Assembly: GCA_903935355.1 (NCBI GenBank)
Contig: CAIZRK010000039.1
Coordinates: forward strand, 1-52,319
From: an uncultured beta proteobacterium
GTDB taxonomy: Bacteria > Pseudomonadota > Gammaproteobacteria > Burkholderiales > Burkholderiaceae
DNA: 52,319 nt
Direction: 5' to 3'
Part shown: one piece after another, positions 1 through 52,319 of the stretch
Numbering within the stretch: the stretch's first letter is position 1
Layout of the letters: every line of letters starts with the position of its first letter
Program-made: the position numbers and the translations under genes
Notes under the pieces: generated by a model
What the model was told of the DNA's origin: nothing
What the model saw: the letters and a program-made list of their open reading frames with translations, nothing else
Databases searched by the model: none

Positions 1-396
1 CTCGTAATTGACGGTAGATTGATTAGAAAGCCTTCTACCCAACGACTCAATAGCAGCCATGAGTACATCCAGATCGAGAGGTTTGGTCATGTAAATATCC
101 GCCCCAATCGCATACCCCTCTTTTTTATCACGTGATTCATTTCGAGCGGTCATGATGATGATGCCCACATCAGACTGTGTCTGTCTAATGCGCTTAGCCA
201 ATGAAAAGCCATCCTCTCCAGGCAGATTGATATCAACAATAATGAGATCAAATGCCTGAAATGAAGCTACTTCAGGCAATGCTTCAGCACAATCTAATGC
301 CACCACCTTATGGTGGGCAGCCTCAAGAGCATCGGCAATGGATTCGCGTAGCTCATCGTTGTCTTCAACGATTGCAATGTTTAAGCTGGGAGCCAA
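1..396 (-). CDS. Response regulator, receiver domain (3' part outside window)
   Basis: Receiver domain of a two-component response regulator; the C-terminal output domain lies beyond the window edge. Reading the minus strand gives 132 codons with no stop. Visible are the acidic patch EDND (residues 11-14), the phospho-acceptor Asp55 in LIIVDINLPG, the switch Thr83 (IMTA) and the conserved Lys105-Pro (MTKP). There is no ATG near the 5' end; a TTG at 394-396 gives MAPSLNIAIVEDND and overlaps the last codons of the sensor kinase gene, so translation is probably coupled. The neighbouring kinase is the obvious partner. The DNA-binding type (OmpR, NarL or other) cannot be seen here. Confidence 0.88.
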   Translation of the reverse strand, partial: MAPSLNIAIVEDNDELRESIADALEAAHHKVVALDCAEALPEVASFQAFDLIIVDINLPGEDGFSLAKRIRQTQSDVGIIIMTARNESRDKKEGYAIGADIYMTKPLDLDVLMAAIESLGRRLSNQSTVNYE

Positions 397-2309
397 AATT
401 CAAACTCCATCATGTGGTCAGTTGCTTGATATGTCAGAAAACCGCCTAATAATTGAGCGATCCCAGAGGAAAGATATAAACCCAGGCCTGACCCACTCTT
501 ACTTTCTGCGCTTCTTGATCGATAGTATTTAGTAAACATTTTCGAGCTGTCTGGTATTCGATCGGGCGTAATTTGATTGGACACAAAAACACTCAAGCCA
601 AGTTTGCCTTGATGCGCTTTTTGCATATAACTAACAGAAATCTCTGTGTTTGGAAGCGAATATTTCAATGCATTATCCAAAAGGTTAGATACAACGATGC
701 CGAATAATTGAGAGTCTGAATGAACTATTTCATCATTTACTTCAGAAAGCTTCACTCGATCCGGATTTGCCACTAAACCCAGCAAATCTTCGATGGCCGT
801 TCGAACACTAAAGGCCTCGACCTCAATTTTAAGGCGCTCATCCTCAATAGCTGAGCTGATGCGGCAGCGCTCCACTACATCATTCATATTTTTAAGCGCC
901 CTCTCAATCCGCTCGCGCTCTTTCCCCTCCAATCCAGACATTCCCAAATTGATTTTAGCCACGCTAATGGGGGTTTTGAGCTCATGAGTCAACATGGAAA
1001 TAAAACGTTCATCCTCAATGCGTCGGCTTCTTTCAAACTCAGCCTCTCGCTTTGCGATATCCAAACCCCTTAAATCTGCTTGATGCTGCAATTTCAGCTG
1101 ATGCGAGCGAAGGTGTAATAGCAGCATCATAAAGAAGCTAATCGGCATCGGATAGAGCAAGATGTAATCCAATAAGTTTTCTGGTGGCGGGATCACGCGC
1201 ATGATAGCCAATCGATTAAACACCACTATCAGAATAGCCAAGGTATACAAGCCCACAAAAACATACTTTGGTACAGCCGGTCTTTGAGTCGGCTCTTTGC
1301 TAACGCCCTCATCCTTCCATGCACGCGTAGAAATGGCAGCAAAAAATACCAATACTGTAGCGAGCATCGTCACTAAGAAGTTAAGCCGAACACCTATATC
1401 AATGCGATCAAAGAGAATGGTAAGTAATTCAATGGGAAGCATTATGACGAGCATTTTGACCGCATAAACCAACCAACGATTTGCTTTAAATTCATTTAAC
1501 AAATGCGCATCAAACCAAATTGCGGCTGCAACAAAGCTCCATAAACTAATATTAAAAAGGCGATCTATTAGTGGCTCAGGCACCTCACTAGAGAGGAACA
1601 TCCGCCCATATCCCAATAAAAAGAATATATAAGCCAAGGCAGTAATTGTTCTCAGGTTAAACCAGCCAATAAGGGGATCTCTTTGGCTGACCCATGTTAA
1701 ACACCCCCATGCCAAGATAAATGCGAGGGACGCAAGGCAAAACATGGCCCACGCATCTTGGCGTCGATCTGTAGCTATAGCCTCACGCTCCGTTAAAACA
1801 TCTATTGAGGTATATAGCGCCTGATGTGTTCGGAGCTTTAACCACACATCACGAGGCTGTTTTCCAATGGGAATAACAAAATTAAGATTTAAAGACTGCC
1901 ATTCGTCATTAGCCCAATTGTAGTAATCGCCAGTTACCCGCTCTTTATCTTGCGCACCCAAAGGATCGTAGATCCAAATCTGATCGTGATAGACGGGTCG
2001 AATACGTATGATGAGTGAATCATCTGACTTAGCAGCGACCCCACGAGTGGGATCGATTCGCAACCGGATCCAATAAGTAGAAGTACTAAACCCTGATCCA
2101 AATAAATTATCTAAAGAAGTGCTTTCTGGTAACTTGCTAATGTGTTCTAGTGTTAGCGATCCTGAGGGATCTTCAACCCAAGCCCTCTCGGCAACATAAT
2201 CACTCCCATAGGAGGAGCTAATGCAAAAAAGCAAACCTAGGCCGTAAATAAGCGAACGTAAATAGGTGCGATGGTGGCTCGTCTTACTAATGAATTTTAG
2301 GTCACTCAT
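381..2309 (-). CDS. 7TMR-DISM type membrane sensor histidine kinase
   Basis: A 642-residue hybrid-free sensor kinase. Residues about 15-35 form a signal anchor; 36-175 resemble the periplasmic 7TMR-DISM extracellular domain; 187-400 carry about seven hydrophobic segments; 405-435 is a short linker helix. The HisKA H-box follows with phospho-acceptor His442 (THELKTP), then HATPase_c with the N-box SNLLDNALKYS (541-551) and the G-box SGSGLGLYL (605-613). The usual DxGxG G1 box is not recognisable, its place being taken by VSNQITPDRIPDS, so ATP-lid architecture may be divergent. The receiver gene overlaps its 3' end by 16 bases. DISM families usually sense carbohydrate or other small ligands; the signal here is unknown. 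Confidence 0.9.
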   Translation of the reverse strand: MSDLKFISKTSHHRTYLRSLIYGLGLLFCISSSYGSDYVAERAWVEDPSGSLTLEHISKLPESTSLDNLFGSGFSTSTYWIRLRIDPTRGVAAKSDDSLIIRIRPVYHDQIWIYDPLGAQDKERVTGDYYNWANDEWQSLNLNFVIPIGKQPRDVWLKLRTHQALYTSIDVLTEREAIATDRRQDAWAMFCLASLAFILAWGCLTWVSQRDPLIGWFNLRTITALAYIFFLLGYGRMFLSSEVPEPLIDRLFNISLWSFVAAAIWFDAHLLNEFKANRWLVYAVKMLVIMLPIELLTILFDRIDIGVRLNFLVTMLATVLVFFAAISTRAWKDEGVSKEPTQRPAVPKYVFVGLYTLAILIVVFNRLAIMRVIPPPENLLDYILLYPMPISFFMMLLLHLRSHQLKLQHQADLRGLDIAKREAEFERSRRIEDERFISMLTHELKTPISVAKINLGMSGLEGKERERIERALKNMNDVVERCRISSAIEDERLKIEVEAFSVRTAIEDLLGLVANPDRVKLSEVNDEIVHSDSQLFGIVVSNLLDNALKYSLPNTEISVSYMQKAHQGKLGLSVFVSNQITPDRIPDSSKMFTKYYRSRSAESKSGSGLGLYLSSGIAQLLGGFLTYQATDHMMEFEFWLPA

Positions 2310-2382
2310 AAAGCTAGTTTACGTTGCCCAGAACCAACGAATTGCAGCACTTTGTTTACAGATGGCTGGGATGGTGGGTGTA

Positions 2383-2406
2383 ATAAAAAAAGGGCTATAA
2401 GCCCTT
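2383..2406 (-). terminator. Rho-independent terminator after tRNA-Ser
   Basis: On the minus strand a 7-bp stem (AAGGGCT / AGCCCTT) with a 3-base loop is followed by a run of seven T. It sits 17 bases beyond the CCA end of tRNA-Ser, so it should end that transcript before the sensor kinase gene. Confidence 0.8.
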
Positions 2407-2422
2407 GATTTATATAAGTACT

Positions 2423-2517
2423 TGGCGGAGACGAGAGGATTCGAACCTCCGATCAGAGTTTTAGCCCCGATGCTCCCTTAGCAGGGGAGTGCCTTCGACC
2501 AGCTCGGCCACGTCTCC
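2423..2517 (-). tRNA. serX: tRNA-Ser (GCT anticodon)
   Basis: Class II tRNA of 95 nt. The acceptor stem GGAGACG pairs with CGTCTCC, and the 3' CCA is encoded. The anticodon stem CTCCC/GGGAG encloses the loop CTGCTAA, giving anticodon GCT (reads AGC/AGT serine codons). It has the long variable arm expected of serine tRNAs and a T-loop GGTTCGAATCC. It lies alone between lysC and the sensor kinase, with its own terminator. The gene symbol is generic. Confidence 0.96.
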
Positions 2518-2586
2518 GTATTGATGCATTTACAACGCCCCATAGTTTAACGGATTCTGTTAAACAAAGGGGATAACTAGCTCTAA

Positions 2587-3837
2587 TTAAGGTTGATCAA
2601 GCTCGAAAGCCTTATGCAATGCTCGTACTGCCAATTCCATGTACTTCTCATCGATCACAACAGAGATCTTAATTTCGCTAGTGGAAATCATCAAGATATT
2701 GATACCTTCTTCTGATAAGGTGCGGAACATCTTACTAGCTACGCCAACGTGGGAGCGCATCCCCACACCCACCACAGAAACTTTGGAGACTTTGGCATCA
2801 CCAGTAATTTCTTTAGCATCGATATGGGATTGAACATTGGTCTTGAGTAAATCTAAGGCTTTTTGGTAATCAGCGCGAGGCACTGTAAAAGTAAAGTCTG
2901 TCTTACCTTCAAAGGACTGATTCTGAATAATGATATCCACATCAATATTGGCATCCGCAATCGGCCCCAAAATTTGATAGGCGATACCTGGGCGATCGGG
3001 TACTCCAAGAACGGTAATTTTTGCTTCATCACGCGCAAAGGCGATGCCGGAAATAACTGCGGCTTCCATAGTGCTGTCCTCTTCAAATGTAATCAAGGTG
3101 CCCGACTTCATCTCTTGGTCTAAAGGCATCAATGGGTCTGTCAGCGAAGACAGCACCCGGGTTTTAACTTTGTACTTACCAGCAAACTCTACTGAACGAA
3201 TTTGCAATACCTTAGAACCTAAGCTAGCCATTTCTAGCATTTCTTCAAAGGTAATCTTATCTAAGCGACGGGCATCTTCACACACACGAGGGTCGGTGGT
3301 GTAAACGCCATCCACATCGGTATAGATTAGGCACTCATCTGCTTTTAAGGCTGCAGCCATGGCTACTGCGGAAGTATCAGAACCACCGCGACCCAAGGTG
3401 GTAATGTTGCCATCAGGATCGACCCCCTGGAAACCAGTCACGACTACAGCGCGTCCGGCATTGAGATCGTTCAAGATCTTCTTGTCATCAATACTCTTAA
3501 TACGGGCTTTAGTAAATGAAGAGTCCGTGTGAACAGTAACCTGCCAACCAGCATAACTTACTGCATCAATGCCTTCATGCATCAGAGCCAAAGCCAATAA
3601 GCCTGAGCTCACTTGTTCACCAGTTGAAGCAATTTGATCGAGCTCACGGGGCTTGGCATTTGGATTAATGTCTTTTGCCAAGCCTAATAAGCGATTAGTC
3701 TCACCAGACATAGCTGAAGGCACAACCACCACTTGGTGGCCTGCACGTATCCATTTAGCTACCCGCTTAGCGACATTAGCTATGCGCTCTACCGAGCCCA
3801 TGGAGGTGCCACCATATTTATGAACGATAAGAGCCAT
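2587..3837 (-). CDS. lysC: Aspartate kinase
   Basis: Phosphorylates aspartate, the first step of the lysine, threonine, methionine and diaminopimelate pathway. The 416-residue protein starts with the family signature VHKYGGTSMGS (residues 5-15), has the amino-acid kinase core to about residue 245 (GRGGSDTSAVA near 150-160) and ends in two ACT domains (about 265-335 and 345-410) that bind the feedback inhibitor. Length fits the alpha subunit of class-2 aspartokinases. An internal in-frame start for a beta subunit is possible but not demonstrated. The leader just upstream holds short repeats (separate entry). dapA, which acts downstream in the same pathway, lies elsewhere in this window. Confidence 0.97.
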   Translation of the reverse strand: MALIVHKYGGTSMGSVERIANVAKRVAKWIRAGHQVVVVPSAMSGETNRLLGLAKDINPNAKPRELDQIASTGEQVSSGLLALALMHEGIDAVSYAGWQVTVHTDSSFTKARIKSIDDKKILNDLNAGRAVVVTGFQGVDPDGNITTLGRGGSDTSAVAMAAALKADECLIYTDVDGVYTTDPRVCEDARRLDKITFEEMLEMASLGSKVLQIRSVEFAGKYKVKTRVLSSLTDPLMPLDQEMKSGTLITFEEDSTMEAAVISGIAFARDEAKITVLGVPDRPGIAYQILGPIADANIDVDIIIQNQSFEGKTDFTFTVPRADYQKALDLLKTNVQSHIDAKEITGDAKVSKVSVVGVGMRSHVGVASKMFRTLSEEGINILMISTSEIKISVVIDEKYMELAVRALHKAFELDQP

Positions 3838-3844
3838 AAAAACC

Positions 3845-3878
3845 GTCTATTGTCTATTAACAGGGAATTGCATTCCCT
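3845..3878 (-). promoter_or_regulatory. Repeats in the lysC leader
   Basis: Immediately upstream of the lysC ATG are two tandem copies of a 7-mer (GTCTATT on the plus strand, 3845-3858) and then a perfect 7-bp inverted repeat AGGGAAT-TGC-ATTCCCT (3862-3878). There is no clear Shine-Dalgarno sequence between them and the start. The position suits an operator or an RNA element; function is inference only. Confidence 0.35.
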
Positions 3879-3983
3879 TGGATCTAAAAAGGACTTATTT
3901 TACAGGGTTTTATGACTCAAGCCATCGATACTAAGTGCTTTGCTCAGCAAGTGCATTGGCCTTCAAAAAGAATCTGTGGGGTT

Positions 3984-5270
3984 TTAAGCCCACTTAGGCA
4001 TGACTCTCTTTCCAGAACCAAGCAAATGGGGATAACTCACCCCCACCCCAGCCACAGCAATGAGTTCATCGCCGATATAAAGCAAAGGTGCCTGGCGCTC
4101 CCATGGAGGTACATCAGCCTCCTGAAAAAGCTTCTTGAGAGTTTTGCGGGGGCTGTTGGGTTTGATTTGGAATTTCTCAGAACCCAATCGTGGTCTACCT
4201 GCAATCAGGCCCTGCTCTCGGGCATTTTTAACAAATGCCATTGGCAGTCCTAGCTTATTACTAGTTACTGGAATGGATATAAAAATCCATTGACCTGTTG
4301 GCGTAGTGGCCACTTGCAAGATGCCCCGCCAAAGCCGAATACTAGCCTCATCATGCGTCCACTCTAGGCTAGCATCTGCTTTAACTTTAAGAAGATCTTG
4401 CCACCAAGATTGCAAACGCTCTTGGGAAGGCATGCTTAATTTATTTAGCTTTAACCAATAGCGTATTAGGTTATTAGCAGCTGGTAAATCTTGCTTAGCC
4501 AGAATCAGAAGTGGCTTGAGATTTAAAGTATTGGCTTGCAAGATGGCTTTGCCATCTAGTATGGCCAGACGATCAAGTAATTTTTGTGATTCTGCTAATA
4601 GCTGAGCACTACGTGCGAGATTGGCAATAGCTTCCGGTTGAATCTTGGCTAATCTCGGAATAATTTGCTTGCGGATAGCATTACGTCGAAAGTTGGTGTT
4701 GTGATTACTAGGATCTTCAATCCATTTGAGTTTGTGCGTTTTGGCATAACTCTCGAGCTGCGTCCTGCTTTGGCCTAGCAAAGGACGCCAAAGTGTAATG
4801 GCCTGATCTTTAGTATTCAAAATGCGTTGTTCTGGCATACCTGATAGTCCAGCAACTCCAGCGCCACGCAAAAGTTGGAGGAGTACGGTTTCTGCTTGAT
4901 CATGTTGATGGTGCGCTAAAAATAAGTCTTTGATGCCATGCTCTAGGCACAGTTCAGCCAAGGCTTCATACCGCCCTGCTCTAGCTCTCGCTTCGATATT
5001 GCCTTGGGTCTTTTCTGTGAAATGCAGTAGTCGAAAGTCAAAATGAACTTGATATTTTTTGGCTAATTTCTCACAAAACACTAACCATTGATCAGCTGAT
5101 TTTTGCAATCCATGGTGAATATGAAATACCCATACTTCAGTAGAGGGATCAAGCTTGCTTGCCTTGCAAACTGTATCAAGCAAGACAAGCGAATCGAGGC
5201 CACCACTTAAGGCAACCGCAATTCGTTTGCTTGTCTTAGGACTTGCTGGTGATTTCCTTGAACTTGCCAT
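3984..5270 (-). CDS. tilS: tRNA(Ile)-lysidine synthase
   Basis: Converts C34 of the CAU-anticodon tRNA-Ile to lysidine with ATP and lysine, which lets it read AUA. The N-terminal N-type ATP-pyrophosphatase P-loop SGGLDS is at residues 23-28, and the [19 protein letters not shown] segment around residues 118-136 is diagnostic of TilS. A central TilS domain and a C-terminal substrate-binding domain follow. Length 428 is close to the 432 of E. coli. The start overlaps the 3' end of accA by 35 bases, an arrangement that suggests translational coupling in an accA-tilS pair. Confidence 0.95.
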
Positions 5271-6207
5271 AGCTCATTAAGCGCTCGTGACGGCGCTCGA
5301 GCAGCGCATCTACCTTCATGCCCTCGAAGATTTTAAGAGATTCAGCTAAAGCTTTACGCATGGTCGCCATCATCGCATCATAGTCACGATGGGCGCCCCC
5401 ATTAGGCTCAGCAACAATCTTGTCAATTAAGCCCAACGTTTTTAAGCGTTGTGCTGTCAAACCTAATTGCTCAGCAGCTTCTGGTGCTTTTTCTGCAGTC
5501 TTCCACAAAATAGAAGCACAACCTTCTGGAGAAATCACGGAATATGTAGAGTTTTGCAGCATCAAGACGACATCGCCCATCGCAATTGCTAAAGCGCCTC
5601 CTGAACCACCCTCACCAATAATAGTAGCGATGATCGGCACCTCAAGTTCTGCTTGCACATACAGGTTGCGACCAATCGCTTCAGATTGATTGCGCTCTTC
5701 TGCATCAATACCAGGAAAGGCGCCAGGGGTATCTACAAAAGTAAACACTGGTATACCAAACTTTTCTGCAAGTCGCATTAGGCGCATTGCTTTGCGATAA
5801 CCTTCTGGCCTACTCATGCCAAAATTTCTTAAGGAACGCTCTTTGGTATCGCGCCCTTTTTGATGCCCAATAACCATGCAGGCTTGATTATCAAAACGCG
5901 CTAGGCCAGCAATAATGGATTGATCGTCAGCAAAGTTACGATCGCCATGCAACTCATGAAAGTCTGTGAATAAAGCGTTTACATAATCTAAGGTGTAGGG
6001 GCGTTGTGGATGACGCGCAACTTGAGACACCTGCCATGGGCTAAGCTTGGAATAAATATCTTTGGTCAGTTGTTGACTTTTTTCAGTCAAGGTTTTGATC
6101 TCAGCAGAAATATCTACGGAGGATTCAACTTGCACTAATTGCAGCTCTTCAATCTTCGTCTCTAATTCAGCGATAGATTGCTCAAAATCTAGGAAAGTCG
6201 TTTTCAT
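5236..6207 (-). CDS. accA: Acetyl-CoA carboxylase carboxyltransferase subunit alpha
   Basis: Alpha half of the carboxyltransferase that moves carboxybiotin CO2 onto acetyl-CoA to make malonyl-CoA for fatty-acid synthesis; it works as an alpha2beta2 complex with AccD. The N-terminus [18 protein letters not shown] is the typical AccA helix, followed by the crotonase-fold region with [20 protein letters not shown] (about 162-181) and the glycine-rich [15 protein letters not shown] (about 198-212). Length 323 against 319 in E. coli. The start is an ATG 9 bases from the stop of the upstream glycosylase gene, so the glycosylase, accA and tilS are probably co-transcribed. Confidence 0.97.
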
Positions 6208-6216
6208 AGGCTAATT

Positions 6217-6873
6217 TTAGTATTCAACAGGAATGGGGTCGATACTTCTCCACATATACCAAGTCGCAACCGTACGCCACGGGGCCCAGTTAGCAGCCAC
6301 CTCTCTGGCTTCATGACGGCTAACAGGCTCTCCACTGAAGTAATTGAGGGATATTGCCCTAATTAGACCAATATCGTCTAGGGGAAGGATATTAGGGCGA
6401 ACCATATTAAAAATGAGGAACATTTCAGCGGTCCAGCGCCCAATTCCCCGAATTGTGCACAATTCTTGGATGATGCCCTCATCTTCCATGCCTTTCCATT
6501 GATTAGCATGTAAACGTCCAGAATCAAAATGTTCCGCTAAGTCTCGGATGTACTCCACTTTACGACCCGATAATCCAGCTGCACGCAATTCTTCGACGGT
6601 AAGAGTGAGGATATTTTTTGGATTGACCTTCTTTTTTAGGGCTACTAATACTTTATTCCAAACTGACTGTGCTGCTGCTACTGAAATTTGCTGTCCTACG
6701 ATTGCTCTAGCTAAGGTAGTAAATGCATCACCTCTAGTCATCAAAAAACCAGAGCCATGCTTTGGAATGAGTTTTTTTAGAATGCGGTCTTGTTTCATGA
6801 GCTCAGCACAAGCCTGCTCCCAATAATCTGGGGCCACCTCTTCAAGAATTGCTTGCTCTGTTGCTTTACTCAA
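6217..6873 (-). CDS. HhH-GPD DNA-3-methyladenine glycosylase, AlkA family
   Basis: Base-excision repair glycosylase that removes alkylated purines. The 218-residue protein has the helix-hairpin-helix LCTIRGIGRWTAEMF (138-152) followed by the Gly/Pro-Asp loop LPLDDIGL (163-170), where one of Asp166/167 is the catalytic aspartate. It lacks the N-terminal TBP-like domain of E. coli AlkA, as short betaproteobacterial members do. The start is TTG (6871-6873), since no ATG is available before residue 27; the region between residues 5 and 25 looks conserved in style, which favours the TTG. It precedes accA by 9 bases. Confidence 0.87.
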   Translation of the reverse strand: MSKATEQAILEEVAPDYWEQACAELMKQDRILKKLIPKHGSGFLMTRGDAFTTLARAIVGQQISVAAAQSVWNKVLVALKKKVNPKNILTLTVEELRAAGLSGRKVEYIRDLAEHFDSGRLHANQWKGMEDEGIIQELCTIRGIGRWTAEMFLIFNMVRPNILPLDDIGLIRAISLNYFSGEPVSRHEAREVAANWAPWRTVATWYMWRSIDPIPVEY

Positions 6874-6922
6874 AATAAATCCACTCGCTACTTTCTTAAT
6901 TGCCTAGGTATTACTATTACGC

Positions 6923-8350
6923 TTAACTTTGGCGCCACTCGGTAACGCCACCAGGTTTATCTTCTAATACTACGCCCTGCACAAGTAAAGATTGACGAAT
7001 TTCATCAGCCTTAGCAAAATCTTTTGCCTGCTTTGCTGTCATCCGCGCTGCAATCAGCTCTTCTATCATCATGGCGCTGAGTCCTTCATTAGTACTCACG
7101 CCTCTTGAGCCCGTTTGTAAAAATATAGTTGGGTCTTTTTGCAAAAAATTGAGGGTGCTAGCAAGACCTTTTAATGTATGGGCTAAGGTGATCTTTTCAT
7201 CACCCTGTGCGCGATTGACTTCACTCGCTAAATCAAATAGTGTCGCAATCGCTTCTGGTGTATTGAAATCATCATTCATTGCAGCAGTAAACCGTGTAGC
7301 CCATAAGGAATCAAGGTCTAGGGCTTGCTCTAGGACCGGCATTTGAGCCAAAGCAGTATAGAGGCGCACTAAACCTGCACGCGCTTCTTCAAGCTGGATA
7401 TCGCTGTAATTAATTGGGCTGCGGTAATGGGCTCGTAACATGAAGAAACGGACTACTTCGGGGTCAAAATTCTGTAGCACATCCCGAATGAGAAAGAAGT
7501 TGCCTAATGACTTAGACATCTTTTCTTCATTCACCCGAATATGCCCGTTATGCATCCAGTAGTTAACAAAGGGCTGATCATCTGCTTTATGGGTTTGACC
7601 GTATAAAGCACCTTCGCTTTGTGCGATTTCATTTTCATGATGCGGGAACTGTAAATCAGCACCTCCCCCATGAATATCAAAATGTTCACCGAGTAAGTCA
7701 CAAGACATGGCTGAGCACTCAATGTGCCAACCCGGTCTACCTTCACCCCAAGGAGATTGCCAGCGAGTATCGGTTGGCTCATCAGGTTTTGCGCTCTTCC
7801 ACAATACAAAATCCAAAGGATCGCGCTTACCACCACTAACGGTAACTCGTTCACCCGCATTTAGCTCATCAAGGGATTTGCCTGAAAGACGTCCATATCT
7901 CGGAAAGAGTCGCACAGCAAAGTTCACATCCCCATCTTCACCTTGATAGGCTAGTTCTTTTTCAATTAGACGGCCAATCATCCCTTGCATTTGTTTAATG
8001 TAATCAGTAGCGCGTGGCTCTTGATCTGGATACATCAGACCCAATTCATCAGAATCGGTATGCATAGCCTCTATAAAACGGTTGGTGAGGGTTGCAATGG
8101 GCTCTCTATTTTCGATAGCGCGTTTGATGATTTTGTCGTCAATATCCGTGATATTGCGGACATATATCACCTCATATCCGCTAGCTCTGAGCCAGCGCAC
8201 CACCATATCAAACACAATCATCACCCGCGCATGGCCAATATGACAAAAGTCATAAACCGTCATTCCGCAGACGTACATCTTGACTTTGCCAGGTACGATG
8301 GGCTTAAAAACCTGTTTTGAGCGGCTAAGGGTATTATAAATTTGCAACAT
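6923..8350 (-). CDS. cysS: Cysteinyl-tRNA synthetase
   Basis: Charges tRNA-Cys with cysteine. I place the start at the ATG at 8348-8350 ([12 protein letters not shown]), giving 475 residues, near the family norm of about 460. A longer frame open to 8584 has an N-terminus unlike any synthetase and runs into the divergent lipoprotein gene. Class I signatures are the HIGH variant FCHIGHA (residues 34-40) and KMSKS in [10 protein letters not shown]. The zinc-binding elements are Cys (VCGMTVYD), HIECSAMS and the [10 protein letters not shown] motif. It is divergent from the TPR lipoprotein gene at 8436. Confidence 0.96.
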
Positions 8351-8435
8351 AGAGCTATAAAGGAGGGCAAGTAGCGCCAATTTGTTAGACTGAGCGCTGA
8401 GTATATCGAATGAGTTAGTTTTACACCCTTCCCCT

Positions 8436-9260
8436 ATGTTAGATACCACTTTTACGCTGCGCCTTGTCCTGTTAGGGTTATTTACCCCGCTATTCTGTAT
8501 TTTGAGTCTCGTGGGGTGTAGCACCCCTGGCCAGCAGCTCGCGAATGCTGAAATTAAAGCCCTTAATGCCATGCCAAGCTCCACTTCAAGCGCCGTTGGG
8601 GGCCAAGATCCACCTGCGCCTTATTTGGGCTCCTATGCCCCAGGTGAGCCGCCCAGGCTCACTACCAATGCCTCTGGCTATGACCAATTTAATCCTGAGT
8701 TATCAGATGCTGTAGGTGTGCCTTTCTTGTCTTTCTTGATTATCGAACCTGATCCCGTTACCAAAAATGCGGTTCCATCAGATGTAGAGAAACTGGTTAA
8801 GGCCAAGAAATATCCTGAAGCTATTGAATTGATCGACAAGCACTTAAAGAAAACTCCCAGTAATGTGCAATTACGCTATGTCAAGGCGCGCTTGTATATT
8901 GAAATGCGTCAATGGGAGCCTGCTAAAAAGACTTTAATAGAGATCACTCAACAATTTCCGGAGCTGCCAGAGCCCTATAACAATTTAGCAGCCTTATCTG
9001 CTAATCAGGGCAATTGGATTGAGTCGCGGGATTATTTAGAGCTCGCTTTAAAACTTCGCCCTTCCTATGCCATTGCTTCTGCTAATTTAGGCGAAGTTTA
9101 TATTCGCCTAGGCGCTCAATCTTATGACGATGCCGCGAAATATGCACAGCTCAATCAGCGCCTATACACTAATCGCGCTAAAGCTTTACTAGAGATTTTG
9201 AAGCCGCCTAAAAAGGTCTTGGCACCTTCACCCGCAGTAGCTCCTAGCCCTGCTAAGTAA
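8436..9260 (+). CDS. TPR-repeat lipoprotein
   Basis: A 274-residue predicted lipoprotein. The signal peptide ends in lipobox SLVG-Cys28. A Pro/Ser-rich linker of about 65 residues follows, and from about residue 115 there are three to four tetratricopeptide-like helical hairpins ([57 protein letters not shown]). The C-terminal tail is Pro/Ala/Ser-rich. TPRs suggest a periplasmic scaffold role; no enzymatic motif is present. It precedes ppiB and lpxH in the same direction, with a 42-base gap to ppiB. Specific function is not recognisable. Confidence 0.8.
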
Positions 9261-9302
9261 TTTTATTTATTCCACCCACCCTTCTAGAAAGTTAATTTCA
9301 TT

Positions 9303-9806
9303 ATGGCCAAAGTACTACTCAAAACCAATAAAGGGGATATCACCCTTTCACTAGATGCTGTTAAAGCACCAAAAACGGTTGCTAACTTTTTGCAATATGT
9401 CAAAAGCGGTCACTATGACGGCACAATCTTTCATCGTGTGATTGATAACTTCATGATTCAAGGTGGTGGCATGACAGCGGGCTTAAAAGAAAAAGCTTCT
9501 GGCGCTCAAATTGAAAACGAGGCTGATAATGGCCTAAAGAATGAACGCGGTACTGTTGCAATGGCTCGCACTAGTGACCCACACTCTGCTAGTGCTCAGT
9601 TCTTTATTAACGTAGGTGATAACGACTTTTTAAATCACAGCGCTAAAAATAGCCAAGGCTGGGGTTATGCGGTATTTGGTAAAGTTACTGATGGCTTAGA
9701 GGTAGTCGATGCGATTCGTAAAGTAAAAACGGGTAATGCAGGGTTTCATCAAGACGTTCCTGCAGAAGATGTCATTATTGAAAAGGCTAGCGTTCTCGAA
9801 GAATGA
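9303..9806 (+). CDS. ppiB: Peptidyl-prolyl cis-trans isomerase B (cyclophilin)
   Basis: Cytosolic cyclophilin that accelerates proline isomerisation. The 167-residue protein has no signal peptide. Core motifs are [13 protein letters not shown] (residues 45-57), with the catalytic Arg in FHRV, and [17 protein letters not shown] (about 84-100). Length matches E. coli PpiB (164). Its TGA stop overlaps the ATG of lpxH (ATGA), so the two are translationally coupled. Confidence 0.96.
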
Positions 9807-10591
9807 GTGAGCATTACGCGAGCGCCCTGCTCATTTCCGATCTGCATCTGACACCTTCAATGCCTTTGACGGCGCAACGCTTTTTTGATTTTTGTGAAAA
9901 AGATGCCCCCCAAGTAGAGGCTGTATTTATTTTGGGTGATCTATTTGAATATTGGGTCGGAGATGATGCTGCCCTGCATTCCCCTTTTCAGCAGGAAGTT
10001 CAAAGAGCACTTGCTAGCTTATCGACTAAAGTAAAAACATATTACTTGCATGGCAATCGAGATTTTTTAATTGGCACTGATTTTTTAAAAAATACGGGCA
10101 TGACTCTTCTCCCTGATCCTACAAAAATGACGATTGCTAGTGATGAGTACGTTCTTAGTCATGGCGACTCACTTTGTACTGCCGATGTGGGTTATCAAGT
10201 GTTCCGTGGCTGGGTACGCAAGCCTTGGGTTCAGAAATTATTCCTAAAATTGCCCTTGCTATGGCGCCGTGCGGTCGCAAACCATCTGCGTAGTAAAAGC
10301 ACTATTCAATATCAAAGGGCTGAACGCTTTACGCCAGAAGCAAACTTCGCTAAAACCAATGTCACGCTTGCTGCTTGTGCAGCGACTTTAAGAGATCTTG
10401 ACAGCGACAAATTGATTCATGGTCATACGCATTTACCTGCCCGTCACCATGAGATCTTAGGCGAACAAGAATGGCAGCGCTGGGTACTATCTGACTGGGA
10501 TTTAGATCATCCTGAAACTATCTTACCTAAGGCGAGCGCCTTGTTCATTGATGCTAATGGCGTGCGCTATCTCGATCTCATTAAAGCTTAA
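9803..10591 (+). CDS. lpxH: UDP-2,3-diacylglucosamine diphosphatase
   Basis: Hydrolyses UDP-2,3-diacylglucosamine to lipid X and UMP in lipid A synthesis, at the inner face of the cytoplasmic membrane. Calcineurin-like metallophosphoesterase motifs appear in order: LISDLHL (10-16), [11 protein letters not shown] (45-55), [10 protein letters not shown] (83-92), [11 protein letters not shown] and [12 protein letters not shown]. Length 262 compared with 240 in E. coli. It overlaps ppiB by 4 bases at the start, and at its end it overlaps the convergent suhB gene by 4 bases. Confidence 0.96.
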
Positions 10592-11376
10592 GTTATTGAG
10601 TATTTAGACAGGCATTGCACCATCTGGGCAAAGATACGAGGATTTGCACTCATCACTTCACCGCTTTGCAAAAAACCTTCTTCGCCGCGGTAATTGCCAA
10701 TCAAACCGCCTGCCTCTGTAATTAATAAAGCTCCAGCAGCCATATCCCATGGCTTGAGATCACTTTCAAAAAAACCATCATATCGCCCTGCTGCTACATA
10801 AGCTAAGTCTAATGAGGCAGCGCCTGGGCGACGTAATCCGGCACACTGAGTTGACATGTCCGCAAAGATCTTTAAATACTTTTCTAAGTCTTGGTCTTCG
10901 CGATACGGGAAACCAGTACCTAATAAACAATAGGCCAAGCGATCTTGCGTAGCTACCCGCAAGCGTCGACGATCTAAATACGCACCTGAGCCACGTGTAG
11001 CGGTAAAAAGTTCATCACGTGTGGGATCGTAAACCACCGCCTGCTGAATAACTCCGCTCACAGACAAGGCAATGGAGACGGCATATTGCGGAAAACCATG
11101 AATAAAATTTGTAGTGCCATCTAAAGGATCAATGATCCAAATAAACTCTGCATCCGTATTATGAGCACCAGTCTCTTCAGCCAAAAACCCATGACTTGGA
11201 TACGCATCGCTCAGCGTTTCAATAATGGCCGCTTCAGCCTGTTTGTCCACTTCAGTAACAAAATCGTTATGTTGTTTGCGGTCGATCTGTAAACGCTCTA
11301 AATTGAGAGACGCTCGGTTAATAATGGTTCCAGCACGACGGGCAGCCTTCACGGCCACATTTAACATGGGATGCAT
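10588..11376 (-). CDS. suhB: Inositol-1-monophosphatase family protein
   Basis: Mg-dependent phosphatase of the inositol monophosphatase family; E. coli SuhB also acts as an rRNA antitermination factor. Metal-binding motifs visible are EETGA (about 67-71), [20 protein letters not shown] (about 80-99) and the C-terminal [20 protein letters not shown] choose the ATG giving [16 protein letters not shown], the usual family N-terminus, rather than a frame start seven codons earlier; this gives 262 residues. The gene converges on lpxH and is divergent from trmJ. Confidence 0.93.
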
Positions 11377-11506
11377 AATTTTAATGGCCAAATTCAATAA
11401 GAACGAGCCCGTCAGATTGCAAACTGCATGACAATAAGGGGCTAATACTCTGATTCTAAACGATTCTCCTTTTGACCCTGCTACATATGACCCCGCCCAT
11501 CTTTTT

Positions 11507-12265
11507 ATGAATGCCGCTCAAGCCAAGTTACTTAGCTGGCTTTTAATAGAAACTAGTCACCCTGGCAATGTGGGTTCGGCAGCGCGTGCGCTCAAAACCA
11601 TGGGTTTTAGCAATCTACATCTGATTAATCCAAAAATATCAGGCATTGCTCAAGAGTCCGAAGCCATCGCCTTAGCAAGTGGTGCTCAAGATCTCCTAGA
11701 ATCTAGCCAAGAATCTCACTCTCTTGGCGCTGCGGTGAAAAACTGCACCCTTGTACTGGGCCTAACGAGTCGTGAGCGAGAATTCGGGCCCCCAGCCTTA
11801 GATTGGGTACATGCCCGTTCGCTCATCACAGACGCTCTTTATCAAAACCAACAAGTAGCACTTCTCTTTGGGCCAGAGCGCACTGGTCTAGATAACCATC
11901 ACCTATCTTTGTGCACCCATCGCGTTTACTTAGATGCCAATCCCAAGTACCCCTCACTCAATTTGGCACAAGCCATCATGGTTTGCGCCTTTACCTTACG
12001 AGAATCCCTTCATTCCTTCAATACTCACACTAGAGAAGGCTTACACGTCCCTCGGATAGATAAATCAGACTACGCCGACCCAGCAGCAGTAGTGGCCATG
12101 TTGGCTCATTTACGGGAGGGTTTGGAAGCCATTGACTATCTAGACCCTACTAACCCCAAAAAACTGATGGTTCGCTTGCAAGCGCTCTTTGCGAGGAGCA
12201 GGCTTCATAAAGAAGAAGTCGATCTCTTGCGCGGTATTGCGAAACAAATGATCCTCAGAAAATAG
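11507..12265 (+). CDS. trmJ: tRNA (cytidine/uridine-2'-O-)-methyltransferase TrmJ
   Basis: SPOUT-fold methyltransferase that 2'-O-methylates nucleotide 32 in the anticodon loop of several tRNAs. Residues 10-30 ([20 protein letters not shown]) are motif 1; [12 protein letters not shown] (about 122-133) is motif 2; [16 protein letters not shown] (about 147-162) is motif 3 with the knot and SAM site. The C-terminal helical extension is typical of TrmJ. Length 252 is near the 246 of E. coli. cysE follows 30 bases downstream in the same direction. Confidence 0.93.
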
Positions 12266-12295
12266 TTTTACCTTATTAGACGTTAAAATCAGGCA

Positions 12296-13063
12296 ATGTT
12301 TAATTCTTTATTCGAGCAGGTTGACTCCATCATTGTGCGTGACCCCGCCGCAAGAAATCGCCTTGAGGTCATTACCTGCTATCCCGGATTACATGCAGTC
12401 TGGATACATCGGCTTTCTCACGGCTTATGGAATTTGGGATTGAAATGGATAGCGCGTTTGCTTTCAATGGTTGCCCGCTGGCTCACCGGAATTGAAATTC
12501 ATCCGGGAGCTCAGATTGGTCGCAGGGTCTTTTTAGACCATGGCCTTGGCATTGTCATTGGCGAGACTACTGAAATTGGTGATGACTGCACTATCTACCA
12601 AGGCGTTACTTTGGGCGGCACTTCCTTATATAAAGGAGTTAAACGTCACCCCACTTTAGGTAAAGGTGTGGTGATTAGTGCGGGCGCTAAAGTTCTTGGT
12701 GGTTTTACTGTGGGCGATGGTGCACGTGTTGGCTCTAACGCTGTAGTCTTAAAAGAAATTCCTCCTGGCGCTACCGCCGTCGGTATTCCTGCGCGCATTC
12801 TCCATCCGGATTTACCGCAAAACACGCCCGCTGATAGTAAGGTAAAAGAATATTTTTCAGCTTATGGCGTTACCCCAAATGTCGATGATCCTGTATCTTT
12901 GGCGCTTAAAGGTTTAATAGATGCAACGCTTGAGCAAGAGGCAAAAATTGCCGCTCTTGAGAAAGCCCTGGCCATACTGAACAACTCAGTCAACCCTGAT
13001 GACCCTAAAACTAGTGACACCAAACGGGATTTAGGCGCCCTAAAAGAATGGCTAAAAGATTAG
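12296..13063 (+). CDS. cysE: Serine O-acetyltransferase
   Basis: Makes O-acetylserine from serine and acetyl-CoA, the committed step of cysteine synthesis. The 255-residue protein has an N-terminal helical part (1-60) and then left-handed beta-helix hexapeptide repeats ([38 protein letters not shown], about 62-165), with the catalytic His in FLDHGLGI. The C-terminal 70 residues form a helical tail unlike the short CysE tail of E. coli but common in beta and alpha forms. It follows trmJ by 30 bases and converges with the SlyD-like gene. Confidence 0.95.
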
Positions 13064-13127
13064 GAAATGGGACTTATTGCCTTTAATCTTGCCCAAATTC
13101 CTTCGCCTTCACCCAACCCCTAACCTA

Positions 13128-13736
13128 CTAATGCAGTGTAGGGGAAGGTCCTCCTGATGGCGCTAGGCCGCCAATAAAGTCATCGTCACTGTCGTCACCG
13201 TCATCTTCATCATTAGGCATGCCAAAGCTAAAGCTCTCACTTCCTTTTGGGTGACGGTTTTCAATTTCTTCATCTGTAGCAGCACGAATATCTTCCACTT
13301 GCACCCAAAAACGTAAGGACATGCCTGCCAAAGGATGATTACCATCTAAGACTACTTGGCTGTCTGCAACATCGGTTACGGTGTAAATCAAGGGTTCATC
13401 TTCTAGGTCAGCAAGCTCCAAAGATTCTTCTTGCTCATCGGCATCTGGCACTCCTTCAAATTGCATACCCACTTCTAAGGGCTCCGGAAAACGTGTGCGT
13501 GGCTCGATCTTTAATAGCTCAGGATCATATTCTCCAAAAGCTTCACCCGGTTCTAGCTGAATACTGGCTTCATAACCGATATCTTGACCGTCTAATATAT
13601 TCTCAATTTTTGGAAAAGTACCTTCATAGCCCCCGTGCAGGTATACCATCGGAGCATCGGGTTCTTCTAGAACGTTATTTTGTGCATCAGTTAGCTTGTA
13701 ACGGAGGGATACGACGGTATTTTTTTCGATCTTCAT
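13128..13736 (-). CDS. FKBP-type peptidyl-prolyl isomerase, SlyD-like
   Basis: SlyD-like FKBP with an inserted-flap domain. The N-terminus MKIEKNTVVSLRYKLTDAQN and the YLHGGYEGTFPKIENILDGQDIG segment are FKBP strand and loop motifs, and EPGEAFGEYDPEL begins the chaperone insert. The C-terminus is strongly acidic (DEDDGDDSDDD) and ends in a Gly/Pro/Ser tail, not the His/Cys-rich metal tail of E. coli SlyD, so nickel handling is unlikely. I start at the ATG at 13734-13736; an ATG six codons upstream (13754) is possible and neither has a clear Shine-Dalgarno. The gene is divergent from the ribosomal oxygenase gene. Confidence 0.87.
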   Translation of the reverse strand: MKIEKNTVVSLRYKLTDAQNNVLEEPDAPMVYLHGGYEGTFPKIENILDGQDIGYEASIQLEPGEAFGEYDPELLKIEPRTRFPEPLEVGMQFEGVPDADEQEESLELADLEDEPLIYTVTDVADSQVVLDGNHPLAGMSLRFWVQVEDIRAATDEEIENRHPKGSESFSFGMPNDEDDGDDSDDDFIGGLAPSGGPSPTLH

Positions 13737-13822
13737 GCGCAATTGATTAAACATGGTTTTTAAATAATTTCTCTCTTCTTGACCACTTCGTTTTTACTGA
13801 GCTACGAATAAGCCATCACTTT

Positions 13823-15052
13823 ATGACCTCATTTTACTTGAGCAATCCTTATCACCCACCCCAAGCACCAAAAACCTTGCCTTTGAGCGAACCCTGGGCC
13901 TTATTGGGGGGGTTAAGCCCCCATCAGTTCATGAAAATCCATTGGCACAAGAAGCCATTGCTAGTAAGGGGTGCGATACCGGCGTTCTCACTTGCCCAGC
14001 AAATTCTTGAGCCCTTAGACAGCCCTATTTCTGCGGCTGAACTCTTTAAGATCGCAAGCACTGATGAATCACAAGCAAGGCTAATTCATGCCAAGCCATG
14101 GTCGTTTACAGAAGGCCCTTTTAAGAAAAAATCAATTCCTTCTATCAGCACCCCTGATTGGACCCTACTTTTACAGGGCATGGAAGCAAGACACCCTGCA
14201 GCTGCCAAAATATTATCTTGGTTTCGTTTTATTCCTGATGCGCGCCTAGATGATTTGATGATTAGCATCGCTGGTTCAGGCGGGGGTGTGGGGCCCCATT
14301 TTGATTCTTATGATGTTTTTTTAATTCAAATGTCTGGGCGTAGACGTTGGCGCATCTCCGCACAAAAAGACCTGAGCTTAAATCCCACGTTGCCACTCAA
14401 AATTTTGCAGCATTTCAAACCAGATCAAGAATGGGATTTAGGGCCTGGAGATATGCTGTACCTTCCCCCTCACATCGCCCATGATGGGATTGCCTTAGAT
14501 CCAGGCTGTCAGACCTGGTCAGTAGGTTTTCGGGCTCCTAGCTATAGAGAACTCCTTCAAGAAGGCTTGTGGCATCTTGCCCAATCCTTAGAAGACTTAC
14601 CTGAGTTATCCAAACGCTTTACTGATCCTGAACAAAGTGCAACCCCGAATGCCGAACAACTACCTGCGGTATTGATTGCACAAGTTCAGCAAAAGCTAGC
14701 GCAATTAAAACTAGATCAAGTGGAGACTTTTTTACCAGGCATTGCAGCCTATTTGAGCGAACCCAAAGCGCAAGCAGTCTTTGATGGCTCTAAAAACACC
14801 CTTACACCAGCCCAATTTACGCGAAAACTTAAAAATACCCCTTTAAGACCCCACCCCCAAACCCGCTTACTAAGCTTAGGCACTGGTGTGTTTTGCAATG
14901 GAGAAAATATGACTTCTGCGCAATCTAAAACCACACAGCAGGCATGGAGAACACTTTCAGCTAAAAAACAGCTAAGCCCGCCCCAAAGCATCGCTAGCGA
15001 TCAGCACAGCAGTCTTTATGAGGCGTATAGTGCCGGTTGGCTTATTTTTTAA
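13823..15052 (+). CDS. roxA: JmjC/cupin ribosomal protein oxygenase, RoxA family
   Basis: 2-oxoglutarate/Fe(II) oxygenase of the YcfD/RoxA group, which in E. coli hydroxylates an arginine of ribosomal protein L16. Fe ligands are His159 and Asp161 in PHFDSYDVF and His220 in PPHIAHDG, with GRRRW after strand 2. The N-terminal WHKKPLLVRGA (41-51) is the usual lead-in. The C-terminal winged-helix part covers about 245-409. Length 409 is longer than the 373 of E. coli. A hairpin downstream (15086-15119) may terminate it. Substrate assignment rests on family membership. Confidence 0.88.
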   Translation: MTSFYLSNPYHPPQAPKTLPLSEPWALLGGLSPHQFMKIHWHKKPLLVRGAIPAFSLAQQILEPLDSPISAAELFKIASTDESQARLIHAKPWSFTEGPFKKKSIPSISTPDWTLLLQGMEARHPAAAKILSWFRFIPDARLDDLMISIAGSGGGVGPHFDSYDVFLIQMSGRRRWRISAQKDLSLNPTLPLKILQHFKPDQEWDLGPGDMLYLPPHIAHDGIALDPGCQTWSVGFRAPSYRELLQEGLWHLAQSLEDLPELSKRFTDPEQSATPNAEQLPAVLIAQVQQKLAQLKLDQVETFLPGIAAYLSEPKAQAVFDGSKNTLTPAQFTRKLKNTPLRPHPQTRLLSLGTGVFCNGENMTSAQSKTTQQAWRTLSAKKQLSPPQSIASDQHSSLYEAYSAGWLIF

Positions 15053-15071
15053 CCATCAATTTGGAGATGGC

Positions 15072-15077
15072 TATAAT
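15072..15077 (+). promoter_or_regulatory. Candidate -10 element upstream of the small lipoprotein gene
   Basis: A perfect TATAAT lies 98 bases upstream of the lipoprotein start. No good -35 hexamer is found 16-18 bases upstream (TTAACC is the best), so it would be a weak or activator-dependent promoter. Transcription from it would begin just before the hairpin at 15086. Confidence 0.4.
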
Positions 15078-15085
15078 AAATGCTG

Positions 15086-15119
15086 GAAAATACCTAGGGT
15101 CTTTCCCTTGGTATTTTTC
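15086..15119 (+). terminator. Long hairpin with T-run: roxA terminator or 5' UTR hairpin
   Basis: GAAAATACC and GGTATTTTTC form an outer stem and AGGG/CCCT an inner stem around TCTTT; the right arm contains a T5. It lies 34 bases after the roxA stop and 51 bases before the lipoprotein ATG. It can act as a roxA terminator or, if the upstream TATAAT is used, as a structure at the very 5' end of the lipoprotein mRNA. Confidence 0.55.
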
Positions 15120-15169
15120 AAATACCCATTACCAGTTATGGATGTTCATTTATTAAGAGGAATTTACAA

Positions 15170-15355
15170 ATGAAGAAGTCACTCGCACTCGTAGCAATGT
15201 TGGCAATCGTTTTGGCCGCTTGCGGTAAAAAAGAAGAAGCAAAACCTGTTGTAGCTGCTCCTGCTGCTCCTGCTGCTGAAGCCCCTGCTGCTGCTCCAGC
15301 TGCTCCAGCTGCTCCTGCTGCTCCAGCTGCTCCAGCTGCTGATGCTAAGAAGTAA
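15170..15355 (+). CDS. Small Ala/Pro-rich lipoprotein
   Basis: A 61-residue precursor with a basic N-terminus (MKKS), a hydrophobic stretch and lipobox LAA-Cys18, so the mature lipoprotein is about 44 residues. After GKKEEAKP comes a low-complexity tail of Ala/Pro blocks (APAAP type) ending in DAKK. The Shine-Dalgarno AAGAGG is 8 bases before the ATG. A strong terminator follows, so the gene is probably monocistronic. Short Ala/Pro lipoproteins of this kind are common in Burkholderiales and may span the periplasm or bind cell wall; no function is known to me. Confidence 0.85.
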   Translation: MKKSLALVAMLAIVLAACGKKEEAKPVVAAPAAPAAEAPAAAPAAPAAPAAPAAPAADAKK

Positions 15356-15371
15356 TCTTCTCCTTGAAGAG

Positions 15372-15396
15372 AAAAAGCCGCGAAAGCGGCTTTTTT
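15372..15396. terminator. Bidirectional terminator between lipoprotein and bamC
   Basis: AAAAAGCCGC-GAAA-GCGGCTTTTTT: a 5-bp GC stem with a GAAA tetraloop, extended by A/T pairs. A T-run is found on both strands, serving both the lipoprotein gene (plus) and the convergent bamC gene (minus). Confidence 0.92.
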
Positions 15397-15416
15397 ATTA
15401 TCTGTAAGTTACCCAG

Positions 15417-16565
15417 TTAACGTATGAGCTGCTCAGTCAACAAGGTTAAGAGCTTAAATCCTGCTGCCGTATTTTCTGGGTTACCATCGGCATCTTGAAC
15501 ATAAATACTCGAGGTGTTCTCACCAGTAGATTTGACTACAACACGATATTTTTTCGCTTTCATACTCGAATCATCTTTACTGCTAAAGAGGTTAGAGAAG
15601 AAACCTTTGGTATCGCCAAGGTCTTTAGGATTTACATAGCGTACGTAATAAATTCCACCAGAACGATTTCGATCTTCTACACTAAAGTTAGAGCGGTCTA
15701 GAGCTAATCCAGTGTCGCGCCATGCCCGATCAAATCCAGCGGCTATATCAATATGAGCGGTATTCACGCCCTCTTGCACTAATTGTGCTTTAGGTGTTTT
15801 AGGGCCAAGAGGTACAGCAACCTGTGCTTTTGCTTGCTCTTGGGTCATGCCTAAGCGCTCCATCAAACGCGCTAAGAATGCCGCCTCTAACTCAGGATCA
15901 TTAGGACGTGCCGTCCAGATAGTTGAAATACAGTTGCCAGTTGAGTCGGTGGTACATTTTTCAATGGCCCCACGTTGGGTAATATAAATTTCTGTCTCAT
16001 CGGGCTTACTCACTTCTAAACGTGTCTTGTATTTATCACGCTCACCAGTGTCATAAAGAGAATCCAAGGCTCCGCCAATTGCTGAACGAATAAAGTCTTG
16101 GGCAATTTTGGCGCGATTTTCTGCCCAATCAGTTTCCATAATCCCGGTTGAAGGAGAATCTATCACTAATAAGAAACCATTCTCTTGCCAGAAATCTTTA
16201 ATTTGGGGATAGAGTTCTGGTGCTGGCTTTTCAACTACGAGCCACCGGCGCTCGCCATCACGGGCAATTCTCATGCCCGGAATACCTGTCATCACGTTCT
16301 TGCGAGTTTGTACTGATTTCTTGAGCGCAGCGTTGTACTCAGACATGGTGGCAGTACCGTCTTGCACAATGTAACGGCGGTCAGCTTGCGCTGTAATCAA
16401 GTCGGGGGGATAGGATAAATTGGGTCCACGAACAGCGCCAGCGCTCTTATAGTCAACCGTATCGCTAGTAGTTACCGATTTACAGGCAACCAACCCTACA
16501 GCAACAAATGCCAAAAGACAAAGTGTTGCAAGGTATTGGCGAAGAAGTTGGATCAAATGCATCAT
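15417..16565 (-). CDS. bamC: Outer-membrane assembly lipoprotein BamC
   Basis: Lipoprotein component of the Bam complex that inserts beta-barrel proteins into the outer membrane. The signal peptide ends at lipobox LVA-Cys28. The conserved unstructured N-terminal stretch ([22 protein letters not shown], 36-57) binds BamD in the family, and two helix-grip domains follow (about 100-225 and 270-380). Length 382 compared with 344 in E. coli. Its ATG overlaps the dapA stop (16562-16565), the usual dapA-bamC coupling. Confidence 0.93.
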
Positions 16566-17485
16566 AGTAAGCCGGCCTGTTTCATTGCAGTCTTCAAAGG
16601 TTCACGCAAGGCAACACTCAAAGGGGTTAAAGGTAAACGTATTCCTGCGGTAATTTTTCCCATCTCATGCAAAGCCCACTTTACTGGAATAGGGTTTGCC
16701 TCAGTAAACATGGCTTTATGAACAGCGAGCAACTGATATTGAATCGCTCTTGCTCTCATCACATCGTCTGACATAGCCGCAACACACAGTTCATGCATGA
16801 GGCGTGGCGCAATATTGGCTGTAACTGAAATATTGCCTTTACCACCCATCAGCATCAGCATCGGAGCACTAAGATCATCACCAGAAAAGACAGCGAAGTT
16901 TGCATGACCGGCACGCTGTAAATCTGCAATTAATAAGGTACCCCGTTCAAGGCTGCCAGTAGCATCTTTAATGCCAATAATGCCTGGTACATCAGCTAAT
17001 CGAACCACGGTCTCGCCAGCTAAATCGGCCACAGTTCTACCGGGGACGTTATACAAAATCACTGGTAAATCAACGGCTTCGGCTATTTTTTTAAAGTGCG
17101 CAAACATCCCCTCTTGGGTAGGTTTATTGTAATAAGGGACCACCTGCAAGCTAGCATCGGCACCGACTTTTTTAGCAAATTGGGTTAGCTCAATGGCCTC
17201 AATAGTGGAATTTCCGCCAGTTCCAGCAATCACCGGAATACGCCCTGCAATATGCTCTACAGTCACACGAATGAGCTCGCAGTGCTCCTCAACAGAAACC
17301 GTGGGAGATTCTCCGCTAGTCCCCACTATCACAATGCCGTCACTACCTTGCTCTACATGCCAATCAAGCAATGAGCGTAAGCTTGGATAGTCTAGGCTGC
17401 CATCCTCAAGCATCGGGGTCACAATAGCAGGCATGCTGCCAGCGATGGGCTTTTTACTACCGTAGGAATGGTCTGTCTTAATCAC
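16562..17485 (-). CDS. dapA: 4-hydroxy-tetrahydrodipicolinate synthase
   Basis: Condenses pyruvate with aspartate semialdehyde in lysine/diaminopimelate synthesis. I place the start at GTG 17483-17485 ([17 protein letters not shown]), giving 307 residues. The first ATG downstream (17434) would remove the conserved GS before PAIVTPM, and longer starts have a non-family N-terminus. The pyruvate loop GTSGES (with its Thr) and Tyr in YNVPGRT are present, and the Schiff-base Lys173 lies in GIKDATGS. It lies downstream of the methyltransferase gene and is coupled to bamC by a 4-base overlap. Confidence 0.93.
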
Positions 17486-17523
17486 CGAATATTTACCGAT
17501 TTGAGATCGAATTTGTCTGCATG

Positions 17524-18084
17524 TTAACCATGAAATTGTAACGGAATGCGTCCTTTTAATTGCCCTTTTACTGCACAAAGGCACTGAATCATGGCTGGTT
17601 TTGGGTGATCTTGGTAAATATCCTCGTAGGCTATGACTTTGAGCTCATGGCGAGCAGCTAAAGCGAGTAATTCCCCTGCATTTAATAGGAAATTGGGATT
17701 AGAGGGTTTGCCAAACTCTTCATTGCCTTGGGCAAAGGTTTCATAAATCAAAATACCCCCTTCTAAGAGCATTTTGGGTAATTGATCCAAATGAGGTCGA
17801 TAAAGGTAGTTATTCACCACAATGGCACTAAATGCTCTACCCTCTAATGGCCATCCATCAAGCTCTAAGTCCATTTGCTCGCATTGGATTAAGGGGTTAT
17901 TGCAAAGCTCAATAGCCTCTATATTTTGATCTACTGCCAAGACTGAATGACCTAATTGGGCTAAGTAAAGCGCATGGCGCCCTGCTCCGCAAGCTAAGTC
18001 TAGAACTTGACCTACTTTTGGAATAAGGGGTGCAAAACGCTTAAGCCAAGTCGAGGTTTGGGCAATACCATCATGCGTAGGCAT
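17524..18084 (-). CDS. SAM-dependent class I methyltransferase
   Basis: A 186-residue Rossmann-fold methyltransferase. Motif [20 protein letters not shown] is at about residues 28-46, the acidic end of strand 2 is AVDQN, and motif II/IV is [15 protein letters not shown]. The resemblance is to TehB-like or tellurite-resistance type small methyltransferases; the substrate is unknown. The ATG at 18082-18084 ([14 protein letters not shown]) is 13 bases past the trpS stop and is preferred over a frame open to 18267 that would read out of phase through trpS. It sits in the trpS-methyltransferase-dapA-bamC run. Confidence 0.85.
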
Positions 18085-18097
18085 TGTGGGTTCGCTC

Positions 18098-19300
18098 TTA
18101 ATCGTAAGCCAATCCCATGGCTTCTCGAACATCCCGCATGGTTTCTTGAGCAACTTTACGTGCTTTATCGCCACCATCAGCAATAATGGAGCGCAAAAGA
18201 CTTGGATCATCGAGATATTTTTGCGCACGCTCAAACATGGGTTGTTGCTCTGCCAATATCGCATCAATCACGGGCTGCTTACATTCTAAGCAACCAATTC
18301 CAGCCGATTTACACTCTTTCTCAACCCACTGTTTAGTGGTGTCATCAGAGTAAACAGCATGTAATTGCCATACTGGACAGCGTATAGGATCACCTGGATC
18401 GGTGCGGCGCACACGAGCTGGATCTGTTGGCATAGTACGAATAGATCGCGTGACCTCTTCTGGTTTTTCACGAATACTAATGGTATTGCCATAAGACTTA
18501 GACATCTTTTGGCCATCAATACCAGGCATTTTTGATGCACTAGTTAGTAGAGCTTGTGGTTCTGGCAGAATAATTTTCCGAGCGCCTTCTAAAAAACCAA
18601 AGAGCCTTTCTCGATCAGCCATAGAGATACTTTGCGCTTCTTGCAATAGGGCTTGAGCTTCCTCAAGCGCTTCATCATCACCACGCTCCTGATAGGCTAC
18701 ACGCAATTCTGCATACATTTTTGCGCGCTTGCTACCGAGTTTTTTCACTGCCTCAAGCGCCTTTTCTTCAAAGCTAGGCTCACGTCCATATAGGTAATTA
18801 AAGCGGCGCGCTACTTCACGTGTCATCTCAACATGGGGCACTTGATCTTCACCTACGGGCACAAACTGCGCACGGTACATCAAAATATCTGCGGCTTGCA
18901 GTAAGGGATAACCTAAAAATCCGTAGGTTTGTAAATCTTTTTCTTTCAGTTTCTCTATTTGATCTTTGTAAGTTGGAACTCGCTCGAGCCAACCTAGCGG
19001 TGTGCCCATTGCTAGCAAAAGAAATAGTTCAGCATGTTCAGGTACTTTGCTCTGAATAAAGAGAGTTGCTTGATTAGGGTCTACGCCGCAAGCTAACCAA
19101 TCAATCACCATGTCCCACACCGATTGTTCTATCACTTCGGGGGTTTCATAGTGAGTAGTCAGAGCATGCCAATCTGCTACAAAGAAATAACAGGGGTACT
19201 CGGACTGCAAGCGCACCCAGTTTTTTAGAACACCGTGGTAGTGGCCTAGATGCAAGCTACCAGTTGGTCGCATGCCAGAGAGAACGCGTTCAGCAAACAT
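18098..19300 (-). CDS. trpS: Tryptophanyl-tRNA synthetase
   Basis: Charges tRNA-Trp. Class I signatures are GSLHLGHYHG (residues 14-23, HIGH-like) and KMSKSYGNT (about 272-280). Length 400 is longer than the 334 of E. coli because of an insert of about 60 residues after position 190 (AELRVAYQERGDDEALEEAQALLQ region); longer forms of this sort are usual in Burkholderiales. The C-terminus VREAMGLAYD is complete. The gene lies 43 bases downstream of the PHP phosphoesterase gene, in one direction with dapA and bamC. Confidence 0.96.
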   Translation of the reverse strand: MFAERVLSGMRPTGSLHLGHYHGVLKNWVRLQSEYPCYFFVADWHALTTHYETPEVIEQSVWDMVIDWLACGVDPNQATLFIQSKVPEHAELFLLLAMGTPLGWLERVPTYKDQIEKLKEKDLQTYGFLGYPLLQAADILMYRAQFVPVGEDQVPHVEMTREVARRFNYLYGREPSFEEKALEAVKKLGSKRAKMYAELRVAYQERGDDEALEEAQALLQEAQSISMADRERLFGFLEGARKIILPEPQALLTSASKMPGIDGQKMSKSYGNTISIREKPEEVTRSIRTMPTDPARVRRTDPGDPIRCPVWQLHAVYSDDTTKQWVEKECKSAGIGCLECKQPVIDAILAEQQPMFERAQKYLDDPSLLRSIIADGGDKARKVAQETMRDVREAMGLAYD

Positions 19301-19343
19301 CTTTTTCTGTATTCTTTTTTAGGTAAGGGGAAACTCGGTTAAA

Positions 19344-20195
19344 TCATGATTGAAAGGCTGACCAGACTGGAGTTAAGTGATCTGGTAACAAAGGGAGCAG
19401 CCCTAGATCCATATGGCTTTCATCTGGATCATGAAAGTCAGAACCGCGAGAGGCCATAAAACCATACTGTTGGGCAACCTTGCCATAGGTCTGGTATTGA
19501 ACTGGACTGTGGCTACCTGTAATCACTTCTATTCCCAATCCACCAATTTCTTTAAAGTGCTGATAGAGTGCATCCATCTGTAGATCATTAAGCTTGTATC
19601 TACCAGGATGCGCTATTACTGCCACCCCACCAGCAGCTTTAATCCAATTGACTGCATTATCTAAACTAGCCCAAAGATGGGGCACATAACCTGGCTTATC
19701 TTCTATTAAGTAGTTTTTAAAGACCTGCTCCGTATCTTTGCAAATGCCTTGCTCAACTAAGAAACGGGCAAAGTGGGTGCGCGCAATTAACTCAGGGTTC
19801 CCTGCAAAGTGCAGCGCACCTTCATAAGCACCCGGAATACCTGCTTTAAGTAATTGCTGAGCCATGAGTTTGGCTCGATTACCGCGACCATCGCGAGTCA
19901 AGCGTAAGCCTTCCACAATGCCTAGATGCGCCGCATCAATGCCTAAACCCACAATATGAATAGTCTGCCCCATCCAAGTAACAGAAATTTCCACTCCAGA
20001 GACATAATCCATTCCCATTGCCCGTGCAGCAATGCGTGCTCTTTCTTGACCACCTAATTCATCATGGTCGGTAAGAGACCATAAATGCACTCCATTGGCA
20101 TGGGCGCGCTGGGCCAACTCTTCCGGCGTTAAGGTCCCATCAGAGACTACAGAATGGCAATGTAAATCGGCGTTTATACAAGAAATACTGGTCAT
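19344..20195 (-). CDS. rnm: PHP-domain 5'-3' exonuclease / nucleotide phosphatase (RNase AM, YciV family)
   Basis: PHP metallophosphoesterase; E. coli YciV (RNase AM) trims 5' ends of rRNAs and dephosphorylates 3',5'-nucleotide bisphosphates. Metal-site motifs are DLHCHSVVSDG (His12, His14, Asp19), LTDHDE (about 40-45), IAHPGRY (about 193-199) and GSDFHDP near the C-terminus. Length 283 against 293 in E. coli. The position next to trpS is a known proteobacterial arrangement, the reason for the old name TrpH. Substrate is inferred from the family. Confidence 0.88.
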   Translation of the reverse strand: MTSISCINADLHCHSVVSDGTLTPEELAQRAHANGVHLWSLTDHDELGGQERARIAARAMGMDYVSGVEISVTWMGQTIHIVGLGIDAAHLGIVEGLRLTRDGRGNRAKLMAQQLLKAGIPGAYEGALHFAGNPELIARTHFARFLVEQGICKDTEQVFKNYLIEDKPGYVPHLWASLDNAVNWIKAAGGVAVIAHPGRYKLNDLQMDALYQHFKEIGGLGIEVITGSHSPVQYQTYGKVAQQYGFMASRGSDFHDPDESHMDLGLLPLLPDHLTPVWSAFQS

Positions 20196-20204
20196 GACTC
20201 CATT

Positions 20205-21308
20205 TTAAGTCAATGTCGTGTCGATTACCCGACGTGGCGCATCAAGGTAGTCACGCGATTGCATCTCAATCAAGCGAGAAACCGTTCTAGAGAACTCGCT
20301 AATAATCTGGCCTTCGGTATATAGATCGGTTGCAAGAACCTCTGCCGAGACAATAAGCTTGATTTTATGGTCATAAAGCACATCAATCAGCCAGATAAAG
20401 CGACGGGCTTCATTGGTCATTCTGGGGGGCATATAAGGCACTTCAGACAAAATGACCGTATGAAACTGCTTGGCGATCTCTAAATAATCATTTTGGGAGC
20501 GCGGACCACAACATAAAGTCGCAAAATCAAACCACACCACCCCATCGCCCATATGCAGGGGTCGGAGCTCGCGAGATTCAATATTTAAAACTGGGTTGAG
20601 ATCTTCTAGCTGATTACCAATTAGATTGATAAACATCTGCTGCAAGGTAGCGTCAGTTTGCGAGCTAATTGGAGTAAGGTAGGCCTGTACTTGTGCCATT
20701 TGCACTCTACGGTAGTCATTGCCAGCATCGACATTCAGTACGTCGAGTTGCTCTTCTAACAGCTTGATAGCGGGAAGCAAGCGATCCCGATGCAAACCAT
20801 TGGGATAGAGCTGACTTGGTTTGTAGTTTGAGGTCATGACAAATTGCACGCGATCCTCAAAGAGCGCGGTGAGCAAGCGATACAAAATCATCGCATCGGC
20901 AATATCATTAATGTGAAATTCATCAAAGCAAATAAGGCGGTAGCGTTTTGCAATGCGCTTAGATAACTCATCTAGCGGATCAGCTAACCCAGAGAGCTCA
21001 TGTAATTCACGATGCACTTCGCGCATGAATTCATGAAAATGAATCCGGATTTTCTTTTCTAGGGGAGAGGCCGCATAAAAGCAATCCATAAGGAAGGATT
21101 TACCTCTACCTACACCACCCCATAGATAAACGCCTCGCGGTAATACAGGTTTAAAAAGTTTCTTTTTTAAATTACTGCTACGAATCTTTTTATAAGCAAT
21201 CCACTCATCTTCGCAACGCTGCAAGCGTTCCATGGCGGCGAGCTGCGCGGGATCGGTTTGATACCCGCGCGCCATTAACTCTTGATGGTAATACTCTAAG
21301 GCTTTCAA
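20205..21308 (-). CDS. zapE: Cell division protein ZapE, AAA+ ATPase
   Basis: ATPase associated with the Z-ring during late constriction (E. coli ZapE/YhcM). Walker A is GGVGRGKS (64-71), Walker B is RLICFDEFHINDIAD (about 148-162) and the sensor region is VMTSNYKPS. Length 367 against 375 in E. coli. The start is TTG (21306-21308), directly after the lpdA stop with no gap; the N-terminus LKALEYYHQELMARGYQ fits the family, whereas the next ATG (residue 12) would cut it. No clear Shine-Dalgarno is present, so expression probably depends on readthrough from lpdA. Confidence 0.92.
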   Translation of the reverse strand: MKALEYYHQELMARGYQTDPAQLAAMERLQRCEDEWIAYKKIRSSNLKKKLFKPVLPRGVYLWGGVGRGKSFLMDCFYAASPLEKKIRIHFHEFMREVHRELHELSGLADPLDELSKRIAKRYRLICFDEFHINDIADAMILYRLLTALFEDRVQFVMTSNYKPSQLYPNGLHRDRLLPAIKLLEEQLDVLNVDAGNDYRRVQMAQVQAYLTPISSQTDATLQQMFINLIGNQLEDLNPVLNIESRELRPLHMGDGVVWFDFATLCCGPRSQNDYLEIAKQFHTVILSEVPYMPPRMTNEARRFIWLIDVLYDHKIKLIVSAEVLATDLYTEGQIISEFSRTVSRLIEMQSRDYLDAPRRVIDTTLT

Positions 21309-22745
21309 TTACATATTTAATGCACGAGAATCTGTTGCCAATGCTGCTTCGCGCATCACTTCCGATAAGCTAGGATGAGGATGGCAAATACGAGCAATGT
21401 CTTCGGCAGCCGCTTTAAATTCCATGGCCACTGCGGCTTCAGCAATTAAGTCAGATGCATTGGCACCAATAATATGAACGCCTAAAATCTCATCAGTCTT
21501 CGCATCTGCCAATACTTTAATAAATCCATCTGCACGTCCCATACCTAAAGCACGACCATTTGCCGCAAACGGAAACTGCCCTGCTTTATAGGCTACGCCT
21601 GCGGCTTTGAGTTGCTCTTCAGTTTTACCAACCCATGCAATTTCAGGATCAGTGTAGATAACCCAAGGAATGCAGTTGTAATCAATGTGGGGTTTTTGTC
21701 CCGCAATAATCTCAGCTACAAGCACACCTTCATCCTCTGCTTTATGGGCCAACATCGGACCACGTACTACGTCTCCGACAGCGTAAACGCCAGGAGCGGC
21801 TGTAGCACAAGTATGATCATCTACCGGGATAAAGCCACGCTCGTCTACTTTTAGACCAATCTTGTCTAAGTTCAGCTTATCAGTATTCGGTACGCGACCA
21901 ACAGAGATAATCAGGCGATCACATTCCAGCTTGGCTGCTTTACCAGCGCTATCGGTGTAATTTACGACAAGGCCTTTTTTGTCCGTTTTCACGTCGCCAA
22001 TCTTCACACCAGTAAGAATGGTTAAGCCTTGCTTGGTCAATAACTTTTGTGCCTCTTTAGCAATCCCTTGATCACAAGCACCCAAGAATGATGGCATTGC
22101 TTCTAGAATCGTGACTTCAGAACCAACACGACGCCAGACTGAGCCTAACTCCAAGCCGATCACACCAGCTCCAATGACGCCTAATTTCTTGGGAGTAGAG
22201 TCAAATTTAAGAGCTCCTTCGTTATCACAGATGAGTACATTGTCTACCGCAATACCAGGTAAATGACGTGCTTTAGAGCCAGTAGCAATAATGACATTTT
22301 TTGCCGTTACTGTTTCTTTATCTTTGCCATCAATCTTAATTTGGTAACCTTCGGCTGTTTTACCTTCAAATGAAGCATGGCCTTTTAACAAGGTGATCTT
22401 GTTTTTACGGAACAGATACTGAATACCACCAGTCATTTTGGTGACGATATCGTCTTTACGAGTAACCATCTTTTTAGTATCGATACTGACTGCACCCACT
22501 TTAATTCCATGATCTACGGCATGATGGCTAATCTTCTCAAACTCTTCTGAAGATGCCAATAAAGCCTTAGAGGGAATACAGCCAACATTCAAACAAGTAC
22601 CACCTAAGCGGGGCTCACCCTTGGGATCGTCATAACTACTAGATTCAGCACAAGCCACCTTAAACCCTAGTTGCGCTGCACGAATCGCGGCGATATAGCC
22701 ACCTGGGCCACCACCAATGACTACTACATCAAATGATTTACTCAT
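21309..22745 (-). CDS. lpdA: Dihydrolipoyl dehydrogenase (E3)
   Basis: FAD enzyme that reoxidises the lipoyl arm of the 2-oxoglutarate dehydrogenase complex and makes NADH. FAD motif VVVIGGGPGGYIAAIRAAQLG (7-27), redox disulfide Cys51/Cys56 in GGTCLNVGC, NAD motif GVIGAGVIGLELGSVW (about 190-205), second FAD motif GVYAVGDVVRGPMLAHKA and the catalytic His-Glu in CHPHPSLSE near the C-terminus. Length 478. Third gene of the sucA-sucB-lpdA-zapE operon, 11 bases after sucB. Confidence 0.97.
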   Translation of the reverse strand: MSKSFDVVVIGGGPGGYIAAIRAAQLGFKVACAESSSYDDPKGEPRLGGTCLNVGCIPSKALLASSEEFEKISHHAVDHGIKVGAVSIDTKKMVTRKDDIVTKMTGGIQYLFRKNKITLLKGHASFEGKTAEGYQIKIDGKDKETVTAKNVIIATGSKARHLPGIAVDNVLICDNEGALKFDSTPKKLGVIGAGVIGLELGSVWRRVGSEVTILEAMPSFLGACDQGIAKEAQKLLTKQGLTILTGVKIGDVKTDKKGLVVNYTDSAGKAAKLECDRLIISVGRVPNTDKLNLDKIGLKVDERGFIPVDDHTCATAAPGVYAVGDVVRGPMLAHKAEDEGVLVAEIIAGQKPHIDYNCIPWVIYTDPEIAWVGKTEEQLKAAGVAYKAGQFPFAANGRALGMGRADGFIKVLADAKTDEILGVHIIGANASDLIAEAAVAMEFKAAAEDIARICHPHPSLSEVMREAALATDSRALNM

Positions 22746-22756
22746 GGTCTGCCCTC

Positions 22757-23947
22757 TTATAAGTCAAGAAGAAGACGTGATGGATCTTCTAATGCATCCT
22801 TCATCGCTACTAGACCAAGAACCGCTTCACGACCATCAATGATGCGATGGTCATAAGACAAGGCTAGGTAGTTAATCGGACGAATCACAATCTGACCATT
22901 CTCAACCACCGCACGCTCTTTAGTCGCATGAATACCCAAGATTGCAGACTGTGGAGGATTAATAATTGGGGTGGACAGCATGGAGCCAAATACCCCACCA
23001 TTGGAGATTGAGAAAGTACCGCCAGTTAATTCTTCAATCGAGAGCTTGCCTTCACGTGCCTTCACGCCAAACTCAGCAATTTTCTTCTCGATATCGGCCA
23101 AAGTCATTTGATCTACATCGCGCAAGATCGGCACCACTAAGCCACGTGGTGAACTTACTGCAATCCCGATATCAAAGTAGCCGTGGTAAACAATATCATT
23201 ACCATCAACAGAAGCATTAATCAGTGGGTATTTTTTTAAAGCATGGGTCGCTGCTTTGACAAAAAATGACATAAAGCCCAACTTCACTCCGTGGACTTTT
23301 TCAAACTGATCTTTGTACTTATTGCGCATCGCAATGACTGGTGCCATATTGACTTCATTAAAAGTTGTCAAGATCGCATTATTCGCCTGGGACTCAAGCA
23401 AACGCTCAGCAATACGTGCACGTAAACGGCTCATTGGAACACGCTCTTCGGGTCGATTGCCCAGCGGAATTGGCGCACTTGGCAAAGCGGCAGATTTTGC
23501 ACCACCAGCAACTGCGTTCAACGCATCACCTTTAGTCACACGACCATCACGACCAGAGCCGGCTACTTGACCAGCACTGATATTATTTTCAGCCAGAATT
23601 TTTGCTGCTGATGGAGCGGCAGCTGCGCCAGCTTTAGCAACAGGAGCTGCAGCTGGAGCAGCGGCAGGTGCTGGGGCGGCGGCTGCAGGAGCAGCAGCGG
23701 CCACAGCGGTGCTATCAATCTTAGCAATCAGTTGCTCAGCTGCAACGGTACTTCCATCTGCCACTACTATTTCAGTCAAAACACCAGCAGATGGAGCTGG
23801 AACTTCTAACACCACTTTGTCAGTTTCGATTTCGATCAAAATTTCATCTTGAGCAACTGCATCGCCGACTTTCTTTTTCCATTGCAACATAGTAGCTTCA
23901 GCTACTGACTCGGAGAGTTGGGGAACTTTAACTTCAAAAATAGCCAT
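22757..23947 (-). CDS. sucB: Dihydrolipoyllysine succinyltransferase (E2)
   Basis: E2 core of 2-oxoglutarate dehydrogenase; transfers succinyl from lipoate to CoA. The lipoyl domain (1-80) carries the lipoylated Lys44 in [10 protein letters not shown]. An Ala/Pro-rich flexible linker follows (about 83-112), then the peripheral-subunit binding domain ([25 protein letters not shown], 113-140) and the catalytic domain (about 165-396) with the active-site [14 protein letters not shown]. Length 396 against 405 in E. coli. It follows sucA by 43 bases. Confidence 0.97.
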
Positions 23948-23990
23948 GATTAATCCTATTTAATATATTGATATTGAGTGATGTCGACGA

Positions 23991-26846
23991 TTATTTCGTG
24001 ATGACATAACCTTTGAGTTTGGCAAACGCCGAGTTCAGAAGTGACTTCTGTTGTTCTTGATGAAGATGAGCATAGCCACATGCTGGTGAAGCAGATGCTG
24101 GACGTCCTGCATAAGCTAACTTTGCACCATCTGCCATATTTTCCAAAATATTGTGCTGAACAAAGAACCAAGCACCTTGGTTTTGGGGTTCATCTTGACA
24201 CCACACTACCTCTTCTAGCTTGGGATACTTCTTTAACTCTGCTGCTAAAGCTTTATGCGGGAATGGATACAACTGCTCTAAGCGAATAATCGCAGCGTCA
24301 TCCACCTTCTTCTCAGTACGCGCCTTTACTAGGTCGTAATAAACCTTGCCAGAGCACATCACCAAGCGAGTGACTTTCTTAGCATCGAGAGTGTCATCGC
24401 GCTCTGGAATGATCGTCTGAAAACCACCCTTAGTGAACTCTGATAATGGCGAGGCTGCCTCTTTATTACGCAACAAGGATTTAGGAGTCATCAAGATCAG
24501 CGGTTTGCGGAACTGACGAATCATTTGGCGACGTAACACATGGAAAATCTGTGCTGCAGTCGTTGGCTGAATGACCTGCATATTAGTATCAGCACACAGT
24601 TGCATAAAGCGCTCTAAGCGGGCAGAGGAATGCTCTGGACCTTGGCCTTCGTAACCATGAGGCAACATCATGACTAAACCGTTTGCCCGACCCCATTTAA
24701 CCTCACCCGAGGCAATAAATTGATCAATCACCACTTGTGCACCATTAGCAAAGTCGCCAAACTGCGCTTCCCAAATGGTTAGCGTGTTGGGTTCTGCAGC
24801 TGCATAGCCATACTCAAAACCGAGCACTGCCTCTTCAGACAGAATCGAATCAATTACTAAAAATGGAGCTTGATCTTTAGTGACGTGTTGAAGAGGGGTA
24901 TAAGTGCCAATATCCCATTTTTCTCGATTTTGATCATGCAATACGGCATGGCGATGGGTGAAAGTACCTCGTCCGCTATCTTCGCCAGACAATCGAACTG
25001 GGTACCCACTAGCAACTAAAGATGCAAAGGCCATGTGCTCGCCCATACCCCAGTCGATGTTTACCTCACCACGACCCATTGCTGCGCGGTCTTTATAGAC
25101 TTTCTCAACTAAAGAATGCGCCTTAAAATCTTCCGGAATGGTCGAAATCCTCTCGGCTAAGCGCTTCCACTCAGTTAGCGGAATAGCAGTATCTGCCTCA
25201 TCGGTCCATTTCTTATTTAAAAATGGGGTCCAATCTACTGCAAACTTACTCTTGTAGTTACTCAATACAGGATCAGAAGTAGATTTGCCTGCATCCATTG
25301 CAGCGCGGTAGGCTTTGACCATTAGGTCACCAGTACCAACAGGCAATACCCCTTGAGCCTCTAATCGATCAGCATAGAGCTTACGGGTGCCTGGATGCGC
25401 TGAAATAATTTTGTACATCAAGGGCTGTGTCATTGCTGGAGAATCTTGTTCGTTGTGCCCCATTTTTCTAAAGCACACAATATCTACCGCAACATCTTTA
25501 TGAAATTGGCTACGGAACTCAATCGCCAATTTAGTAGCCAACACCACTGCTTCAGGATCATCGCCATTGACATGCAATACTGGTGCATCGACGACTTTCA
25601 TGATGTCCGTGCAATACAAGCTCGAACGTAAGTCACGAGGATCAGAGGTAGTAAAACCAATCTGATTATTAATCACAATATGAATCGTGCCACCAGTGGA
25701 ATAACCCCGAACCTCAGACATCGCCAAAGTTTCTTGCATCACACCTTGTCCGGCAATCGCCGCATCACCATGCACTAGCACGGGCAATACTTGTTCACCC
25801 AACATATCACCACGTCGCTCCATACGGGCTCTTGCAGATCCCTCAACTACGGGGTTCACGATCTCTAAGTGGGATGGATTAAATGCTAAAGACAAATGTA
25901 CTGGTCCTGCTGGAGTAGCGATATCACTAGAAAAGCCTTGGTGGTATTTCACATCACCTGCCGGCAATGTCTCTGGGCCTTTATGCTCAAACTCAGCAAA
26001 CAAATCGGTTGGCATTTTACCCAAAACGTTAACCAGCACATTTAAACGACCACGGTGAGCCATACCAATCACGATTTCTTGAACGCCTTTGGCGCCTGCC
26101 TCCCGAATCAACTCATCCATACAAGGAATAAAGCTATCCCCGCCTTCTAGTGAGAACCGCTTTTGACCAACATACTTAGCCTGGAGATAGCGCTCTAGAC
26201 CTTCAGCCGCTGTCACGCGATCCAAAATCTGGCGCTTTTCTTCTACATTAAAGCTTGGCGTTGACCGAATAGACTCTAATTTTTCTTGCCACCACTTTTT
26301 AATCTTCTGGTCGGCAATAAACATGTATTCAGCGCCAATCTTGCCGCAATACGTTTCACGCAAGGCTTGCAATAAATCTCGCAGGGACATTTCTGTCCTG
26401 CCAAAGAAGGTATTACTGGTATTAAAGACGATATCCATATCGCCATCAGTAAATCCATAAAAAGCCGGATCCAACTCTGGAATATCCGCACGTTCTGTGC
26501 GCTTCAGGGGGTCAATATCTGCCCAGCGGTTACCGACGTTACGATATGCGGCTATTAGCTGTTGTACAGCTACACGCTTGCGACCCATTGCGGAGTCGGC
26601 TGAATCAGAAACAGTTCTGATGGGGCCCTGCTTTGCGCGCTCAGCAAATGAAGCAACAATCGGCGCATGGGCTATGTCGGATCGAGAAGAACCGTCAAAT
26701 GCTGGCACCTGCTTCACGCTATCAAAATAATCTCGCCAATGATCCTCAACTGAAGCAGGATCGTGCAAGTAGGATTCGTAGAGTTCCTCTACGTAGGGGG
26801 CGTTTCCGCCGAAGAGATAGGAGTTATCCCTTTGGTCCTGCATCAT
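23991..26846 (-). CDS. sucA: 2-oxoglutarate dehydrogenase (E1)
   Basis: Thiamine-diphosphate E1 that decarboxylates 2-oxoglutarate in the TCA cycle. The N-terminal tail ends in [17 protein letters not shown], which docks on E2; the TPP site region has [10 protein letters not shown] and [16 protein letters not shown]; the transketolase-like C-terminal half has [25 protein letters not shown]. I choose the ATG at 26844-26846, preceded by AAAGGTGA at 6 bases, over the GTG at 26855 that is part of this ribosome site. Length 951 (E. coli 933). First gene of the sucAB-lpdA-zapE operon. Confidence 0.97.
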   Translation of the reverse strand: [951 protein letters not shown]

Positions 26847-26862
26847 GATGCTCACCTTTCAT

Positions 26863-26873
26863 CGGGTTTCCCG
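26863..26873 (-). promoter_or_regulatory. Small GC hairpin just upstream of the sucA ribosome site
   Basis: CGGG-TTT-CCCG on the plus strand (CGGGAAACCCG in the sucA mRNA). It lies a few bases 5' of the AAAGGTGA Shine-Dalgarno, where a folded stem could modulate ribosome access. No experimental basis; position only. Confidence 0.35.
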
Positions 26874-26884
26874 AATAAAAACTG

Positions 26885-26896
26885 TGGTTATAACCA
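26885..26896. promoter_or_regulatory. Perfect 12-bp palindrome upstream of sucA (candidate operator)
   Basis: TGGTTATAACCA is its own reverse complement and lies 39 bases before the sucA ATG, in the space shared with the divergent HTH gene. This is the size and place of a dimeric regulator site; the regulator at 27135 is a natural candidate. Confidence 0.4.
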
Positions 26897-26931
26897 TTCG
26901 CTATACGGCTGTACCGTTTCACGAATTGATC

Positions 26932-27009
26932 TGTGCAAATACTGGTACTACGACAGTAATTTAACACGATTAACCATTGATACATAAAGGGCTTTCCCTG
27001 ATTTGCACA
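26932..27009. promoter_or_regulatory. Separated inverted pair TGTGCAAAT ... ATTTGCACA
   Basis: TGTGCAAAT (26932-26940) is exactly repeated in inverse as ATTTGCACA (27001-27009), with 60 bases between. The distance is near a whole number of helical turns, so two bound dimers could loop, or each half could be part of a separate site. It lies in the sucA / HTH-regulator intergenic region. Confidence 0.35.
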
Positions 27010-27134
27010 ATAACGGGGGTAATTCCCTATGTATAAGAAATTTCCTACACTCATTTAAACCTTTTCCTACAGATTCAATTTAATTTAGTTCTTATTCTCT
27101 AAATCTTCAAATGAATTTATAAGATTAGGGAAAT

Positions 27135-27851
27135 ATGAAAGCAATTAGCACACAAATGGAATATTTAAGCACTCGTCAAAGCGCCAAAATCTTGCAGGTC
27201 TCTTTAGGAACTGTGCAAAAAATGGTGGAATTGGGTGAGTTGGTTGCCTGGAAAACCCATGGTGGGCATCGCCGGATTCTGGCAAGTTCCTTAGATCAAC
27301 AGCTTCAGAGGCGCAAGCGAGCGATGCGCCAAATATCCTCCCAAAACTGTATTGCCCTAGGAATATTTAGACGAGAAGAAAATAGCCATGAATTAATCAA
27401 AGCCATTAAATTTTGGCAGTTAAAAGTAGATCTAGCCGTATCTATAGATAGCTTAGAGGGGCTGATGAGAGCCGTTTCTCTCACTCCAGATCTGATTTAC
27501 TTAGATGCCCTCATACCACCGGTAGAACAGGTACACCTAATTCATTACTTGAGCAAGAACAAGGATACCCAAGGCATTCCCATCCTAGCTGATGAAGGTT
27601 TTATTGATTTACATCCGGGCATCATGTACATGGCTGATGAAAATGTCTTAGGGGTCAAAACACAATACCCTGAAAAGCTCCAAGAGGATATTGAAAACGG
27701 CTTAATTGATTTCAACTCTTTGGTGATTGGATACCCTGCCACTAATGCCAAACTAGATCCAGCTAAGGTCAAAGTTAATAGGTATGCTTTGCTAGAGCCT
27801 ATATTTATTAAGGCCTTATCTAAAAAAAGTACTACGGTTTTAGATGCTTAG
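27135..27851 (+). CDS. Excisionase/MerR-type HTH protein with a degenerate receiver domain
   Basis: A 238-residue likely transcription regulator. Residues 8-55 are a winged HTH of the excisionase/MerR kind (STRQSAKILQVSLGTVQKMVELGELVAWKTHGGHRRI). After a basic linker (RRKRAMRQ), residues 71-195 look like a response-regulator receiver fold. A candidate phospho-acceptor Asp lies in PDLIYLDALIPP, but the acidic pair after strand 1 is missing (IALGIFRREENSH), Thr/Ser after strand 4 is replaced (ILADEG) and only a Lys remains of the KP motif (VLGVKTQYP). The Shine-Dalgarno AGGGA precedes the ATG. It is divergent from sucA. Target unknown. Confidence 0.78.
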   Translation: MKAISTQMEYLSTRQSAKILQVSLGTVQKMVELGELVAWKTHGGHRRILASSLDQQLQRRKRAMRQISSQNCIALGIFRREENSHELIKAIKFWQLKVDLAVSIDSLEGLMRAVSLTPDLIYLDALIPPVEQVHLIHYLSKNKDTQGIPILADEGFIDLHPGIMYMADENVLGVKTQYPEKLQEDIENGLIDFNSLVIGYPATNAKLDPAKVKVNRYALLEPIFIKALSKKSTTVLDA

Positions 27852-27860
27852 ATAAGATGC

Positions 27861-27898
27861 AATAAAGGCTGATCAAGGAAATCTGATCAGCCTTTATT
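27861..27898. terminator. Bidirectional terminator, HTH gene / H-NS gene
   Basis: A perfect 15-bp inverted repeat (AATAAAGGCTGATCA / TGATCAGCCTTTATT) with an 8-base loop, AT-rich on both ends. It lies between the stops of the convergent HTH regulator and H-NS-like genes. Confidence 0.88.
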
Positions 27899-27926
27899 TA
27901 AGATAAAACTTAATTAAAACAGCAAC

Positions 27927-28211
27927 TTATATCAAGTAGTTACTGCGTTCTCTACCTTCTATCCACTTTGGGGCTTTGCCGCGACCAGTCCAAGTATCAC
28001 CGGTTGAGGGATTACGGTACTTAGGCGCAACCTTACCACTAGCGCTACGAACACCAGATTTTCGGCTAAATAGGTCGGATGCCGTTAAATCATATTGCTC
28101 AATAATGATTTTGGCCTTAGTTATACCTTCAGCCTTTTCACGTTGAACCGCCTCTTTAATCTGCTTGTCCAACTGTTCACGTTGGGCTAGAAGTTCTTTG
28201 TAAGAAGACAT
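27927..28211 (-). CDS. H-NS family nucleoid-associated protein
   Basis: A 94-residue H-NS-like protein, short compared with E. coli H-NS (137). The N-terminal half (1-48) is a charged coiled coil for oligomerisation (KELLAQREQLDKQIKEAVQREKAEG). The C-terminal half holds the DNA-binding motif YRNPSTGDTWTGRGKAPKWI (65-84), the betaproteobacterial version of the T-W-T-G-R-G-x-x-P-x-W signature. It should silence AT-rich DNA. The leader upstream is unusually long and AT-rich with H-NS-like sites, suggesting self-regulation. It is a single-gene unit ending at a bidirectional terminator. Confidence 0.9.
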   Translation of the reverse strand: MSSYKELLAQREQLDKQIKEAVQREKAEGITKAKIIIEQYDLTASDLFSRKSGVRSASGKVAPKYRNPSTGDTWTGRGKAPKWIEGRERSNYLI

Positions 28212-28657
28212 ATATTTTTCTCCAGATATTAAGTGTTATTGATTAAAAATCGAGATTGCTAATCCAGATGGTTAATCGAATTATTATATATCGAGTTATT
28301 TAATAAGCAATATATCTAGAAAAGAGCAGATTACCCTTTAATTTATTGAGGTCTTAATCAATGTTTATATACATAATCAATATATTTATTATAAATAATA
28401 TATTCAATATAAATATTAATCTCTCGAATAAACAATGCCAAAAGTGTCACTAAGTTAGATGCGGCAATACCTTAAGCATCGTCCCAGGATACATAAAGAA
28501 ATGCCATCTTAGTAAGCATGAATAGCTAGCATAAGAGTGGTTTTTAGCTCTTTTCAATGGCCCAGTGAATGCTGCTGTTATCTTCTCATCACAGATAATT
28601 AAGGCTCGTTAATATTGGCCTTTAGGGGGCATCACTTGAGCTCAATGCTCAGAAAGG
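28212..28657. other. 446-base gene-free region upstream of the H-NS gene
   Basis: No convincing ORF or RNA gene is visible. Positions 28212-28430 are strongly AT-rich, with tandem TCGA-TTATT motifs (28276-28305) and a near-palindrome AATATATTTATT/AATAATATATT around 28380-28405. The part from 28430 to 28657 has ordinary composition; a short TGAGC/GCTCA hairpin near 28637-28651, without a T-run, lies just 3' of tRNA-Pro. The AT-rich half probably holds the H-NS gene promoter. Confidence 0.55.
28276..28305. repeat. Two tandem 15-bp AT-rich units resembling H-NS nucleation sites
   Basis: TCGAATTATTATATA is followed directly by TCGAGTTATTTAATA, 12 of 15 bases identical. Each begins with TCGA(A/G)TTATT, close to the published high-affinity H-NS consensus TCGATAAATT. 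They lie 65-94 bases upstream of the H-NS-like start. Confidence 0.45.
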
Positions 28658-28734
<77 letters not shown>

Positions 28735-28759
28735 ACGAAAAGCAAAATTGTATCAGTAA

Positions 28760-29110
28760 CTATTTAGACAGGATATGCAGAACAGCTTGGAGCTCATCGC
28801 GTAAGCGAAGTTCACCACGGGCTTCCTCTAGGCGATTTCTGGCACCACTGATCGTAAACCCCTCTTCATACAACAATGCTCGAATCTTACGTATCAGCAC
28901 GACCTCATGATGTTGGTAGTAACGACGGTTACCTCGCCGTTTTTGAGGGCTTAATTGTGAAAATTCTTGCTCCCAATAGCGCAAAACATGGGAACGAACA
29001 CCACATAAATCAGCTACTTCACCAATCGTGAAATAACGCTTAGCTGGTATAGGGGGCAACTGCGAACTGGGCAGTGCCAGTCCAGAATCAAGCGCGGTTT
29101 TCTCGAGCAT
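28760..29110 (-). CDS. MerR family transcriptional regulator
   Basis: A 116-residue MerR-type protein without metal-binding cysteines. The N-terminal winged HTH is [26 protein letters not shown] (about 25-50) with wing [14 protein letters not shown], and the remainder is helical for dimerisation. This gene follows ihfA in betaproteobacteria generally and its targets are unknown to me. I start at the ATG 29108-29110; a TTG at 29117-29119 is also in frame. Its start overlaps the ihfA stop by 23 bases, indicating coupling. Confidence 0.87.
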
Positions 29111-29411
29111 GTGACTCAACTACATCTTTGAGTTTTTGGCTTGCATGAAAAGTAACTACGCGACGCGCATCAATTGGGATCATTTCACCGGTCTTTGGAT
29201 TGCGTCCTGGCCGAGCAGATTTATTACGTAATTGGAAATTACCAAAACCCGATATTTTGACCTCAACGCCAGACTCTAAAGACTGGCCGATACGATCAAA
29301 GAACGCATCAATCATATCTTTCGCTTCACGCTTATTAAGCCCCACTTGATCAAAGAGCGCTTCAGAAAGCTCATTCTTGGTAACAGTCTCGTTGTTATTT
29401 AATTGACTCAT
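29088..29411 (-). CDS. ihfA: Integration host factor subunit alpha
   Basis: DNA-bending HU/IHF family protein that pairs with IhfB. The beta-arm region [25 protein letters not shown] (about 51-75) contains the arm-tip Pro that intercalates into DNA in the signature RPGRNPKTG. The 107-residue length is slightly longer than the E. coli protein (99) because of an N-terminal NNNETVTK extension. It sits directly downstream of pheT, as in E. coli and most proteobacteria. Confidence 0.95.
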
Positions 29412-29471
29412 TGCAGTGCTCTTTCGTAATTCTTTTTATATTTTTGTGTTCTACGTCTACTAATACTAAAC

Positions 29472-31928
29472 CTAGCGCAAGCGCGCTGCGCACTTTTTTT
29501 CTAAGCTCGCTAAAAGTGCACTCATTACAAGATCTATCTGCGCATCTTGCAAGGTTTCTGCAGGGTTTAATAGGCTTATTCTAAAGGCCAAGCTTTTCTC
29601 ATCATTAGCCATGCTACTAGAGCCTGCTTTGGGCTTAAATTCATCGAAGAGTTCAATCTTTTTCACAAAGGACTGCTTACTCGATACCATCGCATCAATC
29701 AGAGACTGAGCTGAGACAGATTGTTTTACTACTACAGCTAAATCCCGTTGCACTGCAGGAAATTTGCTTAATTCTTCTGGAATAGGAAGACCCAAATCCA
29801 AAATAGCCTGTAGATCTAATTCAAATAGTACTGGCGCCTGTGGCAGCTCATAAACCTGTTGTAAACCGGGGTGAAGCTCGCCAATCCAGCCAATGTTGAC
29901 TATGCCTGTTGGAGTAATTAGCTGTATTTGCGCACTACGGCCAGGGTGTAATGCTAGATGACTAGCGGCTTGTGTAGTGAAGTGCAATGGATCTAAGACT
30001 CGTTCTAAATCCCCTTTGACATCAAAAAAGTCTACAGCACGGTTGGGGCTTGCCCACTGTTCAGGCACAAAAGAGCCGTAAGCCAAACCACCAATGTGTT
30101 GAGGCTGAATAAAGCCCCCTAATTGCCCTGCAACATCTAGAGCGCTCGCATCACGCTTAAATACTCTGCCACTCTCAAATAAACGGACACGCCCTGCACC
30201 GCGATTCAGATTGGCTTTGAGATTGGCTAATAAGCCGCCCCAGAGGTTACTACGCATGACGCCATATTGACTGGCAATAGGATTGACTACGCTTATGACA
30301 TCTTTTTCTGTAGCCCCCGCTAAACGCTCTTCACTCTCCAGATCGGTAAAGCCAAAGTTCACTGTCTCTTGGTAGCCCTGTAAAGCCAAACGTTGGCGCA
30401 ATAAATGTACCCCGCGCTTTGCTTCTGGCTTTGCGCTCATCTTGAGCGTAGCAGAAGGTGGCACATCAGGAATATTTTCAAAGCCGTACATACGAGCGAC
30501 TTCTTCAATTAAGTCTTCTTCGATTTCAATATCAAAGCGATAGCTTGGAGGTGTAACGATGAAAGTATCACCCTCTTGTTTAAATTCAAAACCAAGTCGC
30601 TCAAAGACCTCAGTAACAATTTCCTGGCTTAGGGGTATGCCAATCACTTTCATAGTGCGGGCCAAACGCATGCTTACAGGTTTACGCTGCGGCACTGCTA
30701 ATACTTGATCATCTATCGGACCAGCTTGGCCGCCACAAACTTCCACAATCAAGGAAGTTAGATACTCAAGGCAATCGACGGTAGCTTGAGGGTCAACACC
30801 TCGCTCAAAGCGGTGAGATGCATCAGTACTAAAATTAAAGCGACGTCCACGACCAGCAATTGCTACAGGCTGCCAGAAGGCTGCCTCGACATAAATATTC
30901 TTAGTATCGTTGGTCACAGCGCAATGATTGCCACCCATGATTCCAGCTAAGGCTACTGGACCCCGTTGATCGGCAACCACACCTACTTCTAGTATTTTAC
31001 CAGACTGATCTGCCATTATTGGGATCACTGTTTGACCATTTAGGAGCTCAAGACTCTCACCTGCTTTTGCCCAACGAACAGTAATGTCACCCTCTAATTT
31101 ATCAATATCAAATACATGGGTGGGTTGCCCCATCTCTAACATGACGTAGTTTGATAAATCCACTAAAGGAGAAATACTTCTTTGGCCAGCCCGAGCTAAA
31201 CGTTGCACGATCGCATCGGGTGTTTTTGCTTGAGGATTAACGCCACGGATAACTCGACCTGCAAAACGACCGCACAAGTCTGTATTTTCAATAGTGACTT
31301 TGAGCTTATCGGCAATAGATGCACTTACAGGAGACCATTTAGGAGTACGTAAAGTAGTTCTAGTAATCGCTGAAACTTCACGCGCCATGCCGATGAGTGA
31401 CAAACAATCTGCTTTATTGGGTGTTAACTTAATCACAAAGATTTGATCATCTAAATCTAAGTATTTGCGAATGTCTTGGCCAACAGGTGCATCAGCAGGC
31501 AATTCCAAAATACCTTCGTGATCATCACCCAAACCCAGCTCGCGACCAGAGCAAAGCATGCCCTGGCTTTCTACGCCACGAAGCTTGCCTACTTTAATCT
31601 GAAAAGGCTTTCCACCCGCTTCTGCTGGTGGTAAATCGGCACCCACTAAGGCACAAGGAATCTTTATGCCAGCACGGGCATTGGGCGCACCACAAACAAT
31701 TTGCAATTCTTGACCAGTGCCAGCATCAACCTTGCAAACACGCAAACGATCGGCATCGGGATGTTGCTCTGCCGACAAAATTTGGGCAACTACAATCTTA
31801 GTAAAAGCTGGTGCAACGCAATATTGCTCTTCCACTTCAAGACCTGCCATTGTCATTGCATGAGCTAAGGCACTACTATCTAATGGGGGGTTAACGTATT
31901 GACGAAGCCAAGATTCAGAAAATTGCAT
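29472..31928 (-). CDS. pheT: Phenylalanyl-tRNA synthetase beta subunit
   Basis: Large subunit of the alpha2beta2 enzyme, responsible for tRNA-Phe binding and editing of misactivated tyrosine. An N-terminal tRNA-binding OB fold is at about 40-150 (VVAQILSAEQHPDADRLRVCKVD), then B3/B4 editing domain (about 210-395), B5 (about 410-480, SFRFDIEIEEDLIEEVARMYG-like segment), a catalytic-like core and a C-terminal ferredoxin-fold anticodon-binding domain (PAVQRDLAVVVKQ, about 725-818). Length 818 against 795 in E. coli. It follows pheS by 31 bases. Confidence 0.97.
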   Translation of the reverse strand: MQFSESWLRQYVNPPLDSSALAHAMTMAGLEVEEQYCVAPAFTKIVVAQILSAEQHPDADRLRVCKVDAGTGQELQIVCGAPNARAGIKIPCALVGADLPPAEAGGKPFQIKVGKLRGVESQGMLCSGRELGLGDDHEGILELPADAPVGQDIRKYLDLDDQIFVIKLTPNKADCLSLIGMAREVSAITRTTLRTPKWSPVSASIADKLKVTIENTDLCGRFAGRVIRGVNPQAKTPDAIVQRLARAGQRSISPLVDLSNYVMLEMGQPTHVFDIDKLEGDITVRWAKAGESLELLNGQTVIPIMADQSGKILEVGVVADQRGPVALAGIMGGNHCAVTNDTKNIYVEAAFWQPVAIAGRGRRFNFSTDASHRFERGVDPQATVDCLEYLTSLIVEVCGGQAGPIDDQVLAVPQRKPVSMRLARTMKVIGIPLSQEIVTEVFERLGFEFKQEGDTFIVTPPSYRFDIEIEEDLIEEVARMYGFENIPDVPPSATLKMSAKPEAKRGVHLLRQRLALQGYQETVNFGFTDLESEERLAGATEKDVISVVNPIASQYGVMRSNLWGGLLANLKANLNRGAGRVRLFESGRVFKRDASALDVAGQLGGFIQPQHIGGLAYGSFVPEQWASPNRAVDFFDVKGDLERVLDPLHFTTQAASHLALHPGRSAQIQLITPTGIVNIGWIGELHPGLQQVYELPQAPVLFELDLQAILDLGLPIPEELSKFPAVQRDLAVVVKQSVSAQSLIDAMVSSKQSFVKKIELFDEFKPKAGSSSMANDEKSLAFRISLLNPAETLQDAQIDLVMSALLASLEKKCAARLR

Positions 31929-31959
31929 ATGCGCTATCTATTTTAAAGAAGGTTAGCAA

Positions 31960-33006
31960 TTAAGCTGGAAATTGCGCTAAGAAACGAAGATCGTTTTCAA
32001 AAAAGAGGCGTAAATCATCAACGCCATAACGCAACATCGTAAGACGCTCTAAGCCAGAGCCAAATGCAAACCCTGTGTAGCGCTCGGGATCTATGCCCAT
32101 ATTGCGCAATACATTAGGGTGAACCTGACCTGCTCCTGAGATTTCTAACCAACGACCGGCTAACTTGCCACTAACAAAGGCCATATCGATTTCAGCAGAT
32201 GGTTCGGTAAATGGGAAATACGATGGACGAAAACGAACTTGCAATGCATTCGTTTCAAAAAAAGTTCTGAGGAAATCGGTGTACACACCCTTCAGGTCTG
32301 CAAAGGAAACGTTTTGCGCAATCCACAAACCTTCAACCTGATGAAACATTGGTGAATGCGTTGCATCACTGTCCACCCGATAGGTTCTGCCAGGGGCGAT
32401 TACTTTGATTGGTGGCATAAGGTCTAAGTGAGCGTATTTTTTCACATGCTCACTGGCGTAACGTACCTGAATTGGGCTAGTGTGTGTACGCAATAGCAAA
32501 GGCTTTCCACTTGAATCTTGACCATCAATATAAAAGGTGTCCTGCATAGAACGGGCAGGATGATTTTCTGGGCTATTTAATGCCGTGAAATTAAACCAAT
32601 CGGTTTCAATTTCGGGGCCATCAGCCACATCAAAACCAATCGAGCGAAAGATCTCTTCAACCCGCTCCCAAGTACGCATCACTGGATGCAAGCTACCGAC
32701 AGCTTGACCTCGGCCAGGCATGGAAACATCGATCGATTCCGCTGCAAGTCGTTGCAGCAATACAGCATCAGCCAATGCTTGGCGTCGCTCTTGCAGTGCA
32801 TCTTCTACCTGGGTTTTGACTAGATTAATTTGGGCGCCAGCACTCTTGCGTTCATCAGGCGGCATTTTCCCAAGCGCTTTAAGACGCTCAGTGAGAACAC
32901 CTGACTTACCGAGATACTTGGCTTTCGCATCCTCTAGGGCCGCCGAATCAGCGGCCCCGAGGAAATCACGTTTAGCATCCTCGACAATGTGGTCGAGAGA
33001 AACCAT
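31960..33006 (-). CDS. pheS: Phenylalanyl-tRNA synthetase alpha subunit
   Basis: Catalytic subunit of PheRS, class II. The N-terminal coiled-coil arm is at about 1-90. Motif 1 is in [23 protein letters not shown], motif 2 is [18 protein letters not shown] (about 210-227) and motif 3 is [17 protein letters not shown] (about 314-330). Length 348 against 327 in E. coli. It lies between rplT and pheT, as in most gammaproteobacteria and betaproteobacteria. Confidence 0.97.
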
Positions 33007-33035
33007 TGCAGCTTAGTTTTTAAATGAACTAAGAA

Positions 33036-33401
33036 TTAAGCTGCAGCGCTTACTACGGACTTAATCCGAGTAACCAAAGCAGCAAAAGCTACTTTGTCAG
33101 CAATGGCCATATCAGAAAGCACCTTACGATCGAGATCGATTGAGGCTTTCTTCATCCCATTCATGAATACGCTATAGGTCATGTCATGCTGACGAACTGC
33201 CGCATTGATACGCGCAATCCATAAAGCACGAAATACCCGTTTCTTATTGCGACGGTCGCGATACGCATATTGACCAGCGCGCATAACTGCTTGCTTAGCA
33301 ATACGGAATACGTTTTTACGACGTCCACGATAGCCTGATGCAGCATCGGTGACTTTCTTATGACGGGCTCTTGCTGTAACCCCACGTTTGACTCTTGGCA
33401 T
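33036..33401 (-). CDS. rplT: 50S ribosomal protein L20
   Basis: Early-assembly 23S rRNA-binding protein; in E. coli it also represses the infC-rpmI-rplT mRNA. The N-terminus [16 protein letters not shown] and the segment [20 protein letters not shown] are the long basic helix, and the C-terminal globular domain (about 60-121) carries the usual [12 protein letters not shown] motif. Length 121 (E. coli 118). It lies 25 bases after rpmI. Confidence 0.98.
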
Positions 33402-33426
33402 TGAATTCTCCTAATTTAGTCTGAGG

Positions 33427-33624
33427 TTAAGCGTAAGGAAGCATGGAGCGAACAGACTTAACATCTGCCTTCGCAACTTCAGTAGTACCACGCAATTGAC
33501 GCTTACTCTTTGTGGTTTTCTTGGTGAGGATATGGCGTTTGAAAGCCTGACCTCGTTTGATCGTTCCGCCTGCGCGAACCGTAAAGCGCTTTTTGGCGCT
33601 ACTCTTGCTCTTCATCTTGGGCAT
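33427..33624 (-). CDS. rpmI: 50S ribosomal protein L35
   Basis: Small basic ribosomal protein. The start [14 protein letters not shown] is universal for the family, so the ATG at 33622-33624 is used rather than an in-frame ATG five codons earlier; this gives 65 residues, the usual length. It follows a 161-base leader after infC that can fold into hairpins, and it precedes rplT. Confidence 0.97.
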
Positions 33625-33785
33625 AAAGCACCCCTTCAATTACTTGCGCTATGTAGGTGGTAACCGACGGTTACGCTTCCTGTACCTAAAAGCACTTTTA
33701 ACTACCAGAGTCCTTAGTCATTCACTAGAAACTCCTCGCTACTTAAACAACAAACCCAATCTTTAGAATCGGCTTGTTCTGTTTA
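33625..33785 (-). promoter_or_regulatory. infC-rpmI intercistronic leader with two hairpins
   Basis: A 161-base spacer in an otherwise tight operon. In the mRNA direction there is a stem-loop of about 11 pairs with mismatches (33749-33778, arms AACAAGCC and GGGTTTGTT, loop TAAA) soon after the infC stop. A perfect GTAACC-GTC-GGTTAC hairpin (33660-33674) lies 36 bases before the rpmI start. In E. coli, L20 controls this junction by binding mRNA; the same job here is inferred from place and folding. Confidence 0.5.
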
Positions 33786-34310
33786 TTACTTTGCCTTACG
33801 AATGGGGGCCAATACCATCACCATCTGGCGGCCTTCCATTTTTGGAAACTGTTCAACTTGGCCATGCTCTTGCAAATCCAACTTCAAACGTTCCAACATT
33901 CTGACTCCGATTTCTTGATGGGCCATTTCACGACCCCGAAACCGCAGCGTAATCTTTGTTTTATCCCCATCTTCTAAAAAGCGGACCAGATTGCGTAGCT
34001 TTACACCATAGTCACCATCATCTGTGCCAGGACGGAATTTTACTTCCTTGACCTGAATCACTTTTTGCTTAAGCTTAGCTTCATGCAAACGTTTGGCTTC
34101 TTGGTACTTGAATTTGCCAAAGTCCATCACTCGGACTACTGGTGGCACAGCTGTCGGAGCAATTTCAACCAAATCGGTTTCTTTCTCTTCTGCTAAAGCC
34201 AGGGCTTCACTCAACTTAACAACACCGATGGGCTCACCATCCATTCCAATCAGACGCACTTCAGGAGCAGTAATTTCCCGGTTAATGCGCTGCGATTTAT
34301 CAGTAGCGAT
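33786..34310 (-). CDS. infC: Translation initiation factor IF-3, ATC start
   Basis: Binds the 30S subunit, prevents 50S joining and proofreads start codons. The coding frame extends upstream of the first GTG (34259) through EITAPE to an ATC at 34308-34310, which gives [22 protein letters not shown], the N-terminus usual in Burkholderiales; no ATG, GTG or TTG is available there. An AAGGA Shine-Dalgarno lies 8 bases before it. The total is 174 residues (E. coli 180). [17 protein letters not shown] starts the C-terminal domain. The rare start is used in the family for autogenous control. Confidence 0.95.
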
Positions 34311-34318
34311 CTTGCAAT

Positions 34319-34323
34319 TCCTT
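34319..34323 (-). promoter_or_regulatory. Shine-Dalgarno that decides the infC start
   Basis: AAGGA (minus strand) followed by 8 bases and then ATC. It supports initiation at the non-AUG-like codon ATC rather than at the downstream GTG, which has no such sequence before it. Confidence 0.75.
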
Positions 34324-34352
34324 ATAAAAAAACAATAAAAACCATTCCACCC

Positions 34353-36275
34353 CTAGCTAGGCTCGGGTCCGACTTTCTGGGATATATCCTGCTGGAGTCG
34401 GGCAACGAAAGCATCAAGAGGCATTACACCTAAATCGATTCCGCCACGGGCACGAACGGCCACCGTATTACTTTGGGCTTCTTTATCACCAATAACTAGC
34501 AAAAATGGGAGCTTTTGTAATGCGTGCTCGCGTATTTTATACGTTATTTTCTCATTTCGCAAATCACATTCGACTCTAAACCCTTGTTTTTTCAGCAATT
34601 GCTGCAGTTGTTGTGCATATGCAGCAGAATTTTCAGAGATAGTGAGGATCGCAACCTGAGTGGGTGCTAGCCAAACTGGCATATTTCCAGCATGATTTTC
34701 GATCAAAATGCCAATAAAACGCTCTAAAGAACCCACAATAGCCCGATGGAGCATTACTGGAGTCTTACGGGTATTGTCTTGGGCAACGTATTGCGCGCCT
34801 AAACGCTCTGGCATTGAGAAATCCACCTGAATAGTGCCGCACTGCCAAGTACGACCAATGGAGTCTTTAAGGTGATATTCGATCTTTGGACCATAAAAAG
34901 CACCCTCACCTGGTAATTCTTCCCATTCTTGGCCAGAAGCAGTTAAAGCACCACGCAAAGCAGCTTCAGCCTTATCCCAAATCGCATCATCTCCAACACG
35001 CTTAGTTGGGCGAAGCGCCAATTTCACAGCTACCCCATTAAAACCAAAGTCTTGATAGACATTTCGAACCGCTTTATCAAAAGCAGCGACTTCCGCCTGA
35101 ATCTGATCTTCAGTACAAAAGATATGGCCATCGTCTTGGGTAAAGCCACGCACACGCATTAAGCCATGCAAAGCGCCCGATGGCTCATTGCGATGACATT
35201 GACCAAACTCGCCGTAACGTAATGGCAATTCACGATAACTATGCAAACCAGAATTAAAGATCTGTACATGGCCTGGGCAGTTCATCGGCTTTAATGCATA
35301 AGCGCGATTCTCTGATTCAGTTGTGAACATATTTTCTTTGTAGTTATCCCAGTGACCGGATTTTTCCCAAAGACCGCGATCCAAAATCTGTGGTGCTTTT
35401 ACTTCCTGATAGCCTTCGTTGTGATAAACGCGGCGCATGTATTGCTCAACCTCTTGCCAAATTGACCAACCCTTTGGGTGCCAAAAGATTAAGCCTGGAG
35501 CTTCTGCTTGAAAATGAAATAAGTCCAATAATTTGCCAAGGCGACGGTGGTCGCGTTTCTCAGCCTCTTCGAGCATATGTAAATGCGCATCTTGATCTTC
35601 TTTTTTCAACCAAGCAGTACCGTAAATCCGTTGCAACATCTCATTCTTGCTGTCGCCACGCCAATATGCCCCAGCTACGCTCAAAAGCTTAAAGACCTTG
35701 AGCTTGCCAGTCGATGGCACATGGGGGCCGCGGCATAAATCCGTGAACTTACCTTCGGCATATAAAGAAACATCTTCACCTTGCGGAATGCTAGCAATAA
35801 TTTGTGCTTTGTAGTGCTCACCTTGATCTTTAAAGAACTTCACAGCCTCATCACGTGGCATGACTGTTCTCACAACTAGCTCATCCTTCTTGGCAAGCTC
35901 AGTCATTTTCTTTTCGAGCGCGACCAAATCCTCTGGTGTGAATGGACGATGAAAAGAAAAGTCGTAGTAAAACCCATTTTCAATGACGGGGCCAATAGTG
36001 ACCTGCGCCTCTGGGAAGAGTTCTTTAACAGCATAAGCCAGTAAGTGCGCTGTGGAGTGACGTACGATCTCGAGAGCTTCAGGGCTTTTCTCAGTAATGA
36101 TCGCCAATTGACTGTCTTTATCAATCACAAAGCTGGCATCGACCATCTTGCCATCGACAATGCCGCCTAATGCAGCTTTCGCAAGACCGCTACCGATACT
36201 TTGCGCAACATCAATGACGCGCACGGGAGCATCAAACTCTCGTTTTGATCCATCGGGAAGAGTAACTACAGGCAT
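34353..36275 (-). CDS. thrS: Threonyl-tRNA synthetase
   Basis: Class II enzyme for tRNA-Thr. I choose the ATG at 36273-36275 ([14 protein letters not shown]), with GGAG five bases upstream and the universal N-terminus; an in-frame ATG 18 codons earlier is rejected. This gives 640 residues (E. coli 642). The TGS domain is about 1-63, the editing SAD domain has [16 protein letters not shown], and the catalytic core has the zinc cysteine in PMNCPGH and motif 2 [10 protein letters not shown]. The anticodon-binding domain follows from about residue 535. First gene of thrS-infC-rpmI-rplT. Confidence 0.97.
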
Positions 36276-36331
36276 GTCTGCTCCATCATATTTATCTACA
36301 GTATTTATTTCTTTACTACCTGTCATCAACT

Positions 36332-36368
36332 AAAAAGAAAGCGCGGCAGCTTTTAGGCATCCGCGCTC
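36332..36368 (-). terminator. Terminator between tRNA-Val and thrS
   Basis: On the minus strand AGCGCGG and CCGCGCT form a 7-bp GC-rich stem with a 14-base loop, followed by TTCTTTTT. It would stop transcription from relA/tRNA-Val before thrS, so thrS should have its own promoter downstream. Confidence 0.75.
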
Positions 36369-36386
36369 TTTTGGGTCTTTATTCGT

Positions 36387-36463
36387 TGGTAGGCTCGATT
36401 GGACTCGAACCAACGACCCCCACCATGTCAAGGTGGTGCTCTAACCAGCTGAGCTACGAGCCT
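36387..36463 (-). tRNA. valV: tRNA-Val (GAC anticodon)
   Basis: 77 nt with encoded CCA. Acceptor AGGCTCG/CGAGCCT, anticodon stem CCACC/GGTGG around TTGACAT giving GAC, T-arm GTTGGTTCGAGTCCAAT. It lies 19 bases after the relA stop, possibly processed from the relA transcript. The gene symbol follows common usage for this anticodon. Confidence 0.96.
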
Positions 36464-36482
36464 ATTTAAGCCCTTAAGTTTA

Positions 36483-38504
36483 TCACCGGCGCCGCACTTG
36501 GGTCACCCCTTTGACCTCTTCTAGGCTATTTTGTACTAATCGCAGTGCTTCTGAGTCTTTAATTTCAACGGTTAAGAGTATTTGGGCTAGCCCTTTCTTG
36601 ACAGACTTCCGTAAGTCAATGACATGAACACCTTGTCTTGTCAGAATCTCAAATAGCTCACGCATTAACTCTGGACGATCCAATCCAGTGACGGCTAAAT
36701 CTGCCGGGAATACCCGTTTTGCATCACTCGTAGGCAAAGCTTCTGTAGAGATTGCATTCCATTCAGTCTGAATCACCCGCTCTGGCGCCCTTTCTAAAAG
36801 AGCGCGAAAGGTTTTGCATGACCTTCTATGAATCGATACCCCTCGCCCTTGCGTAATAAAACCGGCAATAGCATCAGGAGGCACAGGCCGGCAACAACGG
36901 GCTAGTTGCGTCAGTAAAGAATCTACCCCCACTACCAAGACATCGCTAGCTTGACCTTGCTTACGACTGCTTTGTCTAAGAATAATTTCAGGGGTAGCAG
37001 GAGCTACTTTAGTATCTGCTTTTTGCTCTGCCTTTGTTTCAGGCTTTGCATGTAATGAGGTCTCCTCATCATCAAGCGCATTAAACCAAGATCGCACTCG
37101 CGTACGAGCCCTTTGGGATCTGAGGTAATTACGGTCAGGGCTAATCCAATCGCGCGAAGGTCCACCATGCTTCACAGCGATGATATCCACAGTTTGACCA
37201 TTTTGTAATGGGGTATCTAAGGGAACCATGGCGCCATCTAGCTTCGCACCTCTGCAGCGATGACCTAAATCAGTATGAACTGCATATGCAAAATCAATTG
37301 GGGAGGAGCCCTTCTCTAAAGAAATCACCTTCCCCAGTGGAGTAAGCACATAAATATGATCATCAATTTCATGATGTTTAAGCTGCTCCCATGCATCTTC
37401 CTTCCAAGAGATTAGTTGCCTTGCCCAAGCAATCTGGCGCTCATAAGCTAGCGCAGCGCTATGAGTACCAGCTTGATGTGCTGGATTGAGATTTACATTG
37501 CTATTGGCATTTTTAGGTGGGGTAGCAGCACCTACATAAGCTCCCTCTTTGTACCGCCAATGCGCAGCTAAACCATATTCTGCTTGTTGGTGCATTTCTT
37601 GAGTACGTACCTGTATCTCAAAGGCAGCACCGTTTTCATCCATGACAACAGTATGCAGTGATTGATAGCCGTTCGGTTTTGGCCTGGCAATGTAATCATC
37701 AAACTCTCGGGGCACTGGCTGCCAAAGGTGATGAACCAGACCTAAGGTGGCATAACAAGATTTTAGGTCTGGCACGAGCACTCGAAAAGCTCTCACGTCA
37801 TACAGGTTAGCAAAATCTAGCGACTTGCCTTGCATCTTTTTCCAGATGCTGTAGATATGCTTTGGTCGCCCTTGAACTTCGCTAACAATATGGGCGGCGC
37901 TTAACTCTTCTTTCAGGCGCAAAACAATTTGCTCAATAAAGGATTCACGCTCAATGCGCTTGCCATCGAGCATTTTGGCAATCTCGCGATAGAGATCAGG
38001 AGAGAGCACCCTAAATGCTAAATCTTCCATTTCCCATTTCATTTGCCAAATACCTAGACGATTGGCTAAAGAGGCATCAATATTCAGAATCTCTTGGGCC
38101 CATGCATGAGGCATCTCTATTTTTTCGTGGGTAATCCATCTCAGGGTCTGCAAACGAGAGGCTAGATAAATGAGAACTACGCGTAAATCATCTCCAAACG
38201 CTAGGAGCATTTTGCGTAGCATCTCTTCTTGCCCAGAAATACTTTTACCACCATCATCACGCACTAACTTTGCTTGGGCTTGGCGCAATCCACGATAACC
38301 AATTAGCAGTTTTGCTGGCTCTTCGCCAATCAGCTTAATAAGTGCTTCTTTGCCATGCGTGCGCGCAATATTACTAGCAGCCGTCAAGCTCGCCTCATCA
38401 AGATGAAGATCTTGCAGTATTTGGAGAACACCAGCAGCGTGCTCTTCTGCTGGCTCCCCATACCAACCGTCAACTATTTTGTGGTTCTCAGGAGGGGTTG
38501 TCAT
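36483..38504 (-). CDS. relA: RelA, (p)ppGpp synthetase of the stringent response
   Basis: Ribosome-associated synthetase that makes (p)ppGpp when uncharged tRNA accumulates. Length 673. The N-terminal pseudo-hydrolase part (about 20-175) lacks the HD metal pair needed for hydrolysis. The synthetase domain has FANLYDVRAFRVLVPD (231-246) and the acidic EFDD motif (267-270) typical of monofunctional RelA, then YIARPKPNGYQSLHT. TGS (about 380-440, HIYVLTPLGKVISL), a zinc-finger-like segment (ARCCRPVPPDAI) and a C-terminal ACT domain follow. It is 33 bases downstream of the CDF-hydrolase fusion gene and may be co-transcribed with it. Confidence 0.94.
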   Translation of the reverse strand: MTTPPENHKIVDGWYGEPAEEHAAGVLQILQDLHLDEASLTAASNIARTHGKEALIKLIGEEPAKLLIGYRGLRQAQAKLVRDDGGKSISGQEEMLRKMLLAFGDDLRVVLIYLASRLQTLRWITHEKIEMPHAWAQEILNIDASLANRLGIWQMKWEMEDLAFRVLSPDLYREIAKMLDGKRIERESFIEQIVLRLKEELSAAHIVSEVQGRPKHIYSIWKKMQGKSLDFANLYDVRAFRVLVPDLKSCYATLGLVHHLWQPVPREFDDYIARPKPNGYQSLHTVVMDENGAAFEIQVRTQEMHQQAEYGLAAHWRYKEGAYVGAATPPKNANSNVNLNPAHQAGTHSAALAYERQIAWARQLISWKEDAWEQLKHHEIDDHIYVLTPLGKVISLEKGSSPIDFAYAVHTDLGHRCRGAKLDGAMVPLDTPLQNGQTVDIIAVKHGGPSRDWISPDRNYLRSQRARTRVRSWFNALDDEETSLHAKPETKAEQKADTKVAPATPEIILRQSSRKQGQASDVLVVGVDSLLTQLARCCRPVPPDAIAGFITQGRGVSIHRRSCKTFRALLERAPERVIQTEWNAISTEALPTSDAKRVFPADLAVTGLDRPELMRELFEILTRQGVHVIDLRKSVKKGLAQILLTVEIKDSEALRLVQNSLEEVKGVTQVRRR

Positions 38505-38537
38505 TGATAGCTCGTTTAAACAAGCAGTTAATAGGAC

Positions 38538-40379
38538 TTATCTAAAGAATTCTTTTGCTAAAGCCACTTGCTCTGCTTTAACAAAAGCAGGTGCATGGCC
38601 TACCCTAGGAATTTCTATAGAACGCGCATAAGGGTTTAGCTCACACATCTCCGCTACAGTTTTGGCTGAGAGTAAATCAGATTCACCGCCACGCACAATC
38701 AGCATCGGAATATGGATCTGCTTAAAAGCATGCCACATCGCCATCTCACCCGCTTTTGCCATGATAGGATTTACTGATGCAAATGGTACAGAGATATCAG
38801 GGTCGTAATGCATCCCCCATAGCCCCCCTTTTTCTATGAGCATAGGGCCGTTATAAATCTCCCACTCTTGCGGGGTATGCTCACCAAATGAAGCACAAAT
38901 CGTATTTAAACGCTCCAAGGCATCAGTACGATTGGCAAATGCAAAGGGTTGTCCAACATAGGAGCTTAAGCGTTTAATTGCTTCGGGCTCAATACGTGGA
39001 CCGACATCATTTAGCAGCATCCGAGCAATCGGATTATTGGGCATCGAGGCATATACCATTCCGATTAATCCACCCATCGAGGTTCCGAACCAATCGACTT
39101 GAGAAACTCCTAGATGCTTTATCAAGTTCGCCATATCTGCGACATATTGAGGAAGCGCATAGTTCATTGGATTTTGCAATCGATCTGAATTTCCGCGTCC
39201 TACAACATCAGGGCATACGACGTAATAGTCTTGGCACATCGCCTGTGCTAGCGTATTAAAGTCACTACCACGCCGAGTTAAGCCATGGACACACAGTAAG
39301 ACCTTAGGGTTATGGGGACTACCCCAAGCGTGATAAGCCATTCGATGAGGGCCATCAGGACTAGTACAGTTAACAAAGAAAGTATCGCCTTGGTGCACAA
39401 CATCACTAGCAAACTGCATTGGCGCTAGATCTTCATCTCCCACTTCTGGCTGTAAAGTGACGTGATCGATACCATGCTTTGCCAATAACATCTGATGAAT
39501 AATTACCAACATTTCTGGCCACTTTGCCATATCCTCTATCTCGATATGACCAATCAAAGCTGGAAAGTTGGGGGTCATTTCCCAAACATGTAAATCATGC
39601 ACAGCTAATACACCGGGCATTTTCTTTAAATCGCGCCCGACCTCTAGATAGTCAATATGCAACGGTACACCTTCCATCAAGAAGTGATATGACTCACGCA
39701 AGATGGAGAAGGTCGACTTCAAAATCAGTAATGAAACAAAAATAGAAAGCAAGGCATCAGCTGGCATCCAGCCGGTAAATTGAATGATCAAACCAGCGAG
39801 CAATGCGCCAACTGAGCCGAGTAGATCACCCATGACATGCACTAATGCAGCGCGGGTATTAACACTCTTTTTATCGTGCGAGAGAACCCAAGCAACCAAG
39901 ATATTCATCAACAAGCCAATAAATGCGACGATGCTTACGGTAAAGCCGTCAACTTGATGTGGGGTAAAGAAGCGGCTAATCGCCTCACTCACAATCCATA
40001 CCACTAAGGCTAGCATGGCAATACCATTAACAAAGGCAGCTAAAGCTTCAGCACGACCAAATCCAAATGAATGTTTGGGTGATGGTGGTCGCCTAGAAAT
40101 CATTTGCGCTAATAAGGCTAAGCCAAGAGCTGCAGCATCGGTCACCATATGACCAGCATCCGAAAGCAATGCCAGAGAACCTGCAAAGTAAGCTGCTGCT
40201 GCCTCTACCCCAGAAAAACCAAGAGTGAGGATAAGGGCGATTAACAGTAGATTCTGATTAGAAGCTTGCCGAGTATGGGTATGGTCAGCATCCCCGCGCT
40301 TATGGGCATGAAGAGCGCGCTCTTCTACTGAGCTCGTCTGAGAAGGATTTACTGTAGAGATATGAGTGGGATCAGACAT
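38538..40379 (-). CDS. Fusion: CDF cation efflux transporter + alpha/beta hydrolase
   Basis: One 613-residue frame encodes two known families. Residues 1-40 are a His-rich cytosolic tail. Residues 42-235 hold six membrane segments of a cation diffusion facilitator with metal site Asp74/His77/Asp81 (SDAGHMVTD) and His181/Asp185 (HVMGD). Residues 240-312 are the CDF cytoplasmic domain (VHDLHVWEM). Residues 325-613 are an alpha/beta hydrolase: oxyanion HG (365-366), nucleophile Ser434 in GTSMGG, probable acid Asp568 and His595 in VGHAP. All catalytic and metal residues are intact, and no stop or frameshift lies between domains. The closest CDF type is ZitB/CzcD; hydrolase substrate unknown. Starts at ATG; upstream of relA. 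Confidence 0.9.
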   Translation of the reverse strand: MSDPTHISTVNPSQTSSVEERALHAHKRGDADHTHTRQASNQNLLLIALILTLGFSGVEAAAAYFAGSLALLSDAGHMVTDAAALGLALLAQMISRRPPSPKHSFGFGRAEALAAFVNGIAMLALVVWIVSEAISRFFTPHQVDGFTVSIVAFIGLLMNILVAWVLSHDKKSVNTRAALVHVMGDLLGSVGALLAGLIIQFTGWMPADALLSIFVSLLILKSTFSILRESYHFLMEGVPLHIDYLEVGRDLKKMPGVLAVHDLHVWEMTPNFPALIGHIEIEDMAKWPEMLVIIHQMLLAKHGIDHVTLQPEVGDEDLAPMQFASDVVHQGDTFFVNCTSPDGPHRMAYHAWGSPHNPKVLLCVHGLTRRGSDFNTLAQAMCQDYYVVCPDVVGRGNSDRLQNPMNYALPQYVADMANLIKHLGVSQVDWFGTSMGGLIGMVYASMPNNPIARMLLNDVGPRIEPEAIKRLSSYVGQPFAFANRTDALERLNTICASFGEHTPQEWEIYNGPMLIEKGGLWGMHYDPDISVPFASVNPIMAKAGEMAMWHAFKQIHIPMLIVRGGESDLLSAKTVAEMCELNPYARSIEIPRVGHAPAFVKAEQVALAKEFFR

Positions 40380-40414
40380 AGTGATCCCATTATTTCATTA
40401 AATGATGTCAGGAG

Positions 40415-41065
40415 TTAAAAACCCGCAACGTCAACAGGGGCACCAGTCTTGGCCAGCACTTCATCTTTAGTGACACCAGGAGCTAACTCAACTAACTTTA
40501 GCCCTTGGGGAGTGATATCGAGCACGCATAAGTCAGTAATGATGCGGCTAATTACTCCCACTCCAGTTAAAGGCAAGGTGCAATGGGGCAATATCTTGAT
40601 TTCTTCAGTGCCATCCTTCTTTTTCGCAACGTGCTCCATTAAAACCACGACATGTTTTACGCCAGCTACTAGGTCCATTGCACCGCCCATACCCTTGACC
40701 ATTTTTCCTGGAATCATCCAATTAGCTAAATCACCGTGCTCGCTTACTTGCATCGCACCTAGAATAGCGATATTGATTTTGCCAGCACGAATCATGCCAA
40801 AGGAATCAGCTGAAGAGAAAATTGAAGAGCCTGGTAAGGTAGTAACCGTTTGCTTACCTGCATTAATCAGATCGGCATCAATCGTCTCTTCAGTAGGAAA
40901 GGGACCTATCCCCAATAGCCCATTTTCAGATTGAAGCCACACTTCGATCTCTTTTGGCACGTAATTGGCAACTAAGGTTGGCATACCAATACCTAAGTTA
41001 ACGTAGTAACCATCTTTTAGCTCTTTAGCAGCACGCGCTGCCATTTGTTCTCTATTCCAAGGCAT
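40415..41065 (-). CDS. scoB: 3-oxoacid CoA-transferase subunit B
   Basis: Beta subunit of a family I CoA-transferase (succinyl-CoA:3-ketoacid or 3-oxoadipate type). [19 protein letters not shown] and [14 protein letters not shown] are N-terminal signatures; the catalytic glutamate is in [10 protein letters not shown] (about 50-59). Length 216. It follows subunit A by 46 bases. Acetoacetate is the likely substrate, allowing use of ketone bodies or PHB-derived acetoacetate; 3-oxoadipate cannot be excluded. Confidence 0.92.
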
Positions 41066-41111
41066 ATCAATCTTCCTAAATATCTATCTGTACTATCAAT
41101 GTGTTGTGCAA

Positions 41112-41813
41112 TTAAGCGACCGTTGTTAAAGTGCGCTGTTCAATACGTTTTTCTGGATGGGCATTAAGTACCAAGCGATGAACATAGATTCCGGGAGTGT
41201 GAATCTCATCTGGATCTAATTGGCCGTTCTCTACAATTTCTTCAACTTCAGCAACGGTAATCTTGCCAGCCATCGCCACTACAGGATTGAAATTGCGAGC
41301 GGTGTAGCGATAAACTAAATTACCAGATTTATCAGCCTTCCACGCCTTCACCAAAGAAATATCAGAAACGATGGCACGCTCCATAATGTACGTCTCACCA
41401 TCGAATTCTTTTTCTTCTTTGCCTTGGGCAACTAAGGTACCCACACCAGTCTTGGTATAAAAAGCTGGAATGCCACAACCACCTGCGCGTAACTTCTCAG
41501 CTAATGTCCCTTGGGGGGTGAATTCCAACTCTAATTCCCCTGCCAAGAATTGACGTTCAAATTCTTTGTTCTCGCCCACATAAGAGGCCACCATCTTTTT
41601 CACCTGACGAGAATTGAGCAATAAACCTAAGCCAAAACCATCAACTCCCGCATTATTGCCAATTGCCGTAAGGTTTTGTGCGCCTAAGACTTCAACAGCC
41701 TTAATTAAAGCCTCAGGGATTCCACAGAGCCCAAAACCGCCAAAAGCCAGTTTCTGACCATCTTTTAAGATATCCCGCAAGGCATCTACTGCCGATGGAT
41801 AGGTTTTATTCAT
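41112..41813 (-). CDS. scoA: 3-oxoacid CoA-transferase subunit A
   Basis: Alpha subunit, partner of the gene downstream. The CoA-binding glycine loop GGFGLCGIPEALIKAV (20-35) is present, then YVGENKEFERQFLAGELELEFTPQGTLAEKLRAGGCGIPAFYT (about 78-120) typical of the family. Length 233. ATG start. The pair is divergent from the ETF-quinone oxidoreductase gene, consistent with a fatty-acid and branched-chain degradation context. Confidence 0.92.
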   Translation of the reverse strand: MNKTYPSAVDALRDILKDGQKLAFGGFGLCGIPEALIKAVEVLGAQNLTAIGNNAGVDGFGLGLLLNSRQVKKMVASYVGENKEFERQFLAGELELEFTPQGTLAEKLRAGGCGIPAFYTKTGVGTLVAQGKEEKEFDGETYIMERAIVSDISLVKAWKADKSGNLVYRYTARNFNPVVAMAGKITVAEVEEIVENGQLDPDEIHTPGIYVHRLVLNAHPEKRIEQRTLTTVA

Positions 41814-41979
41814 TAATGTTGTCCTAATATTGCCAAAAAGGGTAAAAACGCAATCATAACGCTTTAGGCTTGTGGGCTAAGCACCAAAGGGCGCTAATCT
41901 GGCCATAAAGCCCGCTAGAACTACACTAGGTGTGACAATGGTAAATGGCTTATTTTTGAAAAACTTCGGAGAAATTGAA

Positions 41980-43650
41980 ATGAATGCCCAGGAATTAGTT
42001 GAGCAATTTGGACCCAGGGACTCCATGGACTATGACTTGGTCATTGTTGGCGGAGGGCCAGCTGGCCTATCTGCTGCCATTAAAGCAAAACAACTTGCCA
42101 ATGAATCTGGCAAAGAAATTAGCGTATGCGTCTTAGAAAAAGGCTCAGAAATCGGTGCCCATATTCTGTCAGGCGCAGTAATGGATCCTAAGGCCTTAAC
42201 TGAGCTATTTCCTAACTGGAAGGAGCTAGGCGCCCCCTTAAATACCAAAGTTACCGAGGACGAGTTTTTATTTCTGACCAAGAAAAGCTCTTTTCAGGTT
42301 CCCAATTGGATGCTGCCTGCCTGTTTTAAGAATGAAGGCAACTACATCGTGAGCTTGGCTAACGTGACCCGCTGGCTCAGTCAACAAGCAGAAAACCTCG
42401 GTGTAGAAATCTTTCCAGGCTTTCCTGCTGCACAAATTTTATATAACGAGCAAGGTGCAGTTAGTGGCGTAATTACGGGCTCTATGGGTTTAGATAAAGA
42501 AGGTCAGCCTACTGATCAATTTGCACTGGGCATGGAGCTACGGGCTAAGTACACCTTATTTGCTGAAGGTTCACGCGGTCACCTTGGCAAGCAACTCATT
42601 AGTAAATATGGTTTAGATACCGATGCCGACCCCCAAAGCTATGGACTTGGTATCAAAGAGTTATGGGAAGTCGACCCCTCTCAGAGTAAGCCTGGTTTAG
42701 TGGTACACACTGCTGGTTGGCCACTAGAGAGCGATACCTATGGGGGCTCTTTTTTATATCATCTTGGTGATAACAAAGTGTCCGTTGGTTTAGTAGTGGG
42801 TCTTTCCTATAAGAACCCCTACCTCTCCCCCTTTGAAGAATTCCAACGCTATAAATTACATCCTAAAATTCGGGAAACATTTACAGGTGGCAAACGTATT
42901 TCTTATGGGGCTCGCGCCCTCACTGCTGGTGGCTTAAATAGCCTACCTAACACCGTATTTCCTGGTGGTGCCTTGATTGGTTGCGAGGCGGGCTTTTTAA
43001 ATGCCTCACGCATTAAAGGTAGTCATGCTGCCATTAAGACTGGCATGCTTGCGGCGCAAGCAGCAGTAGCAGCACTCAATGAGAATCGCTCTGCTGACAT
43101 CCTGAGTGCTTACCCAGAGGCATTTAAACAAAGCTGGTTGTATACCGAACTGAGTCAAGCGCGTAACTTTAAACCCTGGATGTCTAAAGGACTGTATGTT
43201 GGCACCCTCATGGTGGGCTTAGAGCAAAAACTATTGGGCGGGAAGATGCCTTGGACAGTACACCTTAAGCATGCCGATCATGAATGCTTAGAGCCAGCAG
43301 AAATGCATCAAGTAATTGATTACCCCAAACCCGATGGCAAGATTACTTTTGATCGTCTTTCTTCTGTCTTTATTTCTAATACGAACCATGCCGAGAACCA
43401 ACCCATTCATCTCACATTAAAAGATGCTTCAGTACCAGTTGATCTCAACCTCAAAACCTATGCTGGTCCAGAACAGCGCTACTGCCCTGCCGGTGTTTAT
43501 GAATACATTGAGAAAGACGGTAAACCTGCGCTACAGATTAATTCACAAAATTGTGTCCATTGCAAAACCTGTGACATCAAAGACCCGAGTCAAAACATCA
43601 TTTGGATTACCCCCGAAGGTGGTGGTGGCCCTAACTACGCAGCGATGTAA
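41980..43650 (+). CDS. Electron transfer flavoprotein-ubiquinone oxidoreductase
   Basis: Membrane-associated flavo-iron-sulfur enzyme that passes electrons from ETF to ubiquinone, linking beta-oxidation to respiration. The FAD dinucleotide motif YDLVIVGGGPAGLSAAIKAK is at about residues 17-36, and the 4Fe-4S cysteines are in CPAGVYE and QNCVHCKTCDIKDP near the C-terminus. I place the start at ATG 41980, with GGAG eight bases before it, over an ATG at 41932. That gives 556 residues, in line with the family. The convergent neighbour is an MFS gene three bases after the stop. Confidence 0.95.
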   Translation: MNAQELVEQFGPRDSMDYDLVIVGGGPAGLSAAIKAKQLANESGKEISVCVLEKGSEIGAHILSGAVMDPKALTELFPNWKELGAPLNTKVTEDEFLFLTKKSSFQVPNWMLPACFKNEGNYIVSLANVTRWLSQQAENLGVEIFPGFPAAQILYNEQGAVSGVITGSMGLDKEGQPTDQFALGMELRAKYTLFAEGSRGHLGKQLISKYGLDTDADPQSYGLGIKELWEVDPSQSKPGLVVHTAGWPLESDTYGGSFLYHLGDNKVSVGLVVGLSYKNPYLSPFEEFQRYKLHPKIRETFTGGKRISYGARALTAGGLNSLPNTVFPGGALIGCEAGFLNASRIKGSHAAIKTGMLAAQAAVAALNENRSADILSAYPEAFKQSWLYTELSQARNFKPWMSKGLYVGTLMVGLEQKLLGGKMPWTVHLKHADHECLEPAEMHQVIDYPKPDGKITFDRLSSVFISNTNHAENQPIHLTLKDASVPVDLNLKTYAGPEQRYCPAGVYEYIEKDGKPALQINSQNCVHCKTCDIKDPSQNIIWITPEGGGGPNYAAM

Positions 43651-43653
43651 TTA

Positions 43654-44811
43654 CTAGCGATCAGCGTGGCGCCGTGGCCTTAACTTCTGAATCGCCATAC
43701 CGGCTAGCCCACAGGCCAAAGCTGACATTACAAAAACGTTACGTGCTTGAGATACATCCCATAACCAGCCCGCGCACAATCCACCTATAGTGCCACCCAG
43801 GCCATATGAGACAGTTGCCATCAGGGCTTGGCCACGGGCTTGCAAAGGGCCTGTAAACCAACGCTGGAGTAATTTAGTTGCGGCACTATGGTGGGCTGCA
43901 AAAGTACCAGCATGCATCACTTGGGCAATGATCAAGACTGAGGTAATAGGGAAAAAAGCAATGAGCGCAAAGCGAATAACCCCCACCCCAAACGAGGCCT
44001 GCAACACGATCTCAGGGTCTAGGCGACTGAGTACTTTGCTCTGAAAATAAAAGAAGATCACTTCAGCAAATACACCTAAAGCCCAGAACAAACCAATCTG
44101 AAATTTGTTGTAACCCAAATCGGCTAAGTAAAGAGAATAAAATACATACAAAGCGGCATGAGCAAAGACCATAAAAAATCCAGAAAGCAAAAACCACCGT
44201 ACATCTGGATTCAATAAGACCACTAAGAGCTCGCCTTTGATCATCTTGCGGCGCTCCATCTTAGGCTCATGTAGTCTAAAAGTGACTAGAGCTAAGGCAA
44301 TTAAAATAATACTGCCCACAATCGGATAAAGCTCAATACTCTTGCGCTCAAATAACTCTCCCGCAATGAGGACCATTGCGATAAAACCAATAGAACCCCA
44401 TAAACGTAAACGCCCATAACGTTTATCAAAAGAGTTATCTTTGAATAGAGCATGGACTGTTGCCGACTCACCTAAAGGCATCAAACTACTAAGGATGGTA
44501 TGCAAGACAAACATCCAAATGAAAAAGGCAATGTAACTGTGTAAAAAATAGATAGACAGAAAAACCAATGCCGCTAGGCAGGCACAAAAGCGAATAATAC
44601 TAATGCGATTAGAAAGGTAGTCTGCTAACCAGCCCCAAGAAAATGGACCCACTATGCGAGTAATTTGTAACATCGACATCAATACAGCAATCTCAATTAC
44701 ATTAAAGCCGCGATCTAAAAAGAACAGGCTGGCATAAGGAGACACTAAGCCAACATAAGCAAAATATAAAAAGAAAAAGGACCCGAAGGCCCAGCGCACT
44801 GAGGGTGTCAT
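43654..44811 (-). CDS. MFS transporter, HcaT/nucleoside-permease-like
   Basis: A 385-residue carrier with about 12 hydrophobic segments. The N-terminal half has YASLFFLDRGFNVIEIAVLM and GPFSWGWLADYLSNR (about 55-70, the loop 2-3 signature of the MFS_1-like/HcaT group). A central cytosolic loop is near 185-205. HcaT is the putative 3-phenylpropionate carrier of E. coli; the substrate here is not predicted. It lies 26 bases downstream of aroC on the same strand and may be transcribed from it. Confidence 0.82.
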   Translation of the reverse strand: MTPSVRWAFGSFFFLYFAYVGLVSPYASLFFLDRGFNVIEIAVLMSMLQITRIVGPFSWGWLADYLSNRISIIRFCACLAALVFLSIYFLHSYIAFFIWMFVLHTILSSLMPLGESATVHALFKDNSFDKRYGRLRLWGSIGFIAMVLIAGELFERKSIELYPIVGSIILIALALVTFRLHEPKMERRKMIKGELLVVLLNPDVRWFLLSGFFMVFAHAALYVFYSLYLADLGYNKFQIGLFWALGVFAEVIFFYFQSKVLSRLDPEIVLQASFGVGVIRFALIAFFPITSVLIIAQVMHAGTFAAHHSAATKLLQRWFTGPLQARGQALMATVSYGLGGTIGGLCAGWLWDVSQARNVFVMSALACGLAGMAIQKLRPRRHADR

Positions 44812-44837
44812 TTACTTGTATTAATCTTTGTGCGAGC

Positions 44838-45953
44838 TTAATCTATTTTTGAACCAGGACGTGCTGCCGGAATTGGTGGATGCTGATGAATAACATCACC
44901 ACATTGCGCACGATGGCGTAAGGCATGATCCATCAATACTAAAGCTAACATCGCTTCAGCAATGGGGGTTGCCCGAATACCCACGCAAGGATCGTGACGA
45001 CCTTTGGTTTGAATGGTAATCGGCTTGCCATCAAGATCAATGGATTCTTTTGGGCTCAAAATACTGGAGGTAGGTTTAATTGCAATCGATACTCTGAGAT
45101 CTTGCCCACTAGATATACCGCCTAAAGTACCCCCGGCATTATTGCTAGCAAACCCATCAGGATGCAATTCATCGCCATGCTCACTACCACGTTGTGCCAC
45201 TGACTTAAAGCCAGAACCGATTTCTACCCCTTTGACTGCATTAATCCCCATCATGGCATGCGCAATGTCAGCATCTAACTTATCAAACAGAGGCTCGCCT
45301 AAACCAATTGGGACATTACTTGCGCGAACTTCAATTCGTGCACCACAAGAATCCCCTGCTTTACGAAGCTCATCCATATAGGCTTCTAGTTGAGGAACCA
45401 TTTCCATATTGGCTGCAAAAAACGGATTATCTTCAATGGCTGCAGCTGCTTTAAATGGAATCTCAATATCTCCTAACTGGCTCATATAGCCATAAAACTG
45501 CATGCCATATTTTTCCTTGAGCCATTTCTTGGCAATCGCTGCCGCAGCAACCACTGGTGCAGTAAGCCGAGCAGAAGAACGGCCACCACCACGCGGATCA
45601 CGTAAGCCATATTTAAAGTGATAGGCGTAATCAGCATGGCCAGGTCTAAATGCCTTCAAAATCTCACTGTAGTCTTGACTACGATGATCAGTATTGCGAA
45701 TAAGTAGTGCAATAGGTGCGCCAGTCGTTAGCCCCTCATATACCCCTGACAAAATTTCAACTTTATCTTCTTCTTTACGCTGGGTAACATGACGTGATGT
45801 ACCAGGTTTACGACGATCTAAGTCATTTTGTATATCAGCCTCACAAAGCGACATTCCTGGTGGGCAGCCGTCAACCACAGCTCCAATAGCGGGACCATGG
45901 GATTCACCAAAAGTAGTGACAGTAAAGAGAAGACCTAATGTGTTGCCTGACAT
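44838..45953 (-). CDS. aroC: Chorismate synthase
   Basis: FMN-dependent last step of the shikimate pathway, 5-enolpyruvylshikimate 3-phosphate to chorismate. Signatures are [18 protein letters not shown] (17-34), [21 protein letters not shown] (54-74), the second signature in [28 protein letters not shown] (about 101-128) and [17 protein letters not shown] near the C-terminus. Length 371 against 361 in E. coli. It is the only aromatic gene in the window; the neighbouring MFS gene may be an operon partner by position only. Confidence 0.97.
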
Positions 45954-46024
45954 GCCCTCATTATCTCATTTGTCAGAAAAATGGGCCCAAACAGGCCCAT
46001 AAATGCAATGTATAACTTGGAAGA

Positions 46025-46480
46025 TCAGCCGTTAGTCTTGGTTGTTTCCTCTGGCCAATCCCGAATATAGGCTTTGAGCATCGAGTTCTCAAAATCTTGA
46101 GCCTCTACAACCGACTTAGCAACGTCATAAAAAGAAATCACACCCATTAGCATTTTTTGATCTATTACTGGTAAATATCGAGTGTGGTCAACGAGCATCA
46201 TGCGACGCACCTCATCAATTTCAGTCTCCATATTGCAAGAGATTGGCTTGGAATTCATGACGGATTTGACGTGCAACCCATCTAAGGTTCCATGGTGAGT
46301 AGCTAAGGCTGCAATCACCTCACGAAAAGTCAGAATACCTACTAGCTTGTCGTACTCCATCACCACTAAGGAGCCAATATCATGCTCACTCATAACCAAC
46401 ACAGCCGTTTGTAGTGGGGTTTCTGGGGCTACAGTAAAGAGGGTGCCACCCTTTACACGCAAAATGTCACGAACTTTCAT
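46025..46480 (-). CDS. CBS-domain pair protein
   Basis: A 151-residue protein consisting of two CBS domains (about 6-62 and 72-130), with typical ends such as VMSEHDIGSLVVMEYDKLVGILTFREVI and MLVDHTRYLPVIDQKMLMGVISFYDVA. CBS pairs bind adenosine nucleotides, and small stand-alone members act as energy sensors or partners of other enzymes. There is no attached effector domain. It has no close partner: aroC lies downstream and a membrane protein gene upstream. Function not assigned. Confidence 0.85.
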   Translation of the reverse strand: MKVRDILRVKGGTLFTVAPETPLQTAVLVMSEHDIGSLVVMEYDKLVGILTFREVIAALATHHGTLDGLHVKSVMNSKPISCNMETEIDEVRRMMLVDHTRYLPVIDQKMLMGVISFYDVAKSVVEAQDFENSMLKAYIRDWPEETTKTNG

Positions 46481-46560
46481 TTGATCTCCAGAAAATAGTC
46501 ACTTGTAGAGAAACAATATAGTCTTAAGCCCTTGCACAATCAAGGGTTCTATCGAAAGTT

Positions 46561-47409
46561 TCAGTAGCGAATAACCCTTATGACACCAGTACGAACGCTA
46601 GGTAAGTTAGCCACAAATACCGCCCCTGCCAAGGTGATCCACCAAGTAAGATAGATCCAAATCAAGGCTAAAGGGAATATGGCAAAGGCTCCATAAACTG
46701 TCTTATAAAAAGCCGTATTCGTTAAAAAGAGACCAAATCCAAATTTCATTAACTCAAATGACAAAGCTGCAACGAGGGCGCCGCTAAAAGCATCTGCCCA
46801 TAAAATCTTGGAATAAGGCAAGATTTTATAAACCACCGTAAATACCGCAATTGCCAAGAGTACAGGGACTACTGTGGCTATCAGACTTAAGCCAAAACTC
46901 AAAGATTCAGTCCACCCCCCAGACGCACTGAGCAAGAGACCGCTTAAATAGGTACCAACACCAAGTAAGATAGGGCCCAAAATTGTGGCGGCCGCATAGA
47001 TAGCGATTTTCTTCAAAATGGGTCGTCTTTGAGTCACCCGAAATATTTGATTAAAGGCTCCTTCAATCACTGCCAATGTCATGATGGTTGTAATCACTAA
47101 GCCCAAGAGACCCAATAAAGTCAAACCTTTAGCTTTACTGGAAAACTGGTCAAGATAATTAAAAACCTGCTCATTTAAACCACCTGGCATATAAGTATCT
47201 AGGAGCCACCCCTGAAAGGCGTACTTAATTTTGATAACACTAGGCAAATATCCAATCAATATGGATGCAACTGTTAGCATCGGGACCAATGACAAAGTGG
47301 TGGTAAATGCGAGACTAGCAGCAATCTGTTGCAAATTTTGACCGCGATTGCGCTCCCATATCTCTTTCCCAAGAGAGAGCCATAATTGAGGATTACGAAA
47401 TAGGCGCAT
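46561..47409 (-). CDS. YihY/UPF0761 family inner-membrane protein
   Basis: A 282-residue polytopic protein of the YihY/BrkB family with about six membrane helices (about 35-60, 95-118, 135-160, 180-205, 210-235, 245-270). The N-terminal soluble segment WLSLGKEIWERNRGQNLQQIAASLAFTTTLSLVPML is the family signature. It was once annotated as ribonuclease BN; that assignment was withdrawn in E. coli (rbn is elaC), so no RNase should be inferred. Divergent from wrbA by 22 bases. Confidence 0.88.
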   Translation of the reverse strand: MRLFRNPQLWLSLGKEIWERNRGQNLQQIAASLAFTTTLSLVPMLTVASILIGYLPSVIKIKYAFQGWLLDTYMPGGLNEQVFNYLDQFSSKAKGLTLLGLLGLVITTIMTLAVIEGAFNQIFRVTQRRPILKKIAIYAAATILGPILLGVGTYLSGLLLSASGGWTESLSFGLSLIATVVPVLLAIAVFTVVYKILPYSKILWADAFSGALVAALSFELMKFGFGLFLTNTAFYKTVYGAFAIFPLALIWIYLTWWITLAGAVFVANLPSVRTGVIRVIRY

Positions 47410-47422
47410 CGCCGTATCATAA

Positions 47423-48028
<606 letters not shown>

Positions 48029-48041
48029 ATATAAAGCAGCC

Positions 48042-48431
48042 ATGTTTAAAAAGCGATTAGAAAAGAATCCCTATCAATTAATGGCTTTTGCCGCTTTTGT
48101 TGATCTGTTCATCCTGTGCGTTTGTTGGGAATGGTTTATTTCCCCGTTGCGTCCTGGTGGCTCTTGGTTGATTCTGAAAGGCATCCCCTTGTTATTTGCC
48201 ATTCCTGGGATTTGGCACGGTAAGGTCTACACCATGCAGTGGGCCTCAATGCTAATTCTGCTATATGCCACCGAGGGACTGGTTCGCATTCTAGAGACAG
48301 GGGCTAATTTTTGGCTAGCTGCCCTAGAAACCCTGCTAGCTACTATTGGCTTTATTTGCTTGCTGATCTATCTCAAACCGATTAAAGCAAGAGCAAAGAT
48401 TCTGAAAAAGCAACAAGCACAAGTTAAGTAA
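48042..48431 (+). CDS. DUF2069 membrane protein
   Basis: A 129-residue inner-membrane protein with four predicted helices (about 12-32, 42-58, 66-80, 88-108) and basic ends; the sequence GIWHGKVYTMQWASMLILLYATEG in helices 2-3 is the DUF2069 hallmark. The start is the ATG at 48042, 13 bases after the wrbA stop; a frame open from 48000 overlaps wrbA and is not needed. Likely co-transcribed with wrbA. Function unknown. Confidence 0.87.
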   Translation: MFKKRLEKNPYQLMAFAAFVDLFILCVCWEWFISPLRPGGSWLILKGIPLLFAIPGIWHGKVYTMQWASMLILLYATEGLVRILETGANFWLAALETLLATIGFICLLIYLKPIKARAKILKKQQAQVK

Positions 48432-48531
48432 AGTGATCGGGATCTCGGTTTAAGCACTGTATCGCTCTCCAAAAGGCTTTAAATCCCCAGCTAGGCTTAA
48501 TTTAGGCTTTTTCTCTAAATTTTTCATATTT

Positions 48532-48549
48532 CTGTCATTTTCCTGTCAT
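48532..48549 (+). promoter_or_regulatory. Perfect Pho box (PhoB binding site)
   Basis: CTGTCAT-TTTC-CTGTCAT: two exact copies of the 7-base PhoB half-site with the canonical 4-base spacer (11-base period). It is 45 bases before the ATG of the 62-residue protein; a -10-like AGGATT (48555-48560) follows about 5 bases later. This strongly suggests induction by phosphate starvation through PhoB. Confidence 0.85.
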
Positions 48550-48594
48550 CCCACAGGATTTCTCAGGCGTTGTATCGCCATAGAGGAGACAAAT

Positions 48595-48783
48595 ATGTCA
48601 ACAAGACTCAAACGTTGGGCCCGCGCAATTCAGCAGATTGATTTGTCCAAAAGGACAGATCCAGAAACAGCCATTGGCTACTTAGATAGCAAATACCGCG
48701 ATATTGCTTGGCGCTACATTCGAATTCTAGGCTTTGAACGCACCATCAGCTTCATGGCTAGCAACAACTTTCATCCAGAATAA
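48595..48783 (+). CDS. Small hypothetical protein, Pho-regulated
   Basis: A 62-residue basic, soluble protein with no signal or membrane segment. It looks like two amphipathic helices (3-20 and 27-52, rich in Arg/Lys and Ile/Trp/Tyr). No recognised domain. RBS GAGGAG is well placed 7 bases before the ATG (48595), and a perfect Pho box lies upstream, so the frame is credible despite its size. A terminator follows. It may be a PhoB-induced regulator or stress protein; no function is assigned. Confidence 0.78.
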   Translation: MSTRLKRWARAIQQIDLSKRTDPETAIGYLDSKYRDIAWRYIRILGFERTISFMASNNFHPE

Positions 48784-48801
48784 GACTCTAGACTCAAAAT
48801 C

Positions 48802-48828
48802 ACCCCAGATTAGGCAACTATCTGGGGT
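48802..48828. terminator. Terminator-like hairpin shared with the MFS stop codon
   Basis: ACCCCAGAT and ATCTGGGGT form a perfect 9-bp stem with a 9-base loop; a T-rich stretch (TTTGGTGTTATT) follows on the plus side. It ends the small Pho-regulated gene. The right arm lies inside the last codons of the convergent MFS gene, whose stop is at 48818-48820. Confidence 0.75.
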
Positions 48829-50050
48829 TTGGTGTTATTAGGGGCTCTTCCTTAGGTCTAAACACCCAAAATGCCAATAGCACCACGGCTAAACAGGCGC
48901 AAGTTCCAGAGAACATAAAAGCATAGCCTGGCCCCACTGACTCATAAAGCCAGCCAAAGATAAATGACGCTGGAAATAGCATTAAACCGGATGTCAGGTT
49001 AAACCACCCAAAAGCAGTACCTGCCATGCCAGGAGGAGCTAAGTCTGCCACTAAGGCTTTCTCAACCCCTTCAGTGGCTGCTTTAAATAGGCCATACAGT
49101 CCAAATAAAGCGAACAGCATCCCAATAGAAATTCCGGGTAAGCCCATCGCGAAATAAAAGAAGGCAAATACGCACCAGGCAATCACAATCAGATACTTAC
49201 GGCCAAAACGATCAGATAGGGCTGAAAGTGGTGTACCAAATACTGTGGTGATCAAAGATATAGTCGCCCACATCAAAGGTATCTGCTCCTGTGGCACCCC
49301 TAATTCTCTAGCCCTTAGTAATAAGAACATATCCGATGAATTTCCTAAGGCAAATATTCCGACCGTCAGGATGTAGCGTTTAAATTGCGGGGAAAGACCT
49401 GCTAGCGACCAAGAAAAGGGGGGGCTCTTCACTTGCTCTTCGCGAGCGGGTTCTCGCAGGCAAAGCGCCAAAATAACGGTAAAGACCCCTGGCACAATTG
49501 CCCAGAGAAAAATATCTCTCAAGGGGACATTAAGCCAAAGCAAGAAGGCTGCCAATAATGGGCCCACTACTGCCCCAGCATTATCCATCGAGCGGTGCAA
49601 TCCATAGGTAATACCCCGTTGATTTGCTGGCACACTTTGCGCAAGCAAGGCATCACGCGGTGAGCTTCTAAGACCCTTTCCTAGTCGATCGGTAAAACGA
49701 ATACATAAAACCCACATCCAAGAGCTAGCGATGGCGATCAGAGGTCGGCCTATCGCTGCCATAAAGTAGCCCACCACTATCCATGGTTTGGTTTTTTTAG
49801 TCTTATCAACGATCACGCCTGAGACTAATTTAAAAATACTAGAGGTTGCCTCGGCAACTCCTTCAATCAGACCCAATGCTTTAGGTCCGGCCATCAAAAC
49901 CGAAGCTAAATACAGCGGCATTAAGGGGTAGAGCATTTCGCTCGCAGCATCATTAAAGAAGCTGATGAGACCAATTAACCAAACAGTTTTAGGAAGAGAA
50001 AAGAGATTTTTAAACATATAGATGCCATGATGCACTGAATTTTGACTCAT
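48818..50050 (-). CDS. MFS transporter
   Basis: A 410-residue major facilitator with 12 predicted membrane helices. Loop 2-3 motif SGVIVDKTKKTKPW (about 97-110) and the N-terminal FFNDAASEMLYPLMPLYL (31-48) place it in a bacterial group of unassigned drug/solute carriers. DRLGKGLRSSPRDALLA (about 141-157) is typical of that group. The annotated start is the ATG at 50050; an ATG at residue 12 (MFKNLFSLPKTVW, 50017) is equally likely. Substrate unknown. Lies between the Pho-box gene and the H1-like/PPK2 pair. Confidence 0.85.
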   Translation of the reverse strand: MSQNSVHHGIYMFKNLFSLPKTVWLIGLISFFNDAASEMLYPLMPLYLASVLMAGPKALGLIEGVAEATSSIFKLVSGVIVDKTKKTKPWIVVGYFMAAIGRPLIAIASSWMWVLCIRFTDRLGKGLRSSPRDALLAQSVPANQRGITYGLHRSMDNAGAVVGPLLAAFLLWLNVPLRDIFLWAIVPGVFTVILALCLREPAREEQVKSPPFSWSLAGLSPQFKRYILTVGIFALGNSSDMFLLLRARELGVPQEQIPLMWATISLITTVFGTPLSALSDRFGRKYLIVIAWCVFAFFYFAMGLPGISIGMLFALFGLYGLFKAATEGVEKALVADLAPPGMAGTAFGWFNLTSGLMLFPASFIFGWLYESVGPGYAFMFSGTCACLAVVLLAFWVFRPKEEPLITPNPR

Positions 50051-50115
50051 TAAATAAACAGCTCAATATTGTCATAAATACTTGAAAGTAGAGGCAATAA
50101 ATCGTAGGATTGGAG

Positions 50116-50133
50116 GGTTGGCGAAAGCCCACC
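50116..50133 (+). other. GAAA-tetraloop hairpin in the leader of the H1-like gene
   Basis: GGTTGGC-GAAA-GCCCACC: a 7-bp stem with one mismatch and a GNRA tetraloop, 47 bases before the H1-like ATG. There is no T-run after it, so it is not a terminator; it may be a leader hairpin that stabilises the mRNA. Confidence 0.4.
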
Positions 50134-50180
50134 ATAAAAACAGATTAAAAAAAATAGATCTCTCTTTAAAGGAATGCATC

Positions 50181-50456
50181 ATGAATCAAAAAAAATTAGT
50201 CAAACAAATGTTAAAAAAGCTTGATAAGTTAGAAGCTGATAGAGAGAAATTGATCGACAAGTTAGCCAAGACTTTAGATAAGATGGAAAAAGCTGCGCCT
50301 GCTAAAAAAGCACCAGCAAAAAAAGTAGCTGCTAAGAAGGTTGCTGCTAAAAAAGCACCAGCGAAAAAAGCAGCTGCTAAGAAGGTTCCTGCTAAAAAAG
50401 CACCAGCGAAAAAAGCAGCTGCTAAGAAGGTGGCTCCACCTCCAGTTGCCGCTTAA
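50181..50456 (+). CDS. Histone H1-like Lys/Ala/Pro-tail protein
   Basis: A 91-residue protein. Residues 1-37 form a charged coiled coil (MNQKKLVKQMLKKLDKLEAD and on to KMEK); residues 38-84 are three near-identical 15-residue units of the PAKKAPAKKVAAKKV kind; the end is APPPVAA. This resembles the AlgP/PhaF-type H1-like tails that bind nucleic acid. I choose the ATG at 50181 (AAAGGA seven bases before) over an upstream frame from 50082 with an unrelated N-terminus. PPK2 starts 29 bases after the stop, so the two are probably co-transcribed. Confidence 0.82.
   Translation: MNQKKLVKQMLKKLDKLEADREKLIDKLAKTLDKMEKAAPAKKAPAKKVAAKKVAAKKAPAKKAAAKKVPAKKAPAKKAAAKKVAPPPVAA
50298..50432 (+). repeat. 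Three tandem 45-bp units in the H1-like gene
   Basis: Each 45-bp unit encodes 15 residues (P/A)AKKAPAKK(V/A)AAKKV. Units 2 and 3 are almost identical and unit 1 differs at a few positions. Such perfect units can slip and change the number of Lys-rich repeats between strains. Confidence 0.85.
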
Positions 50457-50485
50457 TTTACTAGCAAAGTATTGGACTCTGTCTT

Positions 50486-51250
50486 GTGAGTAAGTTAGAT
50501 CACCCTTATGAGGCAGAGCTAGAGCTTTTACAAATTCAATTAGTCAAACTTCAGCATCACATTATTGAAAAAGGTACGCGTCTTCTGGTCATATTGGAAG
50601 GCCGTGATACCGCCGGTAAAGATGGCACCATCAAAAGAATTACCGAACACCTTAGCCCAAGAGATAGTCGAGTAGTCGCATTAAATAAACCTTCCTCTCG
50701 CGAAGAAGGTGAATGGTATTTTCAGAGATATGTCGCAGAGCTACCTAGCGCTGGTGAGTTGGTTATTTTCAACCGCAGTTGGTATAACCGCGCTGGTGTT
50801 GAAAAAGTAATGGGCTTTTGTACTGATGCGCAATACAAACAGTTTATGGGTTCTGTAAATGAATTCGAGTCTTTGCTAGTGAACTCGGGTACTCAGATTA
50901 TTAAATACTACCTAGACATCAATAAAGAAGAGCAGGCTAAGCGCCTTAAAGATCGTGCTATTGATCCCTTAAAGCAGTGGAAGATTAGCCCGATTGATAG
51001 TCAAGCCCAAAAGATGTGGAAACCCTATAGCATTGCACGTAATCTAATGCTCGAGAAAACGAGTAGCGTAGATGCACCTTGGACTGTCATAGATGCCAAT
51101 GATAAAAAATTGACGCACCTCAATTTAATCCGGGATCTTTTATCTCGCGTCAATTATCCGAGTAAGGATAAGAAGATTCTCAAGGTAGACTCGAAAATAG
51201 TGCGGCCCTGCCCGCCTCTCTCAAATGCATTACCCAAGCTCGCTAAATAA
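50486..51250 (+). CDS. ppk2: Polyphosphate kinase 2
   Basis: Uses polyphosphate to phosphorylate ADP or GDP (or the reverse). The 254-residue protein is a single-domain PPK2 with Walker A GRDTAGKDGT (39-48), the lid motif SREEGEWYFQRY and Walker B VIFNRSWYNRAGVEKVMGF (about 95-113). The residue after Phe in Walker B is Asn rather than the Asp seen in many class I members. The start is GTG (50486-50488). It lies 29 bases after the H1-like gene. Direction (NTP-making or polyP-making) cannot be read from the sequence. Confidence 0.94.
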   Translation: MSKLDHPYEAELELLQIQLVKLQHHIIEKGTRLLVILEGRDTAGKDGTIKRITEHLSPRDSRVVALNKPSSREEGEWYFQRYVAELPSAGELVIFNRSWYNRAGVEKVMGFCTDAQYKQFMGSVNEFESLLVNSGTQIIKYYLDINKEEQAKRLKDRAIDPLKQWKISPIDSQAQKMWKPYSIARNLMLEKTSSVDAPWTVIDANDKKLTHLNLIRDLLSRVNYPSKDKKILKVDSKIVRPCPPLSNALPKLAK

Positions 51251-51256
51251 CTTTAA

Positions 51257-52150
51257 TTATCTAAAGAATTGTTGAGCTTCTTCTATCAGCTGTGCTGGTA
51301 GCTCCTCTGGAATGTAGTGACCACAAGCTAGCGATCTTCCTGTAACATCCCTCGCGACCTTTTCCCAATCATGTAGTGGTGCAAAACAGCTGTTTACTAA
51401 TCCATGCTCGCCCCATAACACGCGCAGGGGCATTGTGATCTCTTTTCCGAGTAATCGATCAGCACGATCATGCTCTAGGTCAATTGTTGCGGCAGCTCGG
51501 TAGTCTTCGCACATGGCGTGCATGCTTTGAAGATTGCTAACACCAGCAAGATATTGAGCCCAACAAGCAGGATCAAAAATATCCGTACCAGCATGGCGCC
51601 CCATATGGTTTTTAAGCCAAAACTCGGGGTTTGCTGCAATCATAGTTTCTGGAACGGGCTCAGGCTGAATTAAGAAGAACCAATGCCAATATCCCTTAGC
51701 AAATGCCATGGTGGTGTTTTCATACATCGTCAGGGTTGGTGAAATATCTAACACCATTACTCGTAGAACACTCTCTGGAAAATCCATTGCTAAGCGATGA
51801 GAGACACGACCCCCACGATCATGACCCATCAAGAAAAACTGTTTATACCCAAGGGTCTGCATCACGGCGTGCTGATCTGCAGCCATCGATCTTTTGGAAT
51901 AGGTGGAATGATCAGACTTGCCATGCGGCTTTGAAGAAGCCCCGTAGCCACGCAAATCAGTTACTACTACGGAATATTGTTTGGCCAATTGCGGTGCAAC
52001 TCGGTGCCAAATCGCTTTGGTTTGTGGAAAACCATGTAGCAAAAGTAATGGCGGACCAGAGCCACTGCTCTGACAAGCAATTTCTATTAAACCATCTGCC
52101 GAGTGAACAGTAATTGTTTTTTGCTCAAACCCAGGAATCTGAAAAGTCAT
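51257..52150 (-). CDS. Alpha/beta hydrolase, fluoroacetate/haloacetate dehalogenase-like
   Basis: A 297-residue hydrolase closely following fluoroacetate dehalogenase. The nucleophile is Asp111 in GHDRGGRVSHR, with Arg112 and Arg115 placed to hold a carboxylate. The catalytic acid is Asp135 (VLDISPT) and the histidine His278 (CGHYIPEE). His156 and Trp157 (YWHWFF) and Tyr217 (CEDYRA) fit the halide-stabilising trio. HGFPQTKAIWHRVAP is the oxyanion/cap lead-in. A different Asp-nucleophile hydrolase such as an epoxide hydrolase is the main alternative. Convergent with ppk2. Confidence 0.83.
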   Translation of the reverse strand: MTFQIPGFEQKTITVHSADGLIEIACQSSGSGPPLLLLHGFPQTKAIWHRVAPQLAKQYSVVVTDLRGYGASSKPHGKSDHSTYSKRSMAADQHAVMQTLGYKQFFLMGHDRGGRVSHRLAMDFPESVLRVMVLDISPTLTMYENTTMAFAKGYWHWFFLIQPEPVPETMIAANPEFWLKNHMGRHAGTDIFDPACWAQYLAGVSNLQSMHAMCEDYRAAATIDLEHDRADRLLGKEITMPLRVLWGEHGLVNSCFAPLHDWEKVARDVTGRSLACGHYIPEELPAQLIEEAQQFFR

Positions 52151-52165
52151 TGCGCTGTCTAATAA

Positions 52166-52196
52166 AAAAGAGCCTCCTAAATCAAGAGGCTCTTTT
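52166..52196 (-). terminator. Terminator downstream of the EF-hand gene
   Basis: AAAAGAGCCTC and GAGGCTCTTTT make an 11-bp perfect stem with a 9-base loop. On the minus strand it is followed by TTTTTTATTA, so it ends the EF-hand gene transcript; the hydrolase gene begins 15 bases further on. Confidence 0.88.
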
Positions 52197-52210
52197 AATT
52201 TGAATACCCA

Positions 52211-52319
52211 TCACCGATTAGCCATGGTTTCAATTTCAGCGACAGTGACATAGCCTTTGTTCTGAGAATCAATATAACTAAAATTACTGTAGATACGAGG
52301 CATGCAACCCTTAGCTTCA
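52211..52319 (-). CDS. EF-hand-like protein, C-terminal end only
   Basis: Only the last 35 codons lie in the window. They read EAKGCMPRIYSNFSYIDSQNKGYVT, then VAEIETMANR and TGA. DSQNKGYVTVAE has the 12-residue spacing of an EF-hand loop: Asp at 1, Gly at 6, a hydrophobic residue at 8 and Glu at 12. The residues at positions 3 and 5 are Gln and Lys instead of Asp/Asn, so calcium binding is doubtful. The remainder of the gene lies beyond the right edge. Confidence 0.65.
   Translation of the reverse strand, partial: EAKGCMPRIYSNFSYIDSQNKGYVTVAEIETMANR

Follow-up and report, generated by a model that had tools for sequence, protein, structure and literature searches.

A CDF transporter fused to an alpha/beta hydrolase upstream of relA in Polynucleobacter

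The window analysed here, a stretch of 52,319 nucleotides, carries on its minus strand, which the original prediction had left unstated, a gene (38538..40379) that consists of a single ATG-started frame without internal stops and encodes a CDF-hydrolase fusion protein of 613 amino acids. Upstream of it on the same strand lie scoB (40415..41065), for subunit B of 3-oxoacid CoA-transferase (TIGR02428, 318.1 bits over 243.55), and scoA (41112..41813), for subunit A (TIGR02429, 246.3 bits over 128.5). Downstream, and again on the minus strand, are a relA/spoT-type gene with HD_4, RelA_SpoT, TGS and ACT domains (36483..38504; relA below) and a gene at 34353..36329 that we presume from its sequence to be thrS-like and that is found as the same neighbour in related loci. 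The original prediction had placed an uninterrupted frame 33 bases ahead of relA, and the start of relA at 38504 agrees with that spacing. Scans for promoters and terminators returned about as many matches as they did in shuffled sequences. A terminator-like hairpin covers the start of the fusion gene on the plus strand (40365-40391), and such hairpins are similarly frequent in shuffles. We take the source genus to be Polynucleobacter; many of the best 80 of 513 relatives of the hydrolase belong to that genus, with identity among these 80 of up to 88%.

Both parts of the protein are complete, as had been predicted. The CDF half (residues 45-312; 39444..40247, minus strand) is covered almost in full by the Pfam profiles Cation_efflux (PF01545; residues 45-235, profile positions 1-198 of 198) and ZT_dimer (PF16916; residues 241-312, profile positions 3-76 of 78), each above its curated cut-off, and the fusion protein scores 272 bits against TIGR01297 (cut-off 82.35). 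By these three models the transmembrane and cytoplasmic dimerisation domains of the CDF family are both whole. We take H77, D81, H181 and D185 to be the HDHD zinc-type site of this half, which would export Zn2+. The genome from which the window comes has a second CDF gene. The alpha/beta hydrolase half (approximately residues 330-613; 38541..39392, minus strand) matches Abhydrolase_6 at residues 361-606 (profile positions 1-215 of 217, above the curated cut-off) and has both the fold and the Ser-Asp-His triad (S434, D568 and H595). Its score against the PHA depolymerase model i-nPHAscl (NF050089), 50.1 bits, is below the cut-off of 300. The two halves are joined by a variable linker (approximately residues 313-329; 39393..39443, minus strand). 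An AlphaFold model of the protein, in which the CDF half appears as long helices followed by an alpha/beta domain, assigns a pLDDT below 50 to linker residues 316-324 and has no confident packing between the domains (pTM 0.52).

When the hydrolase half was used as the query at a match threshold of 1e-40, it was found in 146 of 151 genomes of the genus and had no match at that threshold in the other five. The match lies inside a stop-free frame of at least 600 codons, and is thus fused, in 111 of the 146. In four genomes the frames run to 506-571 codons and look cut by contig ends, which was seen for two (L170 and L171) and judged by coordinates for the others; 25 have a separate hydrolase gene, with frames of 324-391 codons; the fusion is broken in five (G108, G023, G117, G103 and G017) and split over contigs in one (G067). 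The original prediction had asked whether resequencing would reveal a stop or frameshift at the junction, and since the junction is open in 111 genomes, sequencing error in the window is not the explanation. The same 111 open frames, taken with the conservation of both halves, rule out artefact or decay as the source of the fusion, which the prediction had likewise argued was not decay. Its question whether close relatives have two separate genes is answered with yes for the 25 genomes and with no for most of the genus, and the case it had considered fatal, in which the parts are always separate genes, does not apply. The fusion frame is interrupted in one-contig genomes at L043 (G017), L048 (G108), L049 (G023) and L050 (G117); at L043 the damage seems to extend to relA, scoA and scoB as well as the hydrolase, resembling general genome decay.

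Conservation of the two halves was followed in an alignment of 108 rows, made up of 107 different fused frames, including that of the window, and the window again. The residues named in the original prediction are intact throughout or nearly so: D74, H77 and D81 are present in all 108 rows, H181 in 106 and D185 in 107, and S434, D568 and H595 are invariant (108/108). All four HDHD residues are also kept in each of 25 rows of an alignment of separate CDFs with the window. Compared with the window, the fused rows have a mean identity of 0.85 over the membrane domain, 0.77 over the cytoplasmic CDF domain and 0.81 over the hydrolase. For each half, dN/dS lies at 0.03-0.05 in four of the five relatives compared, at dS values of 1.3-2.9 that are near saturation (dS is saturated in the fifth). 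The linker (residues 313-331) has a mean identity of 0.283, with one dN/dS estimate of 0.28, and among the linker strings listed, which reach six residues into the aligned hydrolase, length ranges from 19 to 56 amino acids. Stretches of Asp, Glu and His make up the linkers at L069, L072 and L151, and metal-binding loops of other CDF proteins look similar; the linker of the window is of another kind.

One possible reason for joining the two proteins is that binding or transport of zinc by the CDF half alters the activity of the hydrolase, a form of metal gating that the original prediction had put forward. The halves share a polypeptide, the metal sites are intact, and 25 of 109 linker strings contain at least 15% histidine. 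Linker length and sequence vary freely, however, the window's own linker is not His-rich, and confident packing of the domains is missing from the structural model at a pTM of 0.52, which makes metal gating unlikely.

The surroundings of the hydrolase in other genera offer a second line of evidence on its role. In a family sample of 299 genomes from 25 genera, searched with the hydrolase half only, a match was found in 270 genomes and 16 genera, and 29 genomes were without one. Twenty loci from 13 of the other genera (L083-L102) were picked by hand and examined over 9.5 kb. The hydrolase is followed by a relA match in all 20, scoA and scoB are both present in 17, and a close bdh (at least 75% identity) is present in nine; a CDF match within 9.5 kb was found in none. 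Within the genus, 14 loci have bdh before the hydrolase. The one in-genus copy that was scanned, at L033, exceeds two curated cut-offs for 3-hydroxybutyrate (3HB) dehydrogenase, and the bdh of the 14 loci is, as predicted from sequence, a 3HB dehydrogenase, as it is in the other genera. The missing CDF match also counts against metal gating, and these observations bear on the further proposal of the original prediction that the hydrolase releases a metal-binding ligand, which would help the exporter. Co-location with the exporter is all that favors ligand release, and the hydrolase keeps its company of SCOT, 3HB dehydrogenase and relA in the fetched loci of other genera where the CDF match is missing; we consider this role very improbable.

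The gene order also bears on the origin of the fusion. Separate genes are the older state because the outgroup from other genera has the hydrolase alone, and because the 20 fetched loci have no CDF match, insertion of the CDF gene probably took place within this genus. The relatives closest to it outside the genus, in the order sample, are 63-65% identical and belong to another family. In a tree of hydrolase and RelA from 71 hand-picked rows, the 30 fused rows all group together as a clade (SH-aLRT 100); the 14 separate forms that have bdh ahead of the hydrolase make up a second clade and the 11 separate forms without bdh a third, and the same three groups were recovered after four of the 71 rows were dropped. 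In the 71-row tree the 11 forms without bdh are sister to the fused clade (support 95), but with the four rows dropped the test does not reject a tree that unites every separate form (p-AU 0.136). A zinc-type CDF gene may have entered the conserved scoA-scoB-[bdh]-hydrolase-relA cluster at the base of Polynucleobacter or earlier, and a single in-frame fusion to the next gene, for the hydrolase, may then have occurred in an ancestor shared by most of the genus.

A search for independent fusions outside the genus in 399 genomes of the order, 369 of the class and 398 of the phylum (E-value cut-offs of 1e-115, 1e-100 and 1e-90, with up to three first-look candidates scored per genome) found none; the samples overlap, include seven, one and five genomes of the genus, respectively, and the search would miss fusions that have diverged or that use another hydrolase family. 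Two candidates were set aside. Frames of 609-673 codons surround the hydrolase in at least eight genomes of genus g3, and the four loci fetched (L085-L088) have no CDF match within 9.5 kb. Frame lengths of 924-952 suggested a three-domain CDF-SDR-hydrolase protein, and the loci that were opened hold three genes. At G458:C1:341359-342288 and 819927-820778, CDF matches lie in frames of 388 and 448 codons, which are longer than the CDF part alone.

What does the hydrolase half do? By gene order and length, it corresponds to PhaY2, the 3HB-oligomer hydrolase of Ralstonia eutropha H16. We take PhaY2 to be the PhaZc of other papers, and A1334 and A1337 of strain H16 to be bdh and spoT2. The order scoA-scoB-(bdh)-hydrolase-relA recurs in the 17 of 20 other-genus loci that have scoA, scoB, hydrolase and relA. 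H16_A1335 is PhaY2, the 3HB-oligomer hydrolase (PMC3430594), H16_A1331 is SCOT subunit A (PMC4008487), and a genome paper pairs H16_A1335 with an Azohydromonas gene, 870 long, for an 'alpha/beta hydrolase' (PMC11767486); PhaZb and PhaZc, also named PhaYs, are described as cleaving 3HB oligomers. Because of this gene order, hydrolysis of 3HB oligomers is a likelier role than metal gating or the release of a metal-binding ligand, and such oligomers would be the substrate. Among 81 genomes of the genus that were searched, PhaC is present in 75 and PhaZ in 80; the genome of the window has both, together with three phasin matches above the cut-off and a bdh located elsewhere (77% identical). With these genes present, a route from 3HB oligomer to acetoacetyl-CoA can run through the hydrolase, bdh and SCOT. 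According to a review, depolymerisation of PHB in R. eutropha is held back by (p)ppGpp (PMC7204398), and the position of the hydrolase next to relA fits this.

In the separate hydrolases of the genus, 43-89 residues precede the aligned domain; they open with a short cationic hydrophobic (amphipathic) segment, and a loose linker follows. The start assigned to the hydrolase is backed by 13 of the 14 loci of the bdh type, where it overlaps the bdh stop. A D18 test set 25 separate in-genus heads against 20 other-genus starts, with 13 of the head starts and the other-genus starts set by hand. D18 exceeded 1.34 in 22 of the 25 heads versus 1 of the 20 other-genus starts; the lower cut-off of 0.68, exceeded by all 25 heads and by 15 of the 20 other-genus starts, does not separate them. 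The highest 11-residue moments of the heads average 0.696, above all 1000 shuffled means (0.469, sd 0.023), although the rows are related and p exceeds 0.05 in 8 of 25 single-head tests. An AlphaFold model of the separate form draws helices in this segment (residues 1-29), at a pLDDT below 50. The fused linkers, of which 5 of 109 exceed a D18 of 0.68, are to all appearances without a cationic amphipathic segment.

The N-terminal segment is probably a membrane or granule anchor, and the CDF half, which stands where the separate forms have it, may replace the membrane anchor of the hydrolase. Read plainly, the enzyme would have exchanged a peripheral segment for an integral membrane protein as its anchor. 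Loss of the segment at the fusion is only one possibility, since the test also allows a tree in which the separate forms make up a single clade; in that case, the segment may have arisen only there.

These considerations lead to a reading to which we give about an even chance of being correct as a whole. Both halves would be active and independent, the CDF half as a Zn2+ exporter and the hydrolase half as a PhaY2-type enzyme that cuts 3HB oligomers during PHB mobilisation, and the flexible linker would hold the hydrolase at the cytosolic face of the inner membrane; metal gating would not be needed. The frame, its conservation, the single clade, the gene order and the PHB cycle genes are directly established, and the substrate, zinc, the membrane location and the role of the N-terminal segment are what we infer in addition. 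The main rival is that the fusion is neutral, a stop having been lost between neighbour genes in a small genome, with both halves unchanged, perhaps separated again by proteolysis, and the tether without benefit. Such a fusion would look much like a functional tether, and it would suit an unconserved linker, separate forms that are often adjacent or overlapping, and other genera that manage without the fusion. Yet 111 of 146 genomes retain the frame, as against the five broken and one split, and signals for starting the hydrolase within the fused gene are few: an internal ATG with a Shine-Dalgarno-like motif occurs in 5 of 107 fused genes, and any start codon with such a motif in 12, which also gives little support to internal initiation that would yield the hydrolase by itself. 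A neutral fusion is a tentative alternative to the membrane tether. Building on the tether, one could imagine that the zinc state of the CDF half, or its movement of zinc, sets the activity or place of the membrane-held hydrolase and so couples zinc homeostasis to PHB mobilisation beside a ppGpp enzyme, perhaps within one transcript, but we find such coupling decidedly improbable.

As a gene fusion this is a clean case, with separate, adjacent and fused states all surviving in one genus, both halves conserved, and an enzyme whose N-terminal segment is missing where the transporter half occupies that position. The proposed consequence of the merger in many freshwater Polynucleobacter, a membrane tie for a probable enzyme in the digestion of the stored polyester PHB, offers a testable case of a transporter that serves as the membrane anchor of an unrelated enzyme. 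The hydrolase-relA neighbourhood recurs in the fetched loci of other genera of Burkholderiaceae, which suggests that PHB mobilisation and the stringent response may be connected. If coupling of zinc to PHB were true, metal stress, carbon reserve and stringent response would be joined at one locus; if the fusion is no more than neutral, it illustrates well how neighbouring genes fuse in small genomes.

The architecture itself has been known since 2010, in one sentence, which revises the view in the original prediction that no such system had been described. Matias et al. mention a Polynucleobacter CDF with a MhpC-like alpha/beta hydrolase as its C-terminal domain, with the strain printed as QLW-PIDMWA-1 (PMC2894845). 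In the excerpt available, that sentence concerns one protein and comes without gene context, distribution, origin or role. It is the only mention of the fusion found among open-licence papers, and searches of that literature yielded nothing on the spread of the fusion, its single clade, its gene context, the PHB link or the N-terminal segment. Among known systems, PhaY2 (H16_A1335) is an alpha/beta hydrolase of like length whose locus tag comes shortly after those of SCOT (A1331) and the presumed bdh (A1334) and before that of the presumed spoT2 (A1337); it is likened to the hydrolase half by gene order and length, and unlike that half it is not described as CDF-fused in the text available. 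Two other hydrolases, 4ose of Rickettsia typhi (28% identical) and 3bwx of Novosphingobium (31% identical), have chains of about 285 residues and titles that name no function. The CDF half shares a full Cation_efflux and ZT_dimer pair and the HDHD site with the Zn-CDF exporters (CzcD/ZitB and human ZnT), and its nearest solved folds are human ZnT1 and ZnT3. The fusion differs from these exporters in that it scores below the ZitB equivalog cut-off (NF002923; 267.1 versus 408) and carries a C-terminal hydrolase.
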